Assembly: GCA_944322605.1 (NCBI GenBank)
Contig: CALUPD010000021.1
Coordinates: forward strand, 1 to 64,000
Direction of reading: 5' to 3'
Length of the DNA stretch: 64,000 nucleotides
Source: an uncultured Bacteroidales bacterium
GTDB lineage: Bacteria > Bacteroidota > Bacteroidia > Bacteroidales > UBA932
In this document: positions 1 through 64,000 of the stretch, piece after piece
How the letters are laid out: each line of letters begins with the position of its first letter
Position numbering within the stretch: position 1 is the stretch's first letter
The notes under the pieces: model-generated
What the model was told of the DNA's origin: nothing
The model's input: the letters and a program-made list of their open reading frames with translations, nothing else
Databases searched by the model: none
Position numbers and translations under genes: made by a program

Positions 1-1
1 G

Positions 2-253
2 TTCCGCCGTCACCGGAGGATAGCCGAAGCCCTGCATACTACCGTATACTTCGCAGACAGCTACTCCTCATGGCAGAAAGGGGCCATCGAGAACGCCAAC
101 AAGCTTATACGCCAGTACATCCCTAAAGGGACTGACTTCAGGGATTTGACCGACGAATACATACACTCGGTCCAACTGAAGATAAACCGCAGGCCGAGGG
201 AAAAACTGAATTTCTCCACCCCGAAAGACGAGTTCTTTAAACTTTTGTTGTAA
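2..253 (+). mobile_element. IS30-family transposase, C-terminal fragment (cut by window edge)
   Basis: An open frame enters from the left edge and ends at a TAA at 251-253, giving about 83 residues. It contains VYFADSYSSWQKGAIEN, NKLIRQYIPKGTDF and INRRPREKLNFSTPKDEF, the characteristic end of the IS30-type DDE transposase catalytic domain. The E of GAIEN matches the position of the last catalytic acid in this family. The enzyme would cut and join the ends of its own element. The right terminal inverted repeat should lie just after the stop, within about 254-290, but I cannot define it without the left end. Whether the element is intact cannot be seen from this window. Confidence 0.85.
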
Positions 254-290
254 TTTTACTTCGTGTTGCACTTGCTCGTTGACTCTGCCC

Positions 291-320
291 TTGATTTATC
301 TGTAAATATTGCTAACTTTG
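291..320 (+). promoter_or_regulatory. Bacteroidota-type promoter upstream of the first lipoprotein gene
   Basis: TTG at 291-293, a 19-base spacer and TAACTTTG at 313-320 match the Bacteroidota consensus TTTG-N19-21-TAnnTTTG. It lies about 100 bases before the ATG at 418. The upstream half is close to the probable right end of the IS30 element, so the insertion may have contributed the -33 half. That last point is inference. Confidence 0.5.
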
Positions 321-417
321 CTGCAAAATACAATATAGTAAAATGAAGGCGGCAGGTTGCTCTCCGGTTAAATTCCGGTATGCGGATGTCTGCTGCATAA
401 CGATAAAACCAGTATTT

Positions 418-2184
418 ATGAATAATTTCAGATTGTTTTTGGCATGCCTTTCTATTTTTGCCGTGTTCGTATCATGCGAAGACGAACGTTATGATCTTTC
501 GCAGGGAGTGGACCTTACCGTTTCCATAGGCGGCGACAGCCTGGCTTTGCCGATAGGTACTACAAGTTCGATTTCATTGAAATCCCTTATGGATTCTTAC
601 GGCGGCAATGCAGGAGCCGATGATTACATAAAAGTCCTCGAAGACGGGACATATGCTTTCATGATGAGCGGGCAGGAGTCTTTCGAATTCGACCAGATAT
701 CTTCAGGCGGCCTTTCGATGGACGACTATTCGGTTTCGTCCTCTATAGACATTGCGATAACCGAAGGGCTGCAAAGCGGATATGCTTCCGAGATACCTCC
801 TCTTTATATAGACTTCGACGAGGTTCTGGATTTTTCCATGAGCATAGACGATGTGCCGGGGCAGATAGAGTCCCTTGACAGCATAATCCTTTCTTCGGCA
901 TATATAGATGTGGATCTGTACCTTGAGAACTTGCCTGATCTCGGCGCTGACGGCAAAATCAGCGTCAAGGCGGGAATGACGATTCCGGAGTCTCTGATTT
1001 TGGACGGAATGTCGGGCAATTATTACTATGTGGACGAGCCGCTTTCGGAAGACGGCAGGCTGAATGTAAGGATTCCGGTCCGTGGACTCAGGATCGGCGA
1101 TATAGAAAACGGCGCCATAACGTTCAATGAAACCGTCGGTCTGGCAGGCAGCTTCATCCTTGAGGACGTGTCTATCGACCATGGCGAATTGATAGGGAGG
1201 GAAGTAACCCTCGGCTACAGCGCGCTTTTCGGAAACATAATGCCTACCGATGTCTACGGCAAATTCAATTATTCCATAGACGATTATAACGTGTCCGTGG
1301 ATATAGGGAACAGCCTTCCTGATTTTATGAAAGGCGACGACGTGGTCTTGGATTTTTCCAATCCGTTCCTGCTTCTCAGCCTTAATACCAACATAAGCAT
1401 ACCTTTCGAGGCTTCAATGAACCTCACTCCGTTCGTGGGAGAATCCCCTAACGTGGACGGCATTCAGGAGATAAGCATGAAAATGAAGGCGTCCCAGTCA
1501 GCCGATTCGTATGTTGAAAACAATTACATGGTAGGGGTGAGCGACAAGTCCCTGTCCGAATATCCCGGATATGAATTCGTGCAGGCGGAGCTTAACGGGC
1601 TTTTGAATCCTGTTCCGGATTCGTTGAGGCTTTCGTTGAGCGCGGCTGTAAGCGAAATGGACCAGTACCATATAGTATTGGACTGCTCGTATTCAGCGGA
1701 TATAGATTATGAATTGGTAGTGCCTTTTGAATTGGGTCCCGACTTCAAGGCCGGTTTTTCGGAAACAGTGGACATAGAGGCCGGCAATGTTGCGGATATC
1801 ATTACCGATATGCTTAGAAGCGGCAAGGTCGCAGTATTGAAAGGAGAAATGACCAATTCGATTCCTTTGAACTTGGCATTCAATATTAAAGCGGTGGACC
1901 AGTACGGGCAGTTGCTTCCTGTTTCGTCTAAGGACGGGGTTCTTCCGGCATGCAATCCGGACGGCTCTCCTGTTGTGGCCCCGTGGAGGTTGGAGTTGTC
2001 GGCTGACGCTCCAATAGACGAAAATGCAAGCATAGGCGGATTGATCATAGATATAAGGATCGCCAGCGGCGAGGATATTTCCGGAATACCTGTCGGCGAA
2101 GATGATTTTGTGAAATTGTCGGTATCTTTCCAGCTGCAAGGCGGATTTGAAGGAAATATCGAAGATTTGATGAAAACTGAATAA
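418..2184 (+). CDS. Large putative surface lipoprotein, function unknown
   Basis: 588 residues. The frame is open from 343, but the ATG at 418 begins a clear lipoprotein signal: a hydrophobic stretch (FLACLSIFAVFV) followed by SCEDE, with the Cys as lipidation site. The acidic residues after the Cys resemble the export signal that sends Bacteroidota lipoproteins to the cell surface. The mature protein is rich in Ser, Asp, Ile and Val, with alternating hydrophobic strands and no enzymatic motif I recognise, so a beta-rich extracellular or periplasmic protein is likely. The next gene starts after a short gap and encodes a probable beta-barrel, so the two may work together. I cannot name the family. 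Confidence 0.75.
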   Translation: MNNFRLFLACLSIFAVFVSCEDERYDLSQGVDLTVSIGGDSLALPIGTTSSISLKSLMDSYGGNAGADDYIKVLEDGTYAFMMSGQESFEFDQISSGGLSMDDYSVSSSIDIAITEGLQSGYASEIPPLYIDFDEVLDFSMSIDDVPGQIESLDSIILSSAYIDVDLYLENLPDLGADGKISVKAGMTIPESLILDGMSGNYYYVDEPLSEDGRLNVRIPVRGLRIGDIENGAITFNETVGLAGSFILEDVSIDHGELIGREVTLGYSALFGNIMPTDVYGKFNYSIDDYNVSVDIGNSLPDFMKGDDVVLDFSNPFLLLSLNTNISIPFEASMNLTPFVGESPNVDGIQEISMKMKASQSADSYVENNYMVGVSDKSLSEYPGYEFVQAELNGLLNPVPDSLRLSLSAAVSEMDQYHIVLDCSYSADIDYELVVPFELGPDFKAGFSETVDIEAGNVADIITDMLRSGKVAVLKGEMTNSIPLNLAFNIKAVDQYGQLLPVSSKDGVLPACNPDGSPVVAPWRLELSADAPIDENASIGGLIIDIRIASGEDISGIPVGEDDFVKLSVSFQLQGGFEGNIEDLMKTE

Positions 2185-2210
2185 CTTGATTGATGAAAAA
2201 TCGGATTAGA

Positions 2211-3614
2211 ATGAAAAAAATTATTTTTATCATATTGGCGGCTTGTGTTTCGTTGTCGGCCGCATCGCAGACGTTGCAGACCAATTATTTTGTCAAAAGT
2301 TCCTCTGACAGGAATACGCTTAATCCTGCGTTCGCGCCGTACCATGGATACGTGAGCCTTCTACACACGAATCTCTCCATAGAAAGCAATCTTTCCGTGG
2401 ACAAGTTCCTTTATCCAATGGCGGACGGCAGCCTTGCGACTTTCCTTCATCCTGACATATCTGCAAAGAATGCGCTGTCGGCATTCAGAAAGGTCAATTA
2501 CCTTAACGCTGATTTCGGAATGAACCTTTTCTCCATAGGAAGTTTTTCCAAGTCCGGGAACGCCTTTTGGACCATAGAGCTCGGGCTGAAATACGATATG
2601 GAAACATCTGTTCCATATGGCCTTTTCGATTTTCTGAAAAGGGGAATGCATGACTCGAACACTGCTTATTCCATAAGCAATATTTCCACAAGGCATGAAG
2701 CCATGCTTCATTTGTCTACTGCATATTCGAGGAATATCAATGATAATCTCAGGGTCGGCGGACGTTTGAAATTGCTGGCTTCCCTTGCCCGCGCCGATGT
2801 GGCGGTTGAGAGGATGGATATAAAAATGTCTGACGAAGAATGGCGTGTTAGGACCAAGATGTCAGGAAGGCTCGCTTTTGCCCCGATGCATCTTTCGGTG
2901 TCAGGAAATAATGAATTCAATATGGATTGGGATATGTCCTCCATAGCTCCGGCAGGCTACGGCGCGGCAATAGATTTGGGAGCTGAGTACAAATTCGACG
3001 GGATTCTTGAAGGGTTGAATGTTTCCGCTGCCGTGACGGATCTCGGATTCATGTATTATTCTTCTTCCGCGCTTAGCGGGATCGGCTCCGACAAGGAGAT
3101 TGTCTATACGGGAGCTGAAAATATCGATTTCACAGGCAGCGACATAGGCAGCCAGTTCGAAGAGATAGGGCAGATGTTTCAGGATATGATAGTGATGGAA
3201 AACAAACCTGTCGACAAGTCCTTGACGAGGATGCTGTCGGCGAGATTCTATATAGGCGCGGAGTACGAGCTTCTTAACGACATCATGAGCGTCGGCCTTT
3301 TGTATCAGGGGCGTTTCGGTGTCAACAGGTACTATAACGAGCTTACGGCTTCGTATAACCTGAGGCCTTGCGAATGGTTCGCCCTTTCGCTTTCATATTC
3401 GTTCCTGAATGCCTACAATACTATCGGATGGGCTTTGCACCTGACTCCTCCTGCCGGCCTTAATTTCTATATAGGAAGCGATTATACATTCTTCAAGACG
3501 GCGGCGAGGCCGTATGTGCTTCCTCTCAAGAGCACATACGCAAATATAGAATTCGGATTGTCCGTCCCTATACAGGGTTTCAAAATGAAGAAGTTGAGGC
3601 AACAGGGAAATTAA
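2211..3614 (+). CDS. DUF5723-like outer-membrane beta-barrel protein
   Basis: 467 residues from the ATG at 2211. An earlier in-frame ATG at 2190 would add seven residues, but MKKIIFIILAACVSLSAASQ is already a complete signal peptide. The mature N-terminus (SSDRNTLNPAFAPYHGYVSL) resembles the conserved start of DUF5723 proteins, which are predicted Bacteroidota outer-membrane barrels of unknown role. The rest alternates aromatic-ended amphipathic strands (for example YYNELTASYNLRPCEWFALSLSYSFLNAYNT, quoted in part), as expected for a barrel. It follows the lipoprotein gene by a few bases and its stop directly abuts the TTG start of the MATE gene, so the three are probably one operon. The family assignment is from memory of motifs and is moderately sure. 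Confidence 0.6.
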   Translation: MKKIIFIILAACVSLSAASQTLQTNYFVKSSSDRNTLNPAFAPYHGYVSLLHTNLSIESNLSVDKFLYPMADGSLATFLHPDISAKNALSAFRKVNYLNADFGMNLFSIGSFSKSGNAFWTIELGLKYDMETSVPYGLFDFLKRGMHDSNTAYSISNISTRHEAMLHLSTAYSRNINDNLRVGGRLKLLASLARADVAVERMDIKMSDEEWRVRTKMSGRLAFAPMHLSVSGNNEFNMDWDMSSIAPAGYGAAIDLGAEYKFDGILEGLNVSAAVTDLGFMYYSSSALSGIGSDKEIVYTGAENIDFTGSDIGSQFEEIGQMFQDMIVMENKPVDKSLTRMLSARFYIGAEYELLNDIMSVGLLYQGRFGVNRYYNELTASYNLRPCEWFALSLSYSFLNAYNTIGWALHLTPPAGLNFYIGSDYTFFKTAARPYVLPLKSTYANIEFGLSVPIQGFKMKKLRQQGN

Positions 3615-4949
3615 TTGGGAATAACGGCAAGACATAACCTCACAGAAGGGAATATTACGGCGGCGATGCTAATTTTTGCATTGCCGCTGATTTTTGGCGA
3701 CCTGTTGCAGCAGTTCTACAATATAGCCGACTCTGTCATAATAGGCCGCTTTGTCAGTGCCGAAGCCCTTGCTGCCGTAGGCTCGGCATATACCCTGATG
3801 GTATTCATTACGTCGGTCATCCTCGGGCTGTGCATGGGCGCGAGCGTGCTTTTTTCGATTTATTATGGCTCGGGCGACGATTCGCGGCTTAAAAATTCGA
3901 TAACAGTTTCCTTCATAATAATTTCGGCCGTATCGTCCCTTCTTTGCGCGGGTTCTCTCGTCTTTATAGACCATATAATGGCGTTCATGAATATTCCGCC
4001 TGAGATTTATTCCATGCTGAAAGATTATCTGAGGATTATTTTCTACGGGATACCGTTTACGTTTATTTATAATTTCTTTTCCTCGTTGCTCAGGGCTATC
4101 GGCAACTCTTTTGTTCCGCTGTGTTTTCTGTCCGTATCAGTCGTCTTGAATATCGGATTGGATCTCCTGTTTATTCTCGGCTTCGGATGGGGAGTGGGAG
4201 GAGCGGCTTCGGCTACCGTTATTTCCCAAGCGTTTTCAGCAATAGGCCTGTTCGCGTATGCCGGAATAAAGTATCCTGAACTGTCATTGGATTTCCGTGC
4301 GTTGAGATGGGATCGCGGACAACTGAGGGACATTCTCACGTTTTCGTCGCTTACATGCCTTCAGCAGTCGGTGATGAATTTCGGGATATTGCTCGTGCAG
4401 GGCGTTGTGAACAAATTCGGTGTCGTCGTCATGGCGGCCTTTGCGGCGGCTGTGAAAATTGATTCTTTCGCTTATATGCCGGTACAGGATTTCGGCAATG
4501 CGTTTTCTACTTTCGTGGCCCAGAATTACGGCGCGGGGAAGAAAGACAGGATAATCAAAGGCGCAAGAGGGGCTGTCGCTTGCGTTATGGCCTTTTCATT
4601 GATTGTTTCCGTTTTGGTCATGGCGTTCTCGCGGCATCTGATGCTGATGTTCGTCGATGCTTCGGAGGAGGAAGTCATAGAGGAGGGCATAAGGTACCTA
4701 TGGATAGAAGGTCCGTTCTATTTTATGATAGGCATCCTTTTCTTGCTTTACGGGTATTATCGTGCCGTAGGAAAGCCGGGAATGTCTACTGTGCTTACTG
4801 TGTTTTCCCTCGGCACGAGGGTAGGATTGTCATATGCCCTGTCTCCTGTTGCAGGAGTGCAGGGCATATGGTGGTCGATTCCGATCGGGTGGTTTCTCGC
4901 CGATGCGGCGGGAATAGCCTATTATTATTTTTGCCGGAAAAAAATCTGA
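3615..4949 (+). CDS. MATE-family multidrug/cation antiporter
   Basis: 444 residues, inner membrane, about twelve hydrophobic segments. It contains the usual opening [29 protein letters not shown] and VIIGRFV of bacterial MATE exporters, which expel drugs or metabolites in exchange for Na+ or H+. The start is probably TTG at 3615, immediately after the stop of the previous gene. The next ATG (3667) would remove the conserved LTEGNI segment, so TTG is preferred. The 3' end overlaps the convergent der gene by 25 bases. The substrate cannot be predicted. Confidence 0.85.
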
Positions 4950-6232
4950 ATAGGGACTCCTTTGAAATCGAAATGCTGGCGGAGCTTGTTTTCAAGGAAT
5001 CTTTTGTAGTCATCGCGTATGTACTGCGGCAGGTTGCAGAAAAATGCGAATGTCGGTGTTGGCGATGAAAGCTGTGTCGCGTACTTGATCCTTATGTATT
5101 TCCCCTTTATCGACGGCGGCGGGAAATTTTCTATTTCCGCAAGCATGATTTCGTTGAGCTTGGATGTAGGTATCCTTTTTGAAATGTTTGCGTATGTCTT
5201 TTCTGCTGCGGCAAGGACATCGTGTATGCGTTGTTTGTTTATTACAGAAGTGAATATGATAGGCACGTCCGTGAAAGGGGCAATCCTGCCTGTGATGGCG
5301 GATTTGAATTTTTCCATGGTGTTATTGTCCTTTTCTATCGTGTCCCATTTGTTTACGACTATCACGCACCCTTTTTTATTTTTCAGTATGAGGTTGAATA
5401 TGTTCATGTCCTGGGACTCTATGCCGTTTTGCGCATCGAGCATCAGTATGCATACGTCGGCTTCTTCTATAGTCCTTACGGATCTCAGGACAGAATAGAA
5501 CTCTATGTCCTCTTTTACTTTGTTCTTTTTTCTCAGGCCGGCGGTATCCACAAGGATGAATTCGAATCCGAACTTGTTATAATGGGACGATACGGCGTCT
5601 CTCGTTGTTCCGGCTACCGGTGTTACTATGTTTCTGTCATTTCCGAGCAATGCATTGGCCAGTGAGGATTTGCCTACGTTCGGCCTTCCTACCACGGCTA
5701 TGTGCGGAAGTTTTTTTTCTTCTTCCTTCCTGCCTGTTTCGTCAGGCAGCCTTTTCAGCACTTCGTCAAGCAGGTCGCCTGTCCCGCTTCCGCTTGCCGA
5801 CGCTATGCAGAACGGTTCTCCGAGCCCGAGCGCGTTGAATTCATGGGCTCCGTACATTTTGTCTCCCGTGTCTACTTTGTTTACGACGAGAATCACATTT
5901 TTTCCGCTTCTTCTGAGTATGTCGGCTATTTCGGCGTCATAATCCGTAATTCCGGTTTCTACTTCGCATAAGAACAATATCAGGTCGGATTCGTCTATGG
6001 CAAGCATTACTTGTTTCTTGATCTCTGATTCGAAAACGTCGTCGGAGTTAGACGTGTAACCTCCGGTGTCTATCACCGAAAATTCGCGGCCGCACCATTC
6101 GCATTTGCCGTAGTGGCGGTCCCTGGTCACGCCTGCGACTTCATCGACGATCGCTTTTCTTGCTCCTACCAATCTGTTGAATAATGTGGATTTTCCGACA
6201 TTAGGTCTTCCTACTATAGCTACAATGCCCAT
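4925..6232 (-). CDS. der: Ribosome-assembly GTPase Der (EngA)
   Basis: 435 residues with two consecutive GTPase domains, the hallmark of Der. The first P-loop is [14 protein letters not shown] near residue 8, and the second is [14 protein letters not shown] near residue 180. NKVD and NKWD guanine-specificity motifs follow, and a KH-like C-terminal domain ends the protein. Der acts in late assembly of the 50S subunit. It is the last gene of a leftward run engB-prs-nadE-small ORF-der with one-base gaps at most junctions. Its 3' end overlaps the MATE gene on the other strand by 25 bases. Confidence 0.97.
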
Positions 6233-6233
6233 T

Positions 6234-6491
6234 TTACGAATTTTTCATTTCACATGAAGCGGTACAGCTCCCGCAAGAGGCCTCTCCGCAGTTTCCGGCT
6301 TTCTGTCTTTTCTTTTTGCCCCAAAGCCTTAATTCTTCTTCTTTTGCGCATATTATGCCTCTTTTGCGCATTTCTTTGTTATGTCCTACTTCGGTTTCAG
6401 GAAATTTCCCGTCCTTTTTAAAAATTATATTTATGGACAAGCCGAAGACACATAATCCGACGATGATGATTGTCAATATCAAAAGTTGCAT
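6234..6491 (-). CDS. Small single-pass membrane protein with Cys-rich tail (NqrM-like?)
   Basis: 85 residues. One N-terminal transmembrane helix ([18 protein letters not shown]) is followed by [21 protein letters not shown], one Cys (IICAK), a basic stretch and a Cys-rich end (CGEASCGSC, then TASC), five cysteines in all in the tail. The arrangement resembles small Bacteroidota membrane proteins related to NqrM/DUF539, which helps insert iron into Na+-NQR, but this resemblance is weak and remembered rather than tested. The start is one base after nothing else on this strand, and its stop lies one base before der, so it is in the engB-der operon. No nqr genes are in the window. Confidence 0.6.
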
Positions 6492-6532
6492 TTCCGTTAA
6501 ATTAAGTATCTGTACGGCTTGTGCATCAAAAA

Positions 6533-7372
6533 CTATACCTCAAACCATTTTTCTCTGAAAGATAGGGGCTTGGTCCCGACCTTCACTATAGGGGCGAATT
6601 GCATCGCCTTGAAACTGGCCGAGCTTTTCAGTTTAAGGACACGGTCTATGAATTCCTTTCCGTATTCCTTTTCCAGTTCATCCGGATTCCTGCCTTCTTC
6701 ATGAAGCGCGTATAGCAGCGGATCAAGCTTTGAATATTCGGGAAGTGAATCGGTATCTTTCTGATTGTCCCTTAATTCGGCTGACGGGGCTTTGGTCATG
6801 GTCGATTCCGGAATTATGGTCTTCTCCCTGTTTATGTAGGAGGCAAGTTCGTACACTTCGATTTTGTATAGGTCCGCTATTACCATTAGGGCTCCGCACA
6901 AGTCTCCGTAAAGCGTGCCGTAACCTACTGATAGTTCGCTTTTGTTCGAGGTGTTCAGCAGCAGGGCCTTGAACTTGTTGGAATAGGCCATCAGGATAGT
7001 TCCCCTTATGCGTGCTTGCAGGTTTTCCTCGGTAGTGTCGAAATCAGTGTTCTTGAATAGCGGGTCCAGTTCTTTGAGGAACCTGTGGTAAATCGAGCCG
7101 ATCGGAATTACAGTGTACGGCGAATCGAGATTTTCCGCCAATGTCACGGCGTCGTTTATCGAGTGCATCGTTGAAAAAGGCGACGGCATGAGTATTCCGT
7201 GCACGTTCTTGTTTCCGAGGGCTTCTGCGGCGAGAGCCATTACCACCGCCGAGTCTATGCCTCCGGACAGTCCGAGAACAGCCTTGTCCGCGCATGCCTT
7301 TTTGAAGAATGCGCGGATAGCCGTTATGATCTTGTCGTGTGCCTTTTCTATCGGCAAATTGTTAAGCAGCAT
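6533..7372 (-). CDS. nadE: NH3-dependent NAD+ synthetase
   Basis: 279 residues with the ATP-pyrophosphatase P-loop LGLSGGIDSAVVMALAAEAL near residue 35 and the family blocks SNKSELSVGYGTLYGD and STMTKAPSAELRDNQKD. The enzyme adenylates nicotinic acid adenine dinucleotide and amidates it to NAD+. There is no N-terminal nitrilase (glutaminase) domain, so free ammonia is the likely nitrogen source. It is one base from prs, which supplies the PRPP used in NAD synthesis, so the pairing makes metabolic sense. The enzyme is cytoplasmic. Confidence 0.95.
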   Translation of the reverse strand: MLLNNLPIEKAHDKIITAIRAFFKKACADKAVLGLSGGIDSAVVMALAAEALGNKNVHGILMPSPFSTMHSINDAVTLAENLDSPYTVIPIGSIYHRFLKELDPLFKNTDFDTTEENLQARIRGTILMAYSNKFKALLLNTSNKSELSVGYGTLYGDLCGALMVIADLYKIEVYELASYINREKTIIPESTMTKAPSAELRDNQKDTDSLPEYSKLDPLLYALHEEGRNPDELEKEYGKEFIDRVLKLKSSASFKAMQFAPIVKVGTKPLSFREKWFEV

Positions 7373-7373
7373 G

Positions 7374-8324
7374 TTAGAATACGAAACTTGTACTTATTGA
7401 CTGATAGTTGTAAACCTTGTCTATTACGTCCGCGAACAGTTCTGCGACCGAAATGACCTTGATCTTGGATGTGTCGACGTTAGGATCGGAAGTAAGAGGA
7501 ATGGTGTCCGACACGACAACTTCGGTCAGTTTCGACTTCGCAAGCCTTTCATATGCAGGGCCGGAAAGCACAGGGTGCGTCGCGAGTGCCCTGACGCTCA
7601 ACGCTCCTTTGTCCATGAGCATGTCGGCAGCCTTGGTGATAGTGCCTGCCGTGTCGATCATGTCGTCTATCAATATGATGTTCCTTCCTTCGACTTCTCC
7701 GATTGCAGTCATCGAGCCGACTACGTTTGCGCGTTCCCTCGATTTGTGGCATACGATCAAAGGGCATCCGAGTATCCTCGAATATGCGTTGGCTCTTTTC
7801 GCCCCTCCCATGTCCGGAGCAGCGATCGAGATATTGTCAAGCTTCAAGGTCCTGAGGTACGGCAGGAACAGCGAGCTTGCATATACATGGTCGACAGGAA
7901 AATCGAAGAATCCCTGGATCTGGTCTGCGTGCAGGTCTGCTGTCATGACCCTGTCGCATCCTGCGGCATGCAGCAGGTTTGCAACCAATTTCGCTCCTAT
8001 TGACACGCGAGGCCTGTCTTTTCTGTCCTGGCGGGCCCATCCGAAATAAGGAATGACCGCGATTACCTTGTATGCAGAAGCCCTTTTCGCGGCATCGATC
8101 ATAAGAAGAAGCTCGAAAAGGTTTTCCGTAGGAGGAAATGTCGACTGTATGATGAATACCGTCGCTCCTCTGACACTTTCATCAAAAGCCGGTTGAAATT
8201 CTCCATCGCTGAAAACGGTGACCTGCGATTTCCCGAGTTCCATTTTCAGGGAAAGCGCTATCTTTTCCGCAAGGTATCTCGATGCTCTGCACGAGAAAAT
8301 TTTGATAGTATGTTGATGGTCCAT
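7374..8324 (-). CDS. prs: Ribose-phosphate pyrophosphokinase (PRPP synthetase)
   Basis: 316 residues, the usual length. It carries VFSDGEFQPAFDESVRGATV (phosphate and ribose-5-phosphate site near residue 37), the catalytic-loop and ATP segment GWARQDRKDRPRVSIGAKL, and the PRPP-binding loop ILIDDMIDTAGTITKAA. It makes PRPP from ribose-5-phosphate and ATP for purine, pyrimidine, His, Trp and NAD synthesis. It sits between engB and nadE with one-base gaps, so transcription from the engB promoter is likely. Confidence 0.97.
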   Translation of the reverse strand: MDHQHTIKIFSCRASRYLAEKIALSLKMELGKSQVTVFSDGEFQPAFDESVRGATVFIIQSTFPPTENLFELLLMIDAAKRASAYKVIAVIPYFGWARQDRKDRPRVSIGAKLVANLLHAAGCDRVMTADLHADQIQGFFDFPVDHVYASSLFLPYLRTLKLDNISIAAPDMGGAKRANAYSRILGCPLIVCHKSRERANVVGSMTAIGEVEGRNIILIDDMIDTAGTITKAADMLMDKGALSVRALATHPVLSGPAYERLAKSKLTEVVVSDTIPLTSDPNVDTSKIKVISVAELFADVIDKVYNYQSISTSFVF

Positions 8325-8325
8325 G

Positions 8326-8922
8326 TTATATTGATTTAAGTATGTCTTCTATATAATCAAGAATGGCTTCTTTTCCTGTTTTCTTTTCAGACGAAGTGAC
8401 GAATACCGGAGGAAGTTCTTCCCAGTATTCCAGCAATGCCTTTTTGTTCTTTTCAGTTTGTTCCTCTATTTCCTTTTTGCCGAGCTTGTCGCTTTTTGTG
8501 AATATTATGGAGAACGGTATGCCCTGTTCTCCGAGCATGGTCAGGAATTGCAGGTCTATTTTTTGCAGGTCGTGCCTTGAGTCGAGCAGCACGAAAAGAA
8601 GGACCAGCTCGTCGGAATTAAGGATATAGTTTTTAATCATGGAGTCTATCTGTTTCCTTTTTTCCTTCGAGACCCTTGCGAATCCATAGCCGGGAAGGTC
8701 CACGAGATACCACGAGCCGTCTACTTTGAAATGGTTGATCAACAGCGTTTTTCCAGGAGTGGACGATGTCTTTGCCAGGCCTTGGGCTCCGCACAGGTAA
8801 TTTATAAGCGAGGACTTTCCTACATTCGACCTGCCTATGAATGCGAATTCGGGCAATTTGTCCTTTGGCTTGGCGGAAACATCCGGGCTGCTTCCTGCAA
8901 ATTCGGCACGACGTATCAGCAT
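8326..8922 (-). CDS. engB: GTP-binding protein EngB (YsxC/YihA)
   Basis: 198 residues, a single TRAFAC GTPase domain. It shows the P-loop [16 protein letters not shown] near residue 31, the G2/switch region [18 protein letters not shown] as G3 and TKSDKLGK as G4. EngB is needed for assembly of the 50S ribosomal subunit in many bacteria. It is the first gene of the leftward engB-prs-nadE-small ORF-der cluster, which therefore starts and ends with ribosome-assembly GTPases. Confidence 0.96.
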
Positions 8923-8949
8923 CAGTTATAATGTTAGCGTATTACTTGG

Positions 8950-8957
8950 CAAAGGTA
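8950..8957 (-). promoter_or_regulatory. -7 element for the engB operon
   Basis: Read on the minus strand this is TACCTTTG, a perfect TAnnTTTG box, about 28 bases before the engB ATG. No good TTTG is present 19-21 bases upstream, so only the -7 half is supported. Confidence 0.45.
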
Positions 8958-8985
8958 AGAAGCATTATCTATTTTACATAAGAAA

Positions 8986-9017
8986 ATTGCGATTTATTCT
9001 GCGAATTCCTATTTTTG
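8986..9017 (+). promoter_or_regulatory. Promoter for xseA-xseB-ribF
   Basis: ATTG at 8986-8989, 20 bases, then TATTTTTG at 9010-9017, matching the Bacteroidota consensus. The ATG of xseA is 60 bases downstream. The leader contains a GC-rich hairpin (CCGGCC 9028-9033 with GGCCGG 9051-9056) that would form almost at the start of the transcript. Confidence 0.5.
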
Positions 9018-9076
9018 GTTTTTTAAACCGGCCGTCGTGCGCAGGCGGAGGGCCGGCTTCAATAGCATGATGTCTG

Positions 9077-10396
9077 ATGGAAAGCTATAGCCTGAAGGAA
9101 CTGCAATCGCTTATAAAGCGCGGAGTAGAGTCTTCCGTTCCGGACCATGTATGGGTGAGGGCCGAAATTAATGAATTGAAGATTAATTTCAGCGGGCATT
9201 GCTACATGTCCCTTGTCGAGAAAAACGAAGGCGGGGCCGGCATAGGGGCCAAGGCCCAGGCCATAATATGGTCGTCGTCTTACAAATTGCTGGCTCCGTA
9301 TTTCCTGTCGGCAACGGGCATGTGCCTGAAAGAGGGCATAAGCGTCATGTTAAAGGTCCAGGTGCAGTATAACGTGCTTTACGGGCTAAGCCTGATAGTG
9401 TCAGACATCGACCCTGGCTACACTGTCGGCGATGTGGAAATAAACAGGAGAAATACTCTTGAAAGGCTTAGGCGGGAAGGCGTAATGGACATGAATGCAA
9501 GCCTGCAAATGCCTGCGATGCCTAAACGGCTGGCCGTGATAGCGTCCTCTTCTTCGGCAGGGTTGAGGGATTTCATGGAACATCTGTGCGGCAACGATTA
9601 CGGTTTCTCTTTCGTGATACGTCTCTACGATTCAATAATGCAAGGCGACGGCGCGCCGGAGTCGATAATGAAGGCATTGGATGAAATACTGTCCTCCGGC
9701 ATGGCTTACGATGCCGTTTTGATCCTGAGGGGCGGAGGCGGCGTGGCTGACATGTTGTGCTTCGATGATTACGAGCTTTCATTCGCGATTTCCCAATACC
9801 CCCTTCCTGTTTTTACGGCCATAGGGCATGACAAGGATTTCCATGCATGCGACGCGGTCGCGTATAAATCATTGAAGACCCCTACAGCCCTTGCGGATTA
9901 TTTTATAGATTTGTACGCCGGATTGGATTCCATGGCCGTGTCGTTGGGGAACAGGATTTTCAGGATAGCGAAAAACAGGTTCTCGGAAGAAAGCATAAGG
10001 CTTGAGCGCATGGGTGCGGCCGTGAACAAGGCCGCCGTCAATTCGGCAAAGGCATGCATGAGGGACAAGGCGTCTGCCGTCGACAAAATCGGCATGTCCC
10101 TTGTTTCGGCGGTAAGGACGGTGTTTTCCGGGAAAATGTCCGAATTGGAATTGAAGAAGAAAGAATTGTCATCGGCTGTAGGCAAATATGTTTCAAGCCA
10201 GGATTCTTCTTTGGAAATATTGTGGTTCAGGCTTAACAAAAGCAATCCTTTGGCCATATTGGAAAAAGGATTTGCAATGTTGAGGGATGCCGGCGGAAAA
10301 AATGTGGGTTCCGTGGCCGATGTTTCGGAAGGGGATAGGATAGAGGTCCTTTTGAGAGACGGGACTCTTGATTGTGAAATAAAGAAAATAATATGA
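9077..10396 (+). CDS. xseA: Exodeoxyribonuclease VII large subunit
   Basis: 439 residues. The N-terminal OB-fold has VWVRAEINELKINFSGHCYM. The catalytic domain has the conserved VIASSSSAGLRDF, LILRGGGGVADMLCFDD and FTAIGHDKDFHACDAVAYKSLKTPTA (quoted around GHDKDF). A long coiled-coil-like helical region follows. With XseB it degrades single-stranded DNA in both directions without ATP. The start at 9077 puts the OB-fold at the usual distance from the N-terminus. xseB begins one base after the stop. Confidence 0.96.
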   Translation: MESYSLKELQSLIKRGVESSVPDHVWVRAEINELKINFSGHCYMSLVEKNEGGAGIGAKAQAIIWSSSYKLLAPYFLSATGMCLKEGISVMLKVQVQYNVLYGLSLIVSDIDPGYTVGDVEINRRNTLERLRREGVMDMNASLQMPAMPKRLAVIASSSSAGLRDFMEHLCGNDYGFSFVIRLYDSIMQGDGAPESIMKALDEILSSGMAYDAVLILRGGGGVADMLCFDDYELSFAISQYPLPVFTAIGHDKDFHACDAVAYKSLKTPTALADYFIDLYAGLDSMAVSLGNRIFRIAKNRFSEESIRLERMGAAVNKAAVNSAKACMRDKASAVDKIGMSLVSAVRTVFSGKMSELELKKKELSSAVGKYVSSQDSSLEILWFRLNKSNPLAILEKGFAMLRDAGGKNVGSVADVSEGDRIEVLLRDGTLDCEIKKII

Positions 10397-10397
10397 T

Positions 10398-10589
10398 ATG
10401 GAAAATCAGGAATTTGTTTATGAAGACGCCGTAAGGGAATTGCAGGAAATCGTAAGCAGGATCGAGAATAACGAAGTTCCGTTTTCCGAACTGGCAAAAG
10501 AAGTGAAAAAGGCAAACGCTCTTATAAAAAGATGCCGTGAGGAACTGAGGAAAAGCGAGGAAGAGATGCTTTCGGCCATAGAACAATAA
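10398..10589 (+). CDS. xseB: Exodeoxyribonuclease VII small subunit
   Basis: 63 residues, the normal size. FVYEDAVRELQEIVSRIEN followed by PFSELAKEVKKANALIKRCR is the typical two-helix pattern of XseB, which binds the XseA arm in several copies. It lies directly after xseA and just before ribF, supporting the assignment. Confidence 0.93.
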   Translation: MENQEFVYEDAVRELQEIVSRIENNEVPFSELAKEVKKANALIKRCREELRKSEEEMLSAIEQ

Positions 10590-10599
10590 TTTGCTGGAC

Positions 10600-11529
10600 A
10601 TGATAGTAGCTACTACAGGTTTTTTCGACGGGGTGCATCGCGGCCACAGATATGTCTTGGACAGGATTGTAAAGGAAGCGCGCGCGAGGTGCATGGAAAG
10701 CGCGGTCATAACTTTCTGGCCTCATCCGAGAAGCGTTTTGCAGCAGGATGCGGATGAACTGAGGCTTCTTACGTCGATAGATGAAAAGAAGAAGTTGATA
10801 GAATCAGCCGGAATAGACAAGGTGTATGTCCTGGAATTCACCAAGGAGTTCAGCCGCCTGTCTGCCGAAGAGTTTCTAAGAGGATATATAAAGGAAAGGT
10901 TCAATGTGTCCGTATTTGTCGTCGGTTACGACCATAGGTTCGGAAGGACGGACGGCCCGGCCGTATCGATAAGGGACTTGTGTTCCGGATACGGGATAGA
11001 GTGCATAAATGTCCCTCCTTTTTCAGAAGGGGACGTGGTGTTCAGCTCTACGAAAATAAGGAACCTGCTTCATCAGGGCAAAATCGAAGCGGCCAATGAA
11101 ATGCTCGGGTACAGGTATTGCCTGAGCGGCGTGGTCGTGCCCGGAAAAAGGATAGGCCGGAAAATAGGATTCCCTACCGCCAACATGGAATTGTCCGATC
11201 CGAGGAAAATGGTTCCTGCAAACGGGGTATATTTCGTCCTTGCGGAAATTTCCGGCAAGCTGCACAGGGGAATATGCAATATAGGCCCGAGGCCTACCGT
11301 GGACGACGGCGAGAATGTCACGATAGAGACTCATATTATCGGTTTCGACGAGGACATATACGGATTGGACATAAGGGTCGGATTCGTCAGCAAAATGCGT
11401 GACGTGGCCAAGTTCTCTTCATTGGAAGAACTTGCAGCCCAGCTTGAAATCGACAGGCGGCATGCCGAATCATTCGGAATACCTGGACTTCCTTTTGCAG
11501 AGCCTGTTTTTATGCGTGGAATGGAATAA
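10600..11529 (+). CDS. ribF: Bifunctional riboflavin kinase / FAD synthetase
   Basis: 309 residues. The N-terminal nucleotidyltransferase half starts with TTGFFDGVHRGHR (the GFFDGxHxGH motif) and has SSTKIRNLLHQGKIEAANEM. The riboflavin kinase half has GKRIGRKIGFPTANM and the NIGPRPTVDDG / IETHIIGFDEDIYG blocks. It converts riboflavin to FMN and FAD. A TTG at 10591 is open in frame, but the ATG at 10600 places the motif as in other RibF proteins. It is the third gene of the xseA operon. Confidence 0.95.
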   Translation: MIVATTGFFDGVHRGHRYVLDRIVKEARARCMESAVITFWPHPRSVLQQDADELRLLTSIDEKKKLIESAGIDKVYVLEFTKEFSRLSAEEFLRGYIKERFNVSVFVVGYDHRFGRTDGPAVSIRDLCSGYGIECINVPPFSEGDVVFSSTKIRNLLHQGKIEAANEMLGYRYCLSGVVVPGKRIGRKIGFPTANMELSDPRKMVPANGVYFVLAEISGKLHRGICNIGPRPTVDDGENVTIETHIIGFDEDIYGLDIRVGFVSKMRDVAKFSSLEELAAQLEIDRRHAESFGIPGLPFAEPVFMRGME

Positions 11530-11531
11530 AG

Positions 11532-11562
11532 TTTGCAATTAACAAAGTTATTGCTACTTTTG
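11532..11562 (+). promoter_or_regulatory. Strong promoter upstream of the greA leader
   Basis: TTTG at 11532-11535, a 19-base spacer and TACTTTTG at 11555-11562: a full match to the Bacteroidota consensus, beginning directly after the ribF stop. The predicted start site is 215 bases before greA and only a few bases before a terminator-like hairpin. Confidence 0.65.
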
Positions 11563-11575
11563 CATAGCGATAAGA

Positions 11576-11616
11576 GAATGTGTCAAATTGAAGAATTTGG
11601 CGCATTCCTATTTTTT
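11576..11616 (+). terminator. Terminator-like hairpin just after the greA promoter
   Basis: A 14-base-pair stem (11576-11589 with 11594-11607, two G-U pairs) has the four-base loop GAAG and is followed by TATTTTTT. It may end ribF transcription. Since the promoter at 11532-11562 is upstream of it, it would also stop most transcripts from that promoter unless they read through. Confidence 0.65.
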
Positions 11617-11744
11617 AAGGTGTGAGGCATCCGTGCATGCGTTGCGCGTGGTTCGGCGGCGGCCATTGCAGGATGCGGAATCCGGCATGCGCCCGTGCAT
11701 GCGGTTTCATGGTATTGGAAAACATTAAAACGAATAAATAATGC

Positions 11745-11773
11745 GGCGGCGTGGCCCGCCTTTTAATTTTTTT
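11745..11773 (+). promoter_or_regulatory. GC hairpin plus T-run immediately before greA (possible attenuator)
   Basis: GGCGG (11745-11749) pairs with CCGCC (11756-11760) and is followed by TTTTAATTTTTTT, ending four bases before the greA ATG. It looks like a weak intrinsic terminator at the ribosome-binding position. Its use as an attenuator is inference. Confidence 0.4.
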
Positions 11774-11776
11774 ATT

Positions 11777-12247
11777 ATGTCACAGATACACTATTTAACA
11801 GCCGAAGGGCTTGAGAAACTGAGGGCCGATCTTGCTAAGCTTATAGCCCAAAGGCCTGTCATATCGAGGCAGATTGCAGAAGCGAGGGACAAAGGGGACT
11901 TGTCTGAAAATGCCGAGTACGATGCTGCCAAGGAAGCCCAGGGCTTATTGGAACTGAAAATTTCAAAACTTGAGGATACGATAGCCAATGCTCGCGTGAT
12001 CGATGAGTCCAAACTTGGCACGGACAGGGTTCAGATGCTTAATAAGGTGAAAATCAAAAATCTCAAGACCGGCGCGGTGATGGAGTACACTTTGGTCGGA
12101 GAAAGCGAAGCTAACATTGCGGAAGGCAAGCTTGCGGCTGCGACTCCGATAGGCAAGGCCCTTATCGGCAAGAAAAAGGGAGACGTGGTCGAAGTCAAGA
12201 TACCTGCCGGCCTGGTTCAGTTTGAGATACTTAATATTTCCATTTAA
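11777..12247 (+). CDS. greA: Transcription elongation factor GreA
   Basis: 156 residues, the usual length. The N-terminal coiled coil carries the tip segment DKGDLSENAEYDAAKEAQG, whose acidic residues activate transcript cleavage by RNA polymerase. The C-terminal FKBP-like domain contains ATPIGKALIGKKKGDVVEV. The frame is open upstream to an ATG at 11741, but MSQIHYLTAEGLEKL is the conserved N-terminus, so 11777 is the start. It has a 200-base leader with two terminator-like hairpins and is followed two bases later by a HIT-family gene. Confidence 0.97.
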   Translation: MSQIHYLTAEGLEKLRADLAKLIAQRPVISRQIAEARDKGDLSENAEYDAAKEAQGLLELKISKLEDTIANARVIDESKLGTDRVQMLNKVKIKNLKTGAVMEYTLVGESEANIAEGKLAAATPIGKALIGKKKGDVVEVKIPAGLVQFEILNISI

Positions 12248-12249
12248 TC

Positions 12250-12651
12250 ATGAGCACGGTGTTTTCGAAAATAGCGGCCGGGGAAATCCCTTCCTACAAG
12301 GTCGCTGAAAATGATGAATTCTACGCTTTCCTTGACATCGCGCCTATGGCGGAAGGCCATGTCCTCGTGATTCCCAAGAAAGAAGTGGATTATATATTCG
12401 ATCTTGACGACAAGACCTATTCAGGGCTTTTCATGTTTGCAAAAAAGGTTGCAGCGGCAATCAAGAACGCAATCGAGTGCAAGAGGGTAGGAGTTGCCGT
12501 CCTGGGAATGGAAGTTCCGCATGCCCATATTCATCTGGTCCCTTTGCAAAAGGAATCGGACATGGATTTCAGGGCTCCGAAGCTTGAATTGCCTGATGAG
12601 AGGTTCAGGGAGATTGCGGAATCGATAGCCGAGCAGTACTCCAAGCTGTAA
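12250..12651 (+). CDS. HIT-family nucleotide hydrolase (HinT-like)
   Basis: 133 residues. VFSKIAAGEIPSYKVAEND at the start and the histidine triad HAHIHLVPL near residue 100 identify the HIT superfamily. Members hydrolyse AMP-N or AMP-lysine type substrates, and the physiological substrate in bacteria is uncertain. It is translated directly after greA, so the two genes are probably co-transcribed. The protein is cytoplasmic. Confidence 0.92.
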   Translation: MSTVFSKIAAGEIPSYKVAENDEFYAFLDIAPMAEGHVLVIPKKEVDYIFDLDDKTYSGLFMFAKKVAAAIKNAIECKRVGVAVLGMEVPHAHIHLVPLQKESDMDFRAPKLELPDERFREIAESIAEQYSKL

Positions 12652-12659
12652 AGGCATGC

Positions 12660-12734
12660 TTTCCGCGTGACGGCATGGATTGCTCTGCCGGCGGAAACCA
12701 TGTTGGCGGATATGTTGATAACTATGTTGATAAC
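12660..12734. repeat. Hairpin and two exact 12-base direct repeats between HIT and thioredoxin-like genes
   Basis: TTTCCGC (12660-12666) pairs with GCGGAAA (12691-12697), with GGCA/TGCC pairing inside, but no T-run follows. Shortly after, TATGTTGATAAC occurs twice in tandem (12711-12722 and 12723-12734). A related ATGTTGATATGTTGA stretch lies across the start of the next gene. TGTTGATAA is one base from the complement of the DnaA-box consensus TTATCCACA. The function is unknown. Confidence 0.5.
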
Positions 12735-12785
12735 TTATTAATTGCCTGTAAGAGAACAAGCAAGGCTTTTTAAACTGATGTTGAT

Positions 12786-13958
12786 ATGTTGATTGCCATT
12801 AACAGGGTTCGTGCCTTTTTGCTTATCGCGGCGTCTGCCGTGCTGGCTTCATGTTCCGGCAACGGCGCTCGTTTGGATATGAGCTTCGAAGGAATGCCGG
12901 ATTCGGAAATCGTGCTGAAAAGCCTGAATGCCGATAACAGCGAAAGGATAATTGATACCATAAAAACCGATAATTTCGGCAAGGCGAGGTATTTTGTAGA
13001 ACTTGACGAATATTCGAATCCTGAATTCGTTTCCGTGTACGGAAATGGCAGGATGCTCGCATGCATTATTGCAGGCGACGGGGAAAAAATCAATGTGAAA
13101 GCCGATTCTTCAGGTTTCTACGGCGATTCTTATTCGGTGTCCGGCTCCGGAGAAAGCGAGCTTCTGCATAAGGTCGAAAAGGAATATGCCCGGATGATGC
13201 ACAGGTACGACAGCCTGAAGTCCGCCCTCGGCGCAAGCGAATCGGCAGGAGACCATGCCCTTTCCAATTCGATAAAGTACGAATTGGGCGGCTTGTATGT
13301 CGATGCCAAGAGAAAAGCTACTGCATACGTGATGGAACATCTCGGGTCGTTTTCTTCAATTTCCGTCCTGTTTCGTTATATAGAACCGGAACTTCCTCTT
13401 TTCGCGGAAGGCTCGGATGCGGTTTATTTCAGAAGCCTTTATGATTCATTGCATTTGCGTTATCCTAAGTCAGGATTTGTTTCCTTGTTGAAAGAAGAAT
13501 CCGACAGGAGGCTTAACATGTCGCTGTTGTCCGAACTGCTGTCCGAAGCCGGGGAGTCAGGATGCCCTGACTTGTCGCTTCCTGATATCAACTCGGAAAA
13601 TGTCTCCCTTTCGTCATTGAAGGGCAAGACGGTTGTCCTGTATTTCTGGAGCGTGAATGATGTCAATCAGAAGATGTTCAACCAGGAATTGAAGTCTGTT
13701 TATGGAAAATACGAACCGGAAGGGCTGGAAATATACCAGGTTTGCCTTGATACGGACAAGACGGCGTGGGCCTCTGCTGTCAGAATACAGGATCTGCCAT
13801 GGATAAATGTATGTGACGGGCTCGGGGCTTCTTCTGCTGCCGTCTCTGCGTACAATGTGACGGCTTTGCCATCGATATTCCTGATTGACAAGTCATGGAC
13901 TGTCGTGGAAAGGGATTTCTTCGGAAGCCTTGAAAAGACAATTGAGAAATACATTTAA
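12786..13958 (+). CDS. TlpA-like lipoprotein with thioredoxin fold lacking CxxC
   Basis: 390 residues. A lipoprotein signal (FLLIAASAVLASCSG, Cys near residue 22) is followed by an N-terminal domain like the DUF4369 part of Bacteroidota TlpA proteins. A C-terminal thioredoxin-like domain starts near residue 270 (LPDINSENVSLSSLKGKTVV). At the active-site position, where TlpA has FWASWCGPC, this protein reads YFWSVNDVNQKM with no cysteine. The cis-Pro loop (VTALPSIFLID) is kept. It is therefore anchored in the periplasm or outer membrane but should not be a disulfide oxidoreductase. tsaB follows after six bases. Confidence 0.8.
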   Translation: MLIAINRVRAFLLIAASAVLASCSGNGARLDMSFEGMPDSEIVLKSLNADNSERIIDTIKTDNFGKARYFVELDEYSNPEFVSVYGNGRMLACIIAGDGEKINVKADSSGFYGDSYSVSGSGESELLHKVEKEYARMMHRYDSLKSALGASESAGDHALSNSIKYELGGLYVDAKRKATAYVMEHLGSFSSISVLFRYIEPELPLFAEGSDAVYFRSLYDSLHLRYPKSGFVSLLKEESDRRLNMSLLSELLSEAGESGCPDLSLPDINSENVSLSSLKGKTVVLYFWSVNDVNQKMFNQELKSVYGKYEPEGLEIYQVCLDTDKTAWASAVRIQDLPWINVCDGLGASSAAVSAYNVTALPSIFLIDKSWTVVERDFFGSLEKTIEKYI

Positions 13959-13964
13959 TCTGCC

Positions 13965-14699
13965 ATGGACGGTCATATATACATACTTTCGATTGAGACA
14001 AGCACCGATGTCTGTTCGGTCGCCATATCAGACAGGGACAAATTCATAGCCGGCAAATGCACGGAAGAGCCTAAATCCCATGCATCGATGCTTGCCCCTA
14101 TGATTAAGGAACTCATGGACAGCCTTTCTCTTTCATTCGGGGATCTGTCCGCAGTGGCCGTCAGTTCCGGTCCCGGCTCCTATACCGGATTGAGGGTCGG
14201 GGTTTCAACTGCCAAAGGCATATGTTACGGGTCTGGAAAACCTCTGCTCGCGGTGGATACATTGCAGGTATTGGCATTCCATGCCGTCAGACACTGTGTT
14301 TCCGGTTCTTTAAAATGCGGCGAAAGGCCGGCAATCATGCCTGATTCCATCATTGTTCCGATGATAGATGCTCGCAGGATGGAGGTCTATGCGGCCGTGT
14401 TCGATTCTTCGGCACAAAAAATATCCCCTACGGAAGCGGTGGTATTGGATTCCGGCTCGTATGCGGACATTATCCGCAGCGGCAGGAATGTTGTTTTCGT
14501 CGGAAACGGCGCGGGGAAATTCAGGCAGGCGGCGGAACCGGGTAATACCCTTTTCCTCGAATGCAGCCCTCTTGCGGAAGATATGGCCGTGGCGGCTTAC
14601 GATGCCTTTTCCAGTTCCGACTTTAAGGACGTGGCTTATTTCGAGCCTTTTTACCTGAAGGATTTCGTGGCGGGCGTAAGCAAAAAGAAGATATTCTGA
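13965..14699 (+). CDS. tsaB: tRNA threonylcarbamoyladenosine biosynthesis protein TsaB
   Basis: 244 residues with an ASKHA-type fold: ILSIETSTDVCSVAISD at the start and SSGPGSYTGLRVGVSTAKGI near residue 67, the TsaB signature. TsaB is the scaffold partner of TsaD in making t6A37 on ANN-decoding tRNAs. FYLKDFVAGVSKKK ends the protein. It converges on the TolC-like gene with a gap of only 12 bases and no visible terminator between them. Confidence 0.93.
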   Translation: MDGHIYILSIETSTDVCSVAISDRDKFIAGKCTEEPKSHASMLAPMIKELMDSLSLSFGDLSAVAVSSGPGSYTGLRVGVSTAKGICYGSGKPLLAVDTLQVLAFHAVRHCVSGSLKCGERPAIMPDSIIVPMIDARRMEVYAAVFDSSAQKISPTEAVVLDSGSYADIIRSGRNVVFVGNGAGKFRQAAEPGNTLFLECSPLAEDMAVAAYDAFSSSDFKDVAYFEPFYLKDFVAGVSKKKIF

Positions 14700-14711
14700 C
14701 AGTACGGGCCA

Positions 14712-16085
14712 TTATCTCGGCCTGATATAGAATTCTATGATCTTTAACTGGAACAGATAGCGGAATTTTGCGGTGACCATCTTTGCAGAGGCTTCGTCGA
14801 ACCTTGATTTGGCTAATACAAGGTCCGTGGCTGACGACATGCCCAACGCGAATTTTTCCGATACGTATCTGAACGATTCCTGCATGGCCCGTTCGTTTTC
14901 AACGGATTCGATATATTGTTCGTAATATGAATATGTGTCGTTGAGGATTTTCACGAGTTCTCCGTACAGCTGTTTCTTGCCTTGGCTTATTTGCATTTCG
15001 AGTTTCTCGGACATGAGTTTCCTGGTTTTTACTTCTAACGCCGCAGAAGGATAATTGGAGACAGGCAATGATATTCCTATGGAAAATGACGGGCTGGCAT
15101 TAAGCGCGAGCTGGCTTTTTACGGGAATGTCGGAAATGGTGAAATAGGAGCCGTATCCTGCGGAAACTGAAACCGAAGGCATGAACGAGCCTTTTGCAAT
15201 CATTGTTTCTATTTCGTTTTTTTCCAATTCCGCCTCTGCATGTTTGATTTGGGGCATTTTCAACGCATTGGCATAAATGATGTCTATGTCTGGAATGTAT
15301 GGCGGAGGCACGGTTTCGCCTGAGGCGTTGTATCCGTCTATTTCCATTTCGGTGTCATAGGGGATGTTCATGAGTTCTTTAAGGCGTATCCATGAGGATT
15401 TCAGATTGAAGGTCGCTTCAGTCAGCCCGACTTTCTCGCTTGCGAGCCCTGATTTCAATTCGGCGAGCGAGCCGTAGGCCAAGGCTCCGGAACCTGCCAG
15501 CTTTTCGGCTGCCGAGACCTGTTGCCTCATCGCATTGTATCCGTTTTCCGCGATTTCAAGCAGCATCTTGTCGGAAAGAACCTGGAGGAACGCCTGGATT
15601 ATGCTCAGCTCGGTTTCGTTTACGGCAATGTCTTTCATGTACTTGCTGAGTTCGTAGCTTTTTTTCATGCTCCGTATGGAATTGAATGTCCTCAATCCGT
15701 TGAAAATGTTCATGCTTGCCGATACGGACATGGACGATGAGAAATTGAGTTTCCCGCTTATGATTTCAAGGTCGTTTATGTTTACGGATTTGCCCCAGTA
15801 CATGTTAGTGGGGAAAGATATTTCCACGTAAGGAAGCATTTTCAGTTTTTCCGATGCGAGATTGCGGTTGGCGATGGCGCATTCCGTTTCCCTTATCCTT
15901 ATTTCCGGATTATTTTCCACGGCATATTCGATGCAGTCCTCGATGCTCCATGTTTTTCCTTGCGCGCGTGTTCCTGTGCCGGTTGGCGGCCGGATTGCGT
16001 CAATCCTGAGCGGCGGTTCTTCTGCCGAGGCGGGATTGTGCATGCAGCATGCTGAAAATGCGATTAATAATGCAAATCTCTTCAT
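14712..16085 (-). CDS. TolC-family outer-membrane efflux channel
   Basis: 457 residues from the ATG at 16085. The frame is open further upstream, but MKRFALLIAFSACCMHNPASA is a proper signal peptide. The mature protein has two helical repeat halves typical of OEP/TolC proteins: WSIEDCIEYAVENNPEIRI with LASEKLKMLPYVEIS, and a second half with ALKMPQIKHAEAELEKNEIE, SVSAGYG and SISLPVSNYPSAALEVKTRK. It would form the outer-membrane tunnel of an RND or ABC exporter. No pump genes are adjacent, so the partner must lie elsewhere. It is downstream of cvpA on the same strand. Confidence 0.88.
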   Translation of the reverse strand: MKRFALLIAFSACCMHNPASAEEPPLRIDAIRPPTGTGTRAQGKTWSIEDCIEYAVENNPEIRIRETECAIANRNLASEKLKMLPYVEISFPTNMYWGKSVNINDLEIISGKLNFSSSMSVSASMNIFNGLRTFNSIRSMKKSYELSKYMKDIAVNETELSIIQAFLQVLSDKMLLEIAENGYNAMRQQVSAAEKLAGSGALAYGSLAELKSGLASEKVGLTEATFNLKSSWIRLKELMNIPYDTEMEIDGYNASGETVPPPYIPDIDIIYANALKMPQIKHAEAELEKNEIETMIAKGSFMPSVSVSAGYGSYFTISDIPVKSQLALNASPSFSIGISLPVSNYPSAALEVKTRKLMSEKLEMQISQGKKQLYGELVKILNDTYSYYEQYIESVENERAMQESFRYVSEKFALGMSSATDLVLAKSRFDEASAKMVTAKFRYLFQLKIIEFYIRPR

Positions 16086-16171
16086 ATTCCGACTGTTGAT
16101 GGTGTTACGGATGCAAAGAGAATACAAAAAGGCCTGCTTGTGCTGCCAAAAAGTAAAATGTTTCGCCCGGT

Positions 16172-16657
16172 TTAGAATAACCCTTTCAGATAAGGGAAGA
16201 GGGCAGGGGCGATTTTTGCTATTGCCGGATAAAGTTTCGATTCGGCGATGGCTTTTTCCGGGAGCATCGGCCATAGCGAATCGGCTTTTTCGAGAAGGAA
16301 AATGAGAACGCTTAAAATCAGAACTGTTTTCAATACGGAGAATATTATCCCAAGGGATTTGTCAAGCCATCCGAGCAGGGCGAACGACATTATTTTCCGC
16401 AATGCGGCCCCCATTATGTTCACGGCTATCAGGACAGCGATGAAAATCAGCACGAACGATATTATGGTGACGATATCTCCTTCGGCCTTGAACCAATCGG
16501 TTATGTAAGCCGAAAGCCAGTATGAGAACTTGTATGCTATGTAGGCTCCGGCGAAAATCGCTATGATGCTTGCGACCTGCCTTATGAATCCCTGGGTCGC
16601 CCCGGTGTACAAGGCTGGAATGAAGCAGCACAATAAAATTATGTCGACAACGCCCAT
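16172..16657 (-). CDS. cvpA: CvpA family membrane protein
   Basis: 161 residues with four hydrophobic helices. VVDIILLCCFIPALYTGATQGFIRQVASI at the N-terminus (quoted in part: GATQGFIRQ) and ALLGWLDKSLGIIFSVLKT match the CvpA family, known from colicin V production in E. coli and widespread in Bacteroidota. Its molecular role is not settled. It has its own promoter facing away from ileS (16719-16749). Confidence 0.85.
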   Translation of the reverse strand: MGVVDIILLCCFIPALYTGATQGFIRQVASIIAIFAGAYIAYKFSYWLSAYITDWFKAEGDIVTIISFVLIFIAVLIAVNIMGAALRKIMSFALLGWLDKSLGIIFSVLKTVLILSVLIFLLEKADSLWPMLPEKAIAESKLYPAIAKIAPALFPYLKGLF

Positions 16658-16713
16658 GTGAATGTCAAGATGTTTGTCCGGATTCTATGTCCCAGCATGT
16701 TCCGGAGGTAATT

Positions 16714-16745
16714 TTTGCCAAAAGTAGTTATTTATAGTATATTTG
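16714..16745 (+). promoter_or_regulatory. ileS promoter
   Basis: TTTG at 16714-16717, 20 bases, then TATATTTG at 16738-16745, a full consensus match, 23 bases before the ileS ATG. It overlaps the cvpA promoter on the other strand. Confidence 0.7.
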
Positions 16746-16749
16746 CAAA
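16719..16749 (-). promoter_or_regulatory. cvpA promoter, overlapping the ileS promoter
   Basis: On the minus strand TTTG (16749-16746), 19 bases, then TACTTTTG (16726-16719) is also a full consensus match. The -33 of each promoter touches the -7 of the other, so RNA polymerase could hardly occupy both at once. Confidence 0.65.
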
Positions 16750-16767
16750 TTATAAATCGTTACGAAT

Positions 16768-19700
16768 ATGAAATTCGCTGAATATAAAAATCTGGATTTG
16801 GTTGGGATAAACCGGGAGATACTTGAAAAATGGCGTGCGGAATCGTGCTTCGAAAATACTTTGAAAGCAAGGGCGGGCGCGGACAAATTCATATTTTTCG
16901 AGGGCCCTCCGTCAGCCAACGGCATGCCCGGGATACATCATGTCATGGCAAGGGCGATAAAAGACGCTTTTTGCCGCTATAAGACACAGAGAGGATACCT
17001 TGTGAACCGCAAGGCCGGATGGGACACTCACGGATTGCCCGTAGAGCTCGGCGTGGAGAAAATGCTGGGGATAACCAAAGAGGATATAGGCAAGAAGATT
17101 TCTATCGAGGATTATAATGCGGCCTGCAGGAAGGAGGTGATGAAATATACCAAGGAATGGGTGAATCTTACTGAAAGGATCGGCTATTGGGTGGATATGG
17201 AAAACCCGTACATAACCTATGACAACAGGTACATAGAGACTCTTTGGTATCTTTTGAAGGACATATACGGAAAAGGCCTGCTATACAAGGGATATACGAT
17301 TCAGCCTTATTCGCCTGCGGCAGGAACGGGCCTCAGTTCCCATGAGTTGAACCAGCCGGGATGCTACAGGGATGTCAAGGATACGACAGCCGTTGTCCAG
17401 TTCAGGATAATAAGGAACAGTTCATCCGAGTTTCTGTTCGACGACAGCGGTGTGCCTGCGCATTTTCTGGCGTGGACTACGACTCCGTGGACATTGCCGT
17501 CCAATACCGCATTATGCGTCGGCCCGCAGATAACATACGTAAGGGTCAGGTCGTATAATCCGTACACAGGCGATCCGGCTGTCTATGTCGTTGCAGAGTC
17601 TCTTGTGGATTCGGTATTCAATCCGAAAGCCAAAGGCATTGCAATCGAGGATTATAAGCCGGGCGACAAGCTTGTGCCTTACAAGGTTCTCGACGGGAAG
17701 TTCAAGGGAAGCGAATTGACAGGAATATCATACGAGCAGCTTATTCCGTGGTTCAGGCCTGATGACGGAGCATTCAGGGTGATTCCGGGCGATTATGTCA
17801 CGACTGAAGAAGGGACGACAGGCGTCGTGCATATAGCGCCGACTTTCGGAGCGGACGACAGCAAGGTTGCCAAGGCTACAGGCGTTCCTCCTTTGATGGT
17901 GATCGACAAGAATGGCGAAAAGCAGGCCCAGGTAGACAGGAAAGGCCGCTTTTACCGCATAGAGGATATGGATCCGGAATACGTAAGGGAAAGGGTTTCT
18001 CCTGCTTATAACGAGTTTGCCGGCAGGTACGTGAAGAATGCCTATGATCCGGATCTCGGTCCTGACGATCCTACCCTTGACATTGATTTGTGCGTGATGC
18101 TGAAGCAGCAAGGTCTCGCTTTCAAGATTGAAAAGCAAGTCCATTCGTATCCGCATTGCTGGAGAACAGACAAGCCGGTTCTGTATTACCCTTTGGATTC
18201 GTGGTTCATAAAAACGACGGCAGTGCAGGACAGGCTCATGGAATTGAACAAAACCATAAATTGGAAGCCTGAATCCACAGGGAGCGGAAGGTTCGGAAAA
18301 TGGCTTGAGAACCTTCAGGACTGGAATTTGTCGCGAAGCAGGTATTGGGGAACACCTCTTCCTATATGGAGGACCGAGGACGGCTCTGAGGAAAAGTGCA
18401 TAGGCTCCGTTAAGGAATTGTATTGCGAAATAGAAAAATCCGTTGCTGCCGGCTTGATGAAAACCAATCCTTTCAAGGATGCGGGATTCAATCCTGACGA
18501 CATGTCGAAAGAAAATTATGACAGGATAGATTTGCACAGGCCTTATGTGGATGACCTGATATTGGTTTCCGATTCCGGACGTCCGATGAGGAGGGAACCT
18601 GACATAATCGATGTATGGTTTGATTCGGGGTCCATGCCGTATGCTCAGGAAGGGCTTGCCAATCTCGGAACGGACAGGTTCGGGCAGACTGCGGATTTCA
18701 TAGCAGAAGGCGTGGATCAGACCAGGGGATGGTTTTTCACCTTGCATGCGATTTCTACCATGGTCAGCGACAAGGTTGCATTCAAGACGGTGCTCTCCAA
18801 CGGGCTTGTGCTCGACAAGGACGGAAACAAGATGAGCAAACGTCTCGGCAATGCGGTGGATCCGTTTGACGCTCTTGACAGGTACGGCGCGGATTCGTTG
18901 AGATGGTACATGCTCACGAATTCACAGCCGTGGGATAATCTGAAATTCGATTTTGCCGGAGTGGATGAAGTCAAAAGGAAATTCTTCGGCACGCTGTACA
19001 ATACATATTCTTTCTTTGCCCTTTACGCGAATGTGGACGGATTCGATGCGAAAGCTGCCGAAATTCCGGTAGAAAAAAGGCCGGAAATAGACAGATGGAT
19101 AATATCCCTTTTGAACACGCTCGTGAAAAATGTCGTGGATTCATACGAGAATTACGATGTTACCGGCGCAGGAAGGATGATAAGCGATTTCGTATGCGAT
19201 CACCTGAGCAATTGGTACGTAAGGCTGAACCGCAAGCGTTACTGGGGAGGCAAGATGGATGAAGACAAGCTCGCTGCATATCAGACTTTGTATTCATGCC
19301 TGGAAACAGTCGCTATCCTGGCCGCACCAATAGCTCCTTTCTTCATGGAAAGGCTGTTCCTCGACCTTAATGCCGTATCAGGAAAGCATAAGGAATCCAC
19401 GGTGCACGCGGTTCTTATGCCGGAAGCAGACGAATCCCTTGTGGACAAGGCTCTTGAGGAAAGGATGGACTTGGCGCAGAAGAGTTCTTCGATGATACTT
19501 GCGCTGAGAAGGAAAGTGAATATAAAAGTAAGGCAGCCTCTTGCCAAGATAGTGATTCCGGTGATAGATCCGAAATTGCGCGACCAGTTCGAGAAAATAG
19601 AGCAACTTGTTCTTAATGAAGTGAATGTCAAGTCTGTGGAATTCATAAACGATACTACGGGGATCATAACGAAGAAGATCAAGCCTAATTTCAAGACCCT

Positions 19701-20187
19701 TGGCAAGAAGTACGGAAAGCAGATGAAGGAAATATCGTCTGCGTTTGCCGGATTTTCGCAGCAGGACATAGCGCAGCTGGAAAGCCTCGGGAAATTGGAA
19801 ATAGATCTTCCTTCGGGCAAGGTGCTTGTCATGGAAGGCGATTACGAGATAAGCTCCGAGGACATGCCGGGATGGCTTGTCGCTACCGAAGGGAAACTGA
19901 CCATAGCTTTGGACATAACCGTGAATGAGGCATTGAGAAGGGAGGGTACGGCCCGCGAACTTGTGAACCGTATCCAGAACCTTAGAAAGGACTGCGGATT
20001 CGAGGTTACCGACAAGGTCAGCGTAGTTGTTGAGGCGATTCCTGAAATTGAGGATTCAATGAAGGATTTCAAGGAATACATAGCGTCGCAGACATTATGC
20101 AGCAGCATAGTTGCAGGAAATGCCGATGGCGGGCGCGAAGTCGAATGGAACGACGGAACGTTGAAGATAAGGATCGAAAAGGCGTAG
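16768..20187 (+). CDS. ileS: Isoleucyl-tRNA synthetase
   Basis: 1139 residues, class I synthetase. FFEGPPSANGMPGIHHVMA carries the HIGH motif in the GIHH form common in Bacteroidota and in the longer IleRS type. GWDTHGLPVELGVEK follows, the CP1 editing domain lies in the first half, and the second signature is GNKMSKRLGNAVDPFDAL. The WDNLKFDFAGV / DRWIISLLN region and the anticodon-binding domain complete it. It charges tRNA-Ile and edits Val-tRNA. No riboswitch or T-box is visible in the short leader. Guanine deaminase follows directly. Confidence 0.97.
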   Translation: MKFAEYKNLDLVGINREILEKWRAESCFENTLKARAGADKFIFFEGPPSANGMPGIHHVMARAIKDAFCRYKTQRGYLVNRKAGWDTHGLPVELGVEKMLGITKEDIGKKISIEDYNAACRKEVMKYTKEWVNLTERIGYWVDMENPYITYDNRYIETLWYLLKDIYGKGLLYKGYTIQPYSPAAGTGLSSHELNQPGCYRDVKDTTAVVQFRIIRNSSSEFLFDDSGVPAHFLAWTTTPWTLPSNTALCVGPQITYVRVRSYNPYTGDPAVYVVAESLVDSVFNPKAKGIAIEDYKPGDKLVPYKVLDGKFKGSELTGISYEQLIPWFRPDDGAFRVIPGDYVTTEEGTTGVVHIAPTFGADDSKVAKATGVPPLMVIDKNGEKQAQVDRKGRFYRIEDMDPEYVRERVSPAYNEFAGRYVKNAYDPDLGPDDPTLDIDLCVMLKQQGLAFKIEKQVHSYPHCWRTDKPVLYYPLDSWFIKTTAVQDRLMELNKTINWKPESTGSGRFGKWLENLQDWNLSRSRYWGTPLPIWRTEDGSEEKCIGSVKELYCEIEKSVAAGLMKTNPFKDAGFNPDDMSKENYDRIDLHRPYVDDLILVSDSGRPMRREPDIIDVWFDSGSMPYAQEGLANLGTDRFGQTADFIAEGVDQTRGWFFTLHAISTMVSDKVAFKTVLSNGLVLDKDGNKMSKRLGNAVDPFDALDRYGADSLRWYMLTNSQPWDNLKFDFAGVDEVKRKFFGTLYNTYSFFALYANVDGFDAKAAEIPVEKRPEIDRWIISLLNTLVKNVVDSYENYDVTGAGRMISDFVCDHLSNWYVRLNRKRYWGGKMDEDKLAAYQTLYSCLETVAILAAPIAPFFMERLFLDLNAVSGKHKESTVHAVLMPEADESLVDKALEERMDLAQKSSSMILALRRKVNIKVRQPLAKIVIPVIDPKLRDQFEKIEQLVLNEVNVKSVEFINDTTGIITKKIKPNFKTLGKKYGKQMKEISSAFAGFSQQDIAQLESLGKLEIDLPSGKVLVMEGDYEISSEDMPGWLVATEGKLTIALDITVNEALRREGTARELVNRIQNLRKDCGFEVTDKVSVVVEAIPEIEDSMKDFKEYIASQTLCSSIVAGNADGGREVEWNDGTLKIRIEKA

Positions 20188-20254
20188 TGTCATGAGCTGT
20201 AATTCCGGCATGGATAAATTCGAAGATCCGCTGGCCGTGAAAGGCGGAAGCGAA

Positions 20255-20722
20255 ATGGATGAAAAATTCATGTCCGCAGCAATAGGGCTTGCGCTTGAAA
20301 ATGCGGCAGGCTGCGGCGGAGGCCCTTTCGGCGCTGTGATAGTGAAAGATGGAGAGATAGTTGCTTCTGCCTCTAATTCCGTGACAGTGGACAATGATCC
20401 TACCGCGCATGCGGAAATCAACGCCATAAGGCAGGCGTGCAGGAAGCTCGGTACTTTCTCTCTTGACGGATGCGTTCTTTATACCAGTTGCGAACCGTGT
20501 CCTATGTGCCTTTCGGCGGCTTATTGGGCGCGTATCGCAAAGATATATTATGCGGCAGGAAGAAAGGAAGCGGCGGATGCCGGTTTCGACGACGCCTTCA
20601 TATATGAGGAAATTCCGCTTGGCCCTTCGGAAAGGTCGATACGCTCCGTCAGGATAATGGCGGCAGAAGGCGAGAGGCCTTTCAGACTTTGGGCTTCCAA
20701 CGGGAATAAGACCGTTTACTGA
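20255..20722 (+). CDS. Guanine deaminase-like nucleoside/nucleobase deaminase
   Basis: 155 residues from the ATG at 20255. A start at 20192 is possible and would add 21 residues with no family resemblance. GGGPFGAVIVKDGEIVASA, DNDPTAHAEINAIRQA (HAE zinc and catalytic motif) and YTSCEPCPMCLSAAYW (PCxxC zinc ligands) are those of the cytidine-deaminase-fold guanine deaminases (GuaD type), which turn guanine into xanthine. The C-terminus ending in KTVY also fits that group. tRNA adenosine deaminase TadA is the alternative, but the GFDDAFIYEE segment favours GuaD. Confidence 0.85.
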   Translation: MDEKFMSAAIGLALENAAGCGGGPFGAVIVKDGEIVASASNSVTVDNDPTAHAEINAIRQACRKLGTFSLDGCVLYTSCEPCPMCLSAAYWARIAKIYYAAGRKEAADAGFDDAFIYEEIPLGPSERSIRSVRIMAAEGERPFRLWASNGNKTVY

Positions 20723-20771
20723 CGGACGGCTGATTCTCAGAATAAAATTAAGCGGCTTCTGAAATATTTGT

Positions 20772-20779
20772 TATCTTTA
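20772..20779 (+). promoter_or_regulatory. Weak -7-like element before the TraR/DksA gene
   Basis: TATCTTTA differs by one base from TAnnTTTG and lies 21 bases before the ATG at 20800. No convincing -33 element is present. Confidence 0.3.
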
Positions 20780-20799
20780 CACAATAAAAAATATAAATT

Positions 20800-21174
20800 A
20801 TGGAAAAGGTCCGTTATAGCGATGAAGAATTGCAGATGTTCAAGGAACTGATATTGGAGAAACTTGAAAAGGCCAAAGATGATTATGAACAGCTAAAGTC
20901 GGCGATTACACATAGCACCAGCAATGATACTGAAGATACTTCCCCTACGTTCAAGGTTTTGGAAGAAGGAGCTTCTACATTGTCAAAGGAAGAAGCCGGA
21001 CAATTGGCGCAGCGCCAGCTGAAATTCATTAAAAGCCTTGAAGCTGCCTTGGTCCGCATAGAAAACAAGACTTATGGAATATGCAGGGAAACAGGGAAGC
21101 TCATACCTAAAGAAAGGCTCATGCTTGTTCCTCATGCTACATTGAGCGTGGAAGCGAAAAACAAGAGAAAATAA
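20800..21174 (+). CDS. TraR/DksA-family protein with degenerate zinc finger
   Basis: 124 residues. A helical N-terminal half is followed by the DksA-like segment YGICRETGKLIPKERLMLVPHATLS near the end. Classical DksA binds zinc through four cysteines, but here only the Cys of GIC remains and the other positions are Thr, Pro/Lys and His/Ala. Such zinc-poor versions are common in Bacteroidota. DksA/TraR proteins bind the RNA polymerase secondary channel; a similar role here is inference. It sits eight bases before lspA. Confidence 0.8.
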   Translation: MEKVRYSDEELQMFKELILEKLEKAKDDYEQLKSAITHSTSNDTEDTSPTFKVLEEGASTLSKEEAGQLAQRQLKFIKSLEAALVRIENKTYGICRETGKLIPKERLMLVPHATLSVEAKNKRK

Positions 21175-21181
21175 TCGGCTT

Positions 21182-21805
21182 ATGAAACTTACCAAAGGCA
21201 GGCTCTCCGTTGTTTTGATTATTGTTTTCCTGTTGGTCGACCAGATTTCCAAAATACTGGTCAAGACTAACATGACGATAGGCGAATCCATTCCCGTGTT
21301 CGGGAACTGGTTTCAGATACTGTTCATAGAAAATAACGGGATGGCTTTTGGAATGCATTTGGGAGGGGAGTTCGGAAAATTTCTTCTGACTTTCCTCCGT
21401 ATTGTTTTTTCCGTATTCGTAATAATTTTCTTAAGGAAATTGGTCAAGTCTCCGGCTTCATCCAAAGGATTGGTGGCCGGTGTTTCCCTTGTGCTAGTGG
21501 GCGCAATCGGAAACATAATCGACAGCCTCCTTTACGGCGTGTTGTTCGGAGTGTCTACCCCTTCTGCTGTTGCTGAATTCTTGCCGGACGGCGGCGGTTA
21601 TGCTCCTGTTTTCTTCGGCAAGGTAGTGGACATGCTCTATTTTCCGATAATAGATTCGACATGGCCCGAGTGGATGCCTTTCGTGGGCGGAGAAGATTTC
21701 GTGTTCTTCAGCCCGGTATTCAATATCGCCGATTCATGCATAACTGTCGGCATCCTCTATCTCATCATCTTCCAGTGGAAAAATCTTAGCAGGTTTTTAA
21801 AATAA
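21182..21805 (+). CDS. lspA: Lipoprotein signal peptidase (signal peptidase II)
   Basis: 207 residues, inner membrane, four transmembrane helices. The catalytic aspartates are in GAIGNIIDSLLYG and VFNIADSCITVG, the conserved A8 family blocks, and LVDQISK and IENNGMAFG also fit. It removes signal peptides from prolipoproteins, consistent with the many lipoproteins in this window. A stretch of about 40 residues between the two catalytic blocks (VSTPSAVAEFLPDGGGY...) makes it longer than the E. coli enzyme, as is usual in Bacteroidota. Confidence 0.95.
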   Translation: MKLTKGRLSVVLIIVFLLVDQISKILVKTNMTIGESIPVFGNWFQILFIENNGMAFGMHLGGEFGKFLLTFLRIVFSVFVIIFLRKLVKSPASSKGLVAGVSLVLVGAIGNIIDSLLYGVLFGVSTPSAVAEFLPDGGGYAPVFFGKVVDMLYFPIIDSTWPEWMPFVGGEDFVFFSPVFNIADSCITVGILYLIIFQWKNLSRFLK

Positions 21806-21807
21806 CC

Positions 21808-22087
21808 CGCAAGCCGAGTGCAGAACCCCAAGCTCGCTTGAGGGTTCTGCCGAGGCGCAGCGGTTATTGCCGCGAGCGATAGCGAAGCGGAAATAACCCG
21901 CAAAACATGAACGGTCTCCATGCCTGGATGCCTGCTTCAAGCTCGCTTGAGGGTTCTGCCGAGGCGCAGCGGTTATTGCCGCGAGCGACAGCGAAGCGGA
22001 AATGACCCGCAAGAAACACATGAACGGTCTCCATGCCTGGATGCCTGCTCCAAGCTCGCTTGAGGGTTCTGCCGAGGCGCAGCGGTT
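21808..22087. repeat. Tandem hairpin repeat array 1 (about 109-113 bp units)
   Basis: The gap between the convergent lspA and dxs genes holds two full units and one partial one, starting with AAGCTCGCTTGAGGG at 21830, 21939 and 22052. Each unit has a palindrome centred on AAGC-TC-GCTT, then TGCCGAGGCG, then a second hairpin (GGTTATTgCCGC pairing with GCGGaAATAACC). The first copy is preceded by AAGCCGAGTGCAG, whose AGAACCC pairs with GGGTTCT further on. The same arms flank different palindromes in the arrays at 33940 and 39575. Units differ by a few bases. No gene is visible, and bases 22088-22175 show nothing recognisable. Confidence 0.85.
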
Positions 22088-22175
22088 GAACATGCTATTT
22101 CAAATCTAACGCCTGAACCATTCTCCTTCTAGATTCCTGCGTGGCTGTTACAATACAATTTAAGATGATGTATCC

Positions 22176-24041
22176 CTATCGGATTAGATCGAGTATCGCT
22201 TTGGCTATGCTGTCCGGGTCGTAGCCGCATTCGGCGGTCAGTTCTTTTATCGTGCCCTGTTCGATGAACCTGTCAGGAATCCCGAAAGGAATGATCCTGA
22301 GATCCGGATTGCGGGATGCGACGTATTCCGACACTTCGCCGTACAGGCCGCCCTTGAGGCATCCGTCCTCGATGGTTATGGCGGTATGGAATTTTTCGCA
22401 AACTTCGTCTAAGATAGAAGTATCGATTGGCTTGAGAAACCTCATATTGTAATGGGCTATGCTGGCTTCAGGCGCGGAATCGCGGACTTTTCTTATTGCT
22501 TCGGCAGCATAGTTCCCGGCTGTCCCTATCGTCAGTATCGAAAGGTCCTTTCCGTCGCATACCTTGATTCCCTTTCCGTATTCGATTTCCTCGAAAGGTT
22601 TTCTCCAGTCCAGTCCTTGTCCTTCCTGTCTCGGATATCGGATGATTGTAGTAGGGTTCTTTTCAAGGGTAGCAGAGTAGAACATGTTTCTCAGTTCTAT
22701 TTCGTTCATCGGAGCGGCGATGGCGATGTTCGGCACCGGCCTGAAGCAAGCCATGTCGAATACTCCATGGTGCGTTGCTCCGTCTTCTCCGACAAGCCCG
22801 GCCCTGTCAAGGCAGAACACGGCCTTGAGGTTTTGGGTAGCCACATCGTGTATGACACTGTCATATGCCCTTTGCATGAAGCTGGAATATATATTGCAGA
22901 CGGGCAGCATTCCGTTGGCGGCAAGTCCGGCTGAAAATGTCACTGCATGCTGTTCGGCTATTCCTACGTCGAATACCCTTTGCGGTATTTCCCGCATCAT
23001 GATGTTCATCGAGCATCCTGTAGGCATCGCGGGTGTTATTCCCACTATCTTTTCATTCATCCTTGCCAGTTCGAGAAGCGTTTCTCCGAATACGTCCTGG
23101 TATTTGGATTTTCCGGATACCGATTTTATGCGTTTTCCGGTCTTTGAATCGAATGTGCCAGGCGCATGCCATGTTGTGGGTTCGTCTTCCGCCGCCTTGT
23201 ATCCTTTGCCTTTCTTCGTTACGACATGCAGGAGCTTCGGCCCTTTTATGTCTTTCAGGTTTCTCAGCGTGATTACGAGCTGTTCGAGGTTGTGGCCGTC
23301 GATTGAACCGAAGTAACGGAATCCCAAGGCTTCGAACAAAGTCCCTTTTTTGAAAATTGCGATTTTTGTCGAAAGGGATATTTTCTGGAAGAGGCTTCTC
23401 AATCTGCCTGCGCCGAGATGATTCCATATCCTGTTTTTAAGATTGTTGTAGGATTTGGAGGTGGCGGTCTTGACAAAGTAGTTATGGAGTGCGCTCAGGT
23501 TCTTGTCAATGGAAATGCCGTTGTCGTTGAGTATGACAAGTATGTCGCTTTTGAGCGAACCGGCGTTATTGAGGCCTTCGAATGCCATTCCTCCAGTCAT
23601 TGCACCGTCTCCGATTATCGCGACCACGTGTTCTCCTGAATTTTTCAGCCTTGCGGCAATATCCATCCCGAGGGCCGAGGATATGGATGTGGACGAATGT
23701 CCTGTTCCGAAAGCGTCGTATTCGCTTTCGGACATTTTAGGGAATCCGCTTATGCCTTTGTATTTTCTGTTCTGAAGAAATGCCTCCCTTCTTCCAGTCA
23801 GTATTTTATGCGTATAGGCCTGGTGTCCGACATCCCAGATGAGCTTGTCCTTAGGGGTGTCGTAGACATAGTGCAATGCAACCGTGAGTTCTACAGTCCC
23901 GAGGCTTGCTCCGAGATGCCCCGGGTTTTTCGAGCAGCAGGTTATCAGGTATTCCCGTATTTCTCCGCATAATTTTTTCAATTCCTTCGGACCGAGTTTT
24001 TTGAGGTCTTCCGGCGAATTTATGCTTTCAAGAATATTCAT
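22176..24041 (-). CDS. dxs: 1-deoxy-D-xylulose-5-phosphate synthase
   Basis: 621 residues, the usual length. Thiamine diphosphate binding is shown by GDGAMTGGMAFEGLNNAG and LNDNGISIDKN. GHSSTSISSALGMD, YSSFMQRAYDSVIHDVA and DRAGLVGEDGATHHG are the conserved transketolase-like blocks. It condenses pyruvate with glyceraldehyde-3-phosphate in the first step of the MEP isoprenoid pathway, whose ispF gene is also in this window at 47183. It ends the leftward run from lysS. Confidence 0.97.
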   Translation of the reverse strand: MNILESINSPEDLKKLGPKELKKLCGEIREYLITCCSKNPGHLGASLGTVELTVALHYVYDTPKDKLIWDVGHQAYTHKILTGRREAFLQNRKYKGISGFPKMSESEYDAFGTGHSSTSISSALGMDIAARLKNSGEHVVAIIGDGAMTGGMAFEGLNNAGSLKSDILVILNDNGISIDKNLSALHNYFVKTATSKSYNNLKNRIWNHLGAGRLRSLFQKISLSTKIAIFKKGTLFEALGFRYFGSIDGHNLEQLVITLRNLKDIKGPKLLHVVTKKGKGYKAAEDEPTTWHAPGTFDSKTGKRIKSVSGKSKYQDVFGETLLELARMNEKIVGITPAMPTGCSMNIMMREIPQRVFDVGIAEQHAVTFSAGLAANGMLPVCNIYSSFMQRAYDSVIHDVATQNLKAVFCLDRAGLVGEDGATHHGVFDMACFRPVPNIAIAAPMNEIELRNMFYSATLEKNPTTIIRYPRQEGQGLDWRKPFEEIEYGKGIKVCDGKDLSILTIGTAGNYAAEAIRKVRDSAPEASIAHYNMRFLKPIDTSILDEVCEKFHTAITIEDGCLKGGLYGEVSEYVASRNPDLRIIPFGIPDRFIEQGTIKELTAECGYDPDSIAKAILDLIR

Positions 24042-24092
24042 AGTACGATCGTGTTATATGGTTGTGCTTCCGCCACGTGCAGCGGAAGCTCT

Positions 24093-25469
24093 TTATCTTT
24101 CATTCGGCATTTGAAGCCCGTATCCTTTGATTCTGTCCAATTTTTTCAACGCGATAGCGACAATTATGGCAAGCATGCATATGATCACGAATACCGTCAT
24201 GGGCAGGGCGTAGTCATAGGATGGGATTTCTTTCCCGTCTGTTATTCTGACTCCTGTTATGCAATATTTGTCAAGCAGATAGCCAATCAGCACAGGTATC
24301 CCCCATAGCCCTATGTTCTGTATGTAATATGTCAATGCGATAGCCGTGCCGAATTGCTTTTCGGGCATGATCCGGGCCAGTGACGGCCACATTGCCGCCG
24401 GAACCAATGCATATCCTATGCCCAGCAGTATCATCAGCACTACTGCGATTATCCAGCTATGCACGAAAGGCAGGGCGAAAACAGTATGGACAAGCGTTAT
24501 CAGGCATGCTCCGAATATCATAAGATCGGCCCCGTGTCCTGCCTTGTCGTAAATTCTTCCGAACAGCGGAGACAATATTATGCATCCGAAAGGTATCATT
24601 GCAGGAATGGCTCCGGCCCATTTCGCGTCTACGCTGAATTTGTTTACCATCAGGTCTGTCGCAAATTTCGTAAATGGCGAGACGGCTGAATAGAAGAGGA
24701 CGCACAGTATGGCTATCATCCAGAATCCCGGATTTTTAATGATAGATGCGATGTCCTTTATGCTGAAAGACGATTCGGAGTCCGTCAGGTTTTCATGCAG
24801 CTGCCTGTCAAGTTTTTTATCGTAAATCGAGAATATGATAAAGCATAGCATTCCAAGCACTAACAGCGCAAGGGCCAAAAGTACGGGCCTTGCCACGTTG
24901 CCTGCCGCTTCCGCTATCATCGGGGAAAAAAGCAGGGCGGCTCCTTTGCCGAGTCTCGCCAGCGACAGCTGCAAGCCCATTGCCATTGCCATGTCCCTTT
25001 CCTTGAACCATTTTACTATTATTTTGGATACGGTAATGCCTCCGACTTCCGCGCCCACGCCGAAAATGGAGAATCCGAGGACCGCCCATGCTACCTGGGC
25101 CTTGTATGCCGTTCCGAATATGGTTATCTGGTGGTCTATAAGCGACGGATTGGATATGGCCCAGTATTTCAATGCTATTCCGGCGACCATAAGAAGCGCG
25201 GAGCCTATTCCGCAGAATCTTGCCCCCTTTTTGTCGAGGATGATTCCTCCGAATATCAGCATTCCGAGGAATACGTTGAAAAGGGAATAAGAACTGCTGA
25301 ACCAGCCGTATTCGAGGCTGTTCCAGTGGTTATATGTTTCTAAAAGGGTCTTGAGAGGAGAAAAAACATCGGCTGCCACGTATGCTGCGAACATCGTGAA
25401 TGATACAAGCAATAAAACACCCCATCTTAGAGGGGTGTCTCTTAATGTTTTTTCAATCCTGCATGTCAT
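24093..25469 (-). CDS. Major facilitator superfamily transporter, substrate unknown
   Basis: 458 residues with about twelve hydrophobic helices, inner membrane. The loop after helix 2 reads GGIILDKKGARFCGIG, a form of the MFS loop motif, and a second copy (GRIYDKAGHGADL) follows the central cytoplasmic loop. I see no substrate-defining motif. It lies between purA and dxs on the same strand with gaps of about 40-50 bases. A perfect 7-bp hairpin with a following T-run is present in its first codons (25417-25438). Confidence 0.85.
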   Translation of the reverse strand: MTCRIEKTLRDTPLRWGVLLLVSFTMFAAYVAADVFSPLKTLLETYNHWNSLEYGWFSSSYSLFNVFLGMLIFGGIILDKKGARFCGIGSALLMVAGIALKYWAISNPSLIDHQITIFGTAYKAQVAWAVLGFSIFGVGAEVGGITVSKIIVKWFKERDMAMAMGLQLSLARLGKGAALLFSPMIAEAAGNVARPVLLALALLVLGMLCFIIFSIYDKKLDRQLHENLTDSESSFSIKDIASIIKNPGFWMIAILCVLFYSAVSPFTKFATDLMVNKFSVDAKWAGAIPAMIPFGCIILSPLFGRIYDKAGHGADLMIFGACLITLVHTVFALPFVHSWIIAVVLMILLGIGYALVPAAMWPSLARIMPEKQFGTAIALTYYIQNIGLWGIPVLIGYLLDKYCITGVRITDGKEIPSYDYALPMTVFVIICMLAIIVAIALKKLDRIKGYGLQMPNER

Positions 25470-25509
25470 TTTCGGAGAATCCTTTCTGCCTTGGAATAGT
25501 CTTGGGATT

Positions 25510-26775
25510 TTAGCGGAAGATGGTTTCCGTCCTGTCCGGACCTATCGATATGATTTTTATAGGCACTCCCAAGTAATCTTCTATGAATCTTACGTAGTTC
25601 CGGAATTCTTCCGGCAGGCCTTCTTCCGATTTCGCTTTCGACAAATCGGTATTCCATCCCTTGAATTCGGTATATACAGGCGTGATTTCGGCATCTATGT
25701 CGAAAGGCACTTCCGTTGTCTCTTCTCCGTTTACTATATATGACGTGGCTGCCTTCACTGTCTTGAAGGTGTCCATGACATCCGACTTCATCATTATCAG
25801 CTTGGTTACGCCGCTGAGCATGACCACGTATTTAAGCGCGACCAAATCAAGCCATCCTGTTCTTCTCGGCCTGCCTGTGACGGCTCCGAATTCCGCTCCT
25901 CTTTTCTGGAGCTCTGCTCCTGTCTCGTCGAACAGTTCCGTCGGGAAAGGACCGCTTCCGACTCTCGTGCAGTATGCTTTGAATATCCCGTATACGTCTC
26001 CGATCTTGGACGGGCTTGCGCCAAGCCCTATGCATGCTCCTGCGCATATGGTAGAAGATGACGTCACGAACGGATAAGATCCGAAGTCTATGTCCAGCAT
26101 CGATCCCTGCGCGCCTTCGGCAAGGATGTTCTCTCCGTTTTCAAGTATGCCGTTTACGAAATATTCGCCGTTTACAATCTTGAATCCTTTCATGTAATCC
26201 ACGGCTTCGAACCATTTCTGTTCGTTTTCTTCGGCGTTGTATTCGAAATCGTATTGTTTGAGCAGCCTCAAATGCTTTGCCTTCAACGCTTCGAATTTGC
26301 TGCGGAAGCCGTCTGTCAGGGAATCGCCTACGCGCAGCCCGTTCCTTCCTGTCCTGTCCGTATATGCCGGGCCTATTCCTTTGAGCGTGGATCCTATTTT
26401 CCCTTTTCCCATGGATGATTCGTTTGCCGCATCAAGTATTCTGTGGGTAGGCAATATGAAATGCGCCTTTTTGGAAATGAAAAGCCTTTCCTTTACAGGA
26501 ACTCCGGCCTTTTCCAGGTTTTCGCATTCTTCCTTGAATGTTATAGGGTCGATTACAACGCCGTTCCCTATCAGATTGCGGCTTCCTTCGCGGAAAATGC
26601 CGGAAGGTATGGAACGTAAAACGAATTTCTTATCATCAAAGTGCAGCGAATGCCCTGCATTGGGACCGCCCTGGAATCTTGCTATCACAGGGTAGCGTCC
26701 TGCAAGGACGTCAACAATTTTTCCTTTTCCTTCGTCTCCCCATTGGAGACCCAAAACTACGTCGATACTGCTCAT
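25510..26775 (-). CDS. purA: Adenylosuccinate synthetase
   Basis: 421 residues. The N-terminal GTP-binding loop QWGDEGKGKIVD near residue 11 carries the catalytic Asp, and GGPNAGHS contains the catalytic His. Further blocks are IGSTLKGIGPAYTDR, AEGAQGSMLDIDFGSYPFVTSS and TGRPRRTGWLDLVALKY. It joins IMP and aspartate with GTP in the first committed step to AMP. purB, the next enzyme of the pathway, is at 58782. Confidence 0.97.
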   Translation of the reverse strand: MSSIDVVLGLQWGDEGKGKIVDVLAGRYPVIARFQGGPNAGHSLHFDDKKFVLRSIPSGIFREGSRNLIGNGVVIDPITFKEECENLEKAGVPVKERLFISKKAHFILPTHRILDAANESSMGKGKIGSTLKGIGPAYTDRTGRNGLRVGDSLTDGFRSKFEALKAKHLRLLKQYDFEYNAEENEQKWFEAVDYMKGFKIVNGEYFVNGILENGENILAEGAQGSMLDIDFGSYPFVTSSSTICAGACIGLGASPSKIGDVYGIFKAYCTRVGSGPFPTELFDETGAELQKRGAEFGAVTGRPRRTGWLDLVALKYVVMLSGVTKLIMMKSDVMDTFKTVKAATSYIVNGEETTEVPFDIDAEITPVYTEFKGWNTDLSKAKSEEGLPEEFRNYVRFIEDYLGVPIKIISIGPDRTETIFR

Positions 26776-26805
26776 TTTGTAATGGATTAGTGGTTTTCAT
26801 AATTT

Positions 26806-26824
26806 CGGGGGCTTTCGGCCCCCG
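26806..26824 (-). terminator. Strong GC hairpin between ssb and purA
   Basis: CGGGGGC and GCCCCCG form a perfect 7-bp stem with a five-base loop (CGAAA on the minus strand). It stands just after the ssb stop. No long T-run follows, so it may be a terminator, an RNA-stabilising hairpin or a processing site. Confidence 0.5.
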
Positions 26825-26829
26825 CTTGT

Positions 26830-27315
26830 TTAAAATGGAAGATCGTCCTCGCTGAAGCCGTCCTCCGGAATGTCAGGGATATCCTCATGTCCTGATGCTT
26901 GTGTTCCGGATTGCGCCGGGGCCTGGCTTCTGCGTTGTTCGTATTGGCCCTGGTTTCCGTAACCGCTTTGGTATTGCTGGTCGTCGGACTTTCTTCCAAG
27001 CATTTGCAGATTGTCGGCCACTATTTCGGTGGTGTATCTTTTCTGCCCGTCGTTCCCGTCCCATGAACGGGTTCTGATGCTTCCTTCGATATAAAGCTGG
27101 GAACCTTTCCTTATGTATTTCTCACAAAGATCGGCGAGATTTCTCCAGCAGACAATGTTGTGCCATTCAGTTACTTCCCTCTGTACCCCGCTTTTGTCCC
27201 TGAATCTTTCAGTAGTGGCCAATGAAAATGTCGCTACCGGCGTGCCATTTTCAAGATGCCTGATCATAGGGTCTCTCCCTACATTTCCAATCAACATAAC
27301 TTTATTTAAAGACAT
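26830..27315 (-). CDS. ssb: Single-stranded DNA-binding protein
   Basis: 161 residues. The OB-fold starts with LNKVMLIGNVGRDPMIRHLENG and includes WHNIVCWRNLADLCEKYI and RKGSQLYIEGSIRTRSW. A Gln/Gly/Ser-rich linker follows and the acidic tip EDDLPF, which recruits replication and repair proteins, ends it. It coats single-stranded DNA. It sits 38 bases after aroE on the same strand. No consensus promoter is visible in that gap, so it is probably in the lysS-dxs run. Confidence 0.96.
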   Translation of the reverse strand: MSLNKVMLIGNVGRDPMIRHLENGTPVATFSLATTERFRDKSGVQREVTEWHNIVCWRNLADLCEKYIRKGSQLYIEGSIRTRSWDGNDGQKRYTTEIVADNLQMLGRKSDDQQYQSGYGNQGQYEQRRSQAPAQSGTQASGHEDIPDIPEDGFSEDDLPF

Positions 27316-27353
27316 AACTATTGTGAATTTAAATTAGGCTTTAAAATTAGTAA

Positions 27354-28130
27354 TTATTCTGTTATAAATCGTAAAAAATAAGGGGAAGAAGTCATCCTTT
27401 CCAAAGACGGCGTAATGCCTGTGAAAATTTCAAAAGATGGAATAGCCTGATTGATAAGCCATTTAATGCCTGGTATGTAAAGTTTGCAGTCTGCATTGCC
27501 AAGGGCCGGATCTTTATAATTGGCTTCGAAAATTATCTTGTTTTTCAAATCAATATTTTCAATGGCCTGAATCTTTTGGCTGGCTGCGTATATCAGTATT
27601 CTGCAATTTTTTACTGTTTCTTCGATTTTTTCAAGCCCGACGGCTTTCCCTCCGGTTATCCTGCATAAGTCTTCCGCCTTTGCCAGAGTCCTGTTTGCTA
27701 TGGTCAATTCGGCTCCGAGGTCGCGGCAGGCCAGCGCGGCGGCTTTTCCTGCTCCTCCGCATCCGATTATGGCCGTCTCGATTCCATGCATGCTTTTGCA
27801 AATGCCGGATAATGTCAGGTATACGCCATGGTAGTCGGTGTTGAAGGATTTTATTGTCCCGTTTCTGAAGTCGAGAAGGTTGGCGCTTTTTATCTTTTCT
27901 GAAATGGGGTCGTGCGTTCCGGCTGCGAGGTAGGCGTCTTCTTTGAACGGAGTCGTGACATTCGCTGCTTCTATCCCTTTCTTGCGTGCCATGGCGATTC
28001 CTTCGTCGAGGGACGTGCAGTCGATCAGCACGTATTCGTATCCTTTTCCCGGATAGGCGGCATTGAACAGGGCCGGGCTCATCGAGTGCAAAATGCCTTT
28101 GCCTATAAGGCCGAACATGCGCGGTTTCAT
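27354..28130 (-). CDS. aroE: Shikimate dehydrogenase
   Basis: 258 residues from the ATG at 28130. The frame is open further upstream, but MFGLIGKGILHSMSPALFN is the family start (shikimate site SxS). NVTTPFKED contains the catalytic Lys, SFNTDYHG follows, and IIGCGGAGKAAALACRDLG is the NADP-binding loop with NRT downstream. It reduces 3-dehydroshikimate in aromatic amino acid synthesis. The start codon overlaps the TGA of trmH (ATGA), suggesting translational coupling. aroK is at 34238. Confidence 0.93.
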   Translation of the reverse strand: MKPRMFGLIGKGILHSMSPALFNAAYPGKGYEYVLIDCTSLDEGIAMARKKGIEAANVTTPFKEDAYLAAGTHDPISEKIKSANLLDFRNGTIKSFNTDYHGVYLTLSGICKSMHGIETAIIGCGGAGKAAALACRDLGAELTIANRTLAKAEDLCRITGGKAVGLEKIEETVKNCRILIYAASQKIQAIENIDLKNKIIFEANYKDPALGNADCKLYIPGIKWLINQAIPSFEIFTGITPSLERMTSSPYFLRFITE

Positions 28131-28948
28131 AATGCTTTCATTCTTTGCCTTACCGCTTCGTAGCATAGGATGGCGGCTGATACGGAGACGTTAAGCGAGT
28201 CGGTTTTGCCGAGCATCGGTATCATGATCCTTGAATCGGACCTTTCTCTCCAAAAGCCGGTAAGGCCTTTGTCTTCGCTTCCGAGCACTATTGCCGTTCC
28301 ATGCCTCATGTCCGTATCGTAGTACGGCCTTGAGTCTTGCAGCTGGGCCGTAAGTATGGATATGCCTTTTGATTTGAGCCACTGGTAGGCCTCTTCGCAT
28401 GAGCATTCCGCTATCGTGTTCGTAAAGAACGCGCCTAAGCTTGAGCGGATTACGTTCGGGTTGTAAATGTCTGTCCTGCAATTGCAGAGGAGGACGGCGT
28501 CTGCCCTGCATGCGTCGGCTGTCCTCAGCATCGCTCCTATGTTTCCGGGTTTTTCGATGTTCTCCAGCACGAGTACGAGGGGATTGCTGCCTGTTTCTAT
28601 TTCGTTTAATTTCACGTTTTTGCAAAATACGGAAGCAAGTACGCCTTCAGTGCTTTCCCTGTAAGCCATTTTCGAGTATGCCTGCGGGCTGACTTTGTAG
28701 AAGGCGTTCGCCCGGATTGATAACAGTTCGTCTATGCCGAGTATTCCCCTTTTTTTCAGAAGTTCCGGTTCGAAGAAAACCGAATCGATTTTGTAGCCTG
28801 CTTCGGCGGCCATCTTCAGTTCCCGTCCTCCTTCTATGAGAAAAAGAGATTTTTCCCTGCGGATTTTAGGCTTTTCCGAAAGGGAAACAATCTCTTTTAC
28901 CGATTTGTTCTGAACAGAGCTTATTTCTAATATGTCTTTGTCAGTCAT
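28127..28948 (-). CDS. SpoU/TrmH-family RNA 2'-O-methyltransferase
   Basis: 273 residues. An N-terminal substrate-binding domain is followed by a SPOUT domain with [21 protein letters not shown] (motif 1, quoted around NIEKPGNIG), [35 protein letters not shown] (motif 2) and [19 protein letters not shown] (motif 3). These bind S-adenosylmethionine through the trefoil knot. Members methylate rRNA or tRNA, and the target cannot be told. It overlaps lysS by eight bases at its start and aroE by four at its end. Confidence 0.9.
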
Positions 28949-30473
28949 TCTTTTTGTGTTCCGTGAATTCAGGTCTCATCTGAGGGAAGAAAATAACATC
29001 CTGTATCGACGGGGCTCCGGTCATCATCATCGTAAGCCTGTCTATGCCTATTCCCATTCCCGATGTCGGAGGCATTCCGTATTCCAGGGCCCTTACGAAA
29101 TCATAGTCGATGAACATGGCTTCGTCGTCTCCTTTGTCTTTCAGCTTGGCCTGTTCCTTGAATCTTTCGAGCTGGTCGATAGGGTCGTTCAGCTCGCTAT
29201 AGGCATTGGCCAGCTCTTTGCCGCATACGAAAAGTTCGAACCTTTCTGTAAGGTCGTTGTTGCTCCTGTGGCGTTTTGTAAGAGGCGAAGTCTCTACGGG
29301 ATAATCGGTTATGAATGTAGGCTGTATGAGATGCTTTTCGCAGTATTCGCCGAATATGGCATCGATCAGTTTCCCTATTCCCATTGTCTTGTCGGTCGGA
29401 ACATTCAGCTTTTTGCAAGTTTCCCTTAGCTGGCTTTCATCCATTCCCGTGACATCTACTCCGGCGTATTCCTTTATGGCCTCAAGCATAGGCAGCCTTT
29501 TGAACGGTTTCTTGAAGCTGATGCTGTGTTCTCCTATCGTGACGTCCGTCGTGCCGTGCAGGTTCATTGCAACTCTTTCGATCATCTCTTCCACGAAATT
29601 CATCATCCAATTGTAGTCTTTGTAGGCTACGTATATTTCGAGAACGGTGAATTCCGGATTATGCGTCCTGTCCATTCCTTCGTTCCTGAAATCCTTGGCG
29701 AATTCGTAAACGCCGTTGAAGCCGCCGACTATGAGCCTTTTCAAATAAAGCTCGTTCGCGATTCTCAGATAGAGCGGGATGTCGAGGGTGTTGTGATGCG
29801 TTATGAACGGCCTGGCGGTCGCTCCTCCTGGAATCGGTTGCAGGATAGGGGTTTCTACTTCAAGATAGTTGTGTTCGTTGAAGAAACTCCTCATCGTGGA
29901 TATTATTTTCGACCTTTTTACGAAAGTGTCACGCACTTGCGGGTTGACTATCAGGTCGACGTACCGCATCCTGTACCTCAATTCCGGATCGCTGAACGCG
30001 TCATAGACTTTTCCGTCTTTTTCCTTTACTATAGGAAGTACGCGGAGCGATTTGCAGAGAAGCTTCAGCTCTTTTGCATGTATTGAGAGCTGTCCTGTCT
30101 GGGTGATGAACGCGAATCCTTTTATCCCTATGATGTCCCCTATGTCCAATAGTTTCTTGAAAACGGTGTTGTAGAGAGTCTTGTCGTCTCCGTGGCATAT
30201 TTCGTCACGTTTGACGTAAACCTGGATTTTCCCTTTTTCATCCTGAATTTCAATAAATGCAGCAGCGCCCATGATCCTTCTGGACATGATTCTTCCGGCT
30301 ATGCTTACATTGTCGAAGTTTCCGAGTTCCTGTTTATAATTGTTTTTTATCTCTTCAGTGTCGGCATTTACTTCGTATTCTTCAGCTGGGTATGGATTTA
30401 TCCCAAGCTTCATGAGTTCTTGCAGGGCGTTTCTCCTGTTCTGTTCCTGCTCGTTAAGATTTAAAAGCTCCAT
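28941..30473 (-). CDS. lysS: Lysyl-tRNA synthetase, class II
   Basis: 510 residues. An N-terminal OB-fold (anticodon binding; [20 protein letters not shown]) precedes a class II catalytic core with motif 2 [18 protein letters not shown] and motif 3 [15 protein letters not shown]. It attaches lysine to tRNA-Lys. It opens a leftward run including trmH and aroE with overlapping ends. Confidence 0.97.
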
Positions 30474-30499
30474 ATGAAATCCGGTTTTTGATTAGAATG

Positions 30500-30530
30500 C
30501 AAATGTAGCTTTTTTTGCGAGACTAAGAAA
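30500..30530 (-). promoter_or_regulatory. lysS promoter
   Basis: On the minus strand TTTC (30530-30527), 19 bases, then TACATTTG (30507-30500), 27 bases before the lysS ATG. The -7 box is perfect and the -33 box has one mismatch. Confidence 0.5.
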
Positions 30531-30597
30531 ATCGTCATTTATAATCGGGCTTCCGGACGTTTGCCGACCTGCGCCGCATTTATGTGACGAAGCATCC

Positions 30598-30628
30598 TTG
30601 AAAAAGTAAAATAAACTTCGTACCTTTG
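30598..30628 (+). promoter_or_regulatory. recJ promoter, placing the transcript start at or next to the ATG
   Basis: TTG at 30598-30600, 20 bases, then TACCTTTG at 30621-30628. Only five bases separate the box from the ATG at 30634, so the recJ mRNA would be leaderless or nearly so. A second in-frame ATG is at 30640. Confidence 0.6.
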
Positions 30629-30633
30629 TAATT

Positions 30634-32382
30634 ATGGCAATGGAAAAAAAATGGATAGTGAAGGCTCCTGGCGATCCTGCTTGCGTAAGCAGGATTTCGT
30701 CAGAACTTGGCATAGATTATCCCCTTGCCAATTTGTTGGTCCAAAGGGGGATAGATACGTTTGAAAAGGCGAAGGAGTTTTTTCGTCCCTCTCTTGACAA
30801 CCTGTACAATCCTTTTCTGATGAAGGATATGGACAAGGCTGTACGCAGGCTTGACAAGGCTTTGTCCGGCGGGGAAAAGATTCTGATTTACGGCGATTAC
30901 GATGTGGACGGTACTACCGCTGTGGCCCTTGTCTTTTCCTATTTGAGGAATTTCACAAAGTCATTGGACTTCTATATTCCCGACAGGTATTCCGAAGGGT
31001 ACGGCATCTCGTACAAAGGCATAGATTTCGCTGCCGAAAACGGTTTTTCTTTGGTCGTAGCACTGGATTGCGGAATAAAATCCGTTGAGAAAGTGGAATA
31101 TGCGTCTTCTTTGGGAGTGGATTTCATAATCTGCGATCATCACCTCGCGGACGAGGAAATACCGCATGCCTGTGCCGTGCTGAATCCCAAAAGGCATGAC
31201 TGCGATTATCCATTCAAGGAACTCTCCGGATGCGGCGTGGGATTCAAGTTCATGCAGGCCTATGCCATGTACAAAGACATTCCTTTCGAGTCCGTGCTGC
31301 CGTTGCTCGATCTCGTCGCGGTGAGCATAGCTTCGGACCTGGTTTCCGTAATAGGAGAAAACAGGATACTTGCCCATTACGGCCTGCTTAGGCTTAACGA
31401 GGCTCCCCGTACAGGACTCAAATCCATAATCAGGCTGTCAGGCCTGGATGCCCATTCCATAACGATAGACGACATAGTTTTCAAAATAGGCCCTCGCATC
31501 AACGCGGCAGGCAGGATGGAGTCGGGCAGGACTGCCGTCGAGCTGCTTATCTCGCGCAACGAGAATGAGGCGAGGAATATAGGCAATACGATCAATACCC
31601 ATAATAACGACCGTAAAAGCATAGATAGGGAAATAACCCATGACGCGTTGAGGATGGTTGCGGAAGATCCTGAGTTCAAGAGCAAAAAGGCGTCAGTGGT
31701 GTATAATCCGAAATGGCATAAGGGCGTAGTGGGGATAGTGGCTTCACGTCTTGTGGAAGCATATTACAGGCCTACGATAGTTCTGACGAAATCAAACGGC
31801 CTTATAACAGGCTCTGCTAGAAGCATTCCCGGTTTCGATTTATATGAAGCGATAGAGTCGTGTGCCGATCTGCTTGAGAATTTCGGAGGGCATATGTACG
31901 CGGCAGGGCTTACTCTCAAAGAAGAGAATCTGGAAAGATTCGGCGAAAGGTTCGAGTCTTTCGTGGCCCATAAAGTCACGAGCGAGTTGATGACTCCTTT
32001 TGTGATTATTGACACATATTTGGATTTCAAGCAGATAACTCCGAAATTCTTTAGGATTCTCAAACAGTTCCAGCCTTTCGGGCCTGATAATCTTTCTCCT
32101 GTTTTCATAAGCGAGAATGTCTATGACAACGGCAACGGCAAAAAGATCGGAGCAGGGGAGGGGCATCTGAAACTCGAACTCGTGCAGGAAGACCGTCCTT
32201 TCGATTACATATCTGCCATAGCTTTCAATAATTCATCGCATTTCGAGTATATGCATGCAGGAAATCCCGTCGACATCTGCTATACCATAGCGGAAAATTA
32301 TTACAGGGGAATCGCCAACATGCAGTTGAGAATAAAAGATATAAGGGAAAGGGGAGACTTTCTCGATTCAAAGCGGCCTTGA
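30634..32382 (+). CDS. recJ: Single-stranded-DNA-specific exonuclease RecJ
   Basis: 582 residues. The DHH phosphoesterase domain has YGDYDVDGTTAVAL, VALDCGIKS and FIICDHHLADEEIPHA (DHH motif), with GCGVGFKFMQA after it. The DHHA1 domain has RINAAGRMESGRTAVELL and FGGHMYAAGLTLKEENL. A C-terminal OB-fold with FGPDNLSPVF follows. It degrades single-stranded DNA 5' to 3' in recombination and repair. It is flanked by the divergent lysS and the convergent BACON gene, so it is probably a single-gene unit ended by the terminator at 32439. Confidence 0.96.
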   Translation: MAMEKKWIVKAPGDPACVSRISSELGIDYPLANLLVQRGIDTFEKAKEFFRPSLDNLYNPFLMKDMDKAVRRLDKALSGGEKILIYGDYDVDGTTAVALVFSYLRNFTKSLDFYIPDRYSEGYGISYKGIDFAAENGFSLVVALDCGIKSVEKVEYASSLGVDFIICDHHLADEEIPHACAVLNPKRHDCDYPFKELSGCGVGFKFMQAYAMYKDIPFESVLPLLDLVAVSIASDLVSVIGENRILAHYGLLRLNEAPRTGLKSIIRLSGLDAHSITIDDIVFKIGPRINAAGRMESGRTAVELLISRNENEARNIGNTINTHNNDRKSIDREITHDALRMVAEDPEFKSKKASVVYNPKWHKGVVGIVASRLVEAYYRPTIVLTKSNGLITGSARSIPGFDLYEAIESCADLLENFGGHMYAAGLTLKEENLERFGERFESFVAHKVTSELMTPFVIIDTYLDFKQITPKFFRILKQFQPFGPDNLSPVFISENVYDNGNGKKIGAGEGHLKLELVQEDRPFDYISAIAFNNSSHFEYMHAGNPVDICYTIAENYYRGIANMQLRIKDIRERGDFLDSKRP

Positions 32383-32438
32383 AAGTTGAAAGCGTGAGGC
32401 CGGTCCAAAAGGAGGAATTTCAAGGCTTGGAAGATGAG

Positions 32439-32473
32439 AAAACCGCAGTGTGCTGATGCATGCTGCGGTTTTT
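32439..32473 (+). terminator. recJ terminator
   Basis: AAAACCGCAG (32439-32448) pairs with CTGCGGTTTT (32463-32472), followed by further T. It can act on both strands, serving recJ and the convergent gene. Confidence 0.75.
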
Positions 32474-32537
32474 CTAGTCAAGCGTAACGAAGAAAGTACC
32501 TTTTTCAGCCTCTTTATCTGCCGCTCTTGGAACGACG

Positions 32538-33905
32538 TTATTCGATCACGTATATTACAGGTACCATCAATGTGTTGAGAAGCGGGTCCGCGATAGGATA
32601 ATATCCGCCTAAGACCCTGCCGTTTTCCGATACAGAGAAAATGACTGCCGGAGAAGTGAAGTTGTCTCCCGCTATTTCGAGATTCGATATGTAGTCGTCG
32701 AATGTAACAGGATCTTCTCCTGCCTTCTTGATATATACCGGGCCGGTTGTTCCTCCGGAATATATCGTGCCGTCATCGGTTACCAGTGAAGGCGTTCCCA
32801 TGCCGAGTTCGGTTATTTCTCCGGTAAGCACGTCGTAGTAAAAATTCGTTCCTTTGAAAGAGCCTACGGCTTTTGTCCCGTCAGGGCTTACGGACTGTAT
32901 GCTGCCTCCTCCGAAATCTTCGCCTTCGTCTGTTTCAAGGTATAGCCTTGTCATGATTCCGTCTATCCATATTGCCGGGGACCTTCTTCCAGAACTCCAT
33001 TCATGGAATCCTCCTATCACGCTTCCATCGTCGGATGCGCCGTACATGAAGCATCCTTGTCCGATTTCTTCTCCGTAAGGAATTTCAGGGAAAGGCTGCA
33101 ATTCGAAGTTCTTCCATACGGCCGGCACTACGGTTTTTTTATAGTCTCCGTCGCTTTTCGGAACATTGGCGGTAACGCACCCGCTTATCGTTGTCCCGTC
33201 CTTTGAAACGGCCTTGGCCCATGCATAAGGAAGCGGCGTGGCGTCTTCTGGCGTATCAAGCTCTTCCCATGCGCCGTTGCTGCAATATCCGGGAACTTCC
33301 GTGGTCCCTATCCTGATTGATCCGACGATGACGCAATTGTCGGATACGTCGTATGCCATGACTTCAGGGTATTTGCCGTCATTCAGGTCGCTGAACTCCC
33401 CGGTTTCCCTGTCCCATAATAATGACTGGAATCCGAACGTTTCGTCCGTTATGACAGCGTATCTTCCGTTCGGGGAAATGCCGTAACAGGCCGAACTTAG
33501 AAGGCCTATCGTGTTAAGCAGGTCCTGGTCGGGAGTGTACATCGTGATTTTCGTAGGGACGGAAGCACGTTCCTGCGTGATTGCGAGTTCTTTTGTGCCG
33601 GATTCTGCCGTTATGCTTATGACTGCGGTCCTTCCGTCCTGCTGGTCCGGATTGTATTCGACACGGACATAAACCCTTGTGTTTCCCTGCCCGCTGAGAG
33701 GGGTTACGGAATACCATGTCTCTCCGTCTGTCGTGATATTCCATGCCTCTTCCGTTTCTATTATGAACGACTGCGTTTGCCCGTCTTCGCCGAATGACAG
33801 TTCTTCTGGCGTGATTGACAATGTTTCCTGCCGATTTTGCTTGTCGCAGTTCGCCAGCAACAGAACCATTGCCGCCAAGGCGATGATTTTGCTGAATGTT
33901 TTCAT
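32538..33905 (-). CDS. BACON-domain lipoprotein with HAF-type beta-propeller repeats
   Basis: 455 residues from the ATG at 33905. The signal peptide ends with LLLANC (lipid Cys near residue 20). Residues about 29-108 form a BACON domain (LSITPEELSFGEDG ... WNITTDGETWYSVTPLSGQG, given in pieces), a Bacteroidota carbohydrate- or mucin-associated beta-sandwich. The rest has repeats of the HAF/propeller type: AYDVSDNCVIVGS, AVSKDGTTISGC, GASDDGSVIGGF, SVSPDGTKAVGSF and SVSENGRVLGGY. It is probably displayed on the outer membrane; the ligand is unknown. Its promoter abuts repeat array 2. Confidence 0.85.
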   Translation of the reverse strand: MKTFSKIIALAAMVLLLANCDKQNRQETLSITPEELSFGEDGQTQSFIIETEEAWNITTDGETWYSVTPLSGQGNTRVYVRVEYNPDQQDGRTAVISITAESGTKELAITQERASVPTKITMYTPDQDLLNTIGLLSSACYGISPNGRYAVITDETFGFQSLLWDRETGEFSDLNDGKYPEVMAYDVSDNCVIVGSIRIGTTEVPGYCSNGAWEELDTPEDATPLPYAWAKAVSKDGTTISGCVTANVPKSDGDYKKTVVPAVWKNFELQPFPEIPYGEEIGQGCFMYGASDDGSVIGGFHEWSSGRRSPAIWIDGIMTRLYLETDEGEDFGGGSIQSVSPDGTKAVGSFKGTNFYYDVLTGEITELGMGTPSLVTDDGTIYSGGTTGPVYIKKAGEDPVTFDDYISNLEIAGDNFTSPAVIFSVSENGRVLGGYYPIADPLLNTLMVPVIYVIE

Positions 33906-33931
33906 GATAATTGAATGGTTGGTAAGTATTA

Positions 33932-33963
33932 CAAATATACGCAGAAGCCGAGCGCAGAGCAAA
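33932..33963 (-). promoter_or_regulatory. Promoter of the BACON lipoprotein, -33 box inside a repeat copy
   Basis: On the minus strand TTTG (33963-33960), 20 bases, then TATATTTG (33939-33932), a full consensus match 27 bases before the ATG. The TTTG belongs to the palindrome AGCAAAT-TT-ATTTGCT of the first repeat unit, so the repeat supplies half of the promoter. Confidence 0.6.
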
Positions 33964-34210
33964 TTTATTTGCTATGCCTCAGGCGCGACAGTATATGTGG
34001 CCCGGAGGGTCAAATTGCGCAGAAGCCGAGCGCAGAGCAAATTTATTTGCTATGCCGAGGCGCGACAGTATATGTGGCCCGGAGGGGCAAATTGCGCAGA
34101 AGCCGAGCGCAGAGCAAATTTATTTGCTATGCCTCAGGCGCGACAGTATATGTGGCCCGGAGGGGCATAAGCTTGGTTCAAAGCAAATTTAATTGCGCTG
34201 GCCGGGGCAT
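33940..34210. repeat. Tandem hairpin repeat array 2 (77-78 bp units)
   Basis: Three near-identical units begin with AAGCCGAGCGCAG at 33945, 34023 and 34100. Each continues with the palindrome AGCAAAT-TT-ATTTGCT, then ATGCC(GA or TCA)GGCGCGACAG, TATATGTGGCCCGGAGGGGC and AAATTGCGC. A fourth, decayed copy follows near 34170 (AAGCTTGGTTCAAAGC, TGGCCGGGGC). The array fills the gap between aroK and the BACON gene, both on the minus strand. A reading frame crosses it but only translates the repeat. Confidence 0.9.
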
Positions 34211-34237
34211 GGATATGCCGGACTGTAAGGCCGGTTG

Positions 34238-34732
34238 TCAGCCGGCAATGTAGGAATAATCCGTGACGTCGATAATTATGTCCGCTATTCTTCTATAGGC
34301 AGAGTCCCTCTTTTTTTTCAGCTCGGACATGTAACGGAAAATGCCGTCGCCGTCAAGGCCTTTGAGCAGGGGCCTGTCGCCGTATCCGTATTCAATTAGG
34401 TTTTCAGTGATTTTTTCGACGCTTGCGTCAAGATAGACGTTCAGGCAGTTTTTCCTGAGTAGCTTAGCCGATTTTTCATAGGTCGGAGTTCCTCCTCCGA
34501 GAGACAGGACGATGTCCTTGCCATGCTTTTCCATTATCCGTAGAAGGTAAAGGTATTCCATCTCCCGGAATACGGTTTCTCCGGATTCGGCGAAGATTCC
34601 GGAGACCGTTTTTCCTTCATTTGCCGTTATGTACATGTCGAGGTCGATGAATTCGTATCCGAGATATTCCGAAAGCTCGATGCCTATGGAGCTTTTGCCT
34701 ACGCCCATCAGTCCTGACAATGCAATTATCAT
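34238..34732 (-). CDS. aroK: Shikimate kinase
   Basis: 164 residues. The Walker A loop GLMGVGKSSIGIEL is at residue 7, FIDLDMYI has the shikimate-binding Asp, and SGETVFREMEY and LGGGTPTYE are the other substrate-binding blocks. DRPLL marks the lid region. It phosphorylates shikimate. It is the last gene of the rluB-era-parC-aroK run and ends beside repeat array 2. Confidence 0.94.
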   Translation of the reverse strand: MIIALSGLMGVGKSSIGIELSEYLGYEFIDLDMYITANEGKTVSGIFAESGETVFREMEYLYLLRIMEKHGKDIVLSLGGGTPTYEKSAKLLRKNCLNVYLDASVEKITENLIEYGYGDRPLLKGLDGDGIFRYMSELKKKRDSAYRRIADIIIDVTDYSYIAG

Positions 34733-34756
34733 GATTCCTGTATTTAGGAGCCGGTT

Positions 34757-37516
34757 CTAAAACAATGTCGGTTCTATTATTTTTTCGTTCGAAGATTCAT
34801 GGATGCCTGCATTGTCGTCTCCAACCCCTGTCTCTTCGCTTTCGAGAATCTTTACCGTGTCGGAATATGCCGTCTCGTTCGGATTTTGCCGGATATCGTC
34901 TTCCGTGCCGTTGGCCGATGATGTGTCCTGCAATGCTTCCTGCCCGGTTTCTTCGACTGTGTCAGGCAGCGGATCTATGAATCTTATTTCTGAAACCTCA
35001 TAAGATGTCAGCCTTTTTCCTTTTGCCTTTAATCCCTTGACGGCTATGAAATCGGCAGCAGATATGATTTCGCTCCCTCTTTTCGCGTGTTTTCTTCCGA
35101 ACGTTATTTCCACTCTCGGGTATTTGTCCTTTGAAAGTCCCACGAGGGACGAGCCTTCCGTTTCTGAAATGAAAGGCTGCGGAATATCGTCGTTCTTTTC
35201 GAAGGAAAACCGTTTAAGATAGTAATTCCCCGATTCTCCGTCTATGTAAATGGCGGAATATATGCTGTTTTCGTCGAGCTTTTCGACTTTAAGCAAATCT
35301 CCCTGGAACCGGTTGCTCAAATCCGTCGTGGTCGTGTAGAACGTGCCGTTCTTGCAAATGGCAAGTATGTGGTCTCCTGTATTGAATTCCCCGAGAAGCA
35401 TGCCCCTTCCGTCTTCGTTCAGCCTGTCTATGTCAGGGTCGAACCAGATTTTCTTGCCTCCTATCGTGGACTCTCCTTTGGATTTCAGGACTATCTTGTG
35501 TATAGGGTTTTTGCTTAAAATGTTGCCCATCGATGTTCGCCCTTTTATGGACAGGGTTGAAAAATCGAATTCGAATATGAGTTTTTTGAGCTTCGGCCTC
35601 GGCTTCAGGTATATTTTCAGCGTTTCCGCTTCGGCATTGCTGTTGGCTGTGAACCATAGTACTTTCGACCCTTCTTTCCCTTGGGTCAAGTCGTATTCCT
35701 TGTCCCTTGTTATGCCGGTCACGGCGAATCTTTTCACGTATGCGGTCCCGTTTTTGCCGTCCGAGTAAACGGCATTGTAAATGGTCCTTGTGTCGTTCTT
35801 GCGGAATACGGCAGCATGGATTATGCCTTTCCCTACAAACGATTTGGCGGATATTTTGGTTACCGAATATTTCCCGTTCGAGAGGAATACTATTATGTCG
35901 TCTATGTCGGAGCAGTCGCAGACATAGACGGCTTTTTCGTCTTTTTTGAGATCCATGCCGATGAATCCTTCTTCTCTGTTGACATACAGCTTTGCATTTA
36001 CGGCGGCCACTTTCGCGCTTACGATATTCTCGAAATCGGTGATTTCGCTTTTTCTTGGGAACATCGCGCCGTATTTTTCCAAAAGGCCCTTGAAATAATC
36101 TATGGCATATTCGACAAGATGTTCCAGCCTGTAGTTGAGGTTGTCGATTTCAGCTTCGACTTTCATCAGGTGGTCGTTGATCGCCTTTATGTCGAATTTT
36201 GATATTTTACGCACAGGCCTTTCTACGAGTTTCAGGATGTCCGCCTCTGTTATGTCCTGCCTGAACAGGCTGCGGTATCGGTTCATCTGCTCCGTGACAA
36301 GCCCTATCTGTTCTTCCCATGTCCCGGTATCCTTTTCGAGAAACCTGTATATTCTCTTTTCGAAGAAGATTTTCTCAAGGGACGAGTAGTGCCATTCCTT
36401 TTCCGCTTCGGCTATCTTTATTTCCGTTTCCTGTTTTATAAGGCTTACGGTCCTGTCGGTATTGTATTTCAGGATTTCATCCACGCCTATGAATTGCGGC
36501 ATGTTGTCCATTATCACGCATGAGTTCGGCGAAACCGATATTTCGCAATCGGTAAATGCGTACAGCGCGTCTATGGTCTTGTCCGGAGAAATATCGTTTT
36601 GCAGGTGCACTACTATCTCTGCATTGGCGGCGGTGTTGTCGTCTATTTTCTTTATTTTTATTTTGCCTTTGTCATTTGCGGAAAGTATGGAGTCTATTAT
36701 GTCTTCCGTGGTTTTCCCGTAAGGTATTTCTGTTATGACAAGCGTTTTCTTGTCGAGTTTGTTGATCCTTGCGCGTATCCTCAATTTTCCGCCCCGTATG
36801 CCCCTGTTGTAGCGCGAGCAGTCTATGAGCCCGCCTGTCGGGAAATCAGGGAACAGTTCGAAATCGCGTTTCTCAAGATACGCGATGGATGCGTCTATGA
36901 GTTCGCAGAAGTTGTGCGGGAGAATGTTGGATGCAAGCCCCACGGCTATTCCGTAAGTGCCCTGCGCAAGCAGCAACGGGAATTTGACCGGAAGATGGAC
37001 AGGTTCGAGGTTCCTGCCGTCGTAGGAACTCATCCATTCCGTTATTTTCGGATTGAATACCACGTCGAGGGCGAACTTGCTTAGCCTGGCTTCTATATAT
37101 CTTGGGGCTGCCGCCCTGTCTCCTGTAAGGATATTGCCCCAGTTTCCCTGGCAATCTATCAGCAAGTCCTTTTGCCCGAGCTGGACAAGGGCGTCTCCTA
37201 TCGACGCGTCTCCGTGAGGGTGATATTGCATTGTCCGGCCGATGATGTTCGCGACTTTGTTGTAACTGCCGGATTCCATCTCTTTCATAGTATGGAGTAT
37301 CCTGCGTTGTACCGGTTTCAGCCCGTCGTTTATGTGCGGGACGGCACGTTCCAGGATTACATATGAGGCGTAATCCAGGTACCAGTCCTTGAACATTCCC
37401 GTGAGCCTGTAACGTGTTTCTTCCGAATTTATGATTTTGTCGTATTTTTCCGAAATCGCATCGTTAGAAGGCTCTGCTATCATGCCGTCTTCTGTGTTTT
37501 CAATCTCCTCGCTCAT
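34757..37516 (-). CDS. parC: DNA topoisomerase IV subunit A (ParC/GyrA family)
   Basis: 919 residues. The breakage-reunion domain has SYVILERAVPHINDGLKPVQRRIL, the quinolone-determining region PHGDASIGDALVQLGQ, and the active-site Tyr in DRAAAPRYIEARLS near residue 128. The C-terminal beta-pinwheel has variable blades. The divergence of the N-terminal region from GyrA and the acidic tail ending EKIIEPTLF match the Bacteroidota GyrA-like paralogue annotated as ParC. No parE gene is adjacent. The start overlaps the stop of era by four bases. Confidence 0.88.
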   Translation of the reverse strand: MSEEIENTEDGMIAEPSNDAISEKYDKIINSEETRYRLTGMFKDWYLDYASYVILERAVPHINDGLKPVQRRILHTMKEMESGSYNKVANIIGRTMQYHPHGDASIGDALVQLGQKDLLIDCQGNWGNILTGDRAAAPRYIEARLSKFALDVVFNPKITEWMSSYDGRNLEPVHLPVKFPLLLAQGTYGIAVGLASNILPHNFCELIDASIAYLEKRDFELFPDFPTGGLIDCSRYNRGIRGGKLRIRARINKLDKKTLVITEIPYGKTTEDIIDSILSANDKGKIKIKKIDDNTAANAEIVVHLQNDISPDKTIDALYAFTDCEISVSPNSCVIMDNMPQFIGVDEILKYNTDRTVSLIKQETEIKIAEAEKEWHYSSLEKIFFEKRIYRFLEKDTGTWEEQIGLVTEQMNRYRSLFRQDITEADILKLVERPVRKISKFDIKAINDHLMKVEAEIDNLNYRLEHLVEYAIDYFKGLLEKYGAMFPRKSEITDFENIVSAKVAAVNAKLYVNREEGFIGMDLKKDEKAVYVCDCSDIDDIIVFLSNGKYSVTKISAKSFVGKGIIHAAVFRKNDTRTIYNAVYSDGKNGTAYVKRFAVTGITRDKEYDLTQGKEGSKVLWFTANSNAEAETLKIYLKPRPKLKKLIFEFDFSTLSIKGRTSMGNILSKNPIHKIVLKSKGESTIGGKKIWFDPDIDRLNEDGRGMLLGEFNTGDHILAICKNGTFYTTTTDLSNRFQGDLLKVEKLDENSIYSAIYIDGESGNYYLKRFSFEKNDDIPQPFISETEGSSLVGLSKDKYPRVEITFGRKHAKRGSEIISAADFIAVKGLKAKGKRLTSYEVSEIRFIDPLPDTVEETGQEALQDTSSANGTEDDIRQNPNETAYSDTVKILESEETGVGDDNAGIHESSNEKIIEPTLF

Positions 37517-38406
37517 TGTATGTATCCGAATTGTTTGAGTTTTAAATTGTCTTCCCGCCAGTTCTGGTTGACCTTGACGAACAGTTTAAGGAATACCTTT
37601 TTTTCAAAGAAATCTTCCATGTCTTTTCTTGCCTGCATTCCTACGCGTTTCAACGACATTCCCCTGTTTCCGATGATTATCCCTTTCTGGGATTCCCTCA
37701 TTACATTTATGACGGCGTCAATCTTATACATTTTTTCTTCTTCCTTGAAGCTTTCGATTACGACTTCCGTGCAGTACGGAATCTCCTTGTCATAATTGAG
37801 GAGTATCTTTTCCCTTATGATTTCGGAGGCGAAGAATCTCAGGTTCTTATCGGTAAATGTGTCTTTGTCGTACCAGGCAGGGCTTTCGGGAAGCAATTCT
37901 ATGATTCTTTCGAATATGGTATCTATATTGAATTTCTCAAGGGCTGAACAAGGGTATATTTCCGCTGCCGGAAGGAGTTCTTTCCATTCGGATATTCTCT
38001 TCAGAACCTGGTCGTGGTTGCTTTTGTCGATCTTGTTGACGACAAGAATGATCGGAATATCCATGTCCTTGAGACGGGATATGTATTCCATGTTCTTGTC
38101 TATCTTCTCTACTATGTCGGTGACATAAAGTATGATGTCGGCGTCTCCGATTGCAGTCCGGACGAAGTCCATCATGCTTTCCTGCAACTTGTAGTGCGGT
38201 TTCAGTATTCCCGGGGTGTCGGAATAGACAATCTGGTAATTCTCCCCGTTGACTATTCCCATTATCCTGTGCCTTGTGGTCTGCGCCTTTGCCGTCACTA
38301 TGGAAAGGCGCTCTCCTACAAGCGCATTCATAAGGGTGGATTTGCCTACGTTCGGATTGCCTATGATGTTGACGAATCCGGATTTATGCTTTGGCGTAGT
38401 TTCCAT
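37513..38406 (-). CDS. era: GTPase Era
   Basis: 297 residues. The N-terminal GTPase has [45 protein letters not shown] and NKIDKSNHD. The C-terminal KH domain has GIIIGNRGMSLKRVGMQARK, which binds the 3' end of 16S rRNA. Era assists assembly of the 30S subunit. It follows rluB by ten bases and overlaps parC by four. Confidence 0.97.
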   Translation of the reverse strand: METTPKHKSGFVNIIGNPNVGKSTLMNALVGERLSIVTAKAQTTRHRIMGIVNGENYQIVYSDTPGILKPHYKLQESMMDFVRTAIGDADIILYVTDIVEKIDKNMEYISRLKDMDIPIILVVNKIDKSNHDQVLKRISEWKELLPAAEIYPCSALEKFNIDTIFERIIELLPESPAWYDKDTFTDKNLRFFASEIIREKILLNYDKEIPYCTEVVIESFKEEEKMYKIDAVINVMRESQKGIIIGNRGMSLKRVGMQARKDMEDFFEKKVFLKLFVKVNQNWREDNLKLKQFGYIQ

Positions 38407-38416
38407 ATGGCATGGT

Positions 38417-39532
38417 CTATTCGTACATTCCGGCTTTCAATATGCCTACTTCCGTATCGGTAAGGAATCTCCATTCCCCCCTTCTGAGTTTTTTCTTCGT
38501 GATGCCTGCGAAATACACCCTGTCGAGTTTTCTCACCTTGTATCCGAGATGCTCGAACATCCTTCTTACTATGCGGTTCCTTCCGGAATGTATTTCGATG
38601 CCTATCATGCTTTTGTCGCCATCTATGTAAGAAGCGGCATCAGCGAAAATCGGGCCGTCTTCAAGAATCATTCCTTCGGTAAGATGTTCAAGGTCGGGAA
38701 CGCTCATGTTCCTGTCTAATGTGACTTGGTAGATTTTCTTCTTTTCGTATGACGGGTGGGTAAGCTTTTCGGCAAGTTCCCCGTCATTTGTGAGGAGCAG
38801 CACTCCTGTGGTGGATTTGTCAAGCCTTCCGACAGGGAATACCCTTTCCTTGCATTTGTTTTGTATCAAGTCTATCACGGTCCTGTCGGCATGCGGATCG
38901 CTTACAGTGGTCACGACGTCCTTAGGCTTGTTCATCACTATATAAACCTTCTTTTCTCCTTTGAGCCTTTCTCCATTGAAGCGTATGTCGTCTTTTTCAC
39001 TGACCTTGACTCCCATTTCAGTGACTATTTTGCCGTTTACGGATATCAGGCCTTCCTTTATGTACTGGTCGGCTTCTCTTCTGGAACAGATTCCTGAATT
39101 GGCTATGAATTTGTTCAGGCGTACCAGTCCGTCGCTTTCTTTGGCAACGGTTTCTTTTTTTGCCGGACGGAATTCAGGCAAAGTCCGTTTTTTAGGAAAT
39201 CCAGGACGTCTCCTTTCAAAACCGTCGCGAGGAGAATCGTTTCTTTTTCCGAAATTTCCCCTTGTTTCCCTTTCAGGCCTGAAATTATCCTTTCCGCTGT
39301 ATTTGCGGTCGAATGTTTTTCTTCCTGCCGTATCCTTTCCCGTTCTTGGCGCATAGGATTCCGAACGTGAATCTTCAGATTGCCTTGGTTTTCTTGCGCG
39401 CTGCGATTTTCCGCGCGCGTTTTCAGGCGAAGCGAATCTTTTTCCGCTTCTTGCAGCTGGGCCATTCCCGGCCGAACTGCGTGCAGAACGGTTCCTTGAA
39501 CCGCTCTCGGTGTAGTTAGTCTTTCTCATCAT
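38417..39532 (-). CDS. RluB/RsuA-type pseudouridine synthase with long basic N-terminus
   Basis: 371 residues, starting at 39532 or at the next ATG at 39529. Residues about 1-136 are a disordered, Arg/Lys/Ser-rich extension. Then come an S4 RNA-binding domain (VRLNKFIANSGICSRREADQ) and the catalytic domain with GRLDKSTTGVLLLTNDG (catalytic Asp) and HSGRNRIVRRMFEHLGY. It isomerises a uridine in rRNA, probably 23S as for RluB. The basic tail likely improves rRNA binding, a feature common in Bacteroidota homologues. It heads the rluB-era-parC-aroK run. Confidence 0.92.
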   Translation of the reverse strand: MMRKTNYTESGSRNRSARSSAGNGPAARSGKRFASPENARGKSQRARKPRQSEDSRSESYAPRTGKDTAGRKTFDRKYSGKDNFRPERETRGNFGKRNDSPRDGFERRRPGFPKKRTLPEFRPAKKETVAKESDGLVRLNKFIANSGICSRREADQYIKEGLISVNGKIVTEMGVKVSEKDDIRFNGERLKGEKKVYIVMNKPKDVVTTVSDPHADRTVIDLIQNKCKERVFPVGRLDKSTTGVLLLTNDGELAEKLTHPSYEKKKIYQVTLDRNMSVPDLEHLTEGMILEDGPIFADAASYIDGDKSMIGIEIHSGRNRIVRRMFEHLGYKVRKLDRVYFAGITKKKLRRGEWRFLTDTEVGILKAGMYE

Positions 39533-39548
39533 GATGTTAAATGAACCG

Positions 39549-39556
39549 CAAATATA
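39549..39556 (-). promoter_or_regulatory. -7 element for the rluB-era-parC-aroK run
   Basis: TATATTTG on the minus strand, about 16 bases before the rluB start. The -33 region lies at the edge of repeat array 3 and has no good match. Confidence 0.45.
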
Positions 39557-39574
39557 TAATTTATTTTAGTTTTC

Positions 39575-39822
39575 ATCTACAATCGCGCTTCGCCTCGGCA
39601 TTGCCTGAACAAGTTCCGACACTGCTCTCGGCTTGCAGTTTATTTTAAACTTTGTTTACAAACGCGCTGCTCCCGGCTTGCGGCTTATTTTAAACTTCGT
39701 TTACAATCGCGCTTCGCCTCGGCATAATACGAACGGGTTCGTCTTCTGCTCTCGGCTTGCGGCTTATTTTAAACTTCGCGCCGATGAAGGCTGGCATAGC
39801 CTTTTCGGCTGCGCTCGGCTTG
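39575..39822. repeat. Tandem hairpin repeat array 3 (about 79 bp units, minus orientation)
   Basis: Read on the minus strand there are four copies starting AAGCCGAG (or AAGCCGGG). They begin near 39821, 39758, 39679 and 39634. The 39758 copy has the palindrome ACGAAC-GG-GTTCGT, the 39634 copy has GAAC-TT-GTTC, the 39821 copy has AGCC-gaaaa-GGCT, and the 39679 copy has lost the palindrome. Intact ones continue ATGCCGAGGCGAAGCGCG. Between copies runs GATTGTAAACGAAGTTTAAAATAAGCCGC (given in parts: TAAACGAAGTTT, AAAATAAGCCGC). The array lies between gamma-carbonic anhydrase and rluB. Bases 39823-39886 show nothing else. Confidence 0.85.
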
Positions 39823-39886
39823 GTTCTTTCTTCGAATGATGCCGGATCTCCTGTGTTTTGTGCGGGGATTTTCCAGGTTGGTTGGG

Positions 39887-40393
39887 TTACTTATACCATT
39901 CCTTGTATTCGAGGTATCCCTCGGCGTTCTTGCGTGCGGCTTCCGTGATGGCTTCCGATCCCTGCTTTACTTTTCTTGCGGGTATTCCGGCGTATGTCCC
40001 CGGTTCGAGTACTGAATTGGCAAGCACCACGGCCCCTGCCGCGATAATCGTGCCGTCAGGTATGACTGAATTGTCCATGATTACGGCTCCCATTCCGACG
40101 AGCACGTTGTTGCCGATCCTTGCGCCGTGGACGATGGCGTTATGGCCTATCGATACGTCGTTCCCTATTTCAACGGCGGATTGGTTATATGTGGCATGCA
40201 GGACCGCTCCGTCCTGGATATTGACCCTGTCTCCTATTTTGATGCTCCCTACGTCGCCTCTTAAAACGGCTCCGTACCATATGCTGCAATCGTCTCCTGC
40301 CGTTACCTCTCCTATGATTGCTGCGGATTCGGCAAGAAAGCAGTTTTTCCCTATTTTCGGGGTGTGTCCTTTCAATGGTTTCAGTATTGCCAT
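39887..40393 (-). CDS. Gamma-carbonic anhydrase family protein
   Basis: 168 residues from the ATG at 40393; the frame is open further upstream but MAILKPLKGHTPKIG is the family start. A left-handed beta-helix of hexapeptide repeats contains NIQDGAVLHATY and IGHNAIVHGARIGNN, whose three histidines are the expected zinc ligands. VGMGAVIMDNSVI and GIPARKVK follow. Such proteins (YrdA type) have the carbonic anhydrase fold but often unproven activity. It lies downstream of the terminator at 40436. Confidence 0.88.
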   Translation of the reverse strand: MAILKPLKGHTPKIGKNCFLAESAAIIGEVTAGDDCSIWYGAVLRGDVGSIKIGDRVNIQDGAVLHATYNQSAVEIGNDVSIGHNAIVHGARIGNNVLVGMGAVIMDNSVIPDGTIIAAGAVVLANSVLEPGTYAGIPARKVKQGSEAITEAARKNAEGYLEYKEWYK

Positions 40394-40435
40394 GTCTTTT
40401 TTCCTCTTGGATTTTGCATAATTGATGCCATAGTC

Positions 40436-40468
40436 ATAAAAAGCCCGGGCAGCTGATTTTGCCCGGGC
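40436..40468 (-). terminator. Strong intrinsic terminator after the carboxylase gene
   Basis: On the minus strand GCCCGGGCA pairs with TGCCCGGGC around an eight-base loop, followed by TTTTT. It ends transcription about 80 bases after the pyruvate carboxylase B-like gene. Confidence 0.85.
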
Positions 40469-40550
40469 CGTCGTCAATCGCCGCGACTGCGGATTCATGC
40501 ATTTGCGGCGAAACTTTTTCTTGCGCAGCGGCGTTTGGACCGCATTGCGG

Positions 40551-42332
40551 TTATTCCACGAATGCGATTATTTCGCCTTTGTTGACACGTGCTCCCTGTT
40601 TGGCGAAAACGGCTATTATTTTTCCATCGAAATTGGTTTTGATGTCTTCAAGGCCGTAATAAGCTTCTACAGTGCATATGGTGTCGCCTGTTTTCACCTG
40701 TGTTCCTATGTTAGGCGCCTGTGAGACGTCTGCGACATCGTATTGCCAGATTACCGTGCCTTTTACAGTAGACTGCACAGGTTTTGCGTTAGGATGTTCG
40801 GCTACGAATTTGTCTATGTCGAATGCCGGCATTTCGATGACAGGCCGTGTGACTACTATAGGAGCTCCGGCTTTTGCTTTTGCAGCCTCAAGTTCCTGTT
40901 CGAAACGCTGTTTGGCTATGCCGCTCTTGTAATCCCTGTATTGCCTTTCATGCATTGCGAATTCGAAAAGTTCTTCATCGTCCTTGCCGAAATCCCATTT
41001 GTTTTCTTTCATTTCTTTCCTGAATCTGTCAAGTTCGTCAGGGAAGGCGTCCTGCGGATTTCCGTCGTAGAATTCGAGGCCCTTGTCTTTTGCGAGTTTT
41101 ACGATCTCAGGATCGAGATGCCCCGGAAGCTTTCCTGTTTTTCCGAGGATCATGTTCCATGTGTCCTTGTCTATCGTAGACCAGCGTGGCTCGCCTTTGA
41201 GCATGTGCATGAGGTTCATCAGGGCTACATTCTTTACGTATTGGCTGAACGGAGTGACCAAAGGAGGGTATCCGAGCCTAGGCCATACGTATTCGACTTC
41301 CTTGAACAGCATTACTACAAGGTCGTTTAGGGAGACTTCCTTTTTGCCCTGATTGCGCAAGGACATGTTTATTGCACCCTGGAATCCTTTCAGGTCCGCC
41401 ATCATCGACCCCATCATTCCTCCTGGCAGCCCGCATCCTACGAGCAAAGACGACATTTTGGAGTTCCCCGGGTCTATGAAATATCCGAGGAAGTCGTCGA
41501 TGAAGCTTTGTGTCAGCCTCCTTGCTTCCATATAGGCGTCCATGTTTATGTCCTTGACGAGGAATCCGTCATCTTTAAGCATTTCCCTTATGGTAATGAC
41601 GTCCGGATGAACCTTGCCCCATGACAGCGGTTCTATGGCCACATCGAGATAATCCGCCCCGGCCCTTGCTACTTCGAGCATGGATGCGACTGAAAATCCC
41701 GGGCCTGTGTGTCCGTGATACTGTACAAGTATGTGAGGGTATTTGTCTTTGATGGCCTTGGTCAATCTGCCGAGGAATGCAGGGCGGCCTATTCCCGCCA
41801 TGTCCTTGAGGCATATTTCATCGCATCCGTATCCGACAACCTTGTCTACTATATCCATATAGTATTCCACTGTATGGATAGGCGAATGCGTTATGCTGAG
41901 GGCGACCTGTGAAATCATGCCCCCTGCTTTCGCGTATTTTACAGAACCTTCGAGGTTCCTATGGTCGTTCAGCCCGCAGAACGAGCGTGATATGTTTGTT
42001 CCCTGTTTGGCTTTCACTTTATACATGAGGGCTCGCACGTCTGCCGGCACTGGATTCATCCTTAATGCGTTGAGGCCGCGTTCCAGCATATGGGTCTGTA
42101 TTCCCGCCTTATTGAACGGGGCTGTCCATTCCCTTACGGCCTTGTTCGGATTTTCTCCGAACAGGAGGTTTACCTGTTCGAACGCCCCTCCATTGGTTTC
42201 TACCCTGTCGAAGCATCCCATGTCTATGATTACGGGGGCTACTTGCTTGAGCTGGTCGACTCTCGGCACATATTTGCCCGAGGATTGCCACATGTCCCTG
42301 TAAACTAAAGAGAATTTGATTTCACGTGCCAT
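40551..42332 (-). CDS. Pyruvate carboxylase subunit B / oxaloacetate decarboxylase alpha-like protein
   Basis: 593 residues. The carboxyltransferase TIM barrel starts KFSLVYRDMWQSSGKY and has DMGCFDRVETNGGA, ICLKDMAGIG, QYHGHTGPG and LDVAIEPLSWGK, the metal- and substrate-binding blocks. A conserved carboxylase domain follows and a biotinyl/lipoyl-type domain ends it. In that domain the biotinylated Lys of the EAMKM motif is expected, but the sequence reads VEAYYGLEDIKTNFDGKI, with Tyr at the place of the lysine. A Lys occurs five residues later. It may be a non-biotinylated member or depend on another carrier protein. No beta or gamma subunit genes are adjacent. Confidence 0.85.
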   Translation of the reverse strand: MAREIKFSLVYRDMWQSSGKYVPRVDQLKQVAPVIIDMGCFDRVETNGGAFEQVNLLFGENPNKAVREWTAPFNKAGIQTHMLERGLNALRMNPVPADVRALMYKVKAKQGTNISRSFCGLNDHRNLEGSVKYAKAGGMISQVALSITHSPIHTVEYYMDIVDKVVGYGCDEICLKDMAGIGRPAFLGRLTKAIKDKYPHILVQYHGHTGPGFSVASMLEVARAGADYLDVAIEPLSWGKVHPDVITIREMLKDDGFLVKDINMDAYMEARRLTQSFIDDFLGYFIDPGNSKMSSLLVGCGLPGGMMGSMMADLKGFQGAINMSLRNQGKKEVSLNDLVVMLFKEVEYVWPRLGYPPLVTPFSQYVKNVALMNLMHMLKGEPRWSTIDKDTWNMILGKTGKLPGHLDPEIVKLAKDKGLEFYDGNPQDAFPDELDRFRKEMKENKWDFGKDDEELFEFAMHERQYRDYKSGIAKQRFEQELEAAKAKAGAPIVVTRPVIEMPAFDIDKFVAEHPNAKPVQSTVKGTVIWQYDVADVSQAPNIGTQVKTGDTICTVEAYYGLEDIKTNFDGKIIAVFAKQGARVNKGEIIAFVE

Positions 42333-42359
42333 ATGATTGTAGGTATTGATTTAATGAAT

Positions 42360-42367
42360 CAAAGTTA
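42360..42367 (-). promoter_or_regulatory. -7 element for the carboxylase gene
   Basis: TAACTTTG on the minus strand, 28 bases before the ATG at 42332. No clear -33 element. Confidence 0.4.
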
Positions 42368-42383
42368 TGAAAAATCCGTGAAT

Positions 42384-43478
42384 TTAATTTTTGCCGTAAA
42401 TGTTTTCGAGCCTTTCTTTCAGTTTGTCGCCTCTGAGATTCCTTGCGGCCACTTTCCCGTCAGGACCGAAAAGGATCGAATGGTAGCCGTCCTTGACGGT
42501 GTACAGTTCCTGTATGTTGCCGTTTTCATCATAAATCTGCGGCCAGTCCATGCCGGTTTCCTTGATGGTTTTCTCTATTCGCGGCAGTTCGTCCTTTACG
42601 GCTATTCCTACTATTTTCAATCCGTCCTTTTTATAGGTTTTATAGAGTTCGGCCACTTTTCTGATTTCGCTTTTTGCAGGTCCGTACCATGGCGCCCAGA
42701 ATGTGACGAGGGTATAGTTCCCTTTTCCTATGTATTCGGACAGCCTGGTGTCTTTTCCGTCCACGGTCTTGCATTCGGAGTCCTTGTACATTTTGCCTGC
42801 TTCGGTTTCCTCAAGCTTTGCCTTGAAATCGTAAACCGCTTTCATGCGGCTGAAATTCAATGCCTCAGGTCCTGTTATCTTTAGCAATGAGTCTATCGCG
42901 CCGAGTCTCATGCTGTTTGCCCATATGGACAATACGTTGTAGCCTACGACATTATGCTTGTTCCTTTCAAAGAATCTTTGCAATACGTGTTTCGTGCTGT
43001 CGTTCATGTTTTCGAATAGCTGCTTTTTCTGCATGTCGTATTCTTCGTCTGTCAGCTCTTTTTTGGAATTGCGGATCCTTAATGCCATGTAGTCCTTGTA
43101 GCTTCCGCGCCTTATGGTGTCCATTTCCTCGTAGAACAGGCTCAGCTCGTCATTGAGAGGGGTTCCGGAAGGCCTGTTGTATTGGTCAAGGTCTATGTTT
43201 ATCGTTCCTCCCTCAGGCACGAAGTCGCTCATCGCCCCTCTGTTGCGGAGCATGGTGTTGACTATGCACAATTTGCCGGGATCGGCCTTTCCTTCGAAAG
43301 TGAATTTCCCGTCTTTTATTATGGCCGTGTCGATATTGCCCTTTTTGCCGTATTCGGCCAGATAGACGTATCTGCCTTCTGCGGATTCGTCTGAAATTGT
43401 ACCGTTAATCACGTATGTTTTCGGGCCGCAGGCTGCGAATGCCGACACGATTAACAGTGAAAGGTAGATTTTTTTCAT
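42384..43478 (-). CDS. TlpA/DUF4369-type lipoprotein without redox cysteines
   Basis: 364 residues from the ATG at 43478, where MKKIYLSLLIVSAFAACGP is a lipoprotein signal. Residues about 20-130 resemble DUF4369 (VINGTISDESAEGRYVYLA). The C-terminal thioredoxin fold has TFWAPWYGPAKSEIRKV near residue 256, where TlpA proteins have WCGPC, so both Cys are replaced (Tyr and Ala). KDGYHSILFGPDGKV keeps the later part of the fold, but the cis-Pro position reads Tyr-His. It may be a binding or structural protein of the envelope. This is the second such degenerate protein in the window (see 12786). Confidence 0.82.
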   Translation of the reverse strand: MKKIYLSLLIVSAFAACGPKTYVINGTISDESAEGRYVYLAEYGKKGNIDTAIIKDGKFTFEGKADPGKLCIVNTMLRNRGAMSDFVPEGGTINIDLDQYNRPSGTPLNDELSLFYEEMDTIRRGSYKDYMALRIRNSKKELTDEEYDMQKKQLFENMNDSTKHVLQRFFERNKHNVVGYNVLSIWANSMRLGAIDSLLKITGPEALNFSRMKAVYDFKAKLEETEAGKMYKDSECKTVDGKDTRLSEYIGKGNYTLVTFWAPWYGPAKSEIRKVAELYKTYKKDGLKIVGIAVKDELPRIEKTIKETGMDWPQIYDENGNIQELYTVKDGYHSILFGPDGKVAARNLRGDKLKERLENIYGKN

Positions 43479-43551
43479 ATTCAATAATATTTGTTTTTGT
43501 TTCTTTTTGCGAATATAGCAAGTTATTTTCATTTTGAGGACTCATGGAATC

Positions 43552-45042
43552 TCAGAGCAGGGGACTGACAAGCCTTGCTATGGATTCGATCGCCTTGTCT
43601 TGCCATGGCCTGTTCTTCCATTCTCCCTTTGTTATGAACCGGCATCTTCCGATGTCGTCGTTGAACCGGTCTTCTATCTTGCCTGCTATCCTGCGGTCGT
43701 AGATTATGGCCGATATTTCGAAATTGTATTCCATGCTCCTGTTGTCCATGTTGGCCGAACCTATTATGCAGAATCGCCTGTCGATGCTTACTACTTTGGA
43801 ATGATTGAAACCGTGTTCGAACAGGTATACTTTTATGCCGGCTTCCATGAGTTCCGTAATATAGGACTTGCTGCTCCATCCGGTAATTTTGGAATCCGTT
43901 TTTTCAGGAATCATGAGCTTCACGTCAACGCCGGCCAATGCCGCTATTTTAAGCGCGTTGAGTATGCTCTCTCCTGGAGTGAAATACGGCGATACGATTT
44001 TTATGCTTTCCCTGGCTTCGGTTATGGCAGTGAAATACATTTGCATTATGCTGGCCCAGTCGCTGTCGGGACCGGAAGATATTACCTGGGCGTAAATGTG
44101 CGAGTCGGTTTTCATGACTTGCGGTTTTATGGCCTGTATTTCTGGATAATAACGCTTTCTGGAGCGGAGATGGTGGTTCTTTATGAAATACCTGTCCAAA
44201 AGGAAGCTGGCCTGGAGTGAAAAGACGGATTCTCCCCTTATCCTGATATGGGTGTCCCTCCATTCTTCGAAATATCCGCCGTCGCAATACCTGTCCGCGA
44301 TGTTTACTCCCCCGATATATCCGACGGCACCGTCCACTACCAGAATCTTGCGGTGGTTCCTGTAATTTATTTTCGATTGCGGGAGGATGATGTTTACCGG
44401 GGAAAACCGCAGGACCTCTATGCCTGCTTCCTCTAATTCTTTCAGGAAAGAGTTCGGCAGCGACCAGCATCCTACATCGTCGTATATGAGCCTTACGAGA
44501 ACGCCTTCCGACGCTTTTTTTATAAGCATGTCCTTGTACCTGTTTCCTATATTGTCGTTCTCGATTATATAGGATTGCAGGTGTACATGGTCTTTTGCGT
44601 TAGAGATGCTTTCCAGCATGGCTTCGAGTGCTTCCTTGCCGGAAAAGAACACGTCTATTTCGTCGTTTCTGGCGAGTATGCTGTGGCTGCTTTTAAGATT
44701 CTGTAGAATCAGCTTCTTGTATTCATGGAGCTGCCCGGGAAGCGATTCCGGTTTTGTCATGTAGAGATGCCCCTGTTCGGAACTTATGTTGCGCCTTATC
44801 CGTTCGTCCTTTACCCCCTTTCTGCTGTAGATCTTCTTTTTTCTGAAATTCTGTCCGACAAGCAGGTATAGTATGATGCCTACGTAGGGGAGGGCTATCA
44901 GGACTATTATCCAGCTTACTGTCTTAATCGGCTCCGATTTTCGGAAAATCATTTCGAGGGATGCGTATATCACCAGAATGAGATTTATCATGTAGAATCC
45001 CATCGCGATGTATTGCCATAATATCGTGCTTCCCTCTCCCAT
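43552..45042 (-). CDS. cls: Cardiolipin synthase, phospholipase D family
   Basis: 496 residues. Two N-terminal transmembrane helices are followed by two HKD half-sites: NHRKILVVDGAVGYIGGVN in the first and NHSKVVSIDRRFCIIGSANMDNRS (quoted around NHSKVVSID) in the second. It joins two phosphatidylglycerols into cardiolipin at the inner membrane. It is ten bases after menG on the same strand. Confidence 0.93.
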   Translation of the reverse strand: MGEGSTILWQYIAMGFYMINLILVIYASLEMIFRKSEPIKTVSWIIVLIALPYVGIILYLLVGQNFRKKKIYSRKGVKDERIRRNISSEQGHLYMTKPESLPGQLHEYKKLILQNLKSSHSILARNDEIDVFFSGKEALEAMLESISNAKDHVHLQSYIIENDNIGNRYKDMLIKKASEGVLVRLIYDDVGCWSLPNSFLKELEEAGIEVLRFSPVNIILPQSKINYRNHRKILVVDGAVGYIGGVNIADRYCDGGYFEEWRDTHIRIRGESVFSLQASFLLDRYFIKNHHLRSRKRYYPEIQAIKPQVMKTDSHIYAQVISSGPDSDWASIMQMYFTAITEARESIKIVSPYFTPGESILNALKIAALAGVDVKLMIPEKTDSKITGWSSKSYITELMEAGIKVYLFEHGFNHSKVVSIDRRFCIIGSANMDNRSMEYNFEISAIIYDRRIAGKIEDRFNDDIGRCRFITKGEWKNRPWQDKAIESIARLVSPLL

Positions 45043-45050
45043 GAATCAGT

Positions 45051-45782
45051 TTATTTGACGGCTCTGTATAATACGGCTATTCCTCCGCTCAGGCTTATAT
45101 AGTCGGCGTTCCTGAATCCTGCGCGGGAAATTTCTTCAGAGAATTCCTCGTATTTCGGGAAGGCCCGTACTGATTGGGGAAGATAGCTGTATGCTGATTT
45201 GTCCGAAGATACCATTTTCCCGATAACCGGTGTTATATTAAGGAAATAGCAGTTGAATACGGCTCTCCATATCCTGTTGCGCGGTTCTGCGAATTCCAAT
45301 ATGCTGAGAACCCCTCCCGGCGCGAGAACCCTTTTTATTTCTTTCAGGCATGCTTCGCGTTTGTCGAAATTACGTATGCCGAAAGAGATAGTCGCCGCAT
45401 CGAACGAGTTGTCCGGGAAAGGCAGGCTTTCTGCCGATGCAAGTATGAATCCGGGATTGCTCGCGAATCCTGCGTTCTTGGCTTTGCTTTTCGCTATTTC
45501 GAGCATTCCCGATGATATGTCTGCTCCTGTCACTAAGAATCCGCGCCTTGCAAGCCCGAATGACAGATCCCCCGTGCCGCAAGCTATGTCGAGCACTTTT
45601 GTCTCCTGCTTTTTCCCTTCCTTGACCGGAATCCTGCTCTCTATGTCTTTGACTAGCTTTTTCCTCCAAAGCGTGTCGATGCCGAAAGACAGGATGCGGT
45701 TAAGCTTGTCGTAATCGGAAGCTATTCCGTTGAACATTGCCGAAATCTTTTCGGAATTCTTTGACAGGTCCGCTTGTTTCAT
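45051..45782 (-). CDS. menG: Demethylmenaquinone methyltransferase (MenG/UbiE)
   Basis: 243 residues. FNGIASDYDKLNRILSFGID at the start and LDIACGTGDLSFGLARRG (SAM-binding motif I) near residue 65 are typical of UbiE/COQ5. ATISFGIRNFDKREACLKEIKRVLAPGG and SVRAFP further support it. It methylates demethylmenaquinone to menaquinone, the usual quinone of Bacteroidales. It lies between the AIR-synthase-like gene and cls. Confidence 0.93.
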   Translation of the reverse strand: MKQADLSKNSEKISAMFNGIASDYDKLNRILSFGIDTLWRKKLVKDIESRIPVKEGKKQETKVLDIACGTGDLSFGLARRGFLVTGADISSGMLEIAKSKAKNAGFASNPGFILASAESLPFPDNSFDAATISFGIRNFDKREACLKEIKRVLAPGGVLSILEFAEPRNRIWRAVFNCYFLNITPVIGKMVSSDKSAYSYLPQSVRAFPKYEEFSEEISRAGFRNADYISLSGGIAVLYRAVK

Positions 45783-45792
45783 TTTTACTTGT

Positions 45793-46581
45793 TTAAAGCA
45801 ATTCGGAGACGAATCCGTAAGACTGGTCGTCTATTCTTATCTCTCCCTTTGTCACATGCCCGAGAAGCATTATTTCTACGTTCCTGTTGAACATGTAGTC
45901 GACGAATTCGTTTTCCTGGCTTTCGTTCACGGTGATTATGGCTATGTATCCGTTCTGCCCGAAAAGAAAATCCTTTTCGTCCATCTCGGAGTCCGTGGTG
46001 ATGTCGAATCCGAGCATATTCGGACGGGACGACTCTATGAGGGCGGCAAATACCCCGTTCGCCGCTTTTATTGCGTGGGCTGTTGCCACGAGGCCTTTGG
46101 AAACTGATTTTTCGATGGCTATCGTGGCGTTTTCTCCATTGTCATGGTTCTCTTCCGGCAAGGCTTCTTCTGCCGGATCGTTCTTTTTTCTGTCCGAAAC
46201 AAGGTAGATGGTTTCTCCTTTTGTGCTGAATCCCATTTTAGTCCTTGCATTTTCCTCTTTCAGGAATCCGAGCATTTTTATGGCAGGCTCTTTTGAAAAG
46301 TCAGTGGTTATGTACCTTGCTCCCGAGCAGGCGAGTTTTGTCCTCGCTTCTATCGTTGCGACGGTCAGGGCGGTCGCCGGATCTTTTATAGATTTTATCA
46401 GGGCGTCGGCCTTGGATATGGCAAGGTTGAAATTGCCGTCGACCGTGAAAAACTCCACGTCATAAGGATGATGCCCGTATTTTTCCAAATCTTTTCTAAA
46501 GTCGGAATCCATTAGCAGTACAGCTGCTATGTCGGCTGGATCGTTACTGCTTGCAATGATTTTTTGGTATTTGTCTATCAT
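45793..46581 (-). CDS. AIR synthase-related (PurM/PurL C-terminal-like) protein
   Basis: 262 residues. The C-terminal half (SKGLVATAHAIKAANGVFAAL, ending IMLLGHVTKGEIRIDDQSYGF) resembles the C-terminal domain of PurM and PurL, including the VTKGEIRI strand pattern. The N-terminal half (NDPADIAAVLLMDSDF, YGHHPYDVEFFTVDGNF) lacks the full ATP-binding signature of PurM. Small AIR-synthase-like proteins of this kind are known in Bacteroidota without assigned function. It is the first gene of the run with menG and cls. I would not call it a purine enzyme. Confidence 0.6.
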   Translation of the reverse strand: MIDKYQKIIASSNDPADIAAVLLMDSDFRKDLEKYGHHPYDVEFFTVDGNFNLAISKADALIKSIKDPATALTVATIEARTKLACSGARYITTDFSKEPAIKMLGFLKEENARTKMGFSTKGETIYLVSDRKKNDPAEEALPEENHDNGENATIAIEKSVSKGLVATAHAIKAANGVFAALIESSRPNMLGFDITTDSEMDEKDFLFGQNGYIAIITVNESQENEFVDYMFNRNVEIMLLGHVTKGEIRIDDQSYGFVSELL

Positions 46582-46639
46582 GGCAGTAAAATTTTTCGCT
46601 AATTTAATTAAAAAAATTAGATGTTTTAATAAAAAGTAC

Positions 46640-46647
46640 TATATTTG
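46640..46647 (+). promoter_or_regulatory. -7 element of the tRNA-Leu gene
   Basis: TATATTTG ends nine bases before the tRNA. TTAG at 46617-46620 lies 19 bases upstream and could be a weak -33 element. Confidence 0.5.
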
Positions 46648-46656
46648 CAGCCCGAA

Positions 46657-46740
46657 GCCCAGATGGTGGAATTGGTAGACACGCCACTTTGAGGGGGTGG
46701 TGCCGGTTTCGGCGTGCAAGTTCGAGTCTTGTTCTGGGCA
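46657..46740 (+). tRNA. tRNA-Leu (anticodon GAG)
   Basis: 84 bases without an encoded CCA. The acceptor GCCCAGA pairs with TCTGGGC, the D-arm has TGGTGGAATTGGTAGACAC, and the anticodon loop is TTGAGGG with GAG at 46691-46693 between CCACT and GGTGG. A long variable arm (TGCCGGTTTCGGCG) marks it as class II, as for Leu. The T-arm has GTTCGAGTC. It has its own promoter and terminator. Confidence 0.95.
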
Positions 46741-46741
46741 C

Positions 46742-46774
46742 AAAAGCCAGTCGTGAAAAGCGGCTGGCTTTTTG
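46742..46774 (+). terminator. Terminator of tRNA-Leu
   Basis: AAAAGCCAG (46742-46750) pairs with CTGGCTTTT (46764-46772) with CG/CG pairing in the inner part, followed by T. It begins two bases after the tRNA. Confidence 0.8.
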
Positions 46775-47145
46775 TTTTTGCCATACAGCCGCCGAGGCTT
46801 GGCTGTCCGTATTTCGCGGCATGTACTGTATTCTATGTAATGATACGGATAATCTTTTTGCCCTTTGTCGGGTAAATATGCATGATATTTTCAAAATAAT
46901 TTTTGATTATTATAAAAAATAACTATCTTGCGGCGTATTAATTATTGGAATTATTTTAAATTATATAACAAGGTTCCATGTTTCCCTTCACGGGCAGGGC
47001 GTTTACGCCTGCGGGTATCGGAATGCCTATGAGCCGAAGACGGAGAAGCATGGGATGCACGGGCAAGAAGTTTCATAATGTTTTTTCAGTTATATTGTTG
47101 TTGGTGTTGCCGTTAATCAGCAGATGATTTTCGGCAACATTTGTT
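46775..47145. other. Long gap between tRNA-Leu and ispF, no gene seen
   Basis: The stretch holds a hairpin at 46785-46806 (ACAGCC/GGCTGT), an AT-rich part (46870-46970) and a GC-richer block at about 46975-47060. That block has a hairpin (GCAGGgCG with CGcCTGC) and an outer CCATG/CATGG pairing. No start-to-stop frame has coding character. It could hold a small RNA, but I recognise no family. Confidence 0.4.
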
Positions 47146-47153
47146 TACCTTTG
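47146..47153 (+). promoter_or_regulatory. -7 element for the ispF operon
   Basis: TACCTTTG, 29 bases before the ispF ATG. The -33 region has no good TTTG at the normal spacing. Confidence 0.5.
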
Positions 47154-47182
47154 TTCTTTGGAAATATTAACTGATTGCAGCT

Positions 47183-47662
47183 ATGAAATACAGGATAGGC
47201 AACGGATATGATGTCCATAGGATAGAAAAAGGGAACAGGCTGGTTTTGGGCGGGGTCGAAATCCCGCATGATAAAGGATGCGTGGCGCATTCTGACGGGG
47301 ATGTGGCCATTCATGCCTTATGCGACGCAATATTCGGGGCTTTGGCCCTTGGCGACATAGGAAAGCATTTCCCCGACACGTCGGACGAATATCTCGGGAT
47401 AGACAGCAGGATTCTTTTGTCCAGGACTATCGGCATTGCTTCCGAAAAGGGATATTCCGTAGTCAATTGCGATATTACGATAGCGGCGCAGAAGCCTAAG
47501 CTGTCCCCGTATATAGAAAAAATGAGGGAAGTCCTTGCAGGAATCATGAAAACCGGCAAGGAGAATGTTTCCGTGAAGGCTACTACGACAGAAGGACTCG
47601 GATTTGCCGGCAGGGAAGAGGGCATAGAGGTCTATGCGGTCGTTCTTATGGGACACGAGTAA
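47183..47662 (+). CDS. ispF: 2-C-methyl-D-erythritol 2,4-cyclodiphosphate synthase
   Basis: 159 residues, the usual length. GNGYDVHRIEKG supplies the metal-binding Asp and His, AHSDGDVAIHALCDAIFGAL the third ligand, and KATTTEGLGFAGREEGIEVYAVV the CMP-binding end. It forms MEcPP in the MEP isoprenoid pathway, a later step than Dxs (22176). The flippase gene begins ten bases after its stop. Confidence 0.97.
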   Translation: MKYRIGNGYDVHRIEKGNRLVLGGVEIPHDKGCVAHSDGDVAIHALCDAIFGALALGDIGKHFPDTSDEYLGIDSRILLSRTIGIASEKGYSVVNCDITIAAQKPKLSPYIEKMREVLAGIMKTGKENVSVKATTTEGLGFAGREEGIEVYAVVLMGHE

Positions 47663-47672
47663 ATTTCCGGCA

Positions 47673-49172
47673 ATGGGAGTCATAATAAAAGAAAGCATAA
47701 AGGGCACGCTTACAAACTATATAGGGGCTTTCATAGGCTTCCTGAGCACGTATTTTGTAATTGTCTACTTTCTTCCTCCTGAAATAATCGGACTTACGAG
47801 AATACTTGTCGAAGCCGCCACCCTTATGTCGGTTTTCATGCAGCTTGGCGTTACATCGTCAGTGATAAGGTTCTATCCTATCATGAAAACGGAAGACGGG
47901 AAAAACAACGGTTTTTTCTTCTATCTTCTGACCGTCCCTGCATTGGGCTCGTTGCTTGTGATTCCGCTTTTCCTGATTTTTTCTTCCGAAATAATCGATT
48001 ACTATTCAGATGAATCCGGACTTTTTGCCGACAATTACAGGTGGATAATCCCATTGTCTCTTTTCCTGACATATCTCGGCGTTTTCGAAGTATACGCCAA
48101 TGTGCTGATGCGAATAGCCGTGCCTAAATTCATCAGGGAGGTATGCATACGCCTTATGCATATGGCAATATACGTGCTGTACGGGTTCGGGATACTCGAT
48201 CTTGAACGGTTTTTGGGGGCCTATGTATTGGTATTCGCGTTTGCGGCTGTTGTCAATCTGTTGTATATAAAGAAAATAGGTTCCGTATGCCTTAGGCATG
48301 ATTTCAAATCTTTGGATGGAGGCATAAAGAAGGACTTCTTAAGATATACGCTTTTCCTTATGATAGGGGTCATAAGCGGCAGCGTTACAAGCCGCATAGA
48401 CCTGTTCATGGTCGGCGGGGAGATGGGGCTGGCCTACGCGGGAATATATTCGATTGCCTTTTACATGGTGGCGATAATCGAGATTCCTTCGAGGTCCATA
48501 ACGGCTATTTCATCGCCGGTGGTTTCCCAAGCCATGAAATCGGGAGATATCGATAAGGCGAACAGCCTTTACAAGGGAATATCGGCCAACCAGCTGCTGA
48601 TAGGCGGCATGATTTTCATAGTGCTTTGGGCGAATGCTGACAACATATTCGACATACTTCCGAACGGGGAGATTTACCGTTCGGGAAAATACGTCATATT
48701 CTTTCTCGGCCTGTCGAGGCTGTTTACCCTTTTCCTCGGTTTCGGGCATGCCCTTATCAGTTATTCAAGGTATTATGCATGGACTCTCATGTTTGCGTTG
48801 GTAGTGACCGTAATAACTATTGCGGCCAATAATTTGCTGATTCCGGTGATGGGAATGACCGGAGCTTCGGTGGCTACTCTCGCCAGTACTGTGATTTCGC
48901 TTGCGTTCCAGCAATTTATAGTGTTCAGGAAATTGAAATGCAATCCGTATTCCGTATCCACGATAAAGATCATAGCCATACTTTTCATAGCTTTCGCCGT
49001 GAACACGGTTTTGCCGGAGTTCGAGAATCCGTGGGCGGACGCGGCAGTAAGGACCGCGATAGTTGGCGGAATGATGGTCCTTGCGGCTTATTTTACAAAA
49101 GCTTCCTATGAATTCAGGAATATGGCTGATTCTGCAATATCCTATTTCGCAAAGAAAATCAGAAAAATATGA
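47673..49172 (+). CDS. Oligosaccharide flippase / polysaccharide biosynthesis membrane protein
   Basis: 499 residues from the ATG at 47673; an earlier in-frame start at 47634 would overlap ispF. About fourteen hydrophobic helices follow. GTLTNYIGAFIGFLSTYF and PPEIIGLTRILVEAATL at the start and LFMVGGEMGLAYAGIYSIAF in the middle fit the Wzx/MurJ-like MOP superfamily as seen in Bacteroidota. It would move lipid-linked sugars across the inner membrane. No glycosyltransferase genes are nearby, so the substrate is unknown. The next gene overlaps its stop or begins 42 bases later. Confidence 0.82.
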   Translation: MGVIIKESIKGTLTNYIGAFIGFLSTYFVIVYFLPPEIIGLTRILVEAATLMSVFMQLGVTSSVIRFYPIMKTEDGKNNGFFFYLLTVPALGSLLVIPLFLIFSSEIIDYYSDESGLFADNYRWIIPLSLFLTYLGVFEVYANVLMRIAVPKFIREVCIRLMHMAIYVLYGFGILDLERFLGAYVLVFAFAAVVNLLYIKKIGSVCLRHDFKSLDGGIKKDFLRYTLFLMIGVISGSVTSRIDLFMVGGEMGLAYAGIYSIAFYMVAIIEIPSRSITAISSPVVSQAMKSGDIDKANSLYKGISANQLLIGGMIFIVLWANADNIFDILPNGEIYRSGKYVIFFLGLSRLFTLFLGFGHALISYSRYYAWTLMFALVVTVITIAANNLLIPVMGMTGASVATLASTVISLAFQQFIVFRKLKCNPYSVSTIKIIAILFIAFAVNTVLPEFENPWADAAVRTAIVGGMMVLAAYFTKASYEFRNMADSAISYFAKKIRKI

Positions 49173-49213
49173 TGCCTTTCCATTCTTTTTGCAGCGCGTT
49201 CCCGTTTTGCGGC

Positions 49214-50122
49214 ATGAATAAGGTTTTACTCATGTCGGTCTTTTTAGGAATAACTTTATCTTCATGCGGTGTCATGTCCGACAAGCAGATAGAGACAGTG
49301 AACAAAATGACGGTCGGTGCCGATTCTCTCGCGAACACGCCGGCGGCTCTTTTCCGCGAAATCGCCGAAATACGCAAGATGAGGAACATATATCATTCCG
49401 CGTCCATGTATTCTCCTGAGGATATTGCTTCTGAGCTGGAGAATACGGCGATGCAGCATATAGAAGATACGGCGTTCGTGAAAAAGGCGGGCCTTGCCTC
49501 ACGGATTCTTTCATCTTACCTGCGCGCTCTACGGTCGCTTTCGTCAGAACGCAGGTGGTCTTCCATCGGCGTGGAAATAAGGGGAGTCGGAAGAAATATA
49601 GATGACGCGTTGGAAGAATTCAATGAGATAGAATTTTCGGATTTCAGATTGCCTGAAGATTATGCATCTCCTTATTTCGATTTGTCTGCGAAGATAAGCG
49701 AACTTTATATGAAAGGCCGTCAGAAGAAATACGTCAAGGAATTCGTGAATATTAGCGATACTCTTGTTTCCGCGTGCTGCGATGCTATGGCCGGCCTTTT
49801 GAGGGACGGGCGCGTAGATTCCTTGCTCGTGCATGAGAGGCTGAGCCTTCGGTCCGATTTCAGGGCTTATGTGACGGAATGCAGAAGGACAGGCGAGGTC
49901 CCGGATATCGGATTATGCTCCGGCTATGTCGACCTTGTCGTGAGGATGGAAAAGGCGGTTTATGTCCGCAAGAGGGCCGCAACGGCATTCATAACGCTGA
50001 AAAACGCTCATAAGAGGCTGAATGCCAATTTGCAGGATGATTTGGGGATTACAATGGAAATGGTATATGACGATATATATGAAATCCTCGATCTTGCGGC
50101 TGATCTGAAAATAGGACGGTAA
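49214..50122 (+). CDS. Putative lipoprotein, helical, function unknown
   Basis: 302 residues from the ATG at 49214, where MNKVLLMSVFLGITLSSCG is a lipoprotein signal. A frame start at 49169 overlaps the flippase stop but gives no better signal. The mature protein is mostly charged, helix-forming sequence with several Arg/Glu-rich segments and no motif I recognise. It follows the flippase and precedes a small coiled-coil gene, so the three may form one envelope unit. The function is not known to me. Confidence 0.65.
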   Translation: MNKVLLMSVFLGITLSSCGVMSDKQIETVNKMTVGADSLANTPAALFREIAEIRKMRNIYHSASMYSPEDIASELENTAMQHIEDTAFVKKAGLASRILSSYLRALRSLSSERRWSSIGVEIRGVGRNIDDALEEFNEIEFSDFRLPEDYASPYFDLSAKISELYMKGRQKKYVKEFVNISDTLVSACCDAMAGLLRDGRVDSLLVHERLSLRSDFRAYVTECRRTGEVPDIGLCSGYVDLVVRMEKAVYVRKRAATAFITLKNAHKRLNANLQDDLGITMEMVYDDIYEILDLAADLKIGR

Positions 50123-50144
50123 TCCTGTCCGGATAAATAAACTT

Positions 50145-50474
50145 ATGATGGAAAGATACGAATCTTTGGAGCAGATACGGCAGGCTGTCGGGCAGCTCCG
50201 CGAAAGCAAGGGCTCCGCTTCAAGCGCTGAAGAATTGTCGCTTATAGACGATTCCATAATTGCATTGAAAAAGCTTGAAAGGGCGGCGATAAACGAAATA
50301 TGCGATTCTGTCTCGGATGATATGAAAACCGAATGCAGGGATATAAGTTCCATGGCTTCCGGAATTCGAGAAAGGGTCGGCAAAATGAACAGGTCGTCCA
50401 AGATAATGGAGTCAGTCAAGAAATCCCTTGCGGTCATTGAGGACGTGCTGGAACTGATAGGGCGGTGGAAATAG
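50145..50474 (+). CDS. Small helical (coiled-coil) protein, function unknown
   Basis: 109 residues, starting with two ATG codons at 50145 and 50148. It has no signal peptide or membrane helix. Heptad-like spacing of Leu, Ile and Val in SLEQIRQAVGQLRES and SLIDDSIIALKKLERAAI suggests a coiled coil. It comes 22 bases after the lipoprotein gene and ends the ispF run. I do not recognise it. Confidence 0.6.
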   Translation: MMERYESLEQIRQAVGQLRESKGSASSAEELSLIDDSIIALKKLERAAINEICDSVSDDMKTECRDISSMASGIRERVGKMNRSSKIMESVKKSLAVIEDVLELIGRWK

Positions 50475-50797
50475 CGTGTTCTCCTAAGGGATCATCCCGA
50501 ACGGGCATTTTGAGGGCAGGCATTTTCCCGAAGATGGCGCGGCTTCGGCCCGAAGGCTTTTAAACCGGCATAAGCCCGTGCGTGGTTGGATTATCAGCGG
50601 CATTCATGCCTGCGCATTCTTTCATAATGCCGGCGCGGGCCGTCTCCATTCCTTGATGCCGGATGTTTTTCTATGCGTGCTTCCGTCTTGTCGCGAATGT
50701 TTGCGAAAAAAATCGCGCCTGCTCCGTTGTTTCGCAAAATTATTTTAAATTCGCTTTTGCAATCTTGATTTTTAATGACATTAAATCGGAATAATAT
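50475..50797. other. GC-rich gap with palindromes, no gene seen
   Basis: The gap contains CTTCGG-c-CCGAAG (around 50547-50559), GCGGCATT pairing with AATGCCGgC (about 50597-50634), and repeated GGCATTTT words. These resemble decayed hairpin repeats, but they do not share the AAGCCGAG arms of the three arrays. No consensus promoter was found before the next gene at 50798. Confidence 0.4.
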
Positions 50798-51727
50798 ATG
50801 AAAATAGTATTTCTTGACACTAACACGATGGGAAGCGATATTTCCCTTGAACCTATCGCCTCATTAGGCGAATTCGTTTCATATGAATCTTCTACTCCCG
50901 AACAAGCCCTTGAAAGGGTAGGGGATTGCGACGTGCTTGTTGTTAACAAGGTATGGGTTGACAAGAAGCTCATCGACGCGGCTCCTTCTCTGAAGCTCAT
51001 ATGCATTGCGGCAACGGGCATAAATAATATCGATGTGGAATATGCCAATTCGAAAGGAATACCGGTCAAAAACGCCGTGAATTATTCTACTGAAAGCGTG
51101 GCGCAGGTGACCTTGATGCAGATGCTTTCGCTTGTCGGGAAAAGCAGGAATTTCGATGATTACGTGAAAAGCGGGAAATATTCCGAAAGCGGATGCTTTA
51201 CCAATGTCGCAGAAACATTTTTCGAATTGAAAGGAAAGACCTTGGGAATTATCGGGCTTGGAAACATAGGAAGAAGGGTGGCCGGTTTCGCAGACCTGTT
51301 CGGAATGAACGTCATTTATTTTTCCGCTTCCGGCAATCCGCATTCCGACAAATACCGTTGCGTGTCGCTCGACGAGCTTCTGGCTTCATCCGATATAGTT
51401 TCGATCCATGCGCCGATGAATGAGAAGACAAGGAATCTTGTACGTTATGACGACTTGGCGAAAATGAAGCCGTCGGCATATCTCCTGAATATGGGCAGGG
51501 GCGGCATAGTCAACGAGGAAGACCTGGCAAAGGCGTTGGATGATAATCTTATAGCAGGAGCGGCGGTCGATGTGTTCGTTCAGGAGCCGTTCGGGAAGGA
51601 CCATCCTTACCTGAATATGAAAAACAAAGACAGGATCATGCTTACTCCGCATATCGCGTGGGCAAGCCGCGAGGCGAGGGTATTGCTGATTGAAAAGATA
51701 GCGGAAAACATAAGGCAGGCGTTTTGA
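50798..51727 (+). CDS. D-2-hydroxyacid dehydrogenase
   Basis: 309 residues. The NAD-binding motif GIIGLGNIGRRVAGFA is near residue 150. Catalytic residues are in NMGRGGIVNEEDL (Arg region), VDVFVQEPF (Glu) and TPHIAWASREA (His). INNIDVEYANSKGIPVKNA is the substrate-side block. Likely substrates are glycerate, lactate or phosphoglycerate; the length and lack of an ACT domain argue against a full SerA. It is a single gene ended by the terminator at 51767. Confidence 0.9.
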   Translation: MKIVFLDTNTMGSDISLEPIASLGEFVSYESSTPEQALERVGDCDVLVVNKVWVDKKLIDAAPSLKLICIAATGINNIDVEYANSKGIPVKNAVNYSTESVAQVTLMQMLSLVGKSRNFDDYVKSGKYSESGCFTNVAETFFELKGKTLGIIGLGNIGRRVAGFADLFGMNVIYFSASGNPHSDKYRCVSLDELLASSDIVSIHAPMNEKTRNLVRYDDLAKMKPSAYLLNMGRGGIVNEEDLAKALDDNLIAGAAVDVFVQEPFGKDHPYLNMKNKDRIMLTPHIAWASREARVLLIEKIAENIRQAF

Positions 51728-51766
51728 CACGTGTAAGCCTCATGGTTTTTAATTAAATGTATGAGA

Positions 51767-51792
51767 AGCCCGGAACTCTGCCGGGCTTTTTT
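51767..51792 (+). terminator. Terminator between convergent dehydrogenase and flavoprotein genes
   Basis: AGCCCGG (51767-51773) pairs with CCGGGCT (51781-51787) around a seven-base loop, followed by six T. It is positioned to serve both convergent genes. Confidence 0.85.
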
Positions 51793-51801
51793 ATCCTTTG
51801 T

Positions 51802-53088
51802 TCAGGGCGTTTGCTTTGGGGCTTTTGCCTGCCGTGCCGCTGAAATTCCAGCAAGAGCGCCTGTGGAAAATGCAATCTGAAGGTTATACCCTCCGGTATC
51901 GCCGTCAAGATCCAGCACCTCGCCTGCGAAATAAAGGTTTTCCTCCAATTTCGAAGACATGTCCTTTTGCTTGATTTCTCCCATGTCTATTCCTCCTGCC
52001 GTCACGACAGCGCGGCGGTATCCGACAAAGGTTTCTATCCTGAATGTCCAGTTTTTAAGGGCATGCGGAATATCAGCCAAGGCAAGATTCCTATTTGCCG
52101 ATAGGAAAAGCGGAATTACGGCAGCAGGCATGAATCCTCTCAGAATGGACTGGACAGGAGTGCTTGCCCTGTATTTCCCATCGGAAATTTCTCTTTCGAT
52201 TCTTGATTTTAGTTCTTCTTCACTGACGGCCGGTTTCAAATCTATGCATACGGATATTTTTCCTCCGTTGGTTATGGATTTCACGGCTTTGCGGCTTAGC
52301 TTGAATCCCACAGGGCCTTCTATCCCTCCGTCCGTGAAATCGATGTCTCCGGTTTCGGATTGAATCATTTCGGATGATTCGTAAAGCGACGCCCTGATGT
52401 TCTTCAATGTCAGTATCGGATTATCCCATTTGTACCCGTAGGGCGTGAGGGCTGTAAGGGAAGGGAATAGCGGCGTGATTTTATGGCCGAATCCCTTTGC
52501 GAACATGTATCCGTCCCCGGTGCTTCCTGTCGAAGGGTAAGACAGTCCTCCTGTCGCGATTATCAGCATGCGTGATGCAAATGAGCATGCCTTGCCGCAA
52601 TGCGCGGCTTCGACGATGAATTTTTTGTCTTCATGTCCGCTCTCTTCCTTGCATGCATTCGTAATGCGTATTGCCTTGGCTTCGCATGATGTGATAATCT
52701 CCGCTCCAAGATTCATGGCGGCATGGACTAACGTATTTGCGACATCCGATGCTTTCATTGATTCAGGGAATATCCTTCCTCCCCGGGTCTCTGTTACCGG
52801 CAGCCCGTGGCTTTCGAAGAAAGAGACGGTGTCAGCATTGGAAAAGCAATGGAAAGCCGCCCTCAGCAGATTCGGCTTAGGGTGGATTTTTTCAGAAAAT
52901 TCGTTCCATGCCCTGGTATTGGTTATGTTGCATCTGCCTTTTCCGGTAAGGCAGATCTTCCTTCCGCATGACGGCATTTTTTCCAGGACGGCGATGGAAA
53001 GGCCGCAGTCGGTTTCTGCTGCTTTTATTGCCGCCATGAGGCCTGCAGCCCCTCCTCCTATTATCAGTATGTCGTAATTCTTTTTCAA
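51802..53088 (-). CDS. HI0933/BaiN-like FAD-dependent oxidoreductase
   Basis: 428 residues. The dinucleotide-binding loop YDILIIGGGAAGLMAAIKAA is at the start, with KICLTGKGRCNITNTR, ATGGLSYPSTGSTGDGY and the C-terminal GGYNLQIAFSTGALAG. These define the HI0933-like family. Some members reduce bile-acid intermediates (BaiN), but most have no proven substrate. It ends the leftward run from tmk. Confidence 0.9.
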   Translation of the reverse strand: MKKNYDILIIGGGAAGLMAAIKAAETDCGLSIAVLEKMPSCGRKICLTGKGRCNITNTRAWNEFSEKIHPKPNLLRAAFHCFSNADTVSFFESHGLPVTETRGGRIFPESMKASDVANTLVHAAMNLGAEIITSCEAKAIRITNACKEESGHEDKKFIVEAAHCGKACSFASRMLIIATGGLSYPSTGSTGDGYMFAKGFGHKITPLFPSLTALTPYGYKWDNPILTLKNIRASLYESSEMIQSETGDIDFTDGGIEGPVGFKLSRKAVKSITNGGKISVCIDLKPAVSEEELKSRIEREISDGKYRASTPVQSILRGFMPAAVIPLFLSANRNLALADIPHALKNWTFRIETFVGYRRAVVTAGGIDMGEIKQKDMSSKLEENLYFAGEVLDLDGDTGGYNLQIAFSTGALAGISAARQAKAPKQTP

Positions 53089-53123
53089 TTCCCTTTCTTG
53101 AACCGGACGTTGTGAAATAATGA

Positions 53124-54821
53124 TTATTCGGCAGGCAATTTCAGCCTTGCCCCTTCTTCCGATTCGGCTATCCTTTTAAGGAACGAGTCGGTATAACCTG
53201 GCTGTTCAGGGGCCACAGGTATGGTGTATGTGTAGTCGTTGGTTATGAACTGTCCTGTCCTGTCCTGCTTTTTGGTATTTCCGTCTATATATTTGACCAG
53301 AAGGTATTCGTCAAGTTTTTTCCATTTGTAGAAAAGGTAATCGGCCAGGGTGACTGATGCCTTGGTAAGGTATTTTATGGATTTTTTCGTGGACGAGCTT
53401 ATGTATATTTCCATCGCCTTTTCATCCATGTCCTTGACTTTTTCCATCATGTCCTTTTCATGCTCGTCGATAATAGTCCTTACTTCTCTTCCTATCTGGT
53501 TATACCTCAGATAGGAAAATTGCGCTATCCTGTTTGTCAGCCAAAACATCGATGTCGGGGAATAATCCACCATCGAGCCGTTCATCTCCGAGTAATGTTC
53601 CGAGATTTCCAGCGAGCACGCATAGACCGGAGTAAGAGGGGATGTCCCGGCGTCATCGACCCCGAACCACAGTATGCCACCGATATGGTCCGGATAATAG
53701 CTCCGTGCCTGCGCCACGAACCAAAATGCCGTCTGCTGGGTTGCTATGGCGCGTTCGTTGAGATAATCGTTTCCGTTTACATGGTATGTCATCGGACGCC
53801 ATCTGTAAGGAAGTTCGTTCCCTCCCGCGCCGAGGTCCTTGGTCATGTCGAACCATGTGCCTTCATACCTGTCCCTCATCATGTCTGCTGCTTCTTTCAA
53901 TGAAATCGGCTTTTTTGAAGGCACGTAGAGAGGCATTCTGTTTTTCAGGTTCTCCCCTTTCGCAAAATCGAGGTACTTGCTCATGTCTTCCGCGCCGTGC
54001 CTGTTGAAAAAGCTCCATACCCTTGCTTCGCATGTCCTTGCCGTAAGGAAATCGAGAGGGCAGAACGTGTCGGCGAAGCTGAAAGTCGAATCAGGCCCGT
54101 CGTATAGCTTTTCTTCTTTCACATAGCTGAAAATGTCGGGAGCGTACATGCAGTTCAAGGAGTCGTCTGCCGGTATTTCGGTTATCCTTGCGGCGTTGGC
54201 ATGTGCGGAAATGCAGCCGTCAGGAATCCTTATGGCAACCCATACTATGCCTTTGTTTATGTTTACGCTGTCCTGGTCGTATCTCGGTTTCTTTGAAATG
54301 AGTTCGAGTATCCACACTTCGTTTTTATCCGCTATCGAAAAGGATTCCCCGCTTGACGCGTATCCGTATTCATTGGCCAGGGATGTCATGGTCTTTATGG
54401 CCTCCCTTGCCGTCCGGCATCTTTGCAGGGCTATGAACATCATGGAGCCGTAGTCGATCATCCCGTCAGGATCACGGTGGCTTTTCAGCCCTTCCCATGT
54501 GGATTCTCCTATGATCAGCTGGTGTTCGTTCATGTTGCCTACGACATTGTACGTGCGCCTTGCCTCCGGAATGCTCCCGAGGTATTTTTCGGAGCCCCAA
54601 TCGTAAATCTCCCTCATTGCGTTGGCTCTGTGCCTGCCTCCTGGAAGATAGGCCAGGAATCCGTATCTCGTATGCGAATCGGCGGAATAGGTTATTACAT
54701 TCGAACTGTCCTTCATCGCCCCTTTCGTGATGAGCAGGTTAGTGCAAGCATGTGTCTTGCCGCAGGACAGCATTGCGGCGGAAACCGCCAATGCCGTAAT
54801 TATGATTTTCTTCATTTCCAT
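53124..54821 (-). CDS. Peptidase family C69 dipeptidase, exported
   Basis: 565 residues; the start is 54821 or the ATG two codons later. The signal peptide IIITALAVSAAMLSCGKTHA is followed by CTNLLITKGAMKDSSNVI, where the Cys is the expected N-terminal nucleophile of this Ntn-type dipeptidase family (PepD). GESFSIADKNEVWILE and VWVAIRIPDGCISAHAN also fit. Removal of the signal after HA would expose the catalytic Cys. A lipobox-like LSC lies five residues earlier, so lipidation at that Cys is an alternative. It follows murB. Confidence 0.88.
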   Translation of the reverse strand: MEMKKIIITALAVSAAMLSCGKTHACTNLLITKGAMKDSSNVITYSADSHTRYGFLAYLPGGRHRANAMREIYDWGSEKYLGSIPEARRTYNVVGNMNEHQLIIGESTWEGLKSHRDPDGMIDYGSMMFIALQRCRTAREAIKTMTSLANEYGYASSGESFSIADKNEVWILELISKKPRYDQDSVNINKGIVWVAIRIPDGCISAHANAARITEIPADDSLNCMYAPDIFSYVKEEKLYDGPDSTFSFADTFCPLDFLTARTCEARVWSFFNRHGAEDMSKYLDFAKGENLKNRMPLYVPSKKPISLKEAADMMRDRYEGTWFDMTKDLGAGGNELPYRWRPMTYHVNGNDYLNERAIATQQTAFWFVAQARSYYPDHIGGILWFGVDDAGTSPLTPVYACSLEISEHYSEMNGSMVDYSPTSMFWLTNRIAQFSYLRYNQIGREVRTIIDEHEKDMMEKVKDMDEKAMEIYISSSTKKSIKYLTKASVTLADYLFYKWKKLDEYLLVKYIDGNTKKQDRTGQFITNDYTYTIPVAPEQPGYTDSFLKRIAESEEGARLKLPAE

Positions 54822-54847
54822 GAATTTAGTCTGTTCGTTTCTTGTTC

Positions 54848-55870
54848 CTATATTATGTTGACTTCCGGGATGATGGCGATTCCTGTCTTCTCAAGCACCG
54901 TCTTCCGTATTTTGTCCGACAATGCAAGGACGTCTTTTCCCGTAGCTCCCTTTTCAGCTGTCAGCACAAGAGGCTGGGCGGCGTTCACCCCTGCTTTGCC
55001 TTCCTTGTATCCCTTGAATCCGCATATGTCGATAAGCCATGCGGCAGGCACCTTTACATGTTCGTCGTCTATTATGAAGTATTTTGCGTTGCTGAACTTT
55101 TCTTTCAGTTTTTCGAATTCCGGTTTTCCTATTACGGGGTTTTTGAAAAAGCTTCCGGCATTGCCCGATATTTTAGGGTCGGGTAGTTTTGCCGAACGGA
55201 TATTCAGTACCGCGTTCCTTACTTCACGTATCCCGATGCTGTGCGAGCGGCTTCCGTAATTTTCCGATATGTATTTTTTTACATCCGCGTATTCGCAGTC
55301 GGGCACAGGATGTTTTGACAGCTTGTATGTGACATATGTTATTACGGCCTTGTTTTTCAGCTCATGTTTGAATATGCTTTCCCTGTATCCGAACATGCAG
55401 TCTTTCCCGTCTATGCTCTTGGTTTTTCCATCCGTTATGTCAACGTATTCCACTTTCCATATGCGGTTTCCGGCTTCGGCCCCGTATGCTCCTATGTTCT
55501 GCACCGGCGACGCCCCGGCCGTGCCCGGTATTCCGGACAGGTTTTCCAGTCCTCCCCATCCTCTGTCCACGGCGTATTCCACGAGCCTGTCCCATTCTAC
55601 TCCTGCTCCCGCCCTCAGGAATACATGGTCCGGATCGTCGTGCGTTATTTTTATATCCTTTATGCAAGGCTTTATGATAGTACCTTCGAAGTCTCCTGTG
55701 AACAATATGTTGCTGCCTCCTCCGATAATCAGGTATTGTCCTTCCCTGCAATATTCGAGGGCCTCGATGATCTGGCTGCAATAGTCGGCTTCAATGAGCC
55801 TTTTTGCCCTTACGTTAAAACCGAAAGTGTTATAGCTTCCGATAGGGATGTTTTCGTATATTCTTGTCAT
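54848..55870 (-). CDS. murB: UDP-N-acetylenolpyruvoylglucosamine reductase
   Basis: 340 residues, the type I (E. coli-like) length. NIPIGSYNTFGFNVRAK starts it, YLIIGGGSNILFTGDFEGTI binds FAD, GIPGTAGASPVQNIGAYG follows, and GNAGSFFKNPVI has the catalytic Ser. It reduces UDP-GlcNAc-enolpyruvate to UDP-MurNAc in peptidoglycan synthesis. Its start overlaps the DoxX-like gene by four bases. Confidence 0.96.
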   Translation of the reverse strand: MTRIYENIPIGSYNTFGFNVRAKRLIEADYCSQIIEALEYCREGQYLIIGGGSNILFTGDFEGTIIKPCIKDIKITHDDPDHVFLRAGAGVEWDRLVEYAVDRGWGGLENLSGIPGTAGASPVQNIGAYGAEAGNRIWKVEYVDITDGKTKSIDGKDCMFGYRESIFKHELKNKAVITYVTYKLSKHPVPDCEYADVKKYISENYGSRSHSIGIREVRNAVLNIRSAKLPDPKISGNAGSFFKNPVIGKPEFEKLKEKFSNAKYFIIDDEHVKVPAAWLIDICGFKGYKEGKAGVNAAQPLVLTAEKGATGKDVLALSDKIRKTVLEKTGIAIIPEVNII

Positions 55871-57171
55871 TTTTCTTCCATGTTTTCTCCGGCCCGCAGC
55901 TTCTTAAGTTTTTCCATGCCGGATTCCGTTTCGCTTACTATATGGTGGCGTATATTGTACCTTCTTAGAATGATGTTTCCTATCAGCAGTATAAGAAGAG
56001 CGGAGAATGCCAGTATCTCCCAAAACAGGGAATTCCCGATCTCTTCTTTTACGGAAAGGACTTTGGGGTCTGAATCCCTTATCCTGTCCAGTTCTTTCTC
56101 GTCAGGCAGGGATTTAAGCGGCCATTTCCTGATGATTTCCCCGTCGCTGACGAATACCGCTCCCGCATTCGATCTGTTCAGCGTTATGATTGATTTGTAA
56201 TCTGAAAGATATATTTCCGAATATATTCCGGCTTCTTCGGACAGCCTTGACGCGAACGTCTCGTCTCCGCTGCAAAAGATCATATGCCTTATTCCCTTGA
56301 TCGCGCATTCGTCCGCTAATTTTTTTACGCGCCTTATCGTCTTGTCGGAAATATCCTGATCGTATATCGTGGTTATGATTGCCGTCAATGCCCCGTTTAT
56401 TATGTATTCCGTCATGTAGCTGCCGTCAGGCGAAGATAACGGTATGGGCATGGTCTCCTGGGAGTTTTCGGAATCTTCTATTTTTCTTGTCGTTGCCGAA
56501 ACATAGGTCCATGAAGTGTCGGGGAGATTGTCTATGGAAAATTCCATGGTCTTTCCGTCCTTTTCATAGATGAAAGTGGATTCGTAATTTTCAGAAGACG
56601 ACATTCCGGTCGCGTCCTCAAGGTATTGGCCGGGCTTGAAGACGGTAAAATCGACAGGCGGGTTATAAATGAAGGAGAAAACGGATATTGCCAGTCCGGC
56701 AATTGCTGCGAATCCTATTGTGCTCCATTCGAAGACTTTGGAACTGAGTTTCCTGTAATTATTCCGTTGGGCGAATATGAATGCGGACATCGGAAGAAGT
56801 ACCAGGTTCTTTATGAAAGTCTCCATGTTCGACAACTTTATCGCTTCGCCGAAGCAGCCGCAATCGTTTATAGGGTTGAACATGGCGAGATAAAATGTCA
56901 GCGATGTCATGAATATCATGAAGGCCAAGAGAATCCACGAGGTTTCCTTCAGCCTTATTCTCAAGGCCAATGATATTCCGAGCGTGAATTCTATGACTGA
57001 CAGCCCTGTTCCTATCGGCATGCATAAATCCCTTAGCGAGCCGAGATGGAATACGTTGAGGTATTCCGAGATTATAAGCGACGTCCCGACCGGGTCCATC
57101 AGTTTCAGAAAACCGGACGCGATGAATACGATTCCTGCTATAGTTGCCGCTGTGACTCTTAAAAATACCAT
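55867..57171 (-). CDS. BT_3928-like membrane protein with DoxX/MauE domain
   Basis: 434 residues. Four N-terminal helices carry IAGIVFIASGFLKLMDPVGT and NPINDCGCFGEAIKLSN, the conserved Cys-rich block of MauE/DoxX-like proteins in Bacteroidota. A periplasmic part of about 200 residues (RHMIFCSGDETFASRLSEEAG) has a weak thioredoxin-like pattern, and a last helix anchors the C-terminus. A role in disulfide or quinone-linked redox chemistry is plausible but unproven. It lies ten bases after tmk and overlaps murB by four bases. Confidence 0.78.
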   Translation of the reverse strand: MVFLRVTAATIAGIVFIASGFLKLMDPVGTSLIISEYLNVFHLGSLRDLCMPIGTGLSVIEFTLGISLALRIRLKETSWILLAFMIFMTSLTFYLAMFNPINDCGCFGEAIKLSNMETFIKNLVLLPMSAFIFAQRNNYRKLSSKVFEWSTIGFAAIAGLAISVFSFIYNPPVDFTVFKPGQYLEDATGMSSSENYESTFIYEKDGKTMEFSIDNLPDTSWTYVSATTRKIEDSENSQETMPIPLSSPDGSYMTEYIINGALTAIITTIYDQDISDKTIRRVKKLADECAIKGIRHMIFCSGDETFASRLSEEAGIYSEIYLSDYKSIITLNRSNAGAVFVSDGEIIRKWPLKSLPDEKELDRIRDSDPKVLSVKEEIGNSLFWEILAFSALLILLIGNIILRRYNIRHHIVSETESGMEKLKKLRAGENMEEK

Positions 57172-57180
57172 GTCGTGCGT

Positions 57181-57852
57181 TTATTTGTCGAGTTCTTTTC
57201 TTATCCTTTCAAATATTTCTGTTTCCGAAGCCATGTTCCCTGAGCTGTTGCGGCAGTCTATCCTTTTGAAGGACCTGTCTTCTTCGGTCAGCCCTATGTA
57301 TATGTCCCTTACGCGTTTTTGGAATTCTATGTCCGCTTCATGTATGTCCCCTTTCCCTTGGAGATAATCCCTGTCGCAGCCCTGCCTTTCTTCATTCAGC
57401 CTGGCGCTTACGAAATCTATCGGCACGTCGAGAAAAAGGTTTATGTCCGGAACCGGGAGCGCATATTCTCCGTATTCCGTTCCGATTATCCATTTTTTCA
57501 ATGATTCAGCTTCTTCCGGGCCTTTTGCCTTCGCGCACTGGAATGCTATGTTCGAGTAAACGTACCTGTCTAAGATTATGGTTTTCCCGTCCGCGAGCCA
57601 GCTTTCAAGAAGGGATTTGGCGTTGTGCCTGTCTTCTGCGAAAAGCAGGGCTACGAGCTGCGGATGGACTTCTTCGATTTTCCCGAAATCGCCTCTCAGA
57701 AAACCTGAAATAAGCGGCCCGTAAACAGGCGCGCCGTATCTTGGAAAATGCAGATATTCCGTTTTCTCTCCCTTGGCTGCCATGTATTCGCGTATCTTGG
57801 TTATCTGCGTGGATTTTCCTGCTCCGTCGAGGCCTTCAATAACTATAAGCAT
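57181..57852 (-). CDS. tmk: Thymidylate kinase
   Basis: 223 residues from the ATG at 57852; the frame runs 13 codons further upstream but MLIVIEGLDGAGKSTQ is the family start. The P-loop GLDGAGKST, the LDRYVYSNIAFQ block (DRY with substrate-binding Arg) and YLHFPRYGAPVYG are typical. The lid region is NEERQGCDRDYLQG. It phosphorylates dTMP to dTDP. It heads the leftward tmk-DoxX-murB-C69-flavoprotein run. Confidence 0.94.
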   Translation of the reverse strand: MLIVIEGLDGAGKSTQITKIREYMAAKGEKTEYLHFPRYGAPVYGPLISGFLRGDFGKIEEVHPQLVALLFAEDRHNAKSLLESWLADGKTIILDRYVYSNIAFQCAKAKGPEEAESLKKWIIGTEYGEYALPVPDINLFLDVPIDFVSARLNEERQGCDRDYLQGKGDIHEADIEFQKRVRDIYIGLTEEDRSFKRIDCRNSSGNMASETEIFERIRKELDK

Positions 57853-57895
57853 ATTTGTATTTTTTGTCTGTGCTTTTATATATCTTCGCACGATA

Positions 57896-57927
57896 CAAAT
57901 TTAAGCAGTTATTTTCAATTTGTGAAA
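57896..57927 (-). promoter_or_regulatory. Promoter of the tmk run, overlapping the folP start
   Basis: On the minus strand TTTC (57927-57924), 20 bases, then TAAATTTG (57903-57896). The -33 side touches the folP start codon at 57928, so the two divergent genes share very little control DNA. Confidence 0.45.
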
Positions 57928-58743
57928 ATGAAGGATTATAAAAAGGAAATAATGGGAATCGTGAACGTGACGGACGATTCCTATTTCGCAGCGAGCAGGG
58001 CCAAGTCTGAAAAGGCAATAGGAGAAAGGGTTTCACGGCTGATAGAAGAAGGCGCCGGCATAATAGACATAGGAGGCTGTTCCACCAGGCCCGGTTCTTC
58101 AAGCGTATCCATGGAGACGGAGTGGGAGGGCGTGTCCCTTGCGCTCAGGACGGTTCTCAGGTCCGGTTTGCGCGATGCTGCGAAATATTCGATAGACACG
58201 TTCAGGTCGGAAATAGTCAGGCGTTCGTATGAGGAATTCGGCGAATTCATAGTCAACGACATATCCGCCGGAGAAGATGATCCCGAAATGCTTCCTCTCG
58301 TCGGAAGGCTGGGGCTGGGGTATATAGCCATGCACAAGAGGGGGACTCCGGAAACAATGCAGTCTTTTTGCGGATACGGGGACGTGGTCCGCGATGTCGT
58401 TTCATATTTCGAGGATTTTGGCAGGAAGGCGGCGGATGCAGGCATAAAGGATTATATAATAGATCCTGGATTCGGCTTTTCAAAAACCATAGAGCAGAAT
58501 TACCGGATGTTGGCCGGGCTCGGCGGGTTTTCTGCCCTCGGGAAGAAGGTATTGGTCGGAATATCACGGAAAAGCATGATTTGCAAGTATCTGAATATTG
58601 CGACCGAGGATTCTCTGCCCGAGACTTCAGCCCTGCATTTGATCGCATTGTCCAAGGGTGCGGACATCCTGCGGGTCCACGACGTGAAAGAAGCAGTGCG
58701 GATCGTGAAATTGCACGGCATTCTTGCAAGCAGCGGATTGTAA
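57928..58743 (+). CDS. folP: Dihydropteroate synthase
   Basis: 271 residues from the ATG at 57928; the longer frame upstream would overlap tmk. EIMGIVNVTDDSYFAASR replaces the usual NVTPDSF block, IIDIGGCSTRPGSSSVSMETEW is the second signature (quoted around GGCSTRPGS), and DYIIDPGFGFSKTIEQN the third. It couples p-aminobenzoate with the dihydropterin pyrophosphate in folate synthesis. purB and a HAD-type nucleotidase follow on the same strand. Confidence 0.95.
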   Translation: MKDYKKEIMGIVNVTDDSYFAASRAKSEKAIGERVSRLIEEGAGIIDIGGCSTRPGSSSVSMETEWEGVSLALRTVLRSGLRDAAKYSIDTFRSEIVRRSYEEFGEFIVNDISAGEDDPEMLPLVGRLGLGYIAMHKRGTPETMQSFCGYGDVVRDVVSYFEDFGRKAADAGIKDYIIDPGFGFSKTIEQNYRMLAGLGGFSALGKKVLVGISRKSMICKYLNIATEDSLPETSALHLIALSKGADILRVHDVKEAVRIVKLHGILASSGL

Positions 58744-58752
58744 AAAAAGAAT

Positions 58753-58760
58753 TAAATTTG
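58753..58760 (+). promoter_or_regulatory. -7 element before purB
   Basis: TAAATTTG, 22 bases before the purB ATG. No TTTG lies at the normal spacing, so purB may be served by both this site and folP read-through. Confidence 0.4.
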
Positions 58761-58781
58761 CGGAAATATAAAAATCAGGTT

Positions 58782-60125
58782 ATGGAAAACAATTATGCTT
58801 TGAAAGCTGTTTCGCCGATAGACGGAAGATATAAAGACAAGGTGGCGGCTTTGGAAAATTACTTCTCCGAATACGCCCTCATAAAATACAGGACAAGAAT
58901 CGAAATCGAATATTTCATAGCTCTTTGCGAGCTGCCGTTGAAGCAGCTGTCCTCTTTCGACAAAGGGATGTTCGAAAGGCTCAGGGACGTGTACAGGAAC
59001 TTTTCCGAAGAGGACGCCATGGAAGTAAAGGAGATAGAAAAGACGACAAATCACGATGTAAAGGCTGTCGAATATTTTATCAAGAGAAGGTTTGAAAAAC
59101 TGGGAATAAGCCGCTATTCCGAATTCGTGCATTTCGGCCTTACTTCACAGGATATAAATAATACTTCCGTGCCTCTCAGCCTTCTTGAGGGCATAAGGGA
59201 TGTTTATATGCCATGCCTGTATGATGTCGTAGGCACGCTGTCAGCCCTTGCTGATGAATGGAAAGATGTTCCGATGCTTGCGCATACGCACGGGCAGCCT
59301 GCGTCTCCGACACGCCTTGGAAAAGAAATAAATGTTTTCACGGTAAGGCTCCAGGAACAGCTCGACCTGCTTGCCACGATTCCTTATGCCGCGAAATTCG
59401 GCGGAGCCACAGGGAATTTCAATGCCCATAATGCGGCTTATCCGGAAATCGACTGGAACAATTTCGCCAGGGAATTCGTAGGAAACCTCGGGCTGAAGCG
59501 TTCATATCCTACGACCCAGATAGAACATTATGACCATCTTGCGGCCCTGTTCGATAACCTTAAAAGGATAAATACGATTCTTATCGATCTGTCAAGGGAC
59601 ATGTGGTCTTACATCTCTATGGAATATTTTAAGCAGAAAATCAAGGCAGGGGAAGTAGGCTCGTCGGCAATGCCGCATAAGGTAAATCCTATAGATTTCG
59701 AAAATGCCGAAGGAAACCTCGGTGTCGCAAACGCCGTTTATTCGCATCTTTCTTCCAAATTGCCTGTATCCAGGTTGCAGCGCGACCTTACGGACTCCAC
59801 CGTCCTTAGAAACGTAGGCGTGCCGGTGGCGCATTCCATAATCGCCTTGAAGTCCCTTAAAAAAGGCTTGGGAAAACTGATCCTGAACAAAGCGGCCATA
59901 GACAGGGACCTCGACAATAACTGGGCGGTAGTTGCGGAAGGAATACAGACCATTCTCAGAAGGGAAGGCTATCCTAACCCGTATGAAGCCTTGAAGGCTC
60001 TGACAAGGACGAACGAATCAGTGACACATGAGTCTATCTGCAAATTCATAGACGACCTTGAGATCAGCGAAAGCGTAAAAGAAGAACTGAGGAACATAAC
60101 TCCGCATAATTACATAGGAAAGTAA
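58782..60125 (+). CDS. purB: Adenylosuccinate lyase
   Basis: 447 residues from the ATG at 58782; the frame is open far upstream inside folP but that part is not coding. ALKAVSPIDGRYKDKV is the family start, TSQDINNTSVPLSL and AHTHGQPASPTRLGKE (catalytic His) follow, and GSSAMPHKVNPIDFENAEGN is the fumarase/lyase signature with the catalytic Ser. It cleaves SAICAR and adenylosuccinate in purine synthesis, acting directly after PurA (25510). Confidence 0.97.
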   Translation: MENNYALKAVSPIDGRYKDKVAALENYFSEYALIKYRTRIEIEYFIALCELPLKQLSSFDKGMFERLRDVYRNFSEEDAMEVKEIEKTTNHDVKAVEYFIKRRFEKLGISRYSEFVHFGLTSQDINNTSVPLSLLEGIRDVYMPCLYDVVGTLSALADEWKDVPMLAHTHGQPASPTRLGKEINVFTVRLQEQLDLLATIPYAAKFGGATGNFNAHNAAYPEIDWNNFAREFVGNLGLKRSYPTTQIEHYDHLAALFDNLKRINTILIDLSRDMWSYISMEYFKQKIKAGEVGSSAMPHKVNPIDFENAEGNLGVANAVYSHLSSKLPVSRLQRDLTDSTVLRNVGVPVAHSIIALKSLKKGLGKLILNKAAIDRDLDNNWAVVAEGIQTILRREGYPNPYEALKALTRTNESVTHESICKFIDDLEISESVKEELRNITPHNYIGK

Positions 60126-60137
60126 TCCTTTGCCGGT

Positions 60138-60890
60138 ATGGAGGAAAAAAATGCGTGCCGTGAAGGAGTGCGCTCGGTAGATGGAAAAAGGTACGATTGC
60201 ATTCTTGTAGATATCGACAGGACATTGTGGGATTTCGCGACGAATTCCCGCGAGGCCTTGTCGGAACTTGCGCTCGAACGGTTCGAAGGCCTTTCTCCGG
60301 AAGAGTTCATCGGTGTCTACGAGAAGCATAATGCCGAATTATGGTCTAAATACGATCGCGCTGAAATATCAAAAGAAGAATTAAGGGTCAGGCGGTTCCT
60401 TTTGCCCGTGGAAGAACTCGGGCTGAGGCCGCCTTCGGATATGACGGAGGAGGATTATTCGCTGCTTCTTTCGGAAGAATATTTGGAAAAGATGGGCCTC
60501 AAGACAGGGCTTGTTCCCGGGGCGATTGAACTTTTGTCCCATTTCCGTAATAAGGGATGCAGGATTGCAGCTGTCACGAACGGATTCAGGGAAACGCAAT
60601 ACGGCAAAATCGAGCGTTCCGGAATGTCAGGGTATTTCGATGCGGTGGTGGTTTCCGAAGAAGCAGGCTTCAACAAGCCGTCGGCTGGCATTTTCAAGGT
60701 CGCGCTTGAATTATTGGGAGGATCCAAGGACAGGGCGGTCATGATCGGGGACAGCATGGAGAATGATATAAAGGGTGCTATGGATTTCGGAATCGACCAG
60801 GTCTATTTCAATCCGGCCAAAGAAAAATCAGAGATCCGTCCTACATACGAAGTTTCGTCGCTGCATGAAATAATATCATTGCTTGCATGA
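60138..60890 (+). CDS. HAD-family nucleotidase, YjjG type
   Basis: 250 residues. HAD motif I is CILVDIDRTLWDFATN, motif II is VTNGFRETQYGKIERSG, the Lys motif is FNKPSAGIF, and motif III is MIGDSMENDIKGAMDFGI. The helical cap and the TLWDF block match YjjG, a 5'-nucleotidase acting on non-canonical pyrimidine nucleotides. It follows purB by 12 bases. Specificity is inferred from family only. Confidence 0.85.
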   Translation: MEEKNACREGVRSVDGKRYDCILVDIDRTLWDFATNSREALSELALERFEGLSPEEFIGVYEKHNAELWSKYDRAEISKEELRVRRFLLPVEELGLRPPSDMTEEDYSLLLSEEYLEKMGLKTGLVPGAIELLSHFRNKGCRIAAVTNGFRETQYGKIERSGMSGYFDAVVVSEEAGFNKPSAGIFKVALELLGGSKDRAVMIGDSMENDIKGAMDFGIDQVYFNPAKEKSEIRPTYEVSSLHEIISLLA

Positions 60891-61000
60891 GGGTATACGG
60901 CAATTCTCGTGATGCTTTTCGCGTTATGGAGTCTTGCTTCTTTTCAATGAGACCCTCAAGGCCGGCTGACTGCTACTCTCGATGCTTTGTGTCAGGTGTC

Positions 61001-61324
61001 TTACTTCTTTTCAATGATGTAGACTGTTTCTTCCGGCTTGTGGAAAAAGTATTCTTCCCTGGCGAATTTCTCAAGGCTGTCGAGATTGGAATTGAGTTCC
61101 ATTAGCTTCGAATCGACGGCCCTTATGTTCTCATTCAATTCCTTTATGGTCCGTTTCTGTTCGGCGTTGCTGATTTTTACCCTGGCGAGTTCTATTAAGG
61201 AGTTCTGGTCGAAAAAGATTACCCATACGCAAAACACGGCAGTGGCGAGGATGTACTTGTTAGACAAAGTCCGGTATATCCTGCTTCTTTTGAATGCTGC
61301 TATTATGTTCTTCAAAAGTTTCAT
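61001..61324 (-). CDS. FtsB/DivIC-like septum formation initiator
   Basis: 107 residues from the ATG at 61324. The frame is open to 61381, adding 19 residues of doubtful coding character. One transmembrane helix (YILATAVFCVWVIFFDQNSL) is followed by a coiled coil (NAEQKRTIKELNENIRAVDSKL in part) and FAREEYFFHKPEETVYIIEK, the typical end of Bacteroidota DivIC/FtsB proteins. It belongs to the cell division complex with FtsL and FtsQ. Its last codons have a partial copy downstream at about 60928-60948. Confidence 0.85.
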   Translation of the reverse strand: MKLLKNIIAAFKRSRIYRTLSNKYILATAVFCVWVIFFDQNSLIELARVKISNAEQKRTIKELNENIRAVDSKLMELNSNLDSLEKFAREEYFFHKPEETVYIIEKK

Positions 61325-61387
61325 GTTTCCGATTACTGTTTTCTCAGGCTTGCGGCTGCATGCGTAGCGTTGCTTGGCCATTGCAAA

Positions 61388-61419
61388 TTTGCTCCGCTTT
61401 CCGCTTCTTGCTATTTTTG
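61388..61419 (+). promoter_or_regulatory. Promoter of the CPBP-manA-hslR operon
   Basis: TTTG at 61388-61391, 20 bases, then TATTTTTG at 61412-61419, a full consensus match 28 bases before the ATG at 61448. Confidence 0.65.
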
Positions 61420-61447
61420 CCGGGAATATTCTACAAAATTAGAAAAA

Positions 61448-62314
61448 ATGACGAAAATCCTTTTGCCAGTCAGGCATTATTTGCCGGATATATTGCAGAG
61501 CGCGTTTCTTGCATTGATAATGTTCGCTTTTTGCGGCAATCTTATCGCAGCCGCGCTGCTTATGCTTTTAGGAGATTCGGTCTCTTTTGAAATAAAGGTA
61601 TTCATATCGGATATCATTTCTTTTGTCCCTGCATTGGCCTTTGCTGTTGCGGCAAGTTCGAGGAATGCCCGCCGCGCTGTCGCGGCATGCAGTGAAAGCG
61701 GACAGGCCTGCGGCGATGCTGCTCCGGAAAGCAAGTCCGCGCATGGAAAAGGGACCGCCGTGGTTTATGGACTTTTGGCCGTTCTTGTCATTGCCCTCCA
61801 GGTACTGCTTGAGCCGTTGTCGGTTTTCGTGGATACGCCTGAATATCTTGAATCCCTTATAGAACAAATGACGAACGGAGGGATAATATCTTTTTTCGCC
61901 ATAGCCGTTCTTCCTGCGTTTTTCGAAGAATACCTGTTCCGTGGAATAATCCTCAGGGGGCTGCTGTCCAAATATGCCCCGTCTTTGGCCATAATCGTTT
62001 CATCTTTGTTGTTCGCCATAGTTCATTTCAATGTGTTTCAGGCAATACCTGCATTTGTAATAGGATGCGTGATGGGCTGGGTGTTTTGGAAGACAGGTTC
62101 AATATGCATGACAATGTTCATGCATTTTGCCAATAACGGCTTCAGCTTCATGGTATCGCGTTTGAGCAGGTCGTATTTTCCGGAAGCGGAATATTCATGG
62201 GAAATCATAGAAAATACCGCCGTTTCGGTAATATTGTATATCTTTATGTTCGCATTGGCTGCGGCCATAATTTTGTTTTTAAATAAGAAATTGACAGTCA
62301 GGAACAATGGTTAA
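61448..62314 (+). CDS. CPBP-family intramembrane glutamic endopeptidase
   Basis: 288 residues from the ATG at 61448. Multi-pass membrane protein with the CAAX-protease (Abi/CPBP) motifs: PAFFEEYLFRGIILRGL (EExxxR), LLFAIVHFNVFQAIPAF (FxxxH) and MFMHFANNGFSF (HxxxN). Members cleave membrane proteins or peptides; the substrate is unknown. It overlaps manA by eight bases. Confidence 0.9.
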   Translation: MTKILLPVRHYLPDILQSAFLALIMFAFCGNLIAAALLMLLGDSVSFEIKVFISDIISFVPALAFAVAASSRNARRAVAACSESGQACGDAAPESKSAHGKGTAVVYGLLAVLVIALQVLLEPLSVFVDTPEYLESLIEQMTNGGIISFFAIAVLPAFFEEYLFRGIILRGLLSKYAPSLAIIVSSLLFAIVHFNVFQAIPAFVIGCVMGWVFWKTGSICMTMFMHFANNGFSFMVSRLSRSYFPEAEYSWEIIENTAVSVILYIFMFALAAAIILFLNKKLTVRNNG

Positions 62315-63443
62315 GAAATCGTTATATCCTCTTAAATTCGGCCCGATTCCTGGAGAAAGGGTATGGGGCGGAGATTATCTGAAGAAAAAGCTTTTCCAGG
62401 ATAGCGAAAATTCCCTTCCAATAGGGGAGAGCCTTGACTTGTGCGGATTGGAAGGGGAAAGCACCGCCGTGGTCAATGGTTTCCTTGCCGGCAATACGAT
62501 AGACGAGGTTATAGAAACATATTTGGGCGATGTCGTAGGGGACGACAAGTACGACAGGTTCGGAAACCTTCTTCCAATCATCGTAAAAAGGCTGGATGTC
62601 AAGGATTATTTGTCGATACAGGTTCATCCTGACAACCTTACGGCAATGGAAAGGTATGAAAGCTACGGCAAAAACGAGATGTGGTACATAATGGACGCAG
62701 ATCCCGATGCCGTTCTGTATCTCGGCCTTAAAAGGGACTCTTCCGCTTCGGAAGTATATGAAAAATGCAAGGACGGAACCATTTCCGCTCTGCTTAACAA
62801 GGTGAAGCCTAAACGCGGCGAGTATTATCTGATAAAAAGCGGCTGCATCCATTCCTGCCACGGAGTGAGGCTCGTGGAAATCAGCCAGGCGAGCGATATA
62901 ACATACAGGCTGTACGATTGGGAAAAAGAAAAGGAAAAGTCCGGAATTCCTTTTGCAAGAAGGGAAACTCATCTTGACGAGAGCATCGACATCATTGATT
63001 ACAATAAATACGATGTGGACTCGAACAGGTTCTTCCCGGAAAATGCCATCGAGGGGAAAAACGGATCCGGAAGGCAGGATATTATCGAATGCACGCCTGA
63101 TTCGGGCCTGCTTGTTTTCGATACTCAGGATTACATAGTAAGGCAGCTTGATCTTGACGGTCCGGTACGTGTGTTTACGGATAAGTTCGATAGTTTCATA
63201 GTTTATATATGCCTTTCAGGGTCGGCGGATATTCTTTATGGCGGAGAGAAAATCCGGCTTTCGGACGGTGAAACGGCATTGGTTCCGGCTGCGGCTGATG
63301 ATTTTTTGATCTCCCCGTGCGGAAACGCATGCAGGTTAATGGAATGCTATCTTCCCAAGATGGAAGAAATTGATGATTATATCAATCCTGGAGCGTCTCC
63401 TTTCAATGAAGACGACAAGGAATCGTATGACTTTGACGCGTAG
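62307..63443 (+). CDS. manA: Mannose-6-phosphate isomerase, class I
   Basis: 378 residues. PLKFGPIPGERVWGGDYL starts it, SIQVHPDNLTA and GKNEMWYIMDA contain the zinc-binding His and Glu, and IKSGCIHSCHGVRLVEI the later His. The cupin-like C-terminal part (GETALVPAA) is complete. It interconverts mannose-6-phosphate and fructose-6-phosphate, feeding GDP-mannose for surface sugars. It is the second gene of the CPBP-manA-hslR run. Confidence 0.93.
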   Translation: MVKKSLYPLKFGPIPGERVWGGDYLKKKLFQDSENSLPIGESLDLCGLEGESTAVVNGFLAGNTIDEVIETYLGDVVGDDKYDRFGNLLPIIVKRLDVKDYLSIQVHPDNLTAMERYESYGKNEMWYIMDADPDAVLYLGLKRDSSASEVYEKCKDGTISALLNKVKPKRGEYYLIKSGCIHSCHGVRLVEISQASDITYRLYDWEKEKEKSGIPFARRETHLDESIDIIDYNKYDVDSNRFFPENAIEGKNGSGRQDIIECTPDSGLLVFDTQDYIVRQLDLDGPVRVFTDKFDSFIVYICLSGSADILYGGEKIRLSDGETALVPAAADDFLISPCGNACRLMECYLPKMEEIDDYINPGASPFNEDDKESYDFDA

Positions 63444-63449
63444 GACTAT

Positions 63450-63845
63450 ATGGAAGCATTATCACAAACGAGGGTAGACAAGTATCTTTGGGCTATCAGA
63501 GTGTTCAAGACACGTTCCGATGCCGCCGAAGCATGCAAGACGAATAAGGTCAAAGTCAACGGAAGCGAAGCAAAGCCTTCCAAGGAAATCAAGACGGGGG
63601 ACATAATCGAAGCAAGGAAGGGCAGCGTGCATTATTTATACGAGGTTGTTTCTCCTGTCGACAAGCGGCAGGGCGCTGCCAATGTCCATATGTATGCCAA
63701 AGACATAACGCCTCAGGAAGAACTGGATAAATTGAATGTTCCCGTCGAGATGGTATTTATGAAAAGGGACAGGGGCACTGGCCGTCCTACCAAGAAGGAG
63801 AGGCGGCTCATAGACAAGCTTATGGATGAAGGATGGGATAATTGA
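63450..63845 (+). CDS. hslR: S4-domain RNA-binding protein, HslR (Hsp15) type
   Basis: 131 residues. An S4 domain, RVDKYLWAIRVFKTRSDAAEACKTNKVKVNGSEAKPSK (here in parts: RVDKYLWAIRVFKTRSDA), is followed by a basic tail with RGTGRPTKKERRLIDKL. This matches Hsp15, which rescues 50S subunits carrying nascent peptidyl-tRNA after abortive translation. It comes six bases after manA and ends the operon. Confidence 0.88.
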   Translation: MEALSQTRVDKYLWAIRVFKTRSDAAEACKTNKVKVNGSEAKPSKEIKTGDIIEARKGSVHYLYEVVSPVDKRQGAANVHMYAKDITPQEELDKLNVPVEMVFMKRDRGTGRPTKKERRLIDKLMDEGWDN

Positions 63846-63874
63846 GGCTGTTTCCTGAATTACCGGATTGCCAT

Positions 63875-63926
63875 AAAAGAAAAGACTGCGACAGAAATAT
63901 TGTTTTCCGGCACAGTCTTTCTTTTG
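63875..63926. terminator. Bidirectional terminator between hslR and tRNA-His
   Basis: AAAAGAaAAGACTG pairs with CAGTCTTTCTTTT, with T-rich 3' flanks on both strands. It stands between convergent genes. Confidence 0.75.
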
Positions 63927-63933
63927 TAGTTTG

Positions 63934-64000
63934 GGTGGAAGATGGGGTTCGAACCCACGACCTCTGGTGCCACAAACCAGCGCTCTAACCAACTGAGCTA
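63934..64000 (-). tRNA. tRNA-His (anticodon GTG), 5' end beyond the window
   Basis: On the minus strand the sequence gives TAGCTCAGTTGGTTAGAGCG (D-arm), the anticodon arm CTGGT-TTGTGGC-ACCAG with GTG at 63973-63971, the T-arm GTGGGTTCGAACCCCAT and the 3' acceptor CTTCCAC with discriminator C, as required for His. The 5' acceptor strand is outside the window. Confidence 0.93.

Follow-up and report, generated by a model that had tools for sequence, protein, structure and literature searches.

A putative promoter-proximal transcription attenuator in the greA leader of Bacteroidota

The gene for the transcript cleavage factor GreA lies, in the Bacteroidales genome considered here (1.87 Mb in 40 contigs), behind a housekeeping promoter that is followed at once by what looks like an intrinsic terminator. 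Such an order raises the question of what a terminator is doing a few nucleotides after the start of a transcript: it may control greA by early termination, as the GraL leader does in E. coli, or it may simply end the upstream gene, ribF. The features that bear on this question, all within the window (the whole stretch of 64,000 nt that was analysed), are as follows.

10591 to 11529, plus strand: ribF, the upstream gene, an open reading frame with its TAA stop at 11527-11529
11532 to 11562, plus strand: Bacteroidota housekeeping promoter, exact consensus, with the -33 TTTG at 11532-11535 and the -7 box TACTTTTG at 11555-11562
11567 to 11616, plus strand: predicted terminated leader RNA of about 50 nt, placed from the promoter and the T-run
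11576 to 11607, plus strand: hairpin 1, a putative promoter-proximal intrinsic terminator of 14 bp with a 4-nt loop, its position conserved in relatives
11611 to 11616, plus strand: T-run of hairpin 1, read from the sequence
11617 to 11740, plus strand: spacer between the hairpin 1 terminator and greA, species-specific and without a counterpart in the single sister genome compared
11745 to 11760, plus strand: hairpin 2, a weak 5-bp GC stem, at chance level when taken alone
11761 to 11773, plus strand: T-rich stretch TTTTAATTTTTTT 5' of greA, resembling the U-tract or initiation region of the family
11777 to 12247, plus strand: greA, encoding GreA (156 aa), with its ATG at 11777

The promoter between ribF and greA matches the pattern TTTG-N19-TACTTTTG exactly. 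Matches to this consensus are enriched both in the window, where there are 6 versus 0.96 expected from shuffling, and in the genome, where the 135 matches are about five times commoner than the 26 found with the reversed pattern. The box TAnnTTTG occupies -12 to -5 in Flavobacterium psychrophilum (PMC9723704), and the +1 of greA is therefore expected here at about 11567. (Two other places in the window also carry consensus promoters. At 16714-16749, a stretch of 36 bp holds two overlapping TTTG-N-TANNTTTG promoters, one on each strand; it lies between divergent open reading frames, one at 16172-16657 on the minus strand and ileS, which begins at 16768 on the plus strand. At 33920-34250, tandem units of about 85 nt (gggccacatatactgtcgcgcc...tttgctctgcgctcggcttctgcg) end in a consensus promoter, after which comes a lipoprotein-like open reading frame; the 24-mer GCTCTSGGCTTCTGCGTATATTTG of this unit occurs at 18 places in the genome versus 0 in the reversed control, and the unit is a promoter-bearing repeat.)

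Hairpin 1 starts 5-10 nt past the expected +1. Its 14 pairs and 4-nt loop are followed by CTATTTTTTA, the whole terminator spanning 11576-11616, and its ΔG is -17.3 kcal/mol; when the leader was dinucleotide-shuffled 300 times, a terminator as strong arose once. The predicted leader RNA folds at -18.3 kcal/mol. Folded as a whole, the 210-nt leader does not exceed its shuffles (z of -1.1), and therefore only hairpin 1 carries a signal. Both the perfect promoter and the 14-bp hairpin with T-run directly after it, on which the original prediction was built, are thus present in the DNA and stand out from shuffled sequence. The resulting anatomy resembles that of GraL: a hairpin and T-tract of the intrinsic type lie a few to 20 nt after +1, on the same strand as greA, in its 5' UTR and within the first 100 nt of the predicted transcript, and the length of the predicted terminated RNA falls within the 37-59 nt covered by the GraL RNAs of E. 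coli (37-47 and 49-59 nt; PMC6829880). At the gathering score, Rfam gives no match in this stretch or in 18 relatives.

The second hairpin fares differently. The original prediction had placed a further GC hairpin and T-run before greA, and these exist (five G-C pairs, a loop of 6, then TTTTAATTTTTTT; ΔG of -7.7 kcal/mol), although the T-rich stretch ends three bases, not four, before the ATG. A role as a genuine second terminator finds no support beyond chance, as 105 of 300 shuffles contain a hairpin at least as good. The tail of hairpin 2, TTTTAATTTTTTTATTATG, resembles a stretch, TTTTTAATTTTT..ATG, that is conserved 5' of greA in the family, and, with two genomes to compare, either hairpin 2 may be the remnant of an old terminator site or the TTTTAATTTTTTTATTATG stretch may be kept for translation. 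The region is set apart from hairpin 1 by the spacer of about 125 bp, which is absent from the only sister genome compared (L170); its origin as a repeated element is rejected, as it has a single weak 36-nt match elsewhere in the genome. The spacer also contains a 39-codon open reading frame with a GTG start (11622-11741), whose TAA overlaps an ATG at 11741; that ATG belongs to a longer greA frame, in which MRRRGPPFNFFI precedes the conserved MSQIHYLT. The 39-codon frame could be due to chance or be a coupled small one.

To place the locus among its relatives, 170 greA loci were collected from the family, the wider Bacteroidota and samples of the phylum. (These loci are not phylogenetically independent, and include a few genomes present twice, e.g. 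L002/L170 and L009/L031; distant taxa, however, have hairpins of entirely different sequence.) A terminator finder made for the survey, which seeks a hairpin and T-tract within 250 nt of greA, recovers the GraL terminator of E. coli at -18.6 kcal/mol, and finds a terminator-like hairpin in 157 of the 170 loci across Bacteroidota. Within the class Bacteroidia, the stem follows a -7 box by 8-40 nt in 115 of 150 loci (42/50 in the family, 60/80 in the wider set and 13/20 in the class sample), versus about 0.3 expected from dinucleotide shuffles (0.1, 0.2 and 0.0, respectively). The -33 TTTG is correctly spaced in 42 of 120 greA leaders, versus 4.7 expected. Outside this class the promoter box differs, and the -7 box is found at this spacing in 2 of 20 loci.

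Control genes behave otherwise. Among 1,134 of them, drawn from the other genes of the surveyed regions and about 464 kb of the source genome, 4 (0.4%) have a terminator at this distance behind a -7 box; the same 4 are counted against the 284 that have a -7 box upstream at all. In the source genome itself, greA is the only one of 324 predicted genes in those 464 kb with this order. For terminators alone, greA loci chosen across families from an evenly drawn phylum sample were set against control genes with wide intergenic regions, about a quarter of which have any terminator: in the class Bacteroidia, 19 of 20 greA loci versus 39 of 140 controls (Fisher p = 7e-9), and in other classes 17 of 20 versus 36 of 140 (p = 5e-7). 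Across the surveyed loci the predicted terminated RNA has a median length of about 46 nt (range 29-83). The family sequence 5' of greA reads TANNTTTGCA..AAAGGGTCCCG(loop)CGGGATTCTTTTTAATTTTT..ATG, and a related hairpin, GAGTTCCG(loop)CGGAATTCTTTTTT, is found across Bacteroidales and as far as a Chitinophaga genome bin, whereas in Flavobacteriales and other groups the hairpins at this position are for the most part unrelated. Taken together, these comparisons argue strongly that a promoter-then-terminator unit is conserved with greA across Bacteroidota. The suggestion that greA is subject here to early termination by an independent design similar to GraL draws strong support from them, the counts lying far above the controls.

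The stem itself covaries. In an alignment of 49 hairpins (A1), two-sided changes that preserve pairing are seen at 10 of 11 pairs; 0 of 500 shuffles reach the observed value, and slid controls are much lower. The aligned sequences were picked for having hairpins, which inflates the paired fraction, but this choice alone does not explain the compensatory changes. In addition, a G-U pair near the stem base (columns 15/42) is kept in 43 of the 49, and the 3' arm GGRATTC with its T-tract is nearly invariant against a variable 5' arm; this suggests that the release point is constrained in sequence as well as in pairing. When a covariance model of the family hairpin was run on 60 family genomes, the 28 best hits all lay directly upstream of greA. 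The same model has no hit in the source genome because hairpin 1 has diverged in sequence from the family hairpin, though it keeps the slot right after the promoter; its homology therefore rests on that position.

These results lead to a reading that we consider probable: the leader would be a promoter-proximal transcription attenuator of greA of the GraL type, with feedback proposed by analogy with E. coli. RNA polymerase would start at about 11567, copy about 50 nt and meet the intrinsic terminator at 11576-11616. There a large share of the transcripts would be released, the fraction reading through would become greA mRNA, and the level of GreA would be tuned by how often polymerase passes. 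Termination at hairpin 1 in cells is presumed from its form and place. As for the signal, GreA of E. coli lowers greA expression through GraL in cis, for which cleavage-competent GreA is needed, and deletion of greA lowers GraL about fourfold, although the effect of GreA was seen there in vivo and not in vitro (PMC6829880); by this analogy, cleavage-competent GreA would raise termination, and greA would limit its own expression. The space available points the same way. The stem begins a median of 5 nt after +1 and has a median pair probability of 0.96, so there is no room upstream for an antiterminator, an aptamer or riboswitch, or a leader peptide, all of which are rejected for most loci. With competing folds thus left out, the regulated variable is likely to be the behaviour of polymerase in early elongation, and with little space for any other sensor, GreA is the proposed signal, as the original prediction had tentatively suggested. 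A GreA feedback loop would be the most economical reading of the Bacteroidota leader.

An attenuator of the same anatomy that answers to something other than GreA (the supply of UTP or other NTPs, another secondary-channel factor, NusG/NusA or Rho) is an unlikely but serious alternative. The anatomy does not name its signal, and termination at U-tracts is sensitive to NTPs in known systems. Even for E. coli an accessory factor has been invoked; Nus factors, however, have no effect there (PMC6829880). The restriction of the arrangement to greA among the 324 genes sampled in the source genome, and its phylum-wide tie to that gene, favour feedback specific to greA.

It is improbable that the 5' hairpin does not terminate at all, and instead shields the 5' end of the mRNA or aids translation, the T-rich stretch being an initiation region. 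Bacteroidota mRNAs lack Shine-Dalgarno sequences (PMC7366714), and close relatives have 5-15 nt between the end of the T-tract and the ATG, as would be expected of a translation signal. In many species, however, this distance exceeds 30 nt, and the T-tract therefore goes with the hairpin rather than with the start codon; moreover, other genes with the same promoter lack the hairpin and T-tract.

More improbable still is the alternative already raised by the original prediction, that hairpin 1 is a plain ribF terminator, in which case greA would be transcribed by read-through or from another start. Hairpin 1 has an ordinary terminator form and begins 47 nt past the ribF stop, but it lies downstream of a consensus promoter, an order as rare among control genes as given above, where even wide intergenic regions have a terminator in about one case in four. 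The upstream genes of the relatives also speak against this account. A ribF homologue precedes greA in only 10 surveyed loci, the upstream proteins form 73 clusters, many being singletons, and where the upstream gene is divergent (47 loci) the hairpin is kept in 42, these strands and clusters coming from simple ORF calling that makes the counts approximate. The promoter and hairpin thus stand behind many unrelated and divergent genes, and are therefore not merely the end of ribF. Conversely, five family loci in which greA lies close behind its upstream gene (L003, L005, L006, L014 and L152) have neither promoter nor leader hairpin, and are natural losses of the leader. Because the unit is kept behind varied upstream genes and lost where greA joins one, it belongs to greA; hairpin 1 may nevertheless have a side role in ending ribF read-through. 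Finally, that the leader serves mainly to make a short RNA which works in trans on further mRNAs, as E. coli GraL does on nudE (PMC6829880), is equally hard to credit, given that the loop and 5' segment vary freely among relatives, the latter often being a few nt long, and therefore no conserved seed region is seen.

If the attenuator reading is correct, control of greA by a promoter-proximal terminator might, as a tentative generalization, be an ancient or repeatedly evolved rule in Bacteroidota and, going by earlier reports, in Proteobacteria and Firmicutes, in which the sensor reads the state of RNA polymerase without a ligand or an alternative RNA fold. Autoregulation of greA through GraL has so far been an oddity of E. 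coli with an unclear mechanism; that a minimal leader is kept throughout a phylum whose sigma factor differs suggests that the feedback is a general principle. The many natural differences in terminator, spacing and U-tract should help to find what GreA acts on, and the start-site and small-RNA maps that exist for Bacteroides thetaiotaomicron (Theta-Base; PMC7366714, PMC10994844) leave the model open to testing there.

How does this leader compare with known systems? Terminators 5' of greA are already known elsewhere; the Bacteroidota leader is absent from Rfam and was not found described in the literature searched, where no paper links greA, an intrinsic terminator and Bacteroidota (the supplementary tables of the B. 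thetaiotaomicron and F. psychrophilum maps could list it). The structured 5' regions of F. psychrophilum (PMC9723704) are likewise cis-regulatory RNAs of Bacteroidota with no Rfam match; no mention of greA was found in that paper's main text, and its supplementary table may list it. The greA- and rnk-leaders of Naville and Gautheret (2010, PMC2965389) share 5' terminators upstream of greA that are conserved within taxa, in this case Proteobacteria, Bacilli and Clostridia; Bacteroidetes are not mentioned in the main text. Those leaders each have an antiterminator structure, whereas the Bacteroidota leader usually has no room for one. The closest parallel is E. coli GraL (Potrykus 2010; Dylewski 2019, PMC6829880). 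A GraL-type leader is defined in cells by a short RNA at which about two thirds of transcripts end, and by read-through that falls with catalytically active GreA; the Bacteroidota leader, in contrast, is known from its sequence, has a different sigma factor and promoter, and in the source species carries the added spacer and weak second hairpin. By inspection, no sequence similarity is evident between the E. coli GraL leader and the Bacteroidota consensus. What the two share is the arrangement: a promoter with an intrinsic terminator directly after it, in the 5' UTR of greA, little RNA before the stem, and a short RNA of similar length, 37-59 nt for GraL and a predicted 46-50 nt or so here.
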